In this document: positions 1 through 41,475 of the stretch, piece by piece
How the letters are laid out: each line of letters begins with the position of its first letter
Numbering within the stretch: the first letter of the stretch is position 1
Source: a virus
Virus record (IMG/VR): IMGVR_UViG_3300031276_000007
Location: 1-41,475 of that record
Strand: one strand, 5' to 3'
DNA: 41,475 bases
Notes under the pieces: generated by a model
Told to the model about the DNA's origin: nothing
Database searches by the model: none
What the model saw: the letters and a program-made list of their open reading frames with translations, nothing else
Position numbers and translations under genes: made by a program

Positions 1-1
1 A

Positions 2-358
2 CTTAGATATGGACTTAATTCGGCAAGGAATTACAAAACATTCCAAAAATACTTTGTGATAGAAAAGTATAATGATAATTCAAGTAAATCTTCAGTTCCT
101 CCTTCTGGACAAGGAGGTGGGTTTAAAATACAAATTGTTCTTAATGAAGGTGATCCAACACTAAGACCTCCTAGAGATTTAATATTATATTCTGGATGTC
201 TTAATCCTAAAACTGATTCAGCAGAACTTCCTCTGTGGTTAAATAGGGCAGGTCTTGGAAAATTTGCGCGACTTAAAATAAACGAAACAAGTCTTAACTA
301 TAGTAATGGACGGATAATAAGTAATTTAACTTGCAGCATGGGAGAATTTGGTGAGTAA
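2..358 (+). CDS. Tail/baseplate-region protein, 5' end outside window
   Basis: The reading frame is open from the first bases of the window to a stop at 358, so the N-terminus lies upstream. A GTG at 56 could be read as a start, but it has no ribosome-binding site and in-frame coding continues above it. The visible ~118 residues include a Pro/Gly-rich patch (PPSGQGGG) and no motif I recognise. It lies directly before the spike gene with a small overlap, the place where Mu/P2-type phages keep tail-tube or hub proteins. Function is inferred from position only. Confidence 0.6.
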   Translation, partial: LRYGLNSARNYKTFQKYFVIEKYNDNSSKSSVPPSGQGGGFKIQIVLNEGDPTLRPPRDLILYSGCLNPKTDSAELPLWLNRAGLGKFARLKINETSLNYSNGRIISNLTCSMGEFGE

Positions 359-896
359 AAATATAGCAACTGCTATCATAACTGATCCTGCCTTAGTAAC
401 TGTAGAATGTTCCAGTAGAGGTATAGAGGCGCATTCTGGTGCTATATGGTGTAATATACCTGAACTTGGTTTTATTGGATCAGATTTAATATATTGTAGA
501 TATGGACTATCCTTTCCCTATTTACGGATACAACCTGGATGGAGGTTATTAGTTGAGCCAACACTTTCGTATGATCAGGACGAAAGATGGTTTTTTACTG
601 GATTAGTAGACGGTGGTGGACCATCTTTCGACACTAATGATCAGTTATTAATTCAATTACTATCACAAGTTATTTATGGAAGTACTGCCGGTACATTACA
701 TTTATCTAAAAAGGATGCGACAGAACCTTTTGTATTAGGTAATAAGTTCTTGACATGGGTGCAAAACTTTATTACAAGCATATTTAATGATCACACCCAT
801 AATGGAGTTACAACAGGTAGTGGTATAAGTGGAAAACCCGTTGTCGGTGGAAGTTCACCGACAGATATTTTGTCAACAAAGATTTTTGGAGAATAA
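351..896 (+). CDS. Baseplate spike protein (gpV / Mu gp45-like)
   Basis: A 181-residue protein. The GTG at 351 is preferred over the in-frame TTG at 348 because GGAG lies about six bases before it. The N-terminal half (about 25-90) has the alternating hydrophobic strands expected of the OB fold of phage spike proteins. The C-terminal part holds a His-Thr-His triplet (residues 148-150) followed by a Gly/Ser-rich stretch. In P2 gpV-like spikes an HxH motif from three chains binds iron at the needle tip. The trimeric spike sits at the centre of the baseplate and punctures the outer membrane. The gp25-like and baseplate J genes next door agree with this. The family is inferred from motif and gene order. 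Confidence 0.7.
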   Translation: MSKNIATAIITDPALVTVECSSRGIEAHSGAIWCNIPELGFIGSDLIYCRYGLSFPYLRIQPGWRLLVEPTLSYDQDERWFFTGLVDGGGPSFDTNDQLLIQLLSQVIYGSTAGTLHLSKKDATEPFVLGNKFLTWVQNFITSIFNDHTHNGVTTGSGISGKPVVGGSSPTDILSTKIFGE

Positions 897-897
897 A

Positions 898-1284
898 ATG
901 CCTCAAGAAAAAATGTACATCGCGAACTTAGCATTTCTCTTAAACTATACCGATGGTAAAACTAATGATGAAATAGCATATGAGATATTTAAAGTCGCTT
1001 TCCAAGATAAAGAAACAGTTCATTATGACAGATCAATAGGTGGTAATTTTAGGGACCTGGAACAAGAACCAGCAAATATTAGTGTAAGTATTACTTTTCT
1101 ATCAAATTTTATTCAATCTATTTATTTTGTTAATGAAGAAAAATCAAACGACCCCTACATAATCGTTGGATTTGACGATATATTTATAAACTTAGAGCAT
1201 ACAAATCAACAAAGTTCTTTTACCGCAGAAGTAAACTATAGATTATTGACAGACTTAACTCAAGAGGGAAAGGTACAATTATAA
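898..1284 (+). CDS. gp25/gpW-like baseplate wedge protein
   Basis: A 128-residue protein. The ATG at 898 follows GGAGAATAAA; an ATG 69 bases upstream lies inside the spike gene and is not favoured. The segment at residues 42-62 (Tyr-Asp-Arg, Gly-Gly-Asn-Phe, Arg-Asp-Leu, Glu-Pro) resembles the core of gp25/GPW family proteins, where Arg, Gly and Pro are the conserved points. gp25 proteins help bolt the sheath initiator to the wedge. The similarity is weak, and the assignment rests equally on its place between spike and baseplate J. Its stop overlaps the next start (TAATG), which suggests translational coupling. Confidence 0.5.
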   Translation: MPQEKMYIANLAFLLNYTDGKTNDEIAYEIFKVAFQDKETVHYDRSIGGNFRDLEQEPANISVSITFLSNFIQSIYFVNEEKSNDPYIIVGFDDIFINLEHTNQQSSFTAEVNYRLLTDLTQEGKVQL

Positions 1285-2780
1285 TGGCAGAAGTAAATTT
1301 ATATAAACATAACGCAAGATCATTTTATGATGTATACACACCACTCATAGCTGCATATCCACAAAAACCTACTTGGGTCTTTAAAGAGATAGCTGGATTA
1401 ATTGATCATACATCTGAATTAACAAATGCTATTGCAACAGATATACTCTATCCTAAGACAAGGGAGAGTGCTTATGCATTTGCAAGTCGTTGTGATTATG
1501 AGCCTGTTGAAGCAGATGGAGCTACAACAACATTAACGATAACTCTTACAGGAGCTATGGCTAAAACATTAGCAATAGGGTACCAGGTAGGGGGCAGATC
1601 ACTCTCTACTGGACAACAAGTTATTTATGAACTAACTGCTATTGGTGATAGTGGCTCAACAGATACAATAACAGTTGCAGCAAAACAAAAGAAAACATGG
1701 ACGAATAAAAATATTGGGAATACATACGGAAATGATAATTTTAAAGATTACCCTATAGATGGTTATATAAACATAATAAAATCTACCGCAACTCTTGTAA
1801 TTGATTCTCAAACATGGACTGTCGTAGATAATTTTGATAATAGTATTTCAACAGATAGGCATTTTATGATTCTTTACCAAAGTAGCGGAAGAGTAAGAAT
1901 AAGATTTGGAGATGGAGTTACTGGAGCAAAACCTACAAGTGGAAAGGCAATTTTTGCGACTTTTGAGACAACATCTGGATTATCAGGGAGAATGGATGCA
2001 GGAGATATCAATATTAACATCGGCCAGGACTCAGACATACAAACCATAACTAACGCAGCAGATACAAGTGGTGGAAGTGATGCTGAGTCTATTTCCTCTA
2101 TAATAAGAAATGCGAGGGGGAACGTTCGTTTTAAAAATGTTCTCTGGTCAAAAGAAGATTTAGAAACTGCTGCAAGAACATCATCGAGTTCTGTTCAAAA
2201 GGCATTAGGAATCCCTGGCGTTGGCGAAGCATCTATTCATATTATTCCTAGTGGTGGAGGTGTTCCTGGTGCGGGACTTCTTTCAACTGTAGAAGTTTAT
2301 GCTACAAGCAAGACTTTATTCGGATCAATGCCTATTACGGCCACAGCACCTAATTATGTTCCTGTAACTGTAACCGCTACTGCTACAGTAAGAACTGGAT
2401 TTGATGATGCAACAGTTCTTAATCTAGCTGAATTTGCCCTCACGCTCACCACATGTGCTTTCGATAACCAAGTTATAGAATATTATGATGATAATGGTAT
2501 TGATTCTTGTAGAACTTCCGTTATAAACAATATTTGGTCGTGGGCCTTTGTAGAAGCAGATAATACTGCTTTAGCTTTTATTATAGAAAAATGGAAAGAA
2601 TTATTAGGGACAAGAGAATATAGAGAGTGGGGACAAGATTTAGAAGTCGGAGATCTTTGGATTATGGGGAATAATATTTATGCGTATGGATTAGATATAT
2701 TCAATCTTATTGCTCCGACGGCTAATACTTCGGTTTCATCAGTTCAAATAATAAGTACTAATACGGTGACGGTTACTTAA
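1284..2780 (+). CDS. Baseplate J-like wedge protein (Mu gp47 / P2 gpJ family)
   Basis: A 498-residue protein. The family signature is visible around residues 205-235: a VRIRFGDGVTGAKP-type segment followed by a strand and Gly-rich turn, then a Gly-rich linker (about 265-275) before the C-terminal domain. Baseplate J proteins form the wedge that links the tail-fibre assembly to the hub in contractile-tailed phages. The length is typical. It overlaps both neighbours by a few bases (TAATG junctions). This is the most secure structural call in the tail module and the main reason to think the phage has a contractile tail. Confidence 0.85.
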   Translation: MAEVNLYKHNARSFYDVYTPLIAAYPQKPTWVFKEIAGLIDHTSELTNAIATDILYPKTRESAYAFASRCDYEPVEADGATTTLTITLTGAMAKTLAIGYQVGGRSLSTGQQVIYELTAIGDSGSTDTITVAAKQKKTWTNKNIGNTYGNDNFKDYPIDGYINIIKSTATLVIDSQTWTVVDNFDNSISTDRHFMILYQSSGRVRIRFGDGVTGAKPTSGKAIFATFETTSGLSGRMDAGDININIGQDSDIQTITNAADTSGGSDAESISSIIRNARGNVRFKNVLWSKEDLETAARTSSSSVQKALGIPGVGEASIHIIPSGGGVPGAGLLSTVEVYATSKTLFGSMPITATAPNYVPVTVTATATVRTGFDDATVLNLAEFALTLTTCAFDNQVIEYYDDNGIDSCRTSVINNIWSWAFVEADNTALAFIIEKWKELLGTREYREWGQDLEVGDLWIMGNNIYAYGLDIFNLIAPTANTSVSSVQIISTNTVTVT

Positions 2781-3355
2781 TGAATAATTATTTTAATTTC
2801 ACAATACCAACATTTAATTCTGATTACGGCGAAGATTGGACAGATTTCACTACAATTACTGATGGTCAAGTAGATTACATGATTGCTAAAATTATATCCC
2901 TTTATAATTTAAGTGATATAACTATGACACCTATCATTGCGACAGAGTTAATAATGAGATTATTAGGAATCCCTATTATCGCTACAGATACTTTGTCTAT
3001 AAAGAAGTATAAAATTAGAAAATTTAATACTAACGCAAGAGCAAAAGCAACAGAAGATCTTTATCTTGATTATGCTGAAAATATTGTTGGCATCAGAGGT
3101 GAAATTTATAATGGATTAGAATTTGGATCATTTATACACGATATTAGTATTTGGCCTGATCCATTAAGTCCAGATGATGATGATTGGGTTTGGACAACAG
3201 CTTTAACAAAATTTGAGATATATATCGATGTCAAAACTATTGTTGATGCAGAACTTGACCAACTACAACTTTTATACAGACAAGATCATTTATTACCAGC
3301 ATTTTATCAAGTTTATTTAATAGATTCAAGTTATAATATTTTAAGAACAATATAA
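2780..3355 (+). CDS. Tail protein I-like (gpI / Mu gp48 position)
   Basis: A 191-residue acidic protein that starts at an ATG overlapping the baseplate J stop. No strong motif is visible, but a protein of about 190 residues between baseplate J and the tail fibre is the usual place and size of tail protein I. That protein attaches fibres to the baseplate wedge. The middle (about 75-115) is helical with clustered Lys/Arg, and the C-terminus is beta-rich. The function is inferred from gene order. Confidence 0.5.
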   Translation: MNNYFNFTIPTFNSDYGEDWTDFTTITDGQVDYMIAKIISLYNLSDITMTPIIATELIMRLLGIPIIATDTLSIKKYKIRKFNTNARAKATEDLYLDYAENIVGIRGEIYNGLEFGSFIHDISIWPDPLSPDDDDWVWTTALTKFEIYIDVKTIVDAELDQLQLLYRQDHLLPAFYQVYLIDSSYNILRTI

Positions 3356-3365
3356 GGAGATTATT

Positions 3366-5090
3366 ATGGGCGGTGCATTTACTAATATATATGGAGATAG
3401 CGAAGTAGCAGGTAAAAGTCCTGATGCAAGCGGTGATTACTATTTGCTAACAGATAGGCAATATGATCACGATTATTTTATAGAAAAAATATTTGATGCT
3501 TTGACTGCGATATCTGATGATCCAGATCAAGATTTCCATATATTTTATGGTGGAGTTGTTAGTGATGGTGGATCAGGAACTATTGATATAAGTGCTTGTA
3601 TGGCTAAAGGTTATGACGAAAATAATAAAAAGAGATTCGTTAGTTTACCAATACAAACAGGAGTATCTCTTCCAAGTGGTTGGGATGATGGTAGGCAAAT
3701 ATGGGTTGTATTAAAATATGACGCTAAACTCGGAGCATTAACCCGTACACATAAAGCAAGTGGAGTCTACCACTATCAATTAGACGATACATGGTTTGGA
3801 AATGCTAGTGGACTTGAAGGTGGTTCTACTGACGACTTATTTGTAGATGTAGATCCTACTGGTGATGACATTATTCTCGGTTCGTTTACTATGACAGGTA
3901 CGACTTATGTTGATCAAAATGTAAGAACTGAAACGTTTAGGCCGTTAAGATTAGCTGGAATAATTAATAGACAAGAAGACTTTAATTCAGTTGTAGAAAG
4001 AACTGGTGCTAATGCATATAAAATAAAAGATGAATTTGTTTCTCTTCACTTTACTAATAATTTAACGGGATATCTTTGTTACGGGGCAACATCTTTTCTT
4101 AGTGGTGGAGATACTTGGGGAGTACTTAGTACGAATAATTGTCAACATTTAAAATTTGATCAAGGAACAATTTTAAATGTTGGTGATACTGCTTTTTATC
4201 TTAATTGCAATACTACTGACTCAGTATTAGAGAACGTATGGATAAAAGGTCTTGGTGTCACTGCCGTTGAAGTTACATATTCGTTTCTTCAAGATGCTTC
4301 TACAACTGGTATACTTCTTAAAAATTGTAAGGTGAGTAATAGATCTACTGAGACATCTGTCCATACTGCTTTTTATGGCATAAATGATTATAGAAGTAGA
4401 TTAGAAAATTGTATTGTAAAAGACATGCTGGCTTCTCATACTTTCAGAGGTATTTATTATTTTCAGAATATAAGTAATTGTATGGTATCTAATGTAGATA
4501 TTTCTTCTGGGACACAAGCTTTTTCTGGATTTTATTCTTGTTTTAATTTATCTTCTTGCCATGTGAATAATATTATTACTGATTCTGGAACTCTTACTGG
4601 ATTTTATGATAGTGACGTAATATCTTCTTGCTCTATTAGGTTCAGTATAGTATCTGCCTCTGGTGTTGTTTATGGATTTAGTAATTGTAATAATATAACT
4701 GCGTGTTATGTTTCATCTTTAGATTCTGGTTCTGGTATCTGTTATGGTTTTCATGTTTGTGATGGCATATCTGCTTGCGGAGTTAAGATAATAGGTTCTG
4801 ATTCTAATACTTGTAACGGATTTTATAATTGTGATTGTATAACTTCATGTGTTGCAGATGATATTGATTCCGGTAGTGGAGATGCATATGGATTTTATGC
4901 TTGTAATTATGTTACTGCCTGTAATGCTATTGATATCACAGCAGCAGGAGGGACTGCGAATGGATTTTATGGCTGTCATTATATGGCTGCTATTTTTACA
5001 AACGCAGCAGCAAATGCGACTAATGATTGGGTAGATACTGTTGATGTTCCAATGCCGAATAAAGTTTCCTGTCCAAATGTATTTACTTAA
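3366..5090 (+). CDS. Tail fibre/tailspike with cysteine-rich beta-helix repeats
   Basis: A 574-residue protein with AAGGAGATTATT before the ATG. Residues 1-200 form the presumed baseplate-attachment region. Residues about 280-545 form a right-handed beta-helix. From 388 on, a coil of almost exactly 24 residues repeats seven times (at 388, 412, 437, 461, 485, 509 and 533) with the pattern Gly-Phe-Tyr-x-Cys-x-x-Ile-Ser/Thr-Ser/Ala-Cys. Two looser coils precede it. The conserved Cys pairs would stack as ladders along the helix. Its position last in the tail module suggests host-receptor or polysaccharide binding. No obvious catalytic acid cluster was seen, so enzymatic activity is not claimed. 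Confidence 0.75.
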   Translation: MGGAFTNIYGDSEVAGKSPDASGDYYLLTDRQYDHDYFIEKIFDALTAISDDPDQDFHIFYGGVVSDGGSGTIDISACMAKGYDENNKKRFVSLPIQTGVSLPSGWDDGRQIWVVLKYDAKLGALTRTHKASGVYHYQLDDTWFGNASGLEGGSTDDLFVDVDPTGDDIILGSFTMTGTTYVDQNVRTETFRPLRLAGIINRQEDFNSVVERTGANAYKIKDEFVSLHFTNNLTGYLCYGATSFLSGGDTWGVLSTNNCQHLKFDQGTILNVGDTAFYLNCNTTDSVLENVWIKGLGVTAVEVTYSFLQDASTTGILLKNCKVSNRSTETSVHTAFYGINDYRSRLENCIVKDMLASHTFRGIYYFQNISNCMVSNVDISSGTQAFSGFYSCFNLSSCHVNNIITDSGTLTGFYDSDVISSCSIRFSIVSASGVVYGFSNCNNITACYVSSLDSGSGICYGFHVCDGISACGVKIIGSDSNTCNGFYNCDCITSCVADDIDSGSGDAYGFYACNYVTACNAIDITAAGGTANGFYGCHYMAAIFTNAAANATNDWVDTVDVPMPNKVSCPNVFT

Positions 5091-5168
5091 AAATAATTTT
5101 TGTGATTGTGTCGATAGCAACAAATAAAACTTTAACGCGGAGTATATAGACATAAATAGATAAATAAA

Positions 5169-5603
5169 ATGACAGTTAAAAATGAAGAACTTCTAAAAGC
5201 GATACATGACCTTGCCATTCAACATAGAGATGCTTTCTCATCTATGGATAGTAGAGTTATGTTAATAGAGAACGGGATACTCACTATCCATAAAGACTTG
5301 AGTAAAGTGAATATAAAAGTAGATGGATTAATAACACAATCAATAATATCTACAAAAGATATAGACTTTCTAAAAGAGAATTTTGAGAAATTAGAAAAAT
5401 CGGTAAATTGTGGGTTCGATGCCGTTTGGAATGAAGGAATCAGATCATTAAGAACACACCAGGAAGCTTCTGCTCAACAGTTGAAGGAGGATTTACTTTC
5501 AACTGTCATCGATAAAATAGATCGAAGAGCTTTGCGAGAAAGAATTGTAATTTATGGGACAGCAATAGCAGCTATATTTGCTGTAGTAAAGGTACTAAAA
5601 TGA
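5169..5603 (+). CDS. Coiled-coil protein with C-terminal membrane anchor (XhlA-like layout)
   Basis: A 144-residue protein. Residues about 5-110 form a heptad-rich coiled coil, and the last ~20 residues (IVIYGTAIAAIFAVVKVLK) form a transmembrane segment. This layout matches XhlA-type lysis accessory proteins, although those are usually shorter. No ribosome-binding site is obvious in front of the ATG; the nearest GGAG is more than 20 bases upstream. It overlaps the next membrane-protein gene by four bases (ATGA) and precedes the cell-wall enzyme, so a role in lysis or membrane association is plausible but unproven. Confidence 0.5.
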   Translation: MTVKNEELLKAIHDLAIQHRDAFSSMDSRVMLIENGILTIHKDLSKVNIKVDGLITQSIISTKDIDFLKENFEKLEKSVNCGFDAVWNEGIRSLRTHQEASAQQLKEDLLSTVIDKIDRRALRERIVIYGTAIAAIFAVVKVLK

Positions 5604-6013
5604 AAAATTTAAAAAACATCCTTATATTGATACTTGTCATAATTATCTGGTCAGCACTTGTCTTTACCGGAGGTTACTTCTATAATGGTTTTTATGGCGA
5701 AAAACCACCTCCAGAGATAGTATATAAAGATAAAATAGTAGATAAGATAGTCTATAGGAACATTAAAACTATGACTCCTGCAGAAAAAGATAATGAAATA
5801 CTCCATTATGACACTGACCCATTTTTATTAGATATTCAGCCAAATAACTTAGACAAGACTAACTTTAGAATAACTGGTGAATTATATAAAAGAAAGGCTT
5901 ACCGCGATGTAAGAATAGAATGTGGTAATAGCGGTAATTGGAAATTTTATGTGGGAGTGACTGCAGCAGTTATAGTTGGATCAGTTGTAACATATAAGCT
6001 AATCAATAAATAA
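5600..6013 (+). CDS. Membrane protein with N- and C-terminal TM segments (spanin-like position)
   Basis: A 137-residue protein with a strong N-terminal TM helix (about residues 5-27), a soluble middle with an EIVYKDKIVDKIVYR-type strand/helix, and a second hydrophobic segment at 115-133. It begins within the end of the preceding gene (ATGA overlap). Inner-membrane spanins have an N-terminal TM helix and a periplasmic helix. Here a second TM segment takes the place of the expected helix, and there is no lipobox Cys, so it fits neither i-spanin nor u-spanin exactly. It is best called a lysis-region membrane protein. Confidence 0.45.
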   Translation: MKNLKNILILILVIIIWSALVFTGGYFYNGFYGEKPPPEIVYKDKIVDKIVYRNIKTMTPAEKDNEILHYDTDPFLLDIQPNNLDKTNFRITGELYKRKAYRDVRIECGNSGNWKFYVGVTAAVIVGSVVTYKLINK

Positions 6014-6064
6014 GAGAGGTTGAATGAAAATTATAGAAGATTAAATTCAGACAGAGAATTAGTA

Positions 6065-6229
6065 ATGGATAATAAAACACTTGACAAAGCAACAGAGATA
6101 ATCAAAATAATGAAAGACCTTGACAAAATTCTATGTCCGTGCTGTAATAAATATGAAAAATGTAAAGGAAGCAGTGACATGGAATGTTTACTTGCTTCTG
6201 CAATCAAAGCTAGAAAAATGAGGGAGTAA
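6065..6229 (+). CDS. Small cysteine-cluster protein
   Basis: A 54-residue protein if read from the ATG at 6065. The frame is open up to a TTG at 6020, but there the AGAGAGG lies directly against the start codon, which is too close. A helical N-terminus is followed by a cluster CPCCNKYEKC and a further Cys about nine residues later, likely a small metal-binding or disulfide knot. It lies three bases before the next gene, between membrane proteins and the cell-wall enzyme. I do not recognise the family. Confidence 0.5.
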   Translation: MDNKTLDKATEIIKIMKDLDKILCPCCNKYEKCKGSSDMECLLASAIKARKMRE

Positions 6230-6231
6230 AT

Positions 6232-6786
6232 ATGAAAGAATTTGTTATAGAACATTATAAGCAGAACGGATTACCTTTAGATGAACTCATTATTTTTGGG
6301 GTTAGAAACCCAGAAAACTTTGAGTTAGACAGGTTTAATGATTTTCTTGGTTTCATATTTGAAAATAAGATTCATGTTTCAACAGGTACAACTGACCCTG
6401 GAGTTTACTATACAAAGAACCCTATGAACTCAGGCGGTGCATTTCATATGGATTTAGGATTTCATAGTAAAATATGGAGGTTAAGAAAACATCGTAATAA
6501 ATATTTGGCTCTCTGTAATGATCACAATTGTAATAAAGTACGTGGATATAGAGATTCAGATTTGAACAAAATTATTCATGGTTGGGTATTCACTAATTTA
6601 CACACAACTAGTCAGGACGAGTTTATTAATCTTTCAAGTGCTGGTTGCCAAGTAACTCCAGAAGAAGAGTGGTTTGAAAAATTAATTAGAAGTGCTAAAG
6701 TTTGTGATCAAGATAGGTTCAGTTACAATCTTTTTCATATAAAAGATATTCCGACTAACTTAATTGTTAATGGGTTAATAAAATGA
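6232..6786 (+). CDS. Probable cell-wall hydrolase/endolysin, L,D-transpeptidase-like (SAGCQ motif)
   Basis: A 184-residue protein. The C-terminal half contains a His (H124) in a Thr-Asn-Leu-His context and, 15 residues on, Ser-Ser-Ala-Gly-Cys139-Gln-Val. This His...S-x-GC arrangement is the catalytic signature of YkuD-like L,D-transpeptidase folds. A variant with SAGCQ recurs in phage proteins placed in lysis modules. After it comes a conserved tail (LIRSAKV...RFSYNLF). The expected role is cleavage or remodelling of peptidoglycan cross-links at lysis. Membrane proteins flank it on both sides, and its stop overlaps the start of the holin-like gene (ATGA). I infer the family from the motif; the enzymatic activity is not established. 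Confidence 0.55.
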   Translation: MKEFVIEHYKQNGLPLDELIIFGVRNPENFELDRFNDFLGFIFENKIHVSTGTTDPGVYYTKNPMNSGGAFHMDLGFHSKIWRLRKHRNKYLALCNDHNCNKVRGYRDSDLNKIIHGWVFTNLHTTSQDEFINLSSAGCQVTPEEEWFEKLIRSAKVCDQDRFSYNLFHIKDIPTNLIVNGLIK

Positions 6787-7037
6787 AAAAAGATTCATAC
6801 ATAAAAATATTCTTTAAGAAGCTGAGAGATTTCTTTCTCAGCTTCTTTATGAGTAAAGATAAACCGCAGCCGAGCTATTTTTGGGCGACTGTATTTAATT
6901 CTCTAGCAGCCTGGGCTTTATATAAACACATAAAATATACAACAAAGATTAGTGTTGAATTAATCTCTGTTGTATTTGCATATGTAGCTGGATGGATTAT
7001 CATCTATTTTAAAACTAAGACACCACCTACAGTATAG
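6783..7037 (+). CDS. Holin-like small membrane protein
   Basis: An 84-residue protein with a basic N-terminus (KKDS...FFKKLRDFF), a first hydrophobic stretch at about 32-45, a second TM helix at about 56-76, and a short charged tail. The size, topology and overlap with the cell-wall enzyme gene fit a holin. A second in-frame ATG at 6849 (Met23) would give a 62-residue form without the basic N-terminus, a dual-start layout known in other holins. A perfect 12-bp inverted repeat just before Met23 is listed separately. This is the last gene of the rightward unit. Confidence 0.55.
   Translation: MKKDSYIKIFFKKLRDFFLSFFMSKDKPQPSYFWATVFNSLAAWALYKHIKYTTKISVELISVVFAYVAGWIIIYFKTKTPPTV
6816..6847 (+). 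repeat. 12-bp intragenic hairpin in holin-like gene
   Basis: AAGAAGCTGAGA (6816-6827) and TCTCAGCTTCTT (6836-6847) are perfect inverted repeats separated by eight bases. The hairpin lies inside codons 12-22 of the holin-like gene, ending two bases before an in-frame ATG at 6849. It is followed by only TTTATG, so it is not a classical terminator. It could modulate the choice between the two starts or attenuate transcription. Confidence 0.6.
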
Positions 7038-7081
7038 TTAATTCTATTTTAGTACCCTTTTCAAGTGGGATAACTAGAATA

Positions 7082-7429
7082 TCATTTGCTTTTTAGTTCT
7101 CCTTCAATTTTTTCAAATACTGGTTCTACTAATTCACCAAATGAATCAACATATTTTTTAAGTGGTTCGTATTCAAGAGCAACGATAATATTTGAGCCGT
7201 TTAACTTAGCATTAATAGTTTTATGATATTGTTTAGAACTAAGTATTTCGTTAGCAATCTTCATAAACATATGATATTTAAATCTACCTTTTATTTCATT
7301 AAATCGCTCGAAGCAAAACGTCTCTACTTGTTTGTCATCCCAGTTACTTTCTATCTTATACATTGATGCAGTTAAGATAGATACTCGTATTGATTTTTCA
7401 CAACTAACCATTTGTTTAACATTGGCCAT
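7082..7429 (-). CDS. Hypothetical protein, last gene of the leftward early operon
   Basis: A 115-residue protein with GGAGGATTATA before the ATG. It is mixed alpha/beta with no motif I recognise. It is the most promoter-distal gene of the long leftward unit and converges on the holin-like gene across only 44 bases. No clear intrinsic terminator was seen in that gap. Confidence 0.6.
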   Translation of the reverse strand: MANVKQMVSCEKSIRVSILTASMYKIESNWDDKQVETFCFERFNEIKGRFKYHMFMKIANEILSSKQYHKTINAKLNGSNIIVALEYEPLKKYVDSFGELVEPVFEKIEGELKSK

Positions 7430-7589
7430 TATAATCCTCCAAATCTTCTACTGCACAAAAAACTTTATTCTCTATTTCTGAATTATAAAGAAAATATCCA
7501 CATTCAAAACATCCATAACTTACTATGTTAATCTCTAATTTTATAGGACATTCTGTTGAACAAAAACTAATGTTTCTACCTTGATACAC
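7416..7589 (-). CDS. Small cysteine-rich protein (57 aa)
   Basis: A 57-residue reading frame from a GTG at 7589, with GGAGAG eight bases upstream. It runs from just after the MazZ-like gene to a stop 14 bases inside the next gene. Cysteines form C-x3-C near residue 10, CFEC at 27-30, and two more near the C-terminus, suggesting a small metal-binding fold. The close packing between neighbours supports it being real. Family unknown. Confidence 0.5.
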   Translation of the reverse strand: MYQGRNISFCSTECPIKLEINIVSYGCFECGYFLYNSEIENKVFCAVEDLEDYNGQC

Positions 7590-7607
7590 CTTATATGCTC
7601 TCCAGAC

Positions 7608-7982
7608 TCAAATCGTGTATCTTTCACAAAATTCTGTTATTTTTTCTTCGGTGATAACATCGTGTAATGAAACTATTTTAGCGTTTTCCATTTCTTCTTC
7701 AGTAATTTCAGGATTCATAAAATGCCATAACATCATTAAAGAACAACAAGCTAAATGAGACAAATGATAAAGCTTTGATTCGTCATCATAAATTTCTCCA
7801 TTTTTATGATCAGTAAGATGTCTCAGTAAAGCATCCTCATACCGTTGATAACCATTTTCTACTTGCTTCCATCCATAATCGGTATATTTCTTGGAACCAA
7901 AAGTTAATACTCTCGCGACTTCTTTTAACGAATCAAATGGCAATAGTCCCATTCTCACTTTTTCTTGATCGTATTTCTTCAT
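7608..7982 (-). CDS. MazZ-like dATP/dGTP pyrophosphohydrolase (DUF5664)
   Basis: A 124-residue protein with GGAGG before its ATG. The start (KYDQEKVRMGLLPFDSL, then EVARVLTFGSKKY and GW) matches the DUF5664/PF18909 'dATP/dGTP diphosphohydrolase N-terminal' family. RYEDALLRHL followed by YHLSHLACCSLMML supplies the helical metal-binding core of all-alpha NTP pyrophosphatases. Members convert (d)NTPs to monophosphates; one subgroup, MazZ, supplies dGMP for 2-aminoadenine (Z) DNA synthesis. No PurZ is visible in this window, so a general nucleotide-pool role is equally likely. It overlaps the NrdD-tail-like gene upstream by 50 bases. Confidence 0.75.
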   Translation of the reverse strand: MKKYDQEKVRMGLLPFDSLKEVARVLTFGSKKYTDYGWKQVENGYQRYEDALLRHLTDHKNGEIYDDESKLYHLSHLACCSLMMLWHFMNPEITEEEMENAKIVSLHDVITEEKITEFCERYTI

Positions 7983-8109
7983 CTATATCCTCCGGGACAT
8001 CATAACATAGTCTATCTTTAAATTCTGCTTTTTTACCATGATTCCATTGTTTTACTGGCCTGAAATATCCGCAACAACGTGAGTACACTTCTACCGGAAT
8101 ACGCTTCAT
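7933..8109 (-). CDS. NrdD C-terminal-like miniprotein (58 aa)
   Basis: A 58-residue frame from an ATG at 8109 with AGAGGTATAA upstream. The core reads VEVYSRCCGYFRPVKQWNHG and then KKAEFKDR. This closely resembles the conserved C-terminal segment of anaerobic ribonucleotide reductase NrdD (EVYSRVxGYxRPVxxWNxGKxxEFKDR), which carries the zinc/glycyl-radical region. No catalytic body accompanies it here. Its last 50 bases overlap the MazZ-like gene. It could be a free-standing activator, radical-domain spare part or an exapted fragment. The match is from memory of the family, not a search. Confidence 0.6.
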   Translation of the reverse strand: MKRIPVEVYSRCCGYFRPVKQWNHGKKAEFKDRLCYDVPEDIDEEIRSRKSENGTIAI

Positions 8110-8135
8110 TTATACCTCTTTTTTAATTAACTATC

Positions 8136-8170
8136 TTATAATAACGAATAAATGTCAACCGTTATTATAA
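8136..8170. repeat. AT-rich 11-bp inverted repeat
   Basis: TTATAATAACG (8136-8146) and CGTTATTATAA (8160-8170) are perfect inverted repeats around a 13-base loop that holds the stop codon of the small membrane-protein gene. There is no T-tract on either side, so it is unlikely to be an intrinsic terminator. It may be an operator-like or RNA-processing site. Confidence 0.45.
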
Positions 8171-8313
8171 TAATACTTGAACATGTAATAAATGACATAG
8201 AACCACCCGCAAATACCATGAATAATACACCACAAAATGCTATGATTAACACCCCAACTTAAAACTATTGCAATTATAGTCCCCATTGATATAGATTCTG
8301 CCTCTTTACTCAT
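8155..8313 (-). CDS. Small membrane protein (52 aa)
   Basis: A 52-residue frame whose ATG overlaps the upstream stop (TTATGAG). After a short acidic N-terminus it has two hydrophobic stretches (about residues 10-30 and 33-46) rich in aromatic residues, so probably two TM helices. It is the second of three consecutive tiny membrane-protein genes. The function is unknown. Confidence 0.55.
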   Translation of the reverse strand: MSKEAESISMGTIIAIVLSWGVNHSILWCIIHGICGWFYVIYYMFKYYYNNG

Positions 8314-8480
8314 AATCTATTCCACATCAAATATATCAATAAAAGAGAAAATACAATCCAAAACCCTTTCTCATGACCCAAATCAATTCCATTATCTCTT
8401 TTTCTATTATGGAAATCATTTGTTAAAAATATGAAACAAATCATACATACGGTGATGCCTACCTTAATTAAGAAGTTCAT
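8310..8480 (-). CDS. Small membrane protein (56 aa)
   Basis: A 56-residue frame with an N-terminal TM helix (about 2-20), a charged loop (HNRKRDNGIDLGHEKG) and a C-terminal TM helix (about 40-54). Its ATG overlaps the stop of the upstream gene (ATGA), and its stop overlaps the next start, typical of translational coupling in this operon. The function is unknown. Confidence 0.55.
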   Translation of the reverse strand: MNFLIKVGITVCMICFIFLTNDFHNRKRDNGIDLGHEKGFWIVFSLLLIYLMWNRL

Positions 8481-8719
8481 TTTTTCTCCTTTAAATGATC
8501 ACGTAAATGCCTTTCTACTGATAATAACCTACTTTGAAGTTCTAGCGGATGAATTAATTTTCTTTTTATTATTTTATCATACTTAGTATTTAACTTCTTT
8601 AATTGTTCGACTTCATTATATTTTAAATAATCCAAGTATAAAAAAGATATCAAAAGTAAGGCTGAAATAAAAGCCATTATCTTTTGCATCCTCCAGAGTA
8701 TTTTAGCCGATTGTATCAT
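8477..8719 (-). CDS. Single-TM protein with coiled-coil tail
   Basis: An 80-residue protein with a TM helix at about 12-32 followed by a Lys/Leu-rich coiled coil. It overlaps the neighbouring genes by one base upstream and four bases downstream. This layout resembles phage spanin/Rz-like or holin-accessory proteins, but it lies in the early operon far from the lysis genes. No function is assigned. Confidence 0.5.
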   Translation of the reverse strand: MIQSAKILWRMQKIMAFISALLLISFLYLDYLKYNEVEQLKKLNTKYDKIIKRKLIHPLELQSRLLSVERHLRDHLKEKK

Positions 8720-8916
8720 TATCTATCCTCCAATGAAGCACGTACTCCGGCGCAATAAATTGTAATATCTTTGAGACCTAAAATTCCACATAAAGCAACA
8801 TCATCTGCACTTTCATAACGAACATTCGTTTGCATTTCATTCAATGTGTTTTCACATTGTTTTTGTATCTCATGTAATATTTTATCAAATTGTTTATTAT
8901 CCACTAACGACCTCAC
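8719..8916 (-). CDS. Hypothetical small protein (65 aa)
   Basis: A 65-residue soluble protein: helical N-terminal half, then a DDVALCGILGLKDITIYCAG-type segment with two Cys. It overlaps the Rad50-like C-terminal gene by 20 bases. The family is not recognised. Confidence 0.5.
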   Translation of the reverse strand: MRSLVDNKQFDKILHEIQKQCENTLNEMQTNVRYESADDVALCGILGLKDITIYCAGVRASLEDR

Positions 8917-9502
8917 TCACTCTGTATCCATTTACTTTATGCTGAGATACCATAAAAGATTTATCGGCAATCTCAGCAATCTCAGGTCTATGTGTTACGA
9001 TTAAAAATTGTATCCCCAATTGTTCAGATAATTCTTTTAAGATCTCTGCTCCTGCCTGTTGAAGAGTATTATCGAAAAAATGAAATGGCTCATCTAAACA
9101 TATTGTTGGCCTTGTCTTACCAAGTGCCCAAACAGATACTCTGAGGGCCATAGCAGCAATATCTACAGCACCGCCACCATCTGCATCAATAGGATTAATT
9201 TCTTCCCCTTCAACCTTAAAAACAAGCCTAGCTTCAGTTTTTCCTCTCTTAATCTCAAATTCAATATCAAATTCAAATTCTCCTGGGAAAATAGCATCCA
9301 GAGATAACTGAACAATATCTTTAATATGAAATCTTAGTTGAACTTGCGTATCTTGAGCTACTTTCTGGAGAAAAACCTGTGCTGTCTCAAGATCAATCTT
9401 ATACTGTTCTAAATAAGTTTTTTCTTCAGTTGATTTTTTAAGTTTTTCATTAAGGAGATTACGTTTTCCTTTTGCTTGCTCAATAATATTTTTATAGTTC
9501 AT
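8897..9502 (-). CDS. Rad50/SbcC-like ATPase, C-terminal half
   Basis: A 201-residue protein. Residues 1-55 form a coiled coil. The ABC-ATPase signature is DGGGAVDI (108-115), Walker B is TICLDEPF (133-140), and the switch His lies in IVTHRPE (168-174). There is no Walker A. That element sits in the gene at 11169-12251, so the two products must associate to form a working ATPase head. In T4 gp46 and SbcC both halves are one chain joined by a long coiled coil. An SbcD-like nuclease and three small genes lie between the halves. The predicted job is DNA-end processing during recombination-dependent replication. Confidence 0.85.
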   Translation of the reverse strand: MNYKNIIEQAKGKRNLLNEKLKKSTEEKTYLEQYKIDLETAQVFLQKVAQDTQVQLRFHIKDIVQLSLDAIFPGEFEFDIEFEIKRGKTEARLVFKVEGEEINPIDADGGGAVDIAAMALRVSVWALGKTRPTICLDEPFHFFDNTLQQAGAEILKELSEQLGIQFLIVTHRPEIAEIADKSFMVSQHKVNGYRVSEVVSG

Positions 9503-9789
9503 TGTCCTAATGCTCCTGGAATTTCAATGGAATTACCTATATATTTATCTAATTTTTTAGAGTATTTAATAATTTGATAATAATCACCACCTGAACACTG
9601 GTATCTTTTTATTTTATTAACTATAGGTATATCAGTTATTGCATTAACTATAGATATATCAGTTATTCCCATTTTAATATAATCACTCTGACTGAGTGTA
9701 GATGTATATGAATAAAAATCTATAGACCAGCAATCATTAGGGTTATCCCTCACTAAAACTTTATCAAACGGTTTTAATTTATTCTCCAT
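9499..9789 (-). CDS. Paralogous small protein A (expanded by tandem repeat)
   Basis: A 96-residue protein. It shares KPF-x-KVLVR, W-x-IDxYS and a C-terminal YxxxLDxYIG...I-x-GAL with the neighbouring gene at 9779-10027, so the pair arose by duplication. It belongs to a widespread phage/prophage family with the pattern FDKVLVRD...W..D.FS...C.GG....I.Y. This copy carries an in-frame nine-residue tandem duplication (ITDIS/PIVN). Function unknown. Confidence 0.55.
   Translation of the reverse strand: MENKLKPFDKVLVRDNPNDCWSIDFYSYTSTLSQSDYIKMGITDISIVNAITDIPIVNKIKRYQCSGGDYYQIIKYSKKLDKYIGNSIEIPGALGQ
9616..9669. repeat. 27-bp tandem direct repeat, two copies
   Basis: Units 9616-9642 and 9643-9669 are identical at 25 of 27 positions and encode nine residues each in frame within the small paralogue. 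It looks like a recent replication-slippage duplication. Confidence 0.8.
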
Positions 9790-10027
9790 GATTTTCCTCC
9801 TTCAAAGCTCCTTTAATATCATCTGAAGTGCCTATATATATATCTAATTCCTCTTTATATATAATAATCTGGGACCAATTACCACCGATACAAACATGTT
9901 TAGTTAAAAAATTTAACCCCATAATACAAGTACATGAATAAAGATCTATGTTCCAACATTCATCATCGGTATTTCTTACTAAGACCTTACAAAATGGTTT
10001 AACTTCATTTTTCATAATCTGCTCCAA
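9779..10027 (-). CDS. Paralogous small protein B
   Basis: An 82-residue protein related to the next gene downstream (shared KPFxKVLVR, CWxIDxYS, CxGG and LDxYIG blocks), without the internal repeat. An ATG five codons in (MKNEVKPF) may be the true start. It sits between the coiled-coil gene and its paralogue, inside the split Rad50 locus. It is of the same unidentified family as its neighbour. Confidence 0.55.
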   Translation of the reverse strand: MEQIMKNEVKPFCKVLVRNTDDECWNIDLYSCTCIMGLNFLTKHVCIGGNWSQIIIYKEELDIYIGTSDDIKGALKEENHGE

Positions 10028-10254
10028 TCAACAACAGAGTTTAGTTCAGTTAATAAAGCTTCTTTTTTTTCTTTATCGGAATTAACTATTGAATCTATTT
10101 CTTTTATTTTTGCCTGGGCCTGTTCAATAGTGTCGAAACCGTATTGAGTTTTAAGAGTTGTGAATAACTGTTCTTTAACTCCTTCTGCCCGATTAAGTTT
10201 TATTTTTGAATCTTCGATACTTGCTTTTAGTGTATTAAAATCTTGAATATCCAT
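10012..10254 (-). CDS. Coiled-coil protein (80 aa) in the split Rad50 locus
   Basis: An 80-residue, highly helical protein (heptads through about 5-70). It lies between the SbcD-like nuclease and the Rad50 C-terminal half. One idea is that it supplies part of the returning coiled coil missing from the two short ATPase halves. That is inference from position and composition only. Confidence 0.5.
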   Translation of the reverse strand: MDIQDFNTLKASIEDSKIKLNRAEGVKEQLFTTLKTQYGFDTIEQAQAKIKEIDSIVNSDKEKKEALLTELNSVVDWSRL

Positions 10255-10305
10255 GTCCTCTCCTTTTAAATATGTTCTAAGTTAAAAATTTTTATAAATA
10301 TCATA

Positions 10306-11166
10306 TTACACTCCTAAAAGATCATGTATTATGTCTGTTGTGCCTTGATTAAAATCTTGTTCTGATAAAATATTCATAACATTTTCTTTATAATCGAGAC
10401 TTAAAGACCCGTTACCTTTTATTGCTTCTGCTATTGCAGACACTCTCGACTTTCTTTCTTTTTCTTCTACCACATAAGAATCATTGACCATCTCAATATC
10501 ATCGGGTACATAAATAGATTTAATTATATTAAGTTCAGTATCAATAAACCAAATTTTTGGACAATAATCCTTGAAATCTGATGCTTGTCTATTAAGACAT
10601 CCTGGTACGACTACATGTCTTCCGTTATTTTCATAATGGAAACCATGATGTTGATCTCCGGCGAATATCCATTTAGCATCTGGGAACTCATTTAGGACTT
10701 GTTGTGCAGTACTAGCATACACATTTGGTGGAATATTTTTTTCAAATATAAGTCTGTGCATAAAATAAAGTCCAGTATCTTCACCTATAAATTCTGTCCC
10801 CCAATGTGCATATTTACCCAATGTAGATAAATCTTTTATGTTAGAATTACCAACCATTGACCACAATACTCCGAAACTTGATATATTTCTATTCTCCCAT
10901 TTATGATGAGGGAGATCGTGTTGTCCAGCTAAAATGTGAACGGTTATAGATCTAAATGATTCAAGGAACATATTCTTAATTTTATCTGGGACTTGAGAAT
11001 TATGAAAAATATCTCCAACAAGAACAACTGGTACATCATAATTGTCAAGTACTGCCCTAGCAACAAAATCCAAATGTTTTTTCTGTGTCCCGATCCAATC
11101 TTCATCTGTTCTACAACGTGGTTTGTCTTGTCTTAAATGTGTATCACCTGTTAATATGAATCTCAT
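10306..11166 (-). CDS. SbcD/Mre11-like metallophosphoesterase nuclease
   Basis: A 286-residue protein. The ATG at 11166 is chosen because AAGGAGTGG precedes it and it opens directly on motif I; the frame extends 45 codons further upstream but into the previous gene. Metal-binding motifs: GDTH (7-10), VGDIFHN, AGQHD (Gln in place of the usual Asn of GNHD) and GDQHHGFH. The family (Mre11, SbcD, T4 gp47) pairs with Rad50/SbcC/gp46 as an ATP-regulated nuclease that processes DNA ends and hairpins. It lies two bases after the gene for the Walker A half of the Rad50-like partner. Confidence 0.85.
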   Translation of the reverse strand: MRFILTGDTHLRQDKPRCRTDEDWIGTQKKHLDFVARAVLDNYDVPVVLVGDIFHNSQVPDKIKNMFLESFRSITVHILAGQHDLPHHKWENRNISSFGVLWSMVGNSNIKDLSTLGKYAHWGTEFIGEDTGLYFMHRLIFEKNIPPNVYASTAQQVLNEFPDAKWIFAGDQHHGFHYENNGRHVVVPGCLNRQASDFKDYCPKIWFIDTELNIIKSIYVPDDIEMVNDSYVVEEKERKSRVSAIAEAIKGNGSLSLDYKENVMNILSEQDFNQGTTDIIHDLLGV

Positions 11167-11168
11167 AA

Positions 11169-12251
11169 TTACCACTCCTTCCCACATGTCGGACATGTAT
11201 CTGGCATCTGTTCTTCTAATTGTTTTTTGATTAAAATGCTTTGTTTTATAATACTTTGTTGCGATTCTATACTGCTTATTAATGTGACTAATCTTCCACA
11301 ATAATCTGCACTTTTAGACAATTGTTCCTCGAATTTTTCTATCTCTAATATTTTAGAAGAATAAATATTCAATGTATTTAAATCAAGAAGTTTTGACCTA
11401 TTTTTAATAGCGGTGTTTAAATTCGATAAAATATTTTCTAAATCAGTTTTTTGTTTAATCAAAGAAGTAGAATCTATTTCTTCTATATCTTTGATTATTT
11501 TAGTTACATAATCTAGATTTTTAGGAAAACGATTAATTAATTCTTCCACATTTTGTATATCAACTAAAAGTTTTGATATATTACTTATTGTTGTCATGGA
11601 TTTTTCAATAAGCAAATCTCTTCTTACAATAAGTTCATTTAATGCTTCTGCCTTATCTATCCAATCAAGAGTTCCTAATTCAACAACAAGTCTTCCTATT
11701 TCTTCACTAGTATCAGAATATTTTCTGTTGGTCTTTATTCTCTTATCTTCAGCTTTAGAAAGAACTTCATCAATCAGTTCTAATTTAATCGCTTTATTAA
11801 GAAAACGAGCGATTTCTATATTGCTATCAGAGATCATAAATGGTTTATCAAATTGTTTTTGTATATTGACATCATCCATATTAATAATTTCAGTTATTCT
11901 GTCTGGAACGTCTTTATTGACCGCATCAAAATCTTCTATTGTTTTTCCGTCCATAAGAATATCATAACCATTACGATTATTCGTTTTGATTCTTTTTACT
12001 TCTTTACCTTCAGTGAATACTATAGAACAATAATGTTCTGTGATTGGTGCGTTTTTCTTTTTTTCATCTCTATCCCAAAAACTGACGAAAGCGTTTTTAC
12101 TCGGACGATTATCTTTAACGAATCTTAAACCTCTCATTATAGAGGTCTTACCACTTCTACTTCTCCCGATAAGAACATTTAAACCAGGACATAATTCTAT
12201 TTTTGTCTTTTTATGACTTTGAAAATTAAAGAGTTCTATCGATTTGATCAT
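11169..12251 (-). CDS. Rad50/SbcC-like ATPase, N-terminal half ending at zinc hook
   Basis: A 360-residue protein. Walker A is GRSRSGKTS (29-37). Residues about 150-345 are coiled coil. The chain ends almost immediately after a zinc hook, Cys353-Pro-Thr-Cys356 in DTCPTCGKEW. In Rad50 proteins the hook is the midpoint of a hairpin-like coiled coil. Here the polypeptide stops there, and the returning half is encoded separately at 8897-9502. The coils are far shorter than in SbcC. Start: an ATG near the upstream gene. The partner nuclease follows immediately. Confidence 0.85.
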   Translation of the reverse strand: MIKSIELFNFQSHKKTKIELCPGLNVLIGRSRSGKTSIMRGLRFVKDNRPSKNAFVSFWDRDEKKKNAPITEHYCSIVFTEGKEVKRIKTNNRNGYDILMDGKTIEDFDAVNKDVPDRITEIINMDDVNIQKQFDKPFMISDSNIEIARFLNKAIKLELIDEVLSKAEDKRIKTNRKYSDTSEEIGRLVVELGTLDWIDKAEALNELIVRRDLLIEKSMTTISNISKLLVDIQNVEELINRFPKNLDYVTKIIKDIEEIDSTSLIKQKTDLENILSNLNTAIKNRSKLLDLNTLNIYSSKILEIEKFEEQLSKSADYCGRLVTLISSIESQQSIIKQSILIKKQLEEQMPDTCPTCGKEW

Positions 12252-12275
12252 CTTCTACCTCATAATTGCATTATC

Positions 12276-12713
12276 TTAAACATTTTTCTCTACATACTTT
12301 CCAACATTAAATGCTTCCTTTTTTAATTTCTCATTGCTTTCAGAAGCATTATGAACAACTGCCTCCATGCTTTGCACTTTATTTATTTCCATCATTTTTT
12401 GAACATGAATATTATCTTTTACTATATTTAAATAAAGCTCATTTTCAATCAATATCTTTCTCAATTTATTGTTTGTCTTATCATCAACCTTTCTCAATTT
12501 ATTCTCAAGTTCATATATTTCGTAACGTAATTCATCTTTTTCGGTTTTATGAGCTTTTCGCATTAATTTTTCTCTATACTTGAATGCATCTTTTAAACGT
12601 TGTTTATCGTATTCGCATTCATCACGGACCCTTTTCTCTGTTTTTAACTTAGCATCTGCGATGGCTTTCTTTTGTTGTTTATCCATAAATAATTTAAAAA
12701 AATTAATTGACAT
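12276..12713 (-). CDS. Coiled-coil hypothetical protein
   Basis: A 145-residue, strongly charged helical protein (Lys/Glu-rich heptads over about 10-130). Its ATG overlaps the stop of a small interrupted gene (ATATGATATG). No recognisable domain. It is the first gene of the recombination block and may be structural or regulatory. Confidence 0.5.
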   Translation of the reverse strand: MSINFFKLFMDKQQKKAIADAKLKTEKRVRDECEYDKQRLKDAFKYREKLMRKAHKTEKDELRYEIYELENKLRKVDDKTNNKLRKILIENELYLNIVKDNIHVQKMMEINKVQSMEAVVHNASESNEKLKKEAFNVGKYVEKNV

Positions 12714-12714
12714 A

Positions 12715-12843
12715 TCATATCTCCCAGTTACCGTTATTCCATATTCTAACTATAGAGTTACATTATTTACATATAATCTCTCTGTCAGTTAAAACATTTT
12801 CGTTATAAATTTTCTTTTTAGATTCAAAGTATTTTATCAACAT
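12715..12843 (-). pseudogene. Small zinc-knuckle gene interrupted by in-frame TAA
   Basis: From an ATG at 12843 (AAGGAAAATT before it) the frame reads 26 codons to REIICK, then TAA at 12765-12763, then continues CNSIVRIWNNGNWEI to a TGA that overlaps the next start. The flanks of the stop, CK-stop-C...SI...W..G.W.I, match the end of the gene at 13225-13482 (CKDC..SI...W..G.W.I). The stop therefore replaces one residue of a Cys-x-x-Cys. No start codon exists for the second part. It is either a nonsense-mutated paralogue or read through. Confidence 0.55.
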
Positions 12844-13213
12844 AATTTTCCTTATACTCCTTCCCACTTATAATATTTGGTGTCTCAGGATCATATTCTT
12901 TCATTAAACTTTCGATTGCTTCTTTTTTAGTTTTATAGTCATTACTCATTTGATAGATCGCTGAATACCAAAAAATATTTACTCTTTCTACTACAATCTT
13001 TTTAAATACATCGATTGTCATTCCAACAAAAACTCTATCATCATCATCTATTTCAATAGACTCTGTTTCACAATCTTTATCCCAATGGACATGATACATT
13101 GTACCGTCACAAAGAGTACAATTAACTGCAAAAGGTGTTACCCCAATACGGCTATTTATAATTAATTCATCTTTACCACAGTCTTCACATTTATAAATCA
13201 TTACTGTATACAT
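12824..13213 (-). CDS. Zinc-ribbon hypothetical protein
   Basis: A 129-residue protein. The ATG at 13213 is chosen for the GGAGGAGTT directly upstream; the frame extends eight codons further. CEDC at about 8-11 and CTLC at about 31-34 form a zinc ribbon with a MYHVHW strand after it. A helical C-terminal half follows. This ribbon layout (Y-x-C-x-x-C...NSR.GVTPF...C..C) is common in small phage proteins of unknown role. It overlaps the interrupted zinc-knuckle gene downstream. Confidence 0.6.
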   Translation of the reverse strand: MYTVMIYKCEDCGKDELIINSRIGVTPFAVNCTLCDGTMYHVHWDKDCETESIEIDDDDRVFVGMTIDVFKKIVVERVNIFWYSAIYQMSNDYKTKKEAIESLMKEYDPETPNIISGKEYKENYVDKIL

Positions 13214-13224
13214 AACTCCTCCTA

Positions 13225-13482
13225 TCATATCAACCAACTTCCATGAGACCAGTATCCAATAATTGACTCACAATCTTTACAAACAACTTCTTTTTCTACT
13301 ATAACTGTTTCATCATAAAAGTTATTATTTTCAATAATGACATCTCATTTTTTAAAATTTTTGGGAGTTTTTACAACAGGTTTAACACAAACATATTTCT
13401 GAAGATGTGTGCCACATTGAGGGCACCAATTCTTTCCACCACCTAAAAACTCCATTTCTGTTTTACAATTTGGACATTTCAT
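13225..13482 (-). pseudogene. Zinc-ribbon gene interrupted by in-frame TGA (45 + 39 codons)
   Basis: From the ATG at 13482, 45 codons encode a zinc ribbon (MKCPNC...NWCPQCG). A TGA at 13347-13345 follows, then the same frame stays open for 39 more codons to CKDCESIIGYWSHGSWLI and a TGA at 13225. The second part has no ATG, GTG or TTG in frame, so it could only be made by readthrough. The stop follows an A6 run, but an indel there would not join the two parts. The 45-residue ribbon alone could be functional. A shorter paralogue with a TAA in its Cys-x-x-Cys lies at 12715-12843. Confidence 0.6.
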
Positions 13483-14786
13483 TTATATTTATTCCTTAAA
13501 AATAAAGCTAACCCAATACCAACTGGACTAATCACATCTACAAATATAGCAGGAAATAAACTCATAATGAATTGAATCTTATCTGTTCCTATTTTAAAAA
13601 TACTCGATAGCCACCCATAAAAATTAGGGATTGTCTTTTCGGTAGATACGCCTACCAAAATAGAGCCAGATTCTTGACCTTTTTTAATTAATATCTTCTC
13701 TTCTCTTCGTATTTGATTAAGTCTATTCCCTATGTGTTTAATATTTTTATTAGCAAGATAAAGACGATACTGAGTATTTTTCCAGATACTACTTTTCTCC
13801 TCTAAATCTTTAACCTTAGTCATACCTGATAATATTTGAGAAAAATTATTGGCCTGTTTCCTATATCCAGTTAGTCTGGTCCTTAAATCAGATTTTTCTT
13901 CTTTAAGTAATATATAATTAGCATTACTACTGCTATCACCTTTCTTTGTCTCTATCCGTAAATTGGCCACATATTTATTGTATTGTCCAGCAACTGTACT
14001 CATAATTGAAAAAAGAGATACAATTATAAATAATATCAAAAAACCTACAGACATAACTATCTTGGCTATTCTTGATTCAGTCACCTGACCAGACATCAAA
14101 AGAATAATAGTCTCGAACGCTGCAATTGCAAATCCAACCATTATTGTTGACAATAACAATGCAAATGCCCAAGGTAAGAACTCAAACAACCAAACAGTCG
14201 TATAATAAACACTTATAACTGCAGCACCACTTCCGATTACACCCATCATAAATTGAACGATATAAACAGGCATTCCATATATTTTAGAGTTAGCCTTGGC
14301 TAACTTTTTCTTTTTATTAGGTTTTTTCTCAAATTTTAATTTTTGGAACCATTTTTTTACATCTTTAATATCCTTGCGTTTTCGCTCAATTGCTGTATAG
14401 GTGGTTGTATGTTTATTGCTGGCATGATCCATGACAATAGCGACATCTTTCTCTTCAATTATTCCAACAGGAATGCTCGGTTCGTCAGTTACCGAATGCT
14501 CTAGTTCTTTAGGCTCATCTATAATGACATCTTCTTTAAGATCTACATAAGAGGGTTCTTTATCTGGGATAAAAATAGAACGTATTTGTTTCTCGTCTTT
14601 AATAGGGAATCGATACCAATCACCTATGGCCTCTAAGTAACCATCTTCTTTCAAAGCCTCCATATATTTACCAGTTTGTTCAGCACTAAAATTTAGCTTA
14701 TCACACATCTCTTGCAATGTAGGAAATCTTCCTCTCTCCCTCATTGTCTGATTAATAGTCTTTTTTATTGCATGTTTATCATCCAT
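13479..14786 (-). CDS. Multi-pass membrane protein with N-terminal winged helix
   Basis: A 435-residue protein. Residues 1-65 look like a LexA-type winged helix (TPxLQEMCDKLNFS..TGKYMEAL..DGYL). An acidic linker and a strongly basic stretch (KKPNKKKKLAK, about 155-165) lead to three or four TM helices at about 175-260. A coiled-coil loop (about 285-375) and a final TM helix (about 405-430) follow. A DNA-binding head tethered to the membrane is unusual for a phage. Possible roles are anchoring phage DNA to the membrane, or sensing. It overlaps both neighbours by single codons. Confidence 0.6.
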   Translation of the reverse strand: MDDKHAIKKTINQTMRERGRFPTLQEMCDKLNFSAEQTGKYMEALKEDGYLEAIGDWYRFPIKDEKQIRSIFIPDKEPSYVDLKEDVIIDEPKELEHSVTDEPSIPVGIIEEKDVAIVMDHASNKHTTTYTAIERKRKDIKDVKKWFQKLKFEKKPNKKKKLAKANSKIYGMPVYIVQFMMGVIGSGAAVISVYYTTVWLFEFLPWAFALLLSTIMVGFAIAAFETIILLMSGQVTESRIAKIVMSVGFLILFIIVSLFSIMSTVAGQYNKYVANLRIETKKGDSSSNANYILLKEEKSDLRTRLTGYRKQANNFSQILSGMTKVKDLEEKSSIWKNTQYRLYLANKNIKHIGNRLNQIRREEKILIKKGQESGSILVGVSTEKTIPNFYGWLSSIFKIGTDKIQFIMSLFPAIFVDVISPVGIGLALFLRNKYK

Positions 14787-15205
14787 TATCTATAATCCCT
14801 AGTTTTTTTATAAACCATCAACCATTCACTGTACGTTCTAAGCATATCATCAAAATAACGTGCTTTTGCTTTCATCTTATCTACTTCATAAAGTATGTCA
14901 CATGTTAACATTTTAACATAATTAGTCCTTTCTGACCTGGTAATATCTTTATCTTTCATAATTTGTGGAGTTAATGCAATTGTTTCACTAAGTCTTGCTT
15001 TGCTATACTCCTGTTCTTTTGCTATCGCAATTTCACTCGCCCAAAGTTTCAACTTAGGTAGAATACTTATGTTTATCATGAGTTTATACATTTCACCATC
15101 TACATCTACTGTTCCAGGGGTAATTGTATCTGGGCTTTGCACTTCCCTAAGGTCATTCTCTGCAGCACTAATCTTCACTACAACATCATTTAATTTATCA
15201 TCCAT
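14786..15205 (-). CDS. Hypothetical helical protein
   Basis: A 139-residue, mainly helical protein with no motif I recognise. It overlaps the NinG-like gene upstream by 16 bases and the membrane protein downstream by one base. Co-transcription suggests a recombination- or replication-related role, but nothing in the sequence proves it. Confidence 0.5.
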   Translation of the reverse strand: MDDKLNDVVVKISAAENDLREVQSPDTITPGTVDVDGEMYKLMINISILPKLKLWASEIAIAKEQEYSKARLSETIALTPQIMKDKDITRSERTNYVKMLTCDILYEVDKMKAKARYFDDMLRTYSEWLMVYKKTRDYR

Positions 15206-15606
15206 CCGAATCCCATCTCTTTTATTTTTTTAGAATAACAATCTACTATTTCTTTATAATTATAACTAAGCATTTTTTTATATTTATATTTTAACCGTTT
15301 AAGTTCTTCAACTTCTCTAGAACTATATTTCTGAAGCATATACTTCTCATAACCTTCAGAATTACCACCTTTATATTGATTACAACTCCGACACTGAATA
15401 TGGACCAATTCTTCAATAAACAAAATAGAATTTGTTCTCCCAGGAATAAAATGTCCGGCATCAAATTCAGAGAATGGAAACAACCTTCGGCACGAACAAC
15501 AAATACCTTGTTCATAACTTCCAGTTGTTTCCATACACTCCTTAAGCCTTTTATATAAAGAGAACCGTTCCCAAGCAAGTTTAGCTATCCCAGTAGATTT
15601 TCTCAC
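15190..15606 (-). CDS. ninG: NinG/Rap-like recombination nuclease
   Basis: A 138-residue protein. The core reads CCSCRRLFPFSEFDAGHFIPG (Cys pair, then Asp-Ala-Gly-His), then HIQCRSCNQYKGGN (second Cys pair and Asn). This is the zinc-bound HNH-like pattern of lambda NinG (Rap), a structure-specific endonuclease that promotes RecA-dependent recombination and cuts branched DNA. Its ATG overlaps the stop of the small HTH gene. The length is shorter than lambda NinG (about 200 residues), mostly at the C-terminus. Confidence 0.75.
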   Translation of the reverse strand: MRKSTGIAKLAWERFSLYKRLKECMETTGSYEQGICCSCRRLFPFSEFDAGHFIPGRTNSILFIEELVHIQCRSCNQYKGGNSEGYEKYMLQKYSSREVEELKRLKYKYKKMLSYNYKEIVDCYSKKIKEMGFGWMIN

Positions 15607-15812
15607 TGATTTCTTAACTGACCTCTAATAATTAAGTTAAGTTTATCTACATTAACATACCATCTACCACCGACTTTCATCCCAATATGATATTTCCTGC
15701 ACCACTCGATAATTGTTGGCTTAGAAAAACTAGTTGCTTTAGCAGCTTGAGGAGCAGTGATACACTCCTCAAGTTCAAATAAAGCATCTTCTATATGACT
15801 TATATCTGCCAT
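15603..15812 (-). CDS. Excisionase/MerR-type helix-turn-helix protein
   Basis: A 69-residue protein. An ITAPQAAKATSFSKPTIIEWCRKY helix-turn-helix followed by a wing (GGRWYVNVDKL) matches the small 'excisionase-type' DNA-binding domain family. It lies three bases after the SSB gene and overlaps the NinG-like gene. It could regulate the early operon or assist DNA packaging or recombination. No integrase is visible in the window, so a true excisionase role is not implied. Confidence 0.65.
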   Translation of the reverse strand: MADISHIEDALFELEECITAPQAAKATSFSKPTIIEWCRKYHIGMKVGGRWYVNVDKLNLIIRGQLRNQ

Positions 15813-15814
15813 CT

Positions 15815-16873
15815 TTACCCTCGCGAAGCCTGATAAATCTTATTGCACTTATCATATATCTCTTTAGGACAAATCGCGCAAGCTTGGAATTCATCTGTCT
15901 GTTTCCCAAATTCATAACCATCAGGACACTGATTTACTACTTCTCCAGTATTAGTATCAACTTGACTACCTGAAGTAGTAACAATTTGTTCTTGAGGGAC
16001 AACTCCACCATTTTCCATTGCGACCGCAACCGGATCTACTCCACCTAAATATAGTGATTCTGCCTCTTGAACAGGATTATTCACGGGGATTCCTTGAACA
16101 TGTGGCTGTTTTGCTGTTTGATCTCCATCAAACCCATAATACGCGTTACTTACTTCTTCATAAGTAGGAATAATCAGCATCTTATCCAATGGATATACTT
16201 GAGCATAAATACGTTCATCATAAGGTTTTCTGTCGATAAAGTTAAATTGTTGATATTCATTAAATGTATAAGAAATACCATCAGAACTTGGTTTAGTCGT
16301 TTTAATTGCTAAAAATTCAACAGTCTTTCCATTTTCTAAACTTTGAAAGGTTACATACCTACCTCCAGCACCAGCAGCAACTAATAACTTATCCTGGAAA
16401 AGATAATACGACTCTTCAAAAATTTGGAATTTATTAGTTGAATTCTTATCTAAAATTACGTAATAAACACGTTCTTTAGGTTTAAGCTTATCCAAGACTC
16501 CCTTTTTTGTAGTAGTGTCTTGGCGCAATATTTCTGCTTCTTCACAAATAGGACATGGTTTCCCATACATTTTTTGTAAACAGAGAAAAGTTCCTTCTTC
16601 TGGGCCAACATATCTATGAACAGATACTTGTAGTTTATATGCTGGCATTCCCGTGGGAACTTTATTCGGATTTTTTTCTGTAGCTATAAATTGCATAAAA
16701 TCTATGCTATTATATTTGTTTTCAGTTGTTGGTCTCCAAAATAAATCTTTACGATAACCACCAATAAGACTAAAATCTAAAACACCTTTACCAGAACCTC
16801 CTCTATCCTTATTCTCATAATCTTTTCTAATTTGTTCTTCTTCATATTTACGTCTTTCTTCGGATGTTATCAT
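15815..16873 (-). CDS. T4 gp32-like single-stranded DNA-binding protein
   Basis: A 352-residue protein with TTAGGAGAAAAAG before its ATG. An aromatic/basic N-terminal segment leads to a His86...Cys98...Cys107-Pro-Ile-Cys110 zinc site (KMYGKPCPICE), the gp32 hallmark. A second Cys cluster near the C-terminus (CPDGYEFG...CAICPKEIYDKC) is seen in many gp32-like proteins of large phages. It coats ssDNA at the fork and recruits replication proteins. It sits among recombination genes in the early operon. Confidence 0.8.
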   Translation of the reverse strand: MITSEERRKYEEEQIRKDYENKDRGGSGKGVLDFSLIGGYRKDLFWRPTTENKYNSIDFMQFIATEKNPNKVPTGMPAYKLQVSVHRYVGPEEGTFLCLQKMYGKPCPICEEAEILRQDTTTKKGVLDKLKPKERVYYVILDKNSTNKFQIFEESYYLFQDKLLVAAGAGGRYVTFQSLENGKTVEFLAIKTTKPSSDGISYTFNEYQQFNFIDRKPYDERIYAQVYPLDKMLIIPTYEEVSNAYYGFDGDQTAKQPHVQGIPVNNPVQEAESLYLGGVDPVAVAMENGGVVPQEQIVTTSGSQVDTNTGEVVNQCPDGYEFGKQTDEFQACAICPKEIYDKCNKIYQASRG

Positions 16874-16884
16874 AACTTTTTCTC

Positions 16885-17379
16885 CTAATCTTTAAGTATA
16901 AAATTTGTTAGTCTTTGAATCTTTTTATCACTAGTTCCTTTTTTAAACAACATTGTCAACAATGAAATATGAATTCCAATGTCTTTTTTATCCATTGAGA
17001 CAGAATCTACATGATAATAATATTTACCTGTCTTTTTTGGTTTAAAATAAAAAATAAATTTATTATTCTTTGGCTTGCATATTGACCCGTATTTTGATCT
17101 CCAGCATACTTTAACAGGTGGGCCATCAGTTAAAGTATAAACTACATAAGTTATATCCTTAATTAAATAAGTGTGATATCTCGCTGATGACCAGGGGCTT
17201 ACCCAATCACAAGAAGATTTCCATAAATCTTCGCTTTCATAACTAGTTTCATTTGTTATCTTATTTTGATGTTTTACAACCATTTCAGAGAAATCGTCTC
17301 TTAATTTAGTTTCATCATAATTTGAAGCATAACAAATACCAGACAAAATTATGATTAATATAAAAATTATTTTTTTCAT
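16885..17379 (-). CDS. Secreted hypothetical protein with signal peptide
   Basis: A 164-residue protein. Residues 1-18 (MKKIIFILIIILSGICYAS) form a classic Sec signal with a likely cut after CYA. The mature part is basic, with Cys in pairs (SSCDW; VCWRSKYGSIC) and many aromatics. It may act in the periplasm, for example in superinfection exclusion or host envelope change, as small exported early phage proteins often do. No family is recognised. Confidence 0.55.
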   Translation of the reverse strand: MKKIIFILIIILSGICYASNYDETKLRDDFSEMVVKHQNKITNETSYESEDLWKSSCDWVSPWSSARYHTYLIKDITYVVYTLTDGPPVKVCWRSKYGSICKPKNNKFIFYFKPKKTGKYYYHVDSVSMDKKDIGIHISLLTMLFKKGTSDKKIQRLTNFILKD

Positions 17380-17404
17380 AAATTTTCCCCTACCTCTTCC
17401 CTTG

Positions 17405-17644
17405 TCATCTCATACCTCTCGTCTTCAATTTATTTATTACTATTTCCATATAATTATTTTTTTTGTTTATTTTCTGTATTCTTTTATTATCAAATTTCGA
17501 TTCATTTATAATAAAAATAGTGAATGAAATAAAAGTAATCAAAGCATATTCTGCGATACGATAACCAAAATACATTAATGCTAATAATGTGACAAATACA
17601 ATCAATCTAACAAAAAATAATAAAATTCCTAGTTTAGTATTCAC
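17405..17644 (-). CDS. Small two-TM membrane protein
   Basis: A 79-residue protein with two hydrophobic helices (about 5-27 and 30-47) and a basic cytoplasmic tail. It lies two bases from the cysteine-rich gene upstream and just before the exported protein gene; the three may form an envelope-directed early group. Function unknown. Confidence 0.5.
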   Translation of the reverse strand: MNTKLGILLFFVRLIVFVTLLALMYFGYRIAEYALITFISFTIFIINESKFDNKRIQKINKKNNYMEIVINKLKTRGMR

Positions 17645-17646
17645 AA

Positions 17647-17973
17647 TTAACCCATCTTTTTAATTAATTTTAAAATTTTCTCTGCATACTTAATCCATTC
17701 TTTCCATGTCTTACTATGATTCATTTTGTGCCATAATCCATAGCAACAATATTTAGTATTTAAATTATTTTTTGTTAACGGACATATAGAACAATAAGAA
17801 CAAAATAAATCCCCTTTTAAATACTCCTGACAATAAGAACAAAAATGTCCTTGCCAAAATTCACCTAATGTTTCAAACATAAAAAAATGGTCAGTTATAG
17901 CATTACCATTTTGAAGTTTAGCCCATTTAATCATTTTTTCATAATGCGCGATTGCCTTCTTTTTTATTTCCAT
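17647..17973 (-). CDS. Cysteine-rich hypothetical protein
   Basis: A 108-residue protein with GGAGATATT before the ATG. Three Cys groups (CSYC; CSYCSIC; CC) followed by YGLWHKMNHSKTWKEW and a helix recur together in a phage family of unknown function. It probably binds zinc. It is the first gene after the internal promoter at 18032-18060. Confidence 0.55.
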   Translation of the reverse strand: MEIKKKAIAHYEKMIKWAKLQNGNAITDHFFMFETLGEFWQGHFCSYCQEYLKGDLFCSYCSICPLTKNNLNTKYCCYGLWHKMNHSKTWKEWIKYAEKILKLIKKMG

Positions 17974-18031
17974 AATATCTCCAAGAAATTCAATTTATCC
18001 TCTGACGGTTCAAGCAAAGGCCTACATCTAC

Positions 18032-18060
18032 AGTATACAGTGTTTTCAAAAAGGTGTTAA
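18032..18060 (-). promoter_or_regulatory. Leftward sigma-70-like promoter inside dnaE 3' end
   Basis: On the minus strand TTAACA (18060-18055), 17 bases, TATACT (18037-18032). Five of six positions match in each hexamer. It would boost transcription of the genes from 17973 down to 7082. The same pattern, including the C after TTAACA, recurs at 39456-39484. Confidence 0.65.
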
Positions 18061-21000
18061 CAAAATATTTAATTTATTACAAAAATTATCGATTCCTTGT
18101 TTAAATAGTTCTTTATTTCCATCTGTATATAAAACTGAATTTGGATTTATACACCAGCATATCCAGAACCCGTACTCTTCATTCCATTCGGTCGTTCCGC
18201 ATTTAGCTATAATTCCAGAATCTTCATCTTTAAAGAATTTAAGATTAGTGCTACCTAACGCGAGAACAATAGGAGGCCTTAAAATTTTAAACTCTTCTTT
18301 AATCCATTTTGAGCAAGTATTTATTTGTAATTTTGTAACTTTTTTAGATATGGAAGGAAAACATTTAACTACAGAAGATACCTGGAATCCATTTTTATCG
18401 TGTCCATTTTCTCTTAATTGTTTCCAAAGAATCTCACCTCCATCACCAGTAAGTAATTCTTTATTCTTTTCATCTACTATATTTGGGGTATCACTAATTA
18501 TCATAACATTAGCATGTCCAGTAGTAGGAAGTATTGGAGATTTACATTCTTCAACTAATTTACAACTATTACAATTTAAAAGTTCTTTATTCCTGAATCT
18601 TCTCTCTTCTATAATTTCAGGGAATAAACCTTGTAGATTACAATTCATAAGATCATCATAAAACCACATCTCCTCGACTATCAATGACCCCGCACTCTTT
18701 GGAGATGAAGCAAACATTAATACTACCTCGTCCTCACATTTTTCTACTTGATCTTTATAATTCGTGTAAAATTTATTCTCAAACTGAAATTTGCAATCTC
18801 CCGTTTCATCTCTAAAACTTGCAGATGCAGAAGTGTATGATCCGGTCCTACCTCTCCTGACTGTAAGATTGACTTCAGTTATTTCTCCAAAATAAAATTT
18901 TGGTTCTGCATCGACTTTAAGAAGGTCTAAATCTGATAATTTACTTAATCCTACTGATCTATCTAACAACGATTTCAAATTTTTATATTTTCTTAATTTA
19001 TTTTTTACTAACGAAAAAGCAAGAAATGGACTTATCCTATCGGCATCATCATCAGTAACTGGTTTATTCTCTTTCGCATCAATTTTATCCAGCAATTCTA
19101 ATAATTTTTTAGGAGATCCATCTTTATTATAAAACCCATCTTTCCCAAGTTTAGTATATTTCTCTGCAGTTTTTTCACCTATTCCAAAAATTTCCATAAA
19201 TGGGGCATAAAGAATACCATCTAAAATTACCCAAGTATTAGCATTAGATATCCCAATTTTTGGAGGTCTTATTTCAACCCCAAGTCGAAACGCTTCCATA
19301 ATGTATTCATTTTTTTTATCTTTACCACCACTACCATAAGTAAGTAAAGAACAAATATATTCTAAAGGATAATGTACTTTCAACCACATACCCCAATAAG
19401 TAATAATTGAGTACGCACAGGCATGAGCTTTAGAAAATGAATAAGCTCCGAATGATATTAAATCTCCCCATAAGTCCCTGGCCTGGATCTCAGTAAGAGT
19501 GTCTTCTTGAATACAACCTTCAACAAATCTACCCTCATACTCTTGAAGAGCACCCTTACCTTTTGATTTTGCAATAAGTTTTCTTATCTTATTGACTTCT
19601 ATCCAATCAAAGCCAGCCAATTCCCTTACTAATCTCATCATCTGTTCCTGGTAAACGATAATGCCCAACGTATCTTTTGTTATGGAATCGATGATGGGAC
19701 TAATACTTTTTAATTCTTCCTCACCGTGCTTTCTCTTAACGAATATTTCTGCCATTTTAGACCTTAATGGGCCAGGTCTATATAGAGATGTGGCGCTCAT
19801 TATCATGTCAAAACTATTAACTCCGAGTTGTTGACAAAATTTTCTGAGGCCAGGACTCTCAACTTGAAAACATCCAATAGTTTTACCACTATTAAATTCT
19901 TTATAACATTTTTCATCATCTAAAGGTATATCAACAAAAACAAGGGGATTGAAATCAACTGGTGTTGTATCGTCGAAAACACACTCTTTTTTATCTACAA
20001 GTTTCCTGCAATGGTTCAATACAGATAACATTTTAAGTCCAAGTACATCTAATTTCATTAAACCGACAAACTCTATATCATCTTTATCCCAATTAATAGT
20101 TTGTTCTTTTTCTTTATTTAAAACTAACGAACACCTTTCTCCATCTGTAAGATCTTTATTAGAAACAACAAGAGCGGCAGCATGAACACCTCTCTGTCTT
20201 TGAACCCCTTCCATTTTTATCGCTATATCTACAACTCTCTTATATTTTTTATAAAACTCTTTTCCTTCTTCAAAATTTTCTATAGCATCTTTAATTGTCT
20301 CACCATTTCCTTCTTCACCTTCAATCTTTTGTTCGATAACAGCACAGATCTTACCAACATCGGTTAAAGGTACATCAAAGACCCTTGAAACATCTTTGAG
20401 AGCACTCCTTCCTCTCATTATAGAAAAGGTACTTATACCGGCAACATGTAATTCTCCATAAAGTTCTTCTAAATGTTTACGAATAAGGTGTCTTTTTGTA
20501 TCTTCAAAATCTATATCAATATCTGGGAGATCTTGTCTGTCATCCGAAATAAAACGAGAAAATACTAAGTCATATTTTATTGGGTCCACTTGGGTAATGC
20601 CAAGTAAATAACATACCAACGATCCACTTGAAGATCCACGACCTGGACCTACCATAATATCATTTTCTTTACACCAATTAATTAACTCCCATACCATAAG
20701 AAAATAACGGATAAATCCTTTTTCTTTAATAAGTCTAAACTCAGATTCAAATCTATCTGTATATTTCTTTGCTTGTTCTGTTCCTCTAATCCCCATCTCA
20801 ATTATTTTATTATCATAATTATCATAAATAAGGTTTTCTAAAAATTTTTCTTCATCTTCGCCTTTAATAACTTCAGGTAAAGATACTTCTTTCTTCTCTA
20901 AAACTAAATTACATTTATCAGCAACTTCACCTGCATTTTCTATCGCATCAAAAACTGTTATCCTTGGGACCACACCTTGTTCTGCAAAAGAATCAATCAT

Positions 21001-21699
21001 TTCTTTCCTTGTCTTTACCCAAAATTCTCCATCAAATTTCCACCTATTCGGATCATTCCATTTCTTTTGCGTCTGAATAGCTAGAAGTACTTCCTGACTC
21101 TGTGCATCATCCTTATCAACATAGTGCAAGTCATTAGTCGCAACTAACTTATATCCAAACTCTTTATTTATCTCTAAACATTTATTATTAAATTCTCTTT
21201 GCCCCTCAAAATTATGTGGCATTATTTCTATATACAGGTCTTTTTTATTTAATTGATGCAGTAAATTAACACCCCAATCAAATCTTATGAATGACCCTAT
21301 ACAAGCAGACATTATGATCAGGCCCTTACTATGGGCCAGTAAAGTTTCTATATCTATACGTGGTTTATAATAAAATCCTTTTAAGTTAGAAAATGTCACA
21401 AGTTTTTTAAGATTAATCCAACCAATATCATTTTTACATAGCAAAGTTATGTGCCCACGTTCTTCTTTCCTATCGCGTATATCTATGTCTTTAACTATAT
21501 AGAGTTCTGCCCCTATAATAGGCTTAATCCCCTTCTCTGTACACTTTTTGTAAAATTTAAGAGTGCCATCTATATTTCCATGATCGGTTATAGCTAAAGC
21601 ATTAAAATCAAGTTCTTTACATCGCTCAATGTATTCGTCTATTTTACCGAATCCATCAAGTAAACTGTGAGTTGTATGAACATGTAAGTGTGTGAACAT
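18046..21699 (-). CDS. dnaE: DNA polymerase III alpha subunit (DnaE) fused to a uracil-DNA-glycosylase-like domain
   Basis: A 1217-residue protein. PHP domain at the N-terminus (HLHVHTTHS, 4-12). Polymerase core: GPGRGSSSGS (351-360), PDIDIDF (392-398, catalytic D393 and D395), LMKLDVLGLK (third Asp D551), FSKAHACAYS (755-764). A helix-hairpin-helix lies at FGIGEKTA (838-845) and an OB-like domain at about 935-1010. The last ~180 residues are a family-4-type UDG fold: Cys1043-x2-Cys1046 and Cys1113-x15-Cys1129 reproduce the Fe-S spacing, with ISDTPN (1068-1073) at motif 1 and CINPNS (1183-1188) at motif 2. This replicates the phage genome and may sense uracil at the fork. Asn replaces the usual motif-2 His, so glycosylase activity is doubtful. 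Confidence 0.9.
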   Translation of the reverse strand: MFTHLHVHTTHSLLDGFGKIDEYIERCKELDFNALAITDHGNIDGTLKFYKKCTEKGIKPIIGAELYIVKDIDIRDRKEERGHITLLCKNDIGWINLKKLVTFSNLKGFYYKPRIDIETLLAHSKGLIIMSACIGSFIRFDWGVNLLHQLNKKDLYIEIMPHNFEGQREFNNKCLEINKEFGYKLVATNDLHYVDKDDAQSQEVLLAIQTQKKWNDPNRWKFDGEFWVKTRKEMIDSFAEQGVVPRITVFDAIENAGEVADKCNLVLEKKEVSLPEVIKGEDEEKFLENLIYDNYDNKIIEMGIRGTEQAKKYTDRFESEFRLIKEKGFIRYFLMVWELINWCKENDIMVGPGRGSSSGSLVCYLLGITQVDPIKYDLVFSRFISDDRQDLPDIDIDFEDTKRHLIRKHLEELYGELHVAGISTFSIMRGRSALKDVSRVFDVPLTDVGKICAVIEQKIEGEEGNGETIKDAIENFEEGKEFYKKYKRVVDIAIKMEGVQRQRGVHAAALVVSNKDLTDGERCSLVLNKEKEQTINWDKDDIEFVGLMKLDVLGLKMLSVLNHCRKLVDKKECVFDDTTPVDFNPLVFVDIPLDDEKCYKEFNSGKTIGCFQVESPGLRKFCQQLGVNSFDMIMSATSLYRPGPLRSKMAEIFVKRKHGEEELKSISPIIDSITKDTLGIIVYQEQMMRLVRELAGFDWIEVNKIRKLIAKSKGKGALQEYEGRFVEGCIQEDTLTEIQARDLWGDLISFGAYSFSKAHACAYSIITYWGMWLKVHYPLEYICSLLTYGSGGKDKKNEYIMEAFRLGVEIRPPKIGISNANTWVILDGILYAPFMEIFGIGEKTAEKYTKLGKDGFYNKDGSPKKLLELLDKIDAKENKPVTDDDADRISPFLAFSLVKNKLRKYKNLKSLLDRSVGLSKLSDLDLLKVDAEPKFYFGEITEVNLTVRRGRTGSYTSASASFRDETGDCKFQFENKFYTNYKDQVEKCEDEVVLMFASSPKSAGSLIVEEMWFYDDLMNCNLQGLFPEIIEERRFRNKELLNCNSCKLVEECKSPILPTTGHANVMIISDTPNIVDEKNKELLTGDGGEILWKQLRENGHDKNGFQVSSVVKCFPSISKKVTKLQINTCSKWIKEEFKILRPPIVLALGSTNLKFFKDEDSGIIAKCGTTEWNEEYGFWICWCINPNSVLYTDGNKELFKQGIDNFCNKLNILLTPF

Positions 21700-21707
21700 T
21701 ATATCTC

Positions 21708-21878
21708 CTACAAGCTTTTTTCTATTGTTATGACAGAATAATTTTTTATTCTGTGACTTGTTCCATTTACATCTACTACAGTTATACTATCATCCTCTTG
21801 ATTAAATCTCTTCACTACCACATTAAATAAAGAAGGGATTGTATCCCAACGAACGGTTATTATATCTCCTATCTTCAT
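21708..21878 (-). CDS. Small hypothetical protein (56 aa)
   Basis: A 56-residue, beta-rich protein (MKIGDIITVRWD..., DDSITVVDVNG, HRIKNYSVITIE) resembling a small SH3/OB-like barrel. Its ATG overlaps the stop of the YopX gene (ATGA), and it ends eight bases before dnaE. Family not recognised. Confidence 0.55.
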   Translation of the reverse strand: MKIGDIITVRWDTIPSLFNVVVKRFNQEDDSITVVDVNGTSHRIKNYSVITIEKSL

Positions 21879-22312
21879 TGTTTAACCTCAAGTAATTCTT
21901 GATTCTCAAATAGATTCCCAACAACTATTATACCAAGCTCAATAAATTGTCCGATCGATACACTAGTTCCATAATCTGGAAAATCAACCATGTAAGTGCA
22001 TAACAATGGATCATACTGAATTACGCCAATTAAAAACATGTCACCTTGTGAAATAGTCTGTTCAACTACCTGAACAATATCTTTTTCATAAATTTTAACA
22101 TTATTATTATCTTTTCTTCCAATGTATTGCGTAATAATGAAGTCATCCCCAACATAACCACTATATCCTTCACCATCCGAATGTCTTATCGCACTTAATT
22201 CTTCAATGTTATTCATCATTATTTCTTTGTTTTCAAGTATCGTCCACGTTAATTTCTCTACATAACACATTACTTCATGAACCTTGTCCCATGCTCTAAA
22301 TTCATATCTCAT
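21875..22312 (-). CDS. YopX-family protein
   Basis: A 145-residue protein. The ATG at 22312 (MRYEFRAWDK) is chosen because AAGGAGATAGTT precedes it; the frame extends 19 codons further without support. RAWDKxxxxM, QYIGRKDNNNVKIYEKDIV and the GDM...GVIQYD strands are the YopX (PF09643) pattern, a common phage/prophage family of unknown biochemical role. It is followed by two small genes and the polymerase. Confidence 0.75.
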   Translation of the reverse strand: MRYEFRAWDKVHEVMCYVEKLTWTILENKEIMMNNIEELSAIRHSDGEGYSGYVGDDFIITQYIGRKDNNNVKIYEKDIVQVVEQTISQGDMFLIGVIQYDPLLCTYMVDFPDYGTSVSIGQFIELGIIVVGNLFENQELLEVKQ

Positions 22313-22365
22313 AACTATCTCCTTAATTCGTTTCCTAAAAATATTAAAAAATAAATATTTTATAA

Positions 22366-22575
22366 TCAATACCTATTCCCACAGAACGGACAGAATACTG
22401 GCATTAAAGTTTTCTTAACCCTACTCTTCCTCCCTTCTTTAGAATACGTAAAACCCATATGAAGATATCCGTTCGGTCTTTCACGATACATTGTTGTGAT
22501 AAAATCACCTTCCCAGATATTGAATCTTGACTTTAATTGATATAATTTATCGACTATCTTTTCATAATTTACCAT
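22366..22575 (-). CDS. Small protein with C-terminal CPFCG half-ribbon
   Basis: A 69-residue protein. The ATG at 22575 follows GAGGAGAATTA; the frame runs 16 codons further into the resolvase gene. It ends in FCPFCGNRY, a half zinc ribbon that may pair in a dimer. It overlaps the resolvase gene by 14 bases. Function unknown. Confidence 0.55.
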   Translation of the reverse strand: MVNYEKIVDKLYQLKSRFNIWEGDFITTMYRERPNGYLHMGFTYSKEGRKSRVKKTLMPVFCPFCGNRY

Positions 22576-23122
22576 TAATTCTCCTCGCAAATTCTGCCAT
22601 AAGCATACTTTCAGCTTTGCCATCCTTTAAACCGCCTTGTGGCCCAAAAATATCTGCACCAGGAAAAATACTTAGGCATACATTTTTAGACACTTCTTTT
22701 TTCTCTGTCTGAGTAGGCTTAATCTTTCCTTTTTGTTTTATAATCATATTAAAATATTTCTTCCATCTTTGCGGGGTGACTTCAAAATAATTAAGTTTAA
22801 GTGCTTTTAAAACACCTCTTATCTCTCCATAACCACATCCAGTAGTAAACCCACTTTGAGAGCTTTGACTGTCTCTTGATTGTGCTTTCTCTAATACTAT
22901 AATATGGTCATACCTTTTAATCCTGATTAAATTTTCATAAATAGAAGATGAATCAATTTCTGTCTTCTTTGTTTTATCTTTTTTATATAGAACTGGCATT
23001 TCTTCGCAATAACAGACTTTTCCTTTACCATCTAAAATTGTTATAGCACCAGTAAGCCCTGGGTCTATTCCAATAAAAAGTTCTGTTTTATTTTCTGTAA
23101 TCTCATAAGAGTCATATAACAT
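22562..23122 (-). CDS. RuvC-like Holliday junction resolvase
   Basis: A 186-residue protein. The ATG at 23122 follows AAGGTGG. The RNase H-fold acid residues appear in order: FIGIDPGLTGAI (Asp20), IIVLEKAQ (Glu), and DGKAESMLMAEF near the C-terminus. A conserved SGFTTGCGYGEIRGVL segment is typical of the phage/prophage RuvC-like group. It should cut branched replication intermediates before packaging and sits among replication genes. Confidence 0.8.
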   Translation of the reverse strand: MLYDSYEITENKTELFIGIDPGLTGAITILDGKGKVCYCEEMPVLYKKDKTKKTEIDSSSIYENLIRIKRYDHIIVLEKAQSRDSQSSQSGFTTGCGYGEIRGVLKALKLNYFEVTPQRWKKYFNMIIKQKGKIKPTQTEKKEVSKNVCLSIFPGADIFGPQGGLKDGKAESMLMAEFARRINGKL

Positions 23123-23223
23123 AGACAACCACCTTATTATTTGTTCGTTTATTTTTAATAACACATTTTATTCCGTATTCATCATTTTCAAAATACAACC
23201 TCGCTTTTAAAAAACTCCCATAA

Positions 23224-23400
23224 TTAAATTATTAAACAGCCCATAATCTTCAACCTCTGCTGCGTTTTTATATCAAATGCACTAAATTCATAGAGTCTTA
23301 CAATGTCATTATAATAACAAAACGCAACAGGAACACCGTCAACCAAAGCTCTCCATTTAAAATCTTCGTATTCATTCCACTCTATATCTTTAACTTTCAT
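23224..23400 (-). CDS. Small hypothetical protein (58 aa)
   Basis: A 58-residue protein whose ATG overlaps the upstream stop (ATGA). It has a beta-strand-rich core (WRALVDGVPVAFCYYNDIVRLYEF) and a short helical tail. No motif recognised. The ~100 bases after it carry no convincing gene. Confidence 0.5.
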   Translation of the reverse strand: MKVKDIEWNEYEDFKWRALVDGVPVAFCYYNDIVRLYEFSAFDIKTQQRLKIMGCLII

Positions 23401-23669
23401 AATAAGCCCCTTTTTTTTGCTTCATTTTCTAAAGAATAAATTTGCACGCCATGTTCAACGGTATGTAAATAACAATCAACAGCCTCTTTCATGTTATTTT
23501 TACCAAATAGAACAATACATAGTGCCTTTAATTCATCGTCATTTAAATTTTTTATTATTGCAGCAAATTTTGATTTTTTTGACCGTGTTTCTATTGAATT
23601 TTTGAACTTATTGCCGAGTCCATCTATTTCATACTTTTTTTTATCGTATTTAATAATATTATTTTTCAT
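23397..23669 (-). CDS. Hypothetical protein (90 aa)
   Basis: A 90-residue protein with a basic N-terminus and a helical C-terminal part (LNDDELKALCIVLFGKNNM...). Unrecognised. It is part of a run of small genes at the start of the leftward operon. Confidence 0.5.
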   Translation of the reverse strand: MKNNIIKYDKKKYEIDGLGNKFKNSIETRSKKSKFAAIIKNLNDDELKALCIVLFGKNNMKEAVDCYLHTVEHGVQIYSLENEAKKRGLL

Positions 23670-23682
23670 TCACAACCTTCAG

Positions 23683-23916
23683 TTACAACAGTCTTGTATC
23701 ATAATTAATTTTATCAAAAGTCCAATTTAAACAACAATCACGAGGCTCTGTGTATCTTCCATAACAATAGCTTTTTCTTAAAAATATATCATCATAGTTT
23801 TTACAATTTCCACAGCATCTTAAATTTTCTTCATCTTCTAATAAAAAAATATTATACTCTAAACGTCTAATTTTATTTTCAAGTTTTATTATAGTATCTT
23901 CAAAGTCTTCACTCAT
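23683..23916 (-). CDS. Cysteine-rich small protein
   Basis: A 77-residue protein: coiled-coil N-terminus, then RCCGNCKNYDD...YCYG...RDCCLNWTFD. The CGNCKxY...C...C..W.FD pattern is shared by many small phage proteins and is likely a zinc site. It overlaps its upstream neighbour by four bases. Confidence 0.55.
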   Translation of the reverse strand: MSEDFEDTIIKLENKIRRLEYNIFLLEDEENLRCCGNCKNYDDIFLRKSYCYGRYTEPRDCCLNWTFDKINYDTRLL

Positions 23917-24209
23917 TCACAACCTCCAAATATATCTATGCATTGTTGACAACGTTCCATATGATAAATATTTCTATAGAAACTTTTACAAAATGTATGT
24001 TTATAATAAAGACAAGAACTATGACACATAATTCCATCAAACTTAACATTATCTTTCATTATTTCGAATAGTTTTATAGCTGGTTCTACGTCTTTATATA
24101 TTGCACCTATAGTTATTTGGTTCTGTTCGTAACCACACTTATAACACTTCATAATACTTGTCTGGAGAGTCTCTCCACATCTATTGCATTTTCCGTTTGA
24201 TATGCTCAT
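23913..24209 (-). CDS. Zinc-ribbon protein with paralogous C-terminal Cys domain
   Basis: A 98-residue protein: an N-terminal ribbon (CNRCG...CYKCGYE), then FEIMKDNVKFDG..C...CLYY...C.SF...RCQQC. This C-terminal part matches that of the gene at 34821-35195 (FDIVKNNVKYDG..C...CLYF...C.AF...RCQKC), so the two share a duplicated domain. Likely metal-binding; role unknown. Confidence 0.6.
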   Translation of the reverse strand: MSISNGKCNRCGETLQTSIMKCYKCGYEQNQITIGAIYKDVEPAIKLFEIMKDNVKFDGIMCHSSCLYYKHTFCKSFYRNIYHMERCQQCIDIFGGCE

Positions 24210-24325
24210 TTTATAACCACACCTAATCCAATTGTTTCTCTTTTTGTTATGTATGAATTATTTAAACGGCAATAATCAAACTCTTTGTTAGCATATTCTA
24301 ATACTCTTTTTAACATTTCATTCAT
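24206..24325 (-). CDS. Small hypothetical protein (39 aa)
   Basis: A 39-residue frame starting eight bases inside the upstream gene and ending in an ATGA overlap with the next. A helical N-terminus is followed by a short beta tail. The overlaps on both sides match the style of this operon, but the length leaves doubt. Confidence 0.4.
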   Translation of the reverse strand: MNEMLKRVLEYANKEFDYCRLNNSYITKRETIGLGVVIK

Positions 24326-24554
24326 CTTCACTCACTAAACTTAATCCTTCATATTCTTCTCTTGTTATTTGATTTGCACAATAAGGACACATTACCTGTC
24401 CATCTAATTCCCACCCTCTATTAGAAACAAACTTCATAGCCTGATCTCCAGTTTCACCTTTCTCTAAATCAATTTGAACTATCTCTTGCTCCCAACAATT
24501 ATGATCAAATTGAAATTCACAAGTAACTTCATAAATACCATATAATTTAATCAT
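24318..24554 (-). CDS. Small protein with CPYC motif
   Basis: A 78-residue acidic protein with GGAGAGATA before the ATG. It has CEFQFDHNCWEQ near the N-terminus and MCPYCANQ near residue 55, so likely a zinc site. It is the second gene of the leftward operon. Function unknown. Confidence 0.55.
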   Translation of the reverse strand: MIKLYGIYEVTCEFQFDHNCWEQEIVQIDLEKGETGDQAMKFVSNRGWELDGQVMCPYCANQITREEYEGLSLVSEDE

Positions 24555-24563
24555 TATCTCTCC

Positions 24564-24698
24564 TTAAAACTCAATCTCTACCCTATGTAATTCTCCAGGG
24601 GTTATAATCATTTTTGTAACCTTAACATTGTCATTGTTTTTTATTCTTCTAATTATCTCGTCTAATAAAGAGATATTTTCTTTCTGTTCAGCGGTCAT
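24564..24698 (-). CDS. First gene of the leftward operon (44 aa)
   Basis: A 44-residue frame with AAGGAATTACTAAT before its ATG, about 40 bases from the leftward promoter. It is alpha/beta: a charged helix (EQKENISLLDEIIRRIK), then strands. No family recognised. Confidence 0.5.
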   Translation of the reverse strand: MTAEQKENISLLDEIIRRIKNNDNVKVTKMIITPGELHRVEIEF

Positions 24699-24738
24699 AT
24701 TAGTAATTCCTTCACAAAATTTTTATTATTCTACCTGT

Positions 24739-24767
24739 AGTATACAGATTTTTTATAAATGTGTTGA
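24739..24767 (-). promoter_or_regulatory. Leftward early promoter
   Basis: On the minus strand TCAACA (24767-24762), 17 bases, TATACT (24744-24739). The -10 and its flank (CTGTATACT) match the promoters at 18.03 and 39.46 kb; the -35 is weaker. It drives the operon that starts at 24698. Its -35 overlaps the -35 of the rightward promoter. Confidence 0.6.
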
Positions 24768-24792
24768 CATTTTTTTTATAATAATGTATTTT
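24764..24792 (+). promoter_or_regulatory. Rightward sigma-70-like promoter for the virion-protein cassette
   Basis: TTGACA (24764-24769), 17 bases, TATTTT (24787-24792), followed after about 28 bases by the ATG at 24820. The consensus -35 overlaps that of the divergent leftward promoter, so the two probably compete for polymerase. Confidence 0.65.
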
Positions 24793-24819
24793 TGAGAACT
24801 AAACTAGAAAGGTTACTAA

Positions 24820-26343
24820 ATGGCTGAATATTTAATATATAATCGAGATTATGAAACTGCCTACAAAAAAGGTGATATTATAGAGGTGCGAGAAGATGGA
24901 TATTTTGACAAACATGGATTCAATAAAAATGCTTTTTCATTAATTTGTATAGAAAAACAAAAAAAAGAAGAGTATTATTCTTCCACTTTATACAAAATAA
25001 ATGGTCAGATGATAAATAAAAGACGATTCAACATAGATACATCTAAATTTGTTTTTACTGATAGTGTATGTCATGAAAAAGACTTTAATAAATTAGATAT
25101 AGTTGAACGTTTTATATTGGATACTTCTATTACAAGATATATATGTGATCAAGCATTTAAAGGTGGTGATGGATTAAGTTGGAGTACTGCATTTAATGTT
25201 TTACCTGATAATTTAGAACGTGGATTTACTTATTATATCTCAACCGGTATTTACAAATCAAAAATATTTAATGACGCAGAAATTGGTGAAGCAATTATAA
25301 CAATAAAAAAAGCAACAAAAATTGATCATGGGACAGATACTGGATGGAAAGATGTGTATGGAGAAGGACAAGCTATATTTCAAGTTTTAGATTCTTCTTT
25401 TGATCTTGCTATTTTTGACATAAGACAAGGATATTATGTCATAGACGGTGTTATAAATAATGGAATTAAATTTTATACTAATACTTCTGATGTAGATTAT
25501 TTAATTGGTATCGTAGATGGTGAATATTTAGGGAGGAAACTTTATAATATAGAAATAAAAAATTGTGAGTTAGAGCATAAAGGTTGTAATAATACAGATG
25601 GTGGTGGGCGTGGTTTTCAAGTACATAGTCAAGCAGGATTAGAAAACGGACTTATTAAAAATTGTTATATCCACGATATACCAGGAATATCAATTTATTT
25701 TTATAATACTAATAATACTATTGTTGAAAGTTGTTATATTGCAAGAAATAGAAGTGATCCTGTTAGTCATGGAGAAGGGATACAAAGCGGTGGATCTTGT
25801 GACAACATAACGATAAAAAATAATACATGGGAAGACATAGAAGGAACTGCAATTATAGTTGGTCGTGGGATTAATTGGAAAATATATGGTAATTTATGTT
25901 ATCACACACTTAATTATCCTAATGAGGGCCAATATGGTGACGGTATTAGTATGGGTATATTGACTAATCCTATTGGTGGAAATCGAGTTTTTAATAATAC
26001 AATATATAATTTAAAAGGAATTAATGGAGCAGTTAATTTTAATGAAACATTAAATAATTTAGTTTATAATAATATGTTCGTATCTTGTCAACGGTTAAGA
26101 TTTATTTCATGTCTTGCTGATTATAATTATTTTTATGATAATGAAGATGAACTTATTCCTTCAGGAGATAATAACCAAATTGATTTTTCTAACATATTTG
26201 AAGATCCAGACAACAATAAATTTTATCCTTTGCGGCAAACAAATAAAGGAATTATTTTAGATAAAGAATATTATATAGATAAAGATGGTATAGAAAAAGA
26301 ATTTAATACTATTGGTGCATATGAGTATAGAGGTTTAGCATAA
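24820..26343 (+). CDS. Virion-associated right-handed beta-helix protein
   Basis: A 507-residue protein with AAAGGTTACTAA before the ATG. The N-terminus (YLIYNRDYE..YKKGDIIEVREDGYFDKHGFNKNAFSLI) matches a segment found in phage head or decoration proteins. Residues about 130-480 form a beta-helix with repeated NNTI/NC...I turns and Asn ladders. No catalytic motif was seen. It probably binds host surface polysaccharide or decorates the particle. Its stop overlaps the next start (TAATG). Confidence 0.6.
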   Translation: MAEYLIYNRDYETAYKKGDIIEVREDGYFDKHGFNKNAFSLICIEKQKKEEYYSSTLYKINGQMINKRRFNIDTSKFVFTDSVCHEKDFNKLDIVERFILDTSITRYICDQAFKGGDGLSWSTAFNVLPDNLERGFTYYISTGIYKSKIFNDAEIGEAIITIKKATKIDHGTDTGWKDVYGEGQAIFQVLDSSFDLAIFDIRQGYYVIDGVINNGIKFYTNTSDVDYLIGIVDGEYLGRKLYNIEIKNCELEHKGCNNTDGGGRGFQVHSQAGLENGLIKNCYIHDIPGISIYFYNTNNTIVESCYIARNRSDPVSHGEGIQSGGSCDNITIKNNTWEDIEGTAIIVGRGINWKIYGNLCYHTLNYPNEGQYGDGISMGILTNPIGGNRVFNNTIYNLKGINGAVNFNETLNNLVYNNMFVSCQRLRFISCLADYNYFYDNEDELIPSGDNNQIDFSNIFEDPDNNKFYPLRQTNKGIILDKEYYIDKDGIEKEFNTIGAYEYRGLA

Positions 26344-27350
26344 TGTCTCAAAAAGATATATATGTCGATCCTGATGCAACAGGTGGGGGAACTGGTGTTG
26401 ATTGGACAAATGCTTATACAAGTTTAAATGCAGCAGAAGCAGCAGAGCAAGCTGATCTTGTAACATTAACGACTAATTTAGTGTTTCACCTTAGATCAAG
26501 TGGAGGAACTAAAGATACAATTGCAACAATATTTGATGGATCTACAACAAATGTTACTTATGATATAAAAATAATTAGTGAAGATAATCATCAAGGGAAA
26601 TGGGATACAAGTATTTATATTTTACAAGTTGCTGATTCAAATGTATTATCAATTTACGATGGATTTATAACAATAGATGGAGTTCAATTAGAGTTGTCTT
26701 CTATGACGAGTAATTTTCAAGCTGCATTGACCATAGATAATTTAAGCTCTGGAATGATCACAACTTTGAAAAAAGTAATTTGTAAGGGAGCTAATGATGC
26801 AGTAAGTAGAGAACGTCTTTTTAATGCATTAAATGGAAGAACAATTATCGCTTATAATTGTTTATTCTGGAATGTCAATATAAATCCACCACATGAAGCA
26901 AATACATTATTCCATAACGGTGGATCTACAATAACTTTTTATAATTGTAATTTTAATGGAGGGTATAATACGGTTTATCTTCCATATGGTACAACAACAG
27001 CAATTAATTGTATCATGGCAAATGCAGCAAATGCTGTCATGTCTGGTGCAGCAGGATGGACTAATTCAGACTATAATGCAAGTGATAAAGTTGTTACAAC
27101 AGGAGGAATACATGATATTGAATCTGCTACTTTTTACTTTATGGATGAAGTAATAGGTGATTTTCATTTAACAGCAGATGATAGTAGTGGTGTTAAAAAT
27201 GGAGGTGTTGATGATCCTTCAAGTGGACTTTATAACGATGACATAGATGGTGATGTAAGAGTGTCTCCTTGGGACATAGGAATAGACGAATATATAACAG
27301 GCATAGTATTTACTAATTGGTATTATAATAAATTTATAGGTGGAATGTAA
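26343..27350 (+). CDS. Beta-helix adhesin-like protein
   Basis: A 335-residue protein starting IYVDPDATGGGTGVDWTNAYTSL, the common entry of parallel-beta-helix surface proteins. It continues with regular short strands (about 60-240) and ends with a DDIDGDVR..PWDIGIDEY segment, also typical of that family. It is co-translated with the preceding gene. It is likely a second surface or adhesin component of the virion. Confidence 0.6.
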   Translation: MSQKDIYVDPDATGGGTGVDWTNAYTSLNAAEAAEQADLVTLTTNLVFHLRSSGGTKDTIATIFDGSTTNVTYDIKIISEDNHQGKWDTSIYILQVADSNVLSIYDGFITIDGVQLELSSMTSNFQAALTIDNLSSGMITTLKKVICKGANDAVSRERLFNALNGRTIIAYNCLFWNVNINPPHEANTLFHNGGSTITFYNCNFNGGYNTVYLPYGTTTAINCIMANAANAVMSGAAGWTNSDYNASDKVVTTGGIHDIESATFYFMDEVIGDFHLTADDSSGVKNGGVDDPSSGLYNDDIDGDVRVSPWDIGIDEYITGIVFTNWYYNKFIGGM

Positions 27351-27351
27351 T

Positions 27352-28956
27352 ATGCAAAAGAATGTAGCTGGACAGAAATGGTATGTGTTTGCATTTGATA
27401 GAACAGATAATACTCCTGTTACAGGAGATGCCGCAAATATAACAGCAAAAATAAGTATTGATGGAGCTGCTGCTGATGCTTTAACTGATGTTAATCCTGT
27501 TGAAATCGAATCAGGAGTTTATGTTTTTGATCTTACTCAAGCCGAAACAAATGGAAATCAATTGATGATTATTCCTGTTAGCGCAACAGCAGACGTTCAG
27601 GTGATAGGAGCACTGGCATCATATTGTACTACAATATCAGATGTGACATTGTCAGGTACAGCAAGTGCTGGTTCTTTGACTTCTATAACATTAACCGGGG
27701 GTACTGCAACAGATAAATATTATAATGGACAACTGGTTAAAATAAATGCCGGAACAGGAGCTGGACAATCAAGAAGGATTTTGTCTTATGTCGGATCAAC
27801 AGCGATTGCAACAGTAACAAGAGATTTTGCAATTGCTCCTGATGCAACAAGTATATTTTCTGTCCACGCTGGAGATTATCCAGCTATTTTGGAGGCTGGT
27901 ACGGCTCAAGATGGTGCTTCAAGTTCCATTACGCTAGACGCTAGTTTGACAGAACCCACAGGTACTTTTAGATGGAACTTTATTATGATTACTGCTGGGA
28001 CGGGAGCAGGACAAACACGATTGATTAGTAATTACAATGGCAATACTAAAATTGCGACTGTTCTTCCTGCGTGGACAACGGCTCCAGAGACTGGAAGTGT
28101 ATATCAGATTATCCCAAATGGTTTAGTTAATGTTGGGTCGGTAAATGGTACAGAGCAAACCGAAGGGGATATTGTGGCATTGATAACAGCACTTAATGAT
28201 CTTGATAGTTCTGATATTCAGACAGCGTGTGATACAGCAATTACAGCAAATACAGATATTAATAATATAGATACTGGTGTAAATAACATTGAAACAGTAA
28301 CTAACAAACTTGATGATACATTAGAACTTGATGGTGCTGAATATAGATTTACTAAAAACGCATTAGAAGAAGCACCGAGTGGAAGTGGTGGTGGTCTTGA
28401 AGGTAGTAACATTTGTACACTTACTATTCATGATGAGGATGGCAATAATGTAGTAGATGCTGCAGTTGAAATATGGGATACTGCAGGGACAACTTTTTAC
28501 GAAAGAAGAATGACTAATGCTTCAGGACAAACTGTACATAACCTTGATGATGGGACATGGACTGTTAAAATTATTAAATCTGCCTATACATTTACTAACC
28601 AAACACTCATAGTAAATGCTACAGAAGCAGAAACTTATACTGGAACTGCCTGGGTTGTACCTGATCCTGCAGACCCAGATGTAATTAGGATTTATGAATA
28701 TTGTAATAAGCCGAGTGATGTACCTGTAGATTCAATAACAGCAAACGCTACTATTATCAGTCTTCCTTATGATTATAATGGGAAAGTTTATTCTGGAGAG
28801 GTCTACGCTGGTACTTATGACACGGCTACTGGTTTAGTATATTGGGACATTATTAAAGGAGCTAAAACAAAATTTCAAGCTCTTGCATTCGGGATAAATG
28901 TAGTTAAAACAATACCAATAATAGGAACTACTTTAAGGTTAAGTGACATGACATAA
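27352..28956 (+). CDS. Multidomain virion structural protein (fibre/decoration)
   Basis: A 534-residue protein. The ATG at 27352 follows GGTGGAATGTAAT; an ATG four codons upstream lacks a site. An N-terminal ~85-residue beta domain is followed by two ~75-residue repeats, each with a NAGTGAGQ/TAGTGAGQ turn and a T-x-IATV strand. Next come a coiled linker (about 285-330), a Gly-rich hinge and an Ig/carboxypeptidase-regulatory-like domain (CTLTIHDEDGNNVVDAAVEIWD). A C-terminal beta region ends the chain. Such modular beta proteins are typical of head fibres. It is the last gene before the terminator. Confidence 0.6.
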   Translation: MQKNVAGQKWYVFAFDRTDNTPVTGDAANITAKISIDGAAADALTDVNPVEIESGVYVFDLTQAETNGNQLMIIPVSATADVQVIGALASYCTTISDVTLSGTASAGSLTSITLTGGTATDKYYNGQLVKINAGTGAGQSRRILSYVGSTAIATVTRDFAIAPDATSIFSVHAGDYPAILEAGTAQDGASSSITLDASLTEPTGTFRWNFIMITAGTGAGQTRLISNYNGNTKIATVLPAWTTAPETGSVYQIIPNGLVNVGSVNGTEQTEGDIVALITALNDLDSSDIQTACDTAITANTDINNIDTGVNNIETVTNKLDDTLELDGAEYRFTKNALEEAPSGSGGGLEGSNICTLTIHDEDGNNVVDAAVEIWDTAGTTFYERRMTNASGQTVHNLDDGTWTVKIIKSAYTFTNQTLIVNATEAETYTGTAWVVPDPADPDVIRIYEYCNKPSDVPVDSITANATIISLPYDYNGKVYSGEVYAGTYDTATGLVYWDIIKGAKTKFQALAFGINVVKTIPIIGTTLRLSDMT

Positions 28957-28984
28957 TCTAACGTATTCTCCTTGAAATAAAGCT

Positions 28985-29016
28985 TACCCCCTGGTTTAAT
29001 GGGGGGTATTTTTTTT
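28985..29016 (+). terminator. Strong intrinsic terminator
   Basis: TACCCCC (28985-28991), a ten-base loop, GGGGGTA (29002-29008) and a run of eight T. It ends the rightward cassette. Leftward transcripts meet the same hairpin but with a weaker T-tract, so it may also slow readthrough from the right. Confidence 0.9.
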
Positions 29017-29158
29017 ATTTAATAAGTTTTGCTTTCACATCTGGTTGAACATCTCTATCAATAGACTCACAAAATTTATCGATCGCTTCCACTTCATCTT
29101 TAGCTTCTATTTCTTTTTCTATAAACTCTTCTACTGTACCACTAACTTTATATTTCAT
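29015..29158 (-). CDS. Small acidic protein (47 aa)
   Basis: A 47-residue, Glu/Lys-rich protein (MKYKVSGTVEEFIEKEIEAKDEVEAIDKF...). It is the last gene of the right-hand leftward unit, ending inside the terminator T-tract. It resembles small phage proteins with an initial beta strand followed by helices; function unknown. Confidence 0.5.
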   Translation of the reverse strand: MKYKVSGTVEEFIEKEIEAKDEVEAIDKFCESIDRDVQPDVKAKLIK

Positions 29159-29168
29159 CACTCTCTTC

Positions 29169-31823
29169 CTAATATTCTTCTTTAATTATTCTTGAATCCA
29201 AGCACGCTCCACCGACATCAAGACACCTTGTTACCATTACTTCTTTTTTCTTGTTAAATTTCTTAAAACGATCTGCGACAACAGATATTCTAATACAGCC
29301 ATTGTCTTCGTCTTCTTGACTCTGGTTGATTGCACCAGCCCAAGTAACGTGGTTAAGTTTCCTGGAATCCTCACTCAAATCACCTTGTCTAATATCCCTA
29401 TCATATGTCGCCTTATTACTATGACTTATGACAGCGACAAGACAATTATATTCTTGACTAATAGATCTTAGTCTCAACCATGTTTCATTAATTTGATCTC
29501 TCGTATCTCCCTTAAACTCAGGGCCCAAAATATCAGGATAATCAACTAAAATAACATCTGGTATAAATTGTTCATAATGTTCAAAGTTAGTCAATATAAC
29601 TTGTATTTCGCTCGCCTTGATACTTCCTGATACACCACAGACTAACTTAAAATTACTATTAGTCAAAGAATGAATATCTTTCATTTTTTTTTGGACAATA
29701 TATTCGTCTATTTCTGACCTAACTTCTTTTTTCTGATATATATTCCCGTTACGATCAAAAGTCGGGACTTCAATTTCTTTGGAACCGACTCCATCTGTTT
29801 CCCCAGGAGCAAGCATCCCATTTGCCCTTTGGTGTAATCTTATCAATACTTGCTGTTCTGTCATCTCCATACTGACAAAAAGAATATTTAGTCCCTGAAG
29901 GGATGCATATGCCGCTATTTCTATAAGCATCCAGGAATTATGAACGACAATGTCATCAGAAATAAAATTATGGTACTTCTCTACAGAGATATCATACGTT
30001 TGTTGTAATCCTGCATCTGTGATGTCAATTATTTCATCCCATATAATGTCTGAATTTAAATGCATTTCTAAGATTTGACTATTAATTATGCCTTGGATAT
30101 TCAATAAAATTTTTCTTTTTACTCCACCGATATAAGATCTACATTTATAAAAGTTTTTAATTGGCTTGTAGCTAATAAACTCTTTATAGGATAATTTTTC
30201 TTTTTCTCTAAATTTTTGAAGCTCTCCATGTATTACATCTTTCATTTCATTTGGAAAAGAATCTAAAAAACTAAGCCCAGAGCGTTTTGAATTAATAATT
30301 CCTCTAAATGAATCAGCTTTATCTTGTTTAATAGAGAAAAAACCAATATCATCCAAGAACACAGTTAAATACTCTTTTGACCTGATTATTAATTCATAAT
30401 AAAATGTTCCATCTATTACTTTCTCCCTGGTAGTTGACAATATACCAAACCTCAACAAGAGATGTCTGATTTGACCTATCATCTTTTTACTTCCACTATT
30501 ATAACTTATTTCGATATTTTTTCTATCTTTCCAGATTGAGCCGTCACAAGTAAACAACCGATTAAGAAATAATGCAACTTGTATTTTTTTTAAAGTAAAA
30601 ATTATATCCGGTATTTCTTTATAAATTGATTTTACTCTCTTTATCTTATATCTATCTATCAATTCAGAAATATTAGATTTTTCTGGTACTCCATAACCTT
30701 TTGAAATATAATATTGACCAGCTACTTTTTTAGAAGTTAAACAATCACCAATATCTTCAACAGCAACCCTCATATCATCCACAACAACCGAATCTTTTTT
30801 TGTGAAAGATGGTGTCACTTGTGTTAATCCACCATCTGCTAATAAATAAGCAATTATTTTCACATGACTTTCTGGAATATTTTTCTTACCAAAAAAATCA
30901 ATTTTCTTTGAAGAAGCAATTCTATCCCCAGGTTTTAATTCACTCAAAGACTTCCACCCATTAAAAGTAAGAAAAGGATGCTCTTCTGTGACCTTTACAC
31001 TCCTACTTGTTTTTGTCTTAACTTTATAGACTTGCTTAATTCCATTGTCAAAAAAATCAAAAGCTTTTCTATCTTCAAATAACATAGTGTCTGTGTTCAG
31101 AGTAACTACATTTTCTATTTTACTCTTGACAATTTCTTCTATAGTTTTTATACTTCCATCTGATATTAAAATTTCACTATACATTTCAACGCACTTTCCC
31201 CGCTTTCCCGGTCCAACAAATGCTATAAAATCACCCCTTTTAAATGCACGAATTAATTTCCCTAAATCACCAGGAAATCTAAATAAATAAGAAGCGTCTA
31301 ACTCCCCCCTTATTGCATCTATAGATGCCTCTACATCAGTCCAGACATCTATTCCCATATTAATGTTTTTTTCTGTTTTCTTATAATCAGCTATTATAGC
31401 ATCTGCTTTTTCATAGTTCTGATTAAGCTGCGCTGCTTTAACTTGTTCAATATGTATGTCCAATGCAACATTTTTAAAGAACTTCACGGCTTTATCAACA
31501 TGATAGTCTACATTGAAATTTTCATTGACATACTGATCACTAATACTCTCTAAAAAAGTCTCTATCATTTTAAAAGTAGACTCATCTCTAATAAGATCCT
31601 TTTTAGATTCAAGAATACTTTTAATGTCTTTCCCCGGTGTCTTATCATATTTTTTGAAGTAGTCGAGGCACCAATCAGCAGTCATTCTTACATATTTAAC
31701 TTTAAAAAATTCTGGACGATAAATTTTTTGTATCTTCTGAGTAAACTCTTTATTGATAATTAATCCGGTTATTATATCTCTTTCGACATTTTTTTCTAAT
31801 GTTGTACGTTCAAATTCAATCAT
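29169..31823 (-). CDS. dnaB: DnaB-type replicative helicase interrupted by an intein
   Basis: 884 residues from the ATG at 31823 (AAGGTGAGACA upstream; an ATG eight codons earlier is less likely). N-extein 1-210: DnaB N-terminal helical domain, then the P-loop start VGPGKRGK. Intein at 211-629. C-extein 630-884: SWMLIEIA completes the P-loop, then LFVSMEM, VILVDYPDI (Walker B), VAVISHSN, and HVTWAGAINQSQED, then RF and TRC near the end. The spliced helicase would be 465 residues, the usual DnaB size. It unwinds the fork with the primase encoded at 39638-40513. Activity depends on intein removal because the catalytic loop is split. Confidence 0.9.
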   Translation of the reverse strand: MIEFERTTLEKNVERDIITGLIINKEFTQKIQKIYRPEFFKVKYVRMTADWCLDYFKKYDKTPGKDIKSILESKKDLIRDESTFKMIETFLESISDQYVNENFNVDYHVDKAVKFFKNVALDIHIEQVKAAQLNQNYEKADAIIADYKKTEKNINMGIDVWTDVEASIDAIRGELDASYLFRFPGDLGKLIRAFKRGDFIAFVGPGKRGKCVEMYSEILISDGSIKTIEEIVKSKIENVVTLNTDTMLFEDRKAFDFFDNGIKQVYKVKTKTSRSVKVTEEHPFLTFNGWKSLSELKPGDRIASSKKIDFFGKKNIPESHVKIIAYLLADGGLTQVTPSFTKKDSVVVDDMRVAVEDIGDCLTSKKVAGQYYISKGYGVPEKSNISELIDRYKIKRVKSIYKEIPDIIFTLKKIQVALFLNRLFTCDGSIWKDRKNIEISYNSGSKKMIGQIRHLLLRFGILSTTREKVIDGTFYYELIIRSKEYLTVFLDDIGFFSIKQDKADSFRGIINSKRSGLSFLDSFPNEMKDVIHGELQKFREKEKLSYKEFISYKPIKNFYKCRSYIGGVKRKILLNIQGIINSQILEMHLNSDIIWDEIIDITDAGLQQTYDISVEKYHNFISDDIVVHNSWMLIEIAAYASLQGLNILFVSMEMTEQQVLIRLHQRANGMLAPGETDGVGSKEIEVPTFDRNGNIYQKKEVRSEIDEYIVQKKMKDIHSLTNSNFKLVCGVSGSIKASEIQVILTNFEHYEQFIPDVILVDYPDILGPEFKGDTRDQINETWLRLRSISQEYNCLVAVISHSNKATYDRDIRQGDLSEDSRKLNHVTWAGAINQSQEDEDNGCIRISVVADRFKKFNKKKEVMVTRCLDVGGACLDSRIIKEEY
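29937..31193 (-). mobile_element. Intein with LAGLIDADG homing endonuclease in helicase P-loop
   Basis: A 419-residue in-frame insertion. It begins with Cys (CVEMYSEILISDG, block A), has VTEEHPFLT (block B, TxxH) and ends YHNFISDDIVVHN with +1 Ser, so all splicing residues are present (Cys1, His-Asn, Ser+1). The central endonuclease has two degenerate LAGLIDADG motifs: IIAYLLADGG and LNRLFTCDGS, each with an Asp before Gly. It sits exactly between Lys and Ser of the Walker A motif, a favoured site for DnaB/RecA-fold inteins. It looks intact for splicing; endonuclease competence is likely but unproven. Confidence 0.92.
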
Positions 31824-31843
31824 TGTCTCACCTTTTATGTATA

Positions 31844-31927
31844 TCATTTATTAAATTTATTATATAGCTCTACTATTTCGCCATAACCGAGATCAATTAA
31901 AACATTATATAATACTTTATCTGCCAT
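31844..31927 (-). CDS. Possible 27-residue ORF upstream of helicase
   Basis: A short frame (MADKVLYNVLIDLGYGEIVELYNKF...) ending in an ATGA-type overlap with the extended helicase frame. The codon use is protein-like, but it lacks a good ribosome-binding site. Could equally be a leader peptide or chance. Confidence 0.3.
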   Translation of the reverse strand: MADKVLYNVLIDLGYGEIVELYNKFNK

Positions 31928-31999
31928 AAATCATCGCTTTCATAGTTTATTATTTCTCCTTTAATATACATAGTTTATCATATAAGTTATATTAATGAT

Positions 32000-32344
32000 T
32001 TAAAAATTCCTACAAATACTTCCAAAATTATCTGAAAAATGTTTACTCTTAATAGTTCCAAAATAATCTAAATCTTCATAAAAAATTTTAAGATGTCCTT
32101 CTTTCTCAGGGAGTGTATATTCATAAAAACATTTACTCCATTTATCAAATAAATCTTTGAATTCCATTAATATCTTTCCAGCATATGTTTTATTTGGATA
32201 GTTATAATTAAATATACCCACTACTAAATCATTAACCTCAAAAGTAAATGCTTTATATCTTTCAAATGAAATATCTTTCAATATAAACCTTTCTCCTATT
32301 TTTTGTTTTAACAAGTCAAAAGTTGTTGTTTCTATTTTTTTCAT
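32000..32344 (-). CDS. Hypothetical protein (114 aa)
   Basis: A 114-residue, aromatic-rich alpha/beta protein (KDISFERYKAFTFEVNDLVVGIFNY...). No motif recognised. It lies in a run of small accessory genes between Pth2 and the helicase. Confidence 0.5.
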   Translation of the reverse strand: MKKIETTTFDLLKQKIGERFILKDISFERYKAFTFEVNDLVVGIFNYNYPNKTYAGKILMEFKDLFDKWSKCFYEYTLPEKEGHLKIFYEDLDYFGTIKSKHFSDNFGSICRNF

Positions 32345-32361
32345 TATGTTATCCTGTTCAT

Positions 32362-32475
32362 TTATTTTATAAATAAAGAATATAATAGTATGACAATAGT
32401 GTTTAAAGCTACTATTAATGATAAATTCATAAAAGAAAATACCTGAGTAGTGAAATCATATATTGAATATCCCAT
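32362..32475 (-). CDS. Small single-TM protein (37 aa)
   Basis: A 37-residue frame with one long TM helix (about 13-36: VFSFMNLSLIVALNTIVILLYSLF). It overlaps the end of the preceding 26-residue frame. Hydrophobic composition supports it; the start is uncertain. Confidence 0.4.
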   Translation of the reverse strand: MGYSIYDFTTQVFSFMNLSLIVALNTIVILLYSLFIK

Positions 32476-32536
32476 CAATACAATTCCATTGAATCCATTT
32501 CCTAGTCTTTCCTATAACTTCATTAAATTCATTCAT
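32456..32536 (-). CDS. Possible 26-residue ORF
   Basis: MNEFNEVIGKTRKWIQWN... with AAGAGATG before the ATG. It overlaps the TM ORF in another frame; the two may derive from one ancestral gene by frameshift. Weak support. Confidence 0.3.
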   Translation of the reverse strand: MNEFNEVIGKTRKWIQWNCIDGIFNI

Positions 32537-32550
32537 GTTTCATCTCTTCC

Positions 32551-33066
32551 CTATCTTAATTTTAAATGTCCTGTTATAGGATCAATCTTTTCTGAATAAT
32601 CAGGACCTATTGCAAGTGATGTATAAGTTAATTTACTTATTTTTCCTGAACCATTACATTTATCACAGGTATAGTCTGTCCCCCTAAAAGTATTTGATCC
32701 AACTGATGTTTCTATTAGTCCTAATCTGTTACAAATTGGGCAGTCTTCCTTAAATTCTGTAAATCCTAAGTCCTGTATAATAGCATTTATAATACCAGCT
32801 TCTTTAGCTTGTGTGTGTAAATTAAATAATTCTTCCTCGGAATTGCAGGATACTACTATTTTTGTATAATTAGATCCCATCCATTCAAGCATAGGATGTG
32901 TAAAATCACAGTTAAAGTCACCATATTTATGACTAAATTCAGGATTATTTTTATTCATCCTATCAAAGAATACTTTTTGGGATGCATGAGCAATTTGGGC
33001 AGACTCTTTTCCTCTACGCATTTTGAGATCAGCACGTATTACTATTACTTGTTTTATATTATTCAT
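32551..33066 (-). CDS. pth2: Peptidyl-tRNA hydrolase 2 (Pth2) with inserted zinc domain
   Basis: A 171-residue protein. The ATG at 33066 is preferred because GGGTGA lies just upstream. Pth2 landmarks: KQVIVIRADLKMRRGKESAQIAHAS (6-29), KIVVSCNSEEEL (69-80), INAIIQDLGFTEF (93-105), and T-x-LAIGP then ITGHLKLR at the C-terminus. Between the strands at about 108 and 144 sits an extra CPICNRLG...CDKCNGSG (Cys109, 112, 134, 137), a DnaJ-type zinc repeat not present in ordinary Pth2. Pth2 releases tRNA from peptidyl-tRNA drop-off products, which fits a phage with its own tRNA cluster. Confidence 0.8.
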   Translation of the reverse strand: MNNIKQVIVIRADLKMRRGKESAQIAHASQKVFFDRMNKNNPEFSHKYGDFNCDFTHPMLEWMGSNYTKIVVSCNSEEELFNLHTQAKEAGIINAIIQDLGFTEFKEDCPICNRLGLIETSVGSNTFRGTDYTCDKCNGSGKISKLTYTSLAIGPDYSEKIDPITGHLKLR

Positions 33067-33118
33067 TAATTCACCCATTTATAATTTTTTGTATATTCTA
33101 ATATATTCTCGTTTAGAA

Positions 33119-33346
33119 TCATTTAGTGATCCTCCCTAATTTTTTATGTGAATATCCAGCAGTTGGAACTTCTTCATAGACAATTTCACCACAAGTTATA
33201 ACGTTTCTTTCACCGAGTGATTTATAAATTTGTCCCGGCACAGAATCACAGACATCTTTTTTTGTGCAATGAAGCGGGTTGCCTGAATAAAAATAACAAT
33301 TTTCACACACGCCTTTAACTTTTTTTATGATTATCTTCTTTTTCAT
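33119..33346 (-). CDS. Cysteine-rich small protein
   Basis: A 75-residue basic protein: GVCENCYFYSGNPLHCTKKDVC...VITCGEIVYEEV. The CxxCxFY...C...C...C pattern is a common small-phage zinc or disulfide fold of unknown role. It overlaps the gene before it by 32 bases. Confidence 0.55.
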   Translation of the reverse strand: MKKKIIIKKVKGVCENCYFYSGNPLHCTKKDVCDSVPGQIYKSLGERNVITCGEIVYEEVPTAGYSHKKLGRITK

Positions 33347-33575
33347 TTAGCAACCCCCTAATTATCTCAATAATTTTAAATTCACCACCTTTATATCCAT
33401 CAGCTAATTGTTTTAAATAATCCACCGCACTATTATCTAAACCGCCCTTAATAAGATCTGCAGCTACAAATATATTAGCTTTTACATAACCGTTATCTAA
33501 ATTAGCTCCATCATCTAACATTACCTCTGGGTTTACACCAGTACATAATATTTTACTTTTTTTGTCATAAATCAT
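33315..33575 (-). CDS. Hypothetical protein (86 aa)
   Basis: An 86-residue protein with a beta-rich start (ILCTGVNPEVML) and helical C-terminal half. No motif recognised. Confidence 0.5.
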   Translation of the reverse strand: MIYDKKSKILCTGVNPEVMLDDGANLDNGYVKANIFVAADLIKGGLDNSAVDYLKQLADGYKGGEFKIIEIIRGLLNEKEDNHKKS

Positions 33576-33639
33576 ATCAACTGCCCTTAATAATTTTTAA
33601 AATAATTAATCAATTTTTTCTCTCCGATGCGTTCAATAA

Positions 33640-33720
33640 CTACATTCTTAAATCGATTCTTATTCCTTTAATCTCAGACTCTAATTTATCCAACTTGTTT
33701 TGTATCTTTTTATTATTCAT
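33640..33720 (-). CDS. Short coiled-coil ORF (26 aa)
   Basis: MNNKKIQNKLDKLESEIKGIRIDLRM: one amphipathic heptad helix, with GGTGGGTGAAAG before the ATG. Its start overlaps the stop of the upstream membrane protein. The strong ribosome-binding site supports translation. Confidence 0.45.
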   Translation of the reverse strand: MNNKKIQNKLDKLESEIKGIRIDLRM

Positions 33721-33886
33721 CTTTCACCCACCATTTAAATATTTTTTCACTCATTACAATAAATGGGGAAAAAATTAAAGTTAATAATATTGCAAAGAAA
33801 TCAGTTATAAAACTATCAAATAACATCCATAATGTTTTCAAGACAATCTTAATTCTAAACAATTTTGAATTCATTTTAATTAACAT
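33713..33886 (-). CDS. Small membrane protein (57 aa)
   Basis: A 57-residue protein with two hydrophobic stretches (about 10-24 and 28-46) and a basic tail (KIFKWWVKDE). GAGGAGGCATATT precedes the ATG, in a 28-bp leader almost identical to that of the gene at 33944-34150. Confidence 0.55.
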   Translation of the reverse strand: MLIKMNSKLFRIKIVLKTLWMLFDSFITDFFAILLTLIFSPFIVMSEKIFKWWVKDE

Positions 33887-33899
33887 AATATGCCTCCTC
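33872..33899. repeat. Duplicated translation leader, copy 1
   Basis: 28 bp covering ribosome-binding site, ATG and first codons; matches 34136-34163 at 26 of 28 positions, in the same orientation. Confidence 0.75.
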
Positions 33900-33943
33900 T
33901 CTATATTTAATGTAATTTAAATGGTGAAACTATAATCTTGTTT

Positions 33944-34150
33944 TTACCCTAATATTTTATCTTTTAATTTTTTTGCTTCTAACGTTCTTTTAAATTCAAC
34001 TCCATGTATATGTAAATATCCAGACAGATCGTCTAATTCATCTTCTAAAAGTTCTATAAGTTCATCTTTTACTTTGTTTTGCTCTTCGAGTTCTTTTATA
34101 TAATTAGTCATCCACTTATATATTTTTGCTTTGCTCATTTCAATTGACAT
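33944..34150 (-). CDS. Coiled-coil small protein
   Basis: A 68-residue acidic coiled-coil protein (YIKELEEQNKVKDELIELLEDELDDL). It starts 22 bases after the truncated RNA ligase gene, within the duplicated leader. Function unknown. Confidence 0.5.
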   Translation of the reverse strand: MSIEMSKAKIYKWMTNYIKELEEQNKVKDELIELLEDELDDLSGYLHIHGVEFKRTLEAKKLKDKILG

Positions 34151-34163
34151 AATATGCCTCCTC
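34136..34163. repeat. Duplicated translation leader, copy 2
   Basis: See copy 1 at 33872-33899. This copy abuts the truncated end of the RNA ligase gene. Confidence 0.75.
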
Positions 34164-34171
34164 CTTACTTT

Positions 34172-34792
34172 CTATTTTGTAACCATTTTATTTACAGATA
34201 AGAGAGGGTTCTCAAAATCTATCACAATTTCCCACGTCTTATAATTCATAATGTTAAAAATATTTGACGGTTTATGATCTACCCATGTCGTAGATAATAA
34301 TGTTGGAAGCCAAACCGCTGGTTGACCTTCATCAAAAGGAGATACTTTAAAATGTCTAAATATAACTGCCCTTTTATCCATATCGCTACATGCGCTATTT
34401 TTCTGAATCACTCCTCTGGCCCACTCAAAAAACATAGTAACTATGTTTTTATTTAAATCTATATTATAACACTTTGCCAATTTTTGTATTATAGGCATCC
34501 ATTCGTTCTTATTCTTTTCGGCTGTAAAAGCACATCCTGCATTATCTTTTTCTGGTGTTATAATACTCTTCTTGCTCTGTACCCAGAACCCATCTGGATT
34601 GCTATAACAAACAGAAGCGTTCGTGCCATGAATCTTTTCACTACCAACAGCTTTAATTAATGGTAATTTTATAGTGGGATCATATACTGATTCACCATTA
34701 TCATCTTCTCCTTTATATCTAACAGCATGGGTAATATCTTTGATACAATTCCTAAATTGCCCTATCTCTCCAAAACTTATAAATCTTTTCAT
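34172..34792 (-). CDS. Rnl2-type RNA ligase, lacking C-terminal motifs
   Basis: A 206-residue protein. The nucleotidyl-transferase Lys is in SEKIHGTN (Lys53, motif I). QSKKSIITPEKDNAGCAF follows, then TMFFEWARG (motif III region) and IFNIMNYKTWEIVIDF. Full-length Rnl2-like ligases of phages continue with a CPVA...EGIVW (motif IV) and a Lys motif V, but this chain stops about 20 residues before motif IV. It probably once repaired or sealed RNA such as cut tRNA. As it stands it may adenylylate poorly or be inactive. Confidence 0.75.
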   Translation of the reverse strand: MKRFISFGEIGQFRNCIKDITHAVRYKGEDDNGESVYDPTIKLPLIKAVGSEKIHGTNASVCYSNPDGFWVQSKKSIITPEKDNAGCAFTAEKNKNEWMPIIQKLAKCYNIDLNKNIVTMFFEWARGVIQKNSACSDMDKRAVIFRHFKVSPFDEGQPAVWLPTLLSTTWVDHKPSNIFNIMNYKTWEIVIDFENPLLSVNKMVTK

Positions 34793-34820
34793 ATTATCGT
34801 CCTAAATGTATTTTTCGACC

Positions 34821-35195
34821 TTAAAATAAATCTTTGCATTTTTGACAGCGTTTTCCATTTATCACAATTCTAAACGCTTCGCAACGATTATGAGAATGTA
34901 TGCCGTTCTTGTTACTTACACTATCAAAATATAAACACCTTATACTACACTTATCACCATCATACTTAACATTATTTTTTACTATATCGAACAACCTATC
35001 CCTTCTCATCCCTTCAATCATTACATCTAATATTGTCGGTGTCCTCAAATCATTGTTAATTTCTTTTTCCATTATGAATTTAAGTATTTTATCATGTAAA
35101 TCTAATAGCTCAACTTTTTTAACTTTTTGAATACAAGTATTTAATATAATCTTATATGGAAACTGTTCATCATTTGTTTTTTCTATTTTTATCAT
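34821..35195 (-). CDS. Hypothetical protein with duplicated Cys domain
   Basis: A 124-residue protein. A beta/helix N-terminal part leads to FDIVKNNVKYDG..C...CLYF...C.AF...RCQKC, matching the C-terminal domain of the gene at 23913-24209. Six Cys suggest zinc binding. Role unknown. Confidence 0.55.
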   Translation of the reverse strand: MIKIEKTNDEQFPYKIILNTCIQKVKKVELLDLHDKILKFIMEKEINNDLRTPTILDVMIEGMRRDRLFDIVKNNVKYDGDKCSIRCLYFDSVSNKNGIHSHNRCEAFRIVINGKRCQKCKDLF

Positions 35196-35267
35196 AATTA
35201 TCCTCCTAAATGTATCTCTAAACCTTCCTGAAACGCCATTTCTAGCTACATGACAAGCTTTTATTCT

Positions 35268-36524
35268 CTAAGACGCATGTTGACTCATTACGTTAGTTTC
35301 AACACCGTTATATGCGTCTTTTTGAGATTCTATATATTTAGCTTTCCTAGCCTCAAGTGAAACTCCTTCTGGATATAAATCTACTCTATGTACCTGTCCC
35401 ACCCAATCAATAAATTTTTTCCAGATATTTTTATTGAGTATATGTGCAAGTGTAAAAACTCCTGTATCAAGGTAACGTTGTCTCAAAAAAGAAATATGAA
35501 TCCTATACGCCGATTTTCCTGAAAAAATTCTTGGAATAGGAATAGGATAAATTTTTTCTTGGAATTCTTTAAACATTGTAATAACAAAATTTACACCCTT
35601 CACTAATTCATTATACTCGATATTATTAAGTTTTCTATTTTTAATTAATTCATCCTGATAAAATCTTACTAAACCAATGTCTATTGGGATTGCTTTAATC
35701 GCTACTGGTTCTTTATCTGGACCAAATAAAGAATAGAAAAAAGAACTATGCGTAGAATTATTATATAAGAATTGATCACAACTCTTTGGATACCCTGTTT
35801 TAAATGACGGACAATCAGGATCACATAAGATATTAAAACGGTCAATTGCCTGTTTAATATCTTCTATACTTGCCTTTTGATGTAGTCTCCCAATATCAAT
35901 TTTATTAAATTTTAAATATTTATCGGAGATGTTGTTATTTTGCCCAAAAACTCCCTGTTTAATCTGTTCAAATAAAGATAAAGCTTTAGCATAAGTCTTA
36001 GTATTGTTTTTATGTGTTCGGAGATGTGGTTGCTTATTCCAATATTCTACTAATTCATGACTAAATACTTCTTTTTTTACGGTAGGTTGATCTTTTATTT
36101 CTGGAAACATATTTAATGTATTATTATCGACATCTTTGGATGTCGTTATATCATACGTAGTATGATATGTATTATTAATAAGTGTATTATTACCTTTCTG
36201 TTTTTCTGTATACCCCCCTACAGAATCCTGTATACCCCCCATGATCTTTTCCTGGACCACGTTCATAATTCTTTTCTTAATTTCTTTCCCTTCATAGACA
36301 TAATCTACCGTAATAAAACCCTTGTTTTTGAGTGAAGTTACGATATTACTACACCATTGTTTTGACATATTAAAAAAGTCAGCAAAGTATGCATTAGTTG
36401 CAAAACAGCCATTTTCATTATCAAGAGAACTTACTTCCGTAACAAACAATTTCTCCATCCAGGTTAAATCTGTGTTCAACCATATTTCTTTTGGAATCCA
36501 AACACCTTTAAAATTCCTATTCAT
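35268..36524 (-). CDS. Replisome organiser/initiator-like protein
   Basis: A 418-residue protein with GGAGGGATTCA before the ATG. Residues 1-75 are a winged helix (FKGVWIPKEIWLNTDLTWMEKLFVTEVSSLDN..GCFATNAYFADFF..SKQWCSNIV), the pattern of replication-initiation proteins of many temperate and lytic phages. A disordered Asn/Thr linker (about 110-145) leads to a helical C-terminal domain, possibly DnaD-like or helicase-loading. It lies upstream of the helicase gene in the same unit. Confidence 0.65.
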   Translation of the reverse strand: MNRNFKGVWIPKEIWLNTDLTWMEKLFVTEVSSLDNENGCFATNAYFADFFNMSKQWCSNIVTSLKNKGFITVDYVYEGKEIKKRIMNVVQEKIMGGIQDSVGGYTEKQKGNNTLINNTYHTTYDITTSKDVDNNTLNMFPEIKDQPTVKKEVFSHELVEYWNKQPHLRTHKNNTKTYAKALSLFEQIKQGVFGQNNNISDKYLKFNKIDIGRLHQKASIEDIKQAIDRFNILCDPDCPSFKTGYPKSCDQFLYNNSTHSSFFYSLFGPDKEPVAIKAIPIDIGLVRFYQDELIKNRKLNNIEYNELVKGVNFVITMFKEFQEKIYPIPIPRIFSGKSAYRIHISFLRQRYLDTGVFTLAHILNKNIWKKFIDWVGQVHRVDLYPEGVSLEARKAKYIESQKDAYNGVETNVMSQHAS

Positions 36525-36573
36525 TGAATCCCTCCATTATTATAAAAAGCTACTTCTACGTTAAAACTATGGT

Positions 36574-36948
36574 TCATTTTATTACTCCAACATAAAGTAT
36601 TCCTTTTATTTTCTTTAATTTAAATTCAGGCGTAAATTCTTCTGTTATTACGTAATCTTCAACTTCAAGTCTGAATGATTGTTTAAATCTTCTTAATTCA
36701 TAATTTTTAGATCTTTCAGAAATATGTTCAGATAGAACAATTTGTTTCTCTATTTTTATATAATTCATTCTTTTAGGTTTTTTATCTGAGAAAGTAAGAA
36801 TAGTTATAAAACCAAACACAAATATCACCAATATTTGGTTACTAAAAAAAGATACCCATGATACTGGGTAATTGTTTATAAATAACGTCACATGCACTCC
36901 AAGGCCGATTAAACTTAGGCATAATACTGTTAAAAATATAAATTTCAT
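36574..36948 (-). CDS. Two-TM membrane protein
   Basis: A 124-residue protein with TM helices at about 3-24 and 34-52 and a charged soluble C-terminal domain. It follows the hairpin terminator of the preceding gene. Function unknown. Confidence 0.5.
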   Translation of the reverse strand: MKFIFLTVLCLSLIGLGVHVTLFINNYPVSWVSFFSNQILVIFVFGFITILTFSDKKPKRMNYIKIEKQIVLSEHISERSKNYELRRFKQSFRLEVEDYVITEEFTPEFKLKKIKGILYVGVIK

Positions 36949-36963
36949 AACATCATCCTATTT

Positions 36964-36990
36964 TAAAACCCCTAGAATTTAGGGGTTTTA
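36964..36990 (-). terminator. Hairpin terminator/attenuator
   Basis: AAAACCCCTA and TAGGGGTTTT form a perfect 10-bp stem (11 with the flanking pair) around five bases, overlapping the stop codon of the upstream gene. On the leftward transcript only TTTT follows, so partial readthrough is expected. Confidence 0.7.
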
Positions 36991-37337
36991 TCTGTTTTAT
37001 TTTTTGATTCATGAAAAGCGTTTATTTGCCTTGTATATTCTCTAAAATCAACCTTAAGATTGTTTAGAGCCATAGCACAGAGCATGTTTAATTTAATGTC
37101 ACCTTTTCTGATCATCTCTACAAATACTTTATTTTCTATTATAGTGATATCGTGGGCTAATTTTTTATTTTTTAAATCTTTAAGGCCCATTTTTGATTTA
37201 TTTACTTTTTCCATAAATAAATCAATAAATTTTTTAAATACCACTGTCATGTCATCAATACTAATATCAAAAAACTCAAAATGATTTGATGCTTTATTGA
37301 GTTGTACCTCACCTGTTATTTTTAGTTGTTTGTTCAT
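36972..37337 (-). CDS. Hypothetical protein (121 aa)
   Basis: A 121-residue basic helical protein with GGAGAGGAAATT before the ATG. No motif recognised. It is the first protein gene after the tRNA cluster. Confidence 0.5.
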   Translation of the reverse strand: MNKQLKITGEVQLNKASNHFEFFDISIDDMTVVFKKFIDLFMEKVNKSKMGLKDLKNKKLAHDITIIENKVFVEMIRKGDIKLNMLCAMALNNLKVDFREYTRQINAFHESKNKTDKTPKF

Positions 37338-37361
37338 GTGAATTTCCTCTCCTTTTATTTC

Positions 37362-37444
37362 GGAAGGTAAGGGATTCGAACCCTTGTAGCATTACACTAA
37401 ATGATTTAGCAAACCACCGCTTTAGACCACTCAGCCAACCTTCC
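37362..37444 (-). tRNA. tRNA-Ser(GCT)
   Basis: 83 nt; acceptor GGAAGGT/ACCTTCC; anticodon loop TTGCTAA (anticodon GCT); a long variable arm as expected for Ser; T-arm GGGTTCGAATCCC. CCA is not encoded. It reads AGC/AGU codons. Confidence 0.9.
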
Positions 37445-37451
37445 ATGATGC

Positions 37452-37531
37452 GGAGAGTAGAGTAATCGAAACCCGTGCCCGAAAACACCCCAGGGGTTCA
37501 AACCCTGTTTGCCACCTTGACGGTACTCTCC
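37452..37531 (-). tRNA. tRNA-Ser(TGA)
   Basis: 80 nt; acceptor GGAGAGT/ACTCTCC; anticodon arm CAGGG-TTTGAAC-CCCTG with anticodon TGA; type II variable arm; T-loop TTCGATT. The outer T-stem pair is a mismatch. It reads UCA codons. Confidence 0.8.
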
Positions 37532-37536
37532 ATATT

Positions 37537-37604
37537 CACAATAGCTAGTGTTACAGGAATGGTATTCACCACTGTACTACTCAACGTGTAGTTTCACTAT
37601 TGTG
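37537..37604 (-). ncRNA. Structured 68-nt element between tRNAs
   Basis: Closed by a perfect CACAATAG/CTATTGTG stem. Inside are ACTAC-ACGTTGA-GTAGT (5-7-5 like an anticodon arm but without U33) and TACAG...CTGTA enclosing TGGT-GAAT-ACCA. It lacks D- and T-arm sequences. It may be a degenerate tRNA or a separate small RNA. Confidence 0.35.
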
Positions 37605-37617
37605 TTTTTGGTTTATT

Positions 37618-37657
37618 GTATATGTTTAATCTCACCACAGAAAATACCAACATATAC
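37618..37657 (-). repeat. 9-bp hairpin with GTT-GGTATTTT...AAC motif, copy 1
   Basis: GTATATGTT/AACATATAC around a 22-base loop beginning GGTATTTTCTG on the minus strand. The same GTT-GGTATTTT...AAC core recurs at 38638-38660 and, with one extra base, at 39029-39070. Confidence 0.45.
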
Positions 37658-37718
37658 TCTTTCAGGAGCTTATGATTATTCCTGATTTTTAACGATAGCT
37701 AATCCGTGAACCAAATAT

Positions 37719-37791
37719 GCGAATACACGGACTCGAACCGTAACTTGCTGGTTGGAAGCCAGCCGTGCTAATCCATTAACACTATATCCGC
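37719..37791 (-). tRNA. tRNA-Gly(TCC)
   Basis: 73 nt; acceptor GCGGATA with 3' TATTCGC; D-loop with GG; anticodon arm GCTGG-CTTCCAA-CCAGC (anticodon TCC); T-arm ACGGTTCGAGTCCGT. Reads GGA/GGG. Confidence 0.92.
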
Positions 37792-37795
37792 CTAA

Positions 37796-37823
37796 CTGCT
37801 CTCTGGCGCAAGACAGAGAGCAG
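37796..37823 (-). repeat. 10-bp hairpin between tRNA genes
   Basis: CTGCTCTCTG/CAGAGAGCAG around GCGCAAGA, four bases upstream of tRNA-Gly on the minus strand; no T-tract. Likely an RNA-processing signal in the tRNA transcript. Confidence 0.5.
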
Positions 37824-37891
37824 AATACATAAAACAATACAAACATTTTTTATTCGAAACGATGGTTTACGATACCGTCAAACGTTCAATT

Positions 37892-37962
37892 TGTCTGGGA
37901 CCGGAATTGAACCGATCATCTCATACTGACTGTATGCGTCACTACTATTGGACTACCAGACA
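37892..37962 (-). tRNA. tRNA-like gene, probable Asp(GTC), with irregular anticodon loop
   Basis: 71 nt; acceptor TGTCTGG/CCAGACA; T-arm CGGTTCAATTCCG. The anticodon arm is only 15 nt: CATA-CAGTCAG-TATG gives anticodon GTC but A in place of invariant U33 (or a 5-nt loop on a 5-bp stem). The D-loop has AG where GG is usual. It may be non-functional or edited. Confidence 0.55.
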
Positions 37963-38090
37963 CCGTTCATACAGATCCAAGAACTACCAAGTGATTTTTC
38001 CTGCAAATCAACAGGACTTAGTAACCATTGCCAGGAAGTGTTTATTCTGCTTGAGTTCACAAAATGGACAGAGCTGGTTGGATTTTCTTT

Positions 38091-38161
38091 AGCGGAGGAG
38101 GGATTCGAACCCACACCACCAGGGATATGAACCCTGTATGCAGCCATTGCATTACTCCGCT
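38091..38161 (-). tRNA. tRNA-Met(CAT)
   Basis: 71 nt; acceptor AGCGGAG/CTCCGCT; D-stem ATGC/GCAT with loop AATGGCT; anticodon arm CAGGG-TTCATAT-CCCTG (CAT); T-arm GGGTTCGAATCCC. Three G:C pairs flank the loop as in initiators, but the 1:72 pair is matched. It could also be an Ile2 tRNA if C34 is modified. Confidence 0.85.
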
Positions 38162-38170
38162 ATAATTTCT

Positions 38171-38323
38171 CTAGTAAATGATAATTTCTATATTAACTTT
38201 GTTTGGATGATCTAGACATAAAGTATTTGATAAGTCTTTCAAAACTTGATCTTTGTTTTCTACTTCGCTTGTTCCAGTTTTTTCAAAATTATTATCAATA
38301 GTAATTAACCACTCATACAACAT
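38171..38323 (-). CDS. Small ORF between tRNA genes (50 aa)
   Basis: A 50-residue frame with AAAGGAGATATT before its ATG. MLYEWLITIDNNFEKTG... is alpha/beta and acidic. The strong ribosome-binding site supports translation. Function unknown. Confidence 0.55.
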   Translation of the reverse strand: MLYEWLITIDNNFEKTGTSEVENKDQVLKDLSNTLCLDHPNKVNIEIIIY

Positions 38324-38338
38324 AATATCTCCTTTGTT

Positions 38339-38449
38339 TTACCCCCTAAGGGGGCGACAGCTTTCAATTTTTAAGTCTGTAGGTACTGCCCATGAAGGAT
38401 AATCCCAACCTATTACAAACTTATAGATCAGTACAGATTTTAGTTCCAT
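38339..38449 (-). CDS. Possible 36-residue ORF
   Basis: MELKSVLIYKFVIGWDYPSW..., ending RPLRG within a CCCCC-TAA-GGGGG hairpin (38342-38354). No ribosome-binding site, but composition is protein-like. The 116 bases upstream (38450-38565) hold a GTTAAG/CTTAAC hairpin and no gene. Confidence 0.35.
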   Translation of the reverse strand: MELKSVLIYKFVIGWDYPSWAVPTDLKIESCRPLRG

Positions 38450-38565
38450 TAATCAGTTAAGAACAAATCAGCCTGTACGCCTTAACGTGTTTCTCAATCG
38501 CTCTATTATGTCTGTCGCACGTTCCCAAGACACCACTTACTTTTTAAAGAGCTTATAGAGACTTT

Positions 38566-38718
38566 GCATTAGACAGGACTCGAACCTGTATGTCTGGTGC
38601 CCTTTTCTTTTCGTCATATAGACTACTAAGCGTTCTCGGCGTTTCAAAAATACCAACGTCTACAAATTTAATCACATCCAATGTGAACCTCAAGGCTTTG
38701 CTATTTCGCCACTAATGC
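38566..38718 (-). tRNA. tRNA-like gene with about 70 extra nt (type II ends)
   Basis: 153 nt. The ends pair perfectly (GCATTAG/CTAATGC); the T-arm is ACAGGTTCGAGTCCTGT; the 5' part TG-GCGAAATAGCAAAGCC resembles a Leu-type D-arm with AG in place of GG. Between them lies about 105 nt where 35-45 would be expected, with hairpins CACAT-TGG-ATGTG and GTT-GGTATTTT..AAC. No canonical anticodon arm could be placed. Confidence 0.45.
38638..38660 (-). repeat. GTT-GGTATTTT...AAC hairpin, copy 2
   Basis: GACGTT/AACGCC (one mismatch) around GGTATTTTTGA, inside the oversized tRNA-like gene 38566-38718. Confidence 0.4.
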
Positions 38719-38764
38719 ACTGTTCATAATTTTTACTACATGATGCATGAACAAAACACCAATG

Positions 38765-38895
38765 CGACTCATCTGGATTCGAACCAGAGTCTCCTTGTTT
38801 ATCTCCAACCAGTAATCAACTAGTTGTTTTATCCTCCATGTTTGATTAGAACATGTACTTTCTGAGCAAGGCGTTTTTCCTAAAACTATGAGCCG
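38765..38895 (-). tRNA. tRNA-like gene with about 62-nt interruption in the anticodon loop
   Basis: 131 nt. Acceptor CGGCTCA/TGAGTCG (one G.U); U8-A9; D-arm GTTT-TAGGAA-AAAC with GG; T-arm TCTGGTTCGAATCCAGA; a short AGAC variable region. The 5' anticodon stem CCTTG and loop start CTCAGA are separated from the matching 3' stem CAAGG by about 62 nt, itself foldable (CATGTT/AACATG; CAACTAGT/ACTGGTTG). Joining at the CAAGG side gives a normal 69-nt tRNA with loop CTCAGAA if the junction is after position 37. The anticodon is therefore unresolved. Confidence 0.5.
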
Positions 38896-38899
38896 ATTT

Positions 38900-39020
38900 G
38901 TCAAGGGCAAGATTCGAACTTGCACGGAGGTGGTTGATCACTTGTTTTGCCACAAATGCTTTTCCCACTTTCTCCCCCAGGGCTTTCCTGGTGCTTTTGA
39001 CCAATTTTCGCCACCTTGAC
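38900..39020 (-). tRNA. tRNA-like gene with extended internal helix
   Basis: 121 nt. Acceptor GTCAAGG/CCTTGAC perfect; TG-GCGAAAATTGG 5' part with GG; T-arm GCAAGTTCGAATCTTGC. Inside: CCAGG-AAAGC-CCTGG, then a long interrupted helix GGAG(AAA)GTGG...CCACCTCC enclosing CATTTGT-GGCAAA-ACAAGTG. No standard anticodon arm with U33 is apparent. It is the first tRNA-like gene after the promoter and lies four bases from the next. Confidence 0.45.
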
Positions 39021-39028
39021 CCCTTGGC

Positions 39029-39070
39029 CGACGTTACCAAGAAATATCCCAACTATGTTTTTTACCGTCG
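39029..39070 (-). repeat. GTT-GGGATATTT...AAC hairpin, copy 3
   Basis: Outer CGACG/CGTCG and inner GTT/AAC enclosing GGGATATTTCTTGGT on the minus strand, in the leader just upstream of the first tRNA-like gene. Confidence 0.4.
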
Positions 39071-39180
39071 TTTATCATTCTGGTGGGCGTCTTGACCAGT
39101 TGCTTCTTGTTTTATTTATCCACGCACCCTTACCGTCGATATTCTATTTTATATTTTATATTTTATTTAATTACTTGGTG

Positions 39181-39246
39181 GACTCACCTCCCATTTATTG
39201 TGACTTTTTCGAGTACTCTATTTAGTGAGTCATAAGTGAGACTCAC
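39181..39246. repeat. Cluster of GACTCAC direct and inverted repeats
   Basis: GACTCAC at 39181-39187 and 39240-39246, GTGAGTC at 39225-39231, and a GTGAG-A-CTCAC palindrome at 39236-39246. The 39181/39225 pair closes a 51-base stem-loop that is followed on the minus strand by CACCA, like a tRNA 3' end, but without T-arm. Confidence 0.5.
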
Positions 39247-39276
39247 ATACTATCATTCACATTTTATCTTTATAAC

Positions 39277-39370
39277 ATATGGCAGGGGACGTGGTAAGGA
39301 AAATTGGGGGGCCAAAACCTTACCGATCTTAACTCAAGAGGATTGTAAGATCTTATCCCCTGGCACATAT
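39277..39370 (-). ncRNA. Predicted three-way-junction RNA in tRNA-operon leader
   Basis: Helix P1: ATATG/CATAT (39277-39281 with 39366-39370) plus CAGGGGA/TCCCCTG (39283-39289 with 39356-39362). P2: GGTAAGG/CCTTACC (39293-39299 with 39318-39324) with inner TTGG-GGGG-CCAA. P3: GATCTTA/TAAGATC (39325-39331 with 39346-39352). All helices pair perfectly apart from a small internal loop in P1. It lies about 80 nt after the likely start of the leftward tRNA transcript. No known riboswitch or ribozyme core was recognised. Confidence 0.55.
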
Positions 39371-39378
39371 TATAAGAT

Positions 39379-39424
39379 CATTTGCCTCCAAGCTTAACTG
39401 AGAATAAAAGCTTGGAGGCAAATG
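39379..39424 (-). repeat. 17-bp perfect hairpin near transcript 5' end
   Basis: CATTTGCCTCCAAGCTT (39379-39395) and AAGCTTGGAGGCAAATG (39408-39424) around 12 bases. It begins about 25 bases after the predicted start site, with no T-tract, so it is not an intrinsic terminator. Likely 5'-end protection or RNase III processing. Confidence 0.7.
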
Positions 39425-39455
39425 TCAATAAAAAAAATAATTAACAGTCATATAC

Positions 39456-39484
39456 AGTATACTGAAAAAATCAAAATGTGTTAA
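39456..39484 (-). promoter_or_regulatory. Leftward promoter of the tRNA/RNA cluster
   Basis: On the minus strand TTAACA (39484-39479), 17 bases, TATACT (39461-39456), same spacing and hexamers as at 18032-18060. It lies in the 3' end of a 55-codon gene and should transcribe 39.45 kb downward. Confidence 0.7.
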
Positions 39485-39638
39485 TTATTTTTATTTTTTC
39501 TTTAATTTTTTTATGTTCTTCCTCAACATGTTCCATTAAATATAATAAATTATAATCTTCTAAAGAATCTTTAATCATCAAGTTAGAAATTTCTGCTTTG
39601 ATTTTTAATTGTTTCCATAGTATTTTGTAGTCATTCAT
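39471..39638 (-). CDS. Small coiled-coil protein (55 aa)
   Basis: A 55-residue Lys/Glu-rich helical protein (MNDYKILWKQLKIKAEISNL..., LYLMEHVEEEHKKIKEKI). AAAGGA precedes it, and its ATG overlaps the primase stop (TAATG). Similar small helical proteins follow replication genes in many phages. Function unknown. The 450 bases after it (39021-39470) contain no further protein gene, only the RNA structures listed. Confidence 0.55.
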   Translation of the reverse strand: MNDYKILWKQLKIKAEISNLMIKDSLEDYNLLYLMEHVEEEHKKIKEKIKIINTF

Positions 39639-40513
39639 TAGTTAGAATCCTTTAATTTTTTTAATAGATAATCTACTTCGGACTGTTTAAGGTCTCCAGG
39701 GTCATTTATTTTTAAAACTATGTTCTCTACCTGTTTTCCTGCACATACTAGTTCATTTCCCATTTCTCTTGCCATTGCTTGGGCATTCGGTTCATTATCA
39801 AAAAGAAATATAATTCGTTTATATTTAAGTAATAAGCTCACTTGCTCTTTTTTATAGCCAATGCCAAATGTAGATACACAATCTAATCCCATTTTCCATT
39901 TGTCTATTGGTCCCTCAACTACAATAACAAAATCACTATTTGCCTTATCATATCCATATAATAATTCTTTGTGGTTAATTATTTCATTTTTACTATTACA
40001 TGAATAATATCTAAGTTCTGATTTTCCAGTATAATCTCTACTTGTATAAGATACAAGCTTATTTTTGTTATAGATAGGAATTATGACTCTGAATTTATAG
40101 TCTCCTAAATGATCTGTAGACATAATGTTATAGTTCTCTACTAATTGATCTGGATCAAATCCACGTTGTAATAAATATCTTCTTGCCTGATCGTTAAGTG
40201 GCCCTGTCCTGAATGGTAATTCGATCTTCTCTACAACGTTTTTTTCTTCTCTAATTTGGTATTGGTATGAGTCTAAAAGATAGTAGTCTCTAACTTTAAA
40301 CCATTCAATACCAATAGTTGAATACACATAATCATCTATTGGGTGGAATCTACACTTCCAACAAGAATAATAGTTCTTCCTGATATTAATACCACCATAC
40401 ATCTTACCACCACCACAAAAAGGGCAATGGACAGGTAAGAATCCACGATGGTTTACTTTAGGATAGAACTGGACCCCATAATCTGTTAGTAATTGTTGAT
40501 AATTATATATCAT
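39638..40513 (-). CDS. DnaG-type DNA primase
   Basis: A 291-residue protein. An N-terminal zinc-binding domain (HCPFCGGG...YYSCWKC, Cys pairs at about 30-33 and 51-54) leads to a TOPRIM fold: VVEGPIDKWKM (motif Glu), FLFDNEPNA and NDPGDL. It primes lagging-strand synthesis with the DnaB-type helicase. It is shorter than bacterial DnaG because it lacks the helicase-binding C-terminal domain, as is common in phages. Confidence 0.88.
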   Translation of the reverse strand: MIYNYQQLLTDYGVQFYPKVNHRGFLPVHCPFCGGGKMYGGINIRKNYYSCWKCRFHPIDDYVYSTIGIEWFKVRDYYLLDSYQYQIREEKNVVEKIELPFRTGPLNDQARRYLLQRGFDPDQLVENYNIMSTDHLGDYKFRVIIPIYNKNKLVSYTSRDYTGKSELRYYSCNSKNEIINHKELLYGYDKANSDFVIVVEGPIDKWKMGLDCVSTFGIGYKKEQVSLLLKYKRIIFLFDNEPNAQAMAREMGNELVCAGKQVENIVLKINDPGDLKQSEVDYLLKKLKDSN

Positions 40514-40521
40514 TATTTTCT

Positions 40522-41475
40522 CTATACTGCTAGATTTTTATATTTATCAATAAGTGAGGTAAGTAAATCATCATCATTTGTTGCCTTACCATCTATTACT
40601 GCATTTAAAACTCTTGTCTTGCGATCTATTATCTCCGCTATTTCTTCTTCAATTGTATTTGCTGCAACTAAATAATAAATATTTACACTATTTAGTTGTC
40701 CTATTCGATGAAGTCTATCTTCAGCTTGGACACATTCTCCAGGAGTCCAGGGCAACTCTATAAATGCGAGGTTAGAAGCTGCTGTTAATGTAATACCTAC
40801 TCCGGCTGCTCTAATATTGCCAACGAATAATTTTATTTTTGGGTCTTCTTGAAATTGACGGACTATTTCTTGTCTTTGTTTAGACGGTATACTTCCATCT
40901 ATTTTGACAGCTATGTCTCCGTATCTTTCTATAAGGTCATCTATTGTTTTTCTATGAGTACAAAAAACTGCTAATTTCCCCTCTAAGAGATGATCATCTA
41001 TCCACTCAAAAGTATACTGTTTTTTCCCTTCTACTGCTAATTGTTTCATTTTTTCAAATCTGACTAATACCATAGCTGAACGTGCTCTCATGGCTGCTGC
41101 ATTGCCCTCTGTCTCTTTGAGATAGGAGATAAGGTCTCTCTTAGCAAAATTATAATCATCCCAATTATCAAGAGGTAAAACTATTGACGTTTTGATCTTC
41201 TCAGGTAATTCTTTTAGTACATCTTTTTTTAATCTTCTGATCATAAATGATTTATTCAGGATATCATTTAATTTTTCTATGTTAGTGGCCCCTTTAGCTT
41301 GTGGATCATTTTCTTTATCGCAATATTCGTATTCAAATTTTGTTCGACTTGAAAACATTTGAGGATTTAATAAATTAAGTGTTGTAAAAAATTCTGACGG
41401 CCTATTAGTTATAGGTGTACCTGAAATACAGATTATCTTGTTCATCTTTGTTCCAAGATACTGTATATTCCTTGT
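40522..41475 (-). CDS. SNF2-family DNA helicase, 5' end outside window
   Basis: At least 317 C-terminal residues; the frame is open to the window edge, so the internal ATG at 41445 is not the start. Visible motifs: ISGTPITNRPSEF (motif III), LAVFCTHRK (IV), GNIRAAGVGITLTAAS (V) and QAEDRLHRIGQ (VI). N-terminal motifs I-II lie beyond the window. SNF2-type phage helicases, like T4 UvsW functionally, remodel branched DNA or R-loops to control origin use. Confidence 0.88.
   Translation of the reverse strand, partial: TRNIQYLGTKMNKIICISGTPITNRPSEFFTTLNLLNPQMFSSRTKFEYEYCDKENDPQAKGATNIEKLNDILNKSFMIRRLKKDVLKELPEKIKTSIVLPLDNWDDYNFAKRDLISYLKETEGNAAAMRARSAMVLVRFEKMKQLAVEGKKQYTFEWIDDHLLEGKLAVFCTHRKTIDDLIERYGDIAVKIDGSIPSKQRQEIVRQFQEDPKIKLFVGNIRAAGVGITLTAASNLAFIELPWTPGECVQAEDRLHRIGQLNSVNIYYLVAANTIEEEIAEIIDRKTRVLNAVIDGKATNDDDLLTSLIDKYKNLAV

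Follow-up and report, generated by a model that had tools for sequence, protein, structure and literature searches.

Three consecutive genes at one end of a phage's tRNA cluster combine the ends of a tRNA with 35-70 nt of extra sequence, differently placed in each, and raise the question of whether they are tRNAs interrupted by introns, tRNA genes in decay or RNAs with some other role. They lie on the minus strand of the window (the whole stretch of DNA analysed, a 41.5-kb fragment of a tailed phage with a GC content of 31.6%). The initial annotation had described them as consecutive tRNA-like genes with extra nucleotides, at starts and lengths that proved exact, and had offered three readings: small introns of a new type, enlarged arms, or RNAs derived from tRNAs that serve some other purpose. 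They are referred to here as T1, T2 and T3.

The tRNA island

The phage genes in the window include baseplate genes and those for a DnaE-type polymerase, a DnaB-like helicase, a primase and a helicase. A LAGLIDADG-domain intein interrupts the DnaB-like helicase (29169-31847, minus strand), and a PTH2-type peptidyl-tRNA hydrolase with a cysteine-rich tail is encoded at 32551-33078 (minus strand) in this tRNA-carrying phage.

The tRNA island occupies 37360-39020 on the minus strand. ARAGORN and Rfam together identify three canonical tRNAs: an ordinary tRNA-Ser (GCU) at 37360-37445 (ARAGORN; Rfam, 58.3 bits), a tRNA-Gly (UCC) at 37718-37791 (Rfam, 56.2 bits; missed by ARAGORN) and an ordinary tRNA-Met (CAU) at 38089-38162 (ARAGORN; Rfam, 58.8 bits). 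Two further members, also on the minus strand, are aberrant. The first, a tRNA-Ser-like gene (UGA) at 37453-37531 recognized by reading the sequence, has an acceptor stem GGAGAGT/ACTCTCC, a good anticodon arm (CAGGG-TTTGAAC-CCCTG) and an irregular D-arm, and is not matched by the Rfam tRNA model; a stretch within it, GTCAAGGTGGCAAA, shares 13 of 14 positions with the 5' end of T3. The second, an Asp-GUC-like gene at 37892-37962, was recognized from its acceptor stem, T-arm and fold and is detected by neither ARAGORN nor Rfam; A33 replaces U33 and a C-G pair at 32:38 leaves a 5-nt anticodon loop.

The spacer between the Gly and Ser-like genes (37534-37717, minus strand) is structured (z=-2.9), and 15 of 17 nt at 37641-37657 within it are shared with the T1 insert, a match that a search on this scale could produce by chance. 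A small ORF of 50 residues (38171-38323, minus strand) with a ribosome-binding-like AAAGGAG site lies between T1 and tRNA-Met. The region 38900-39460 folds with z=-6.8 and contains an inverted repeat (I2); within it, upstream of the genes, a structured RNA at 39260-39424 (minus strand) begins with a perfect 17-bp hairpin followed by a predicted three-way-junction fold with a C-rich loop, and may possibly be the leader of the island transcript.

Anatomy of the three long genes

Each of the three genes has U8, a 7-bp acceptor stem and a 5-bp T-stem closing a TTCRANT loop, which bears out the matching acceptor stems and canonical T-arms described previously. None has the usual anticodon arm of a 5-bp stem and a 7-nt loop containing U33: T1 has no such stem, the loop of T2 is 69 nt long and that of T3 only 5 nt. 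ARAGORN detects none of the three, and the Rfam tRNA model does not match T2 or T3.

T1 (38566-38718, 153 nt) pairs GCATTAG/CTAATGC in its acceptor (7/7) and has the T-arm ACAGG-TTCGAGT-CCTGT (stem 5/5) and the D-arm GGCGAAATAGCAAAGCC. Its expansion amounts to about 70 nt, and a 5-bp anticodon stem was sought and could not be identified. The Rfam tRNA model gives 28.6 bits, slightly below the cut-off of 29 bits, and leaves 97 nt unaligned. T2 (38765-38895, 131 nt) has the acceptor CGGCTCA/TGAGTCG, with six Watson-Crick pairs and one G.U pair, and the T-arm TCTGG-TTCGAAT-CCAGA (stem 5/5). The anticodon stem CCTTG...CAAGG around a 62-nt insert proposed earlier holds in the constrained fold, where it encloses 69 nt, the normal 7 plus 62, with C32/U33 at the 5' side of the loop and purines at the 3' side. 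T3 (38900-39020, 121 nt) has the acceptor GTCAAGG/CCTTGAC (7/7) and the T-arm GCAAG-TTCGAAT-CTTGC (stem 5/5); its anticodon stem CCAGG/CCTGG is intact and closes the 5-nt loop AAAGC, which lacks U33. Its extra bases form a greatly expanded variable arm, and its 5' part is of the Leu type (GTGGCGAAAATTGG). The D-loop we take to be tRNA-Leu-like, with variants in T1 and in a related phage RNA described below; T1 and T3 differ from canonical tRNA-Leu in having no decodable anticodon and in being expanded within the 35-70 nt range. T1 and T3 are not expected to decode, since the one lacks a canonical anticodon stem and the other has a 5-nt loop without U33.

The suggestion that the inserts fold into hairpins applies to some of the genes. 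The predicted fold of T3 has an energy of -43.4 kcal/mol. Compared with shuffled sequences, whole-RNA folding gave p=0.25 (T1), 0.013 (T2) and 0.003 (T3), and folding of the interiors p=0.44, 0.086 and 0.017, respectively; the T3 insert is thus structured beyond shuffles, T2 is marginal and T1 is no more structured than its shuffles. Expanded arms, likewise, describe the variable arm of T3, whereas the insert of T2 sits in the anticodon loop.

The anatomy of T1-T3 is not produced by chance. In a scan for long tRNA-like genes (99-260 nt, with paired acceptor, T-stem, TTCRANT and U8), the region 37340-39460 yielded three, all on the strand of the tRNAs, against 0.001 per dinucleotide shuffle (2000 shuffles, maximum 1).

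Related RNAs in other phages

Close relatives of the cluster were found neither by blastn in INPHARED nor in IMG/VR by primase or exact 20-mer searches. Distant relatives were reached through the polymerase, the nearest group being about 40-47% identical. One of these phages, IMGVR_UViG_3300017527_001189 (L004), whose DNA polymerase is 43% identical to that of the window phage, carries at 24234-24444 an intergenic tRNA-like RNA of 211 nt with the same acceptor/T design (acceptor CTGGCAG/CTGTCAG; T-arm CCCGG-TTCGAGT-CCGGG). Among the loci retrieved, about 1.4 Mb in all, it was the only further long candidate, with 0.33 expected from local shuffles; the same scan of the remaining phages reached through the polymerase, many of which have tRNA clusters, yielded nothing but tRNAs of ordinary length.

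The L004 RNA resembles T1 in its tRNA-like ends, in a nearly identical D-arm (GTGGCGAAATTGGCAAGCC versus GTGGCGAAATAGCAAAGCC in T1) and in belonging to a phage of the same polymerase clade. It differs from T1-T3 in its length, in being single and in lying outside any tRNA cluster in the fragment seen. A search with the shared D-arm pattern retrieved a single match from IMG/VR, in the L004 phage, and 17 matches from 84,980 prokaryote genomes, about the number that we estimate for chance; none of the 17 is flanked by an acceptor and T-arm, a combination found around the pattern in T1 and L004 only. As the pattern was derived from these two RNAs, the acceptor and T-arm are the only independent part of this comparison.

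A better known counterpart comes from phage T4, whose tRNA cluster ends with two small stable RNAs, rnaC (species 1 RNA; 139 nt) and rnaD (119 nt). Northern blots confirm the T4 RNAC as a late RNA, to which the literature assigns no role (PMC9697503, PMC3014915). In rnaC an acceptor-like stem joins both ends and the T-arm is perfect (CCGGG-TTCGAAT-CCCGG). Homologs occur in hundreds of T4-like records, and among nine T4-like genomes four of the 12 acceptor and T pairs have changed on both sides. Covariation was found in 10 cells against a shuffled mean of 3.4, a score reached in none of 500 shuffles, and was abolished when the pairing was shifted by 1-3 columns. These compensatory changes indicate that the tRNA-like frame of rnaC has been maintained in T4-like phages. 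The acceptor is paired at 7/7 positions in phiR1-RT; each of the remaining eight genomes leaves the two middle pairs of this stem open. In Escherichia phage AV115 (Mosigvirus; locus L133, 1501-1532), a 32-nt stretch spanning the 3' end of a gene annotated as tRNA-Asn also occurs unchanged in T4, where it comprises the 3' end of rnaC and the sequence after it; this suggests that exchange may have occurred between a tRNA and rnaC.

The rnaC of the Straboviridae is comparable to T1-T3 in size, in lying at one edge of its phage's tRNA genes and in having an acceptor-like stem formed by its ends, a canonical T-arm and an expanded interior, with long hairpins in place of the decoding part, which in T1-T3 is likewise replaced or enlarged. 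Its interior sequence and hairpins are, however, unrelated to theirs, its acceptor is paired at only 5/7 positions in T4 and most members whereas those of T1-T3 are fully paired, and T4 has one RNA of this type whereas the window phage has three. Moreover, rnaC has been seen experimentally, whereas T1-T3 are predicted from sequence. rnaD resembles T1-T3 as a small stable RNA beside rnaC in the tRNA cluster; unlike them it has neither a T-arm nor an acceptor stem that we could find. The interiors of T1-T3 gave no local alignment with each other, with rnaC or with rnaD that was significant over shuffles; the lowest values in the comparisons were p ~0.03 for rnaC with rnaD and p ~0.04 for T3 with the L004 RNA, both uncorrected for 15 comparisons. 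Since the alignments are no better than shuffles, the likeness between T1-T3 and rnaC is one of kind rather than of sequence, and the link that we propose is one of architecture and genomic place.

Proposed nature of the RNAs

T1-T3, the L004 RNA and rnaC all keep the 'top half' of a tRNA, with the decoding half replaced or enlarged. We propose, with a probability of about 0.62, that the island transcript gives rise to T1-T3 as small stable RNAs with tRNA ends and no decoding role, of the same kind as rnaC. Among the explanations offered at the outset, a tRNA-derived RNA with another job fits best, given the L004 RNA and T4 species 1 RNA. The position of T1-T3 on the same strand and in the same island as three canonical tRNAs counts for this reading, as do their fully paired acceptor and T-stems, which shuffles almost never yield; the T1 interior, no more structured than shuffles, the mutually unalignable interiors and the failure to find, in IMG/VR or INPHARED, a homolog close enough for a test of selection count against it.

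RNase P and tRNase Z recognize their substrates chiefly by the acceptor stem and T-arm, and T1-T3 would for this reason be cut from the island transcript as stable RNAs. In the mechanism envisaged, the acceptor stem and T-arm, with the tRNA-Leu-type D-loop in T1 and T3, would be read by the tRNA maturation enzymes of the host: RNase P would cut the 5' end, and tRNase Z followed by CCA addition, proposed because none of the three genes encodes CCA, would complete the 3' end. Processing would yield an RNA with protected ends, in which the actual function may be carried by the replaced or enlarged decoding half. Transcription, processing and stability are all features that we infer for T1-T3. The job of this payload is a matter for speculation, and could be the titration of host tRNA-binding factors or anticodon nucleases, or regulation by base pairing.

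One such function, a sub-case that overlaps with the proposal above, would be that of decoys against host defences that cut tRNAs, with altered anticodon and variable arms that avoid or titrate the nucleases. The ability of phage tRNAs to protect against defences that cleave tRNAs (PMC10264068, PMC13096335) makes a counter-defence role plausible, and changes in the anticodon loop are predicted to let phage tRNAs escape such nucleases (PMC10264068). Two island members, T3 and the gene at 37892-37962, have closed 5-nt anticodon loops without U33. With no usable anticodon, T1 and T3 could only be decoys and not replacements. This role is speculative for T1-T3, and we put it forward only tentatively.

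Alternative explanations

The genes could instead be tRNA genes in decay, still transcribed and without function, whose decoding arms have drifted or taken up extra sequence. Damage to the anticodon arms of T1 and T3 fits this explanation, as do the irregular arms of two more island members, the unrelated inserts, that of T1 not structured beyond chance, and the failure to find close homologs conserving T1-T3 in IMG/VR or INPHARED. Decay is nevertheless the less likely reading because every acceptor and T-stem pair is intact in each of the three genes, as is TTCRANT; the design also recurs in a relative phage (L004), and rnaC, the analogous RNA of T4, has been conserved through compensatory changes. 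Overall, we consider it unlikely. A gene assembled from the halves of two tRNAs would not have an acceptor that matches over 7 bp; because the acceptor halves do match over that length in each gene, fusion of two tRNA-gene halves across a deletion is rejected.

Less probable still are tRNAs bearing small introns, the halves of which would be joined into working tRNAs by the Rnl2-like RNA ligase of the phage or by host enzymes after removal of the intron. The suggestion has something to recommend it for T2, where a canonical 5-bp anticodon stem encloses the 62-nt excess in a loop with C32/U33 and 3' purines, and a short protein of the RNA-ligase family is encoded at 34172-34792 (minus strand). 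This protein has 206 residues and a KIHGT motif and matches PHROG 548 (E 6e-20) over profile positions 3-177 of 341, the C-terminal part being apparently absent. Its gene lies about 4 kb away from T1-T3, however, and phage ligases of this kind are usually explained as repairing cut tRNAs (PMC7824862); homologs were not found in the contigs of relatives, in a search that had no positive control. The inserts (35-70 nt) match no group I or group II intron in Rfam, and T2, judged by eye in one predicted fold, has a 3-bp helix with a single 5-nt bulge and no bulge-helix-bulge. For T1 and T3 the idea fails, since excision of a single loop insert would restore no anticodon stem-loop and so would not turn them into tRNAs; an intron is possible in T2 only.

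Relatives of tmRNA or of the Y RNA YrlA, which are larger RNAs with tRNA-like parts, are highly improbable: no tmRNA is matched by ARAGORN or by Rfam at E up to 10, YrlA (RF02553) is unmatched even at that threshold, the acceptor of T1-T3 is formed by each RNA's own ends, and the ORFs searched by Pfam, some of those in the window fragment, include no match to the Ro60 family.

Implications

The reappearance of the rnaC anatomy around unrelated interiors, in a phage lineage far removed from T4, suggests that phages have made repeated use of non-decoding RNAs with a tRNA cap. A bolder generalization, which we regard as doubtful, would unite rnaC, T1-T3 and the L004 RNA in a recurring unannotated class of phage RNAs, in which the acceptor/T-arm frame would act as a cap for end processing and stability and an unrelated payload would counter tRNA-based defences. 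Since tRNA finders discard such genes, T-arm and acceptor pairing around a long interior offers a search route to further examples, and T1-T3 themselves are concrete candidates for knock-out and small-RNA work.
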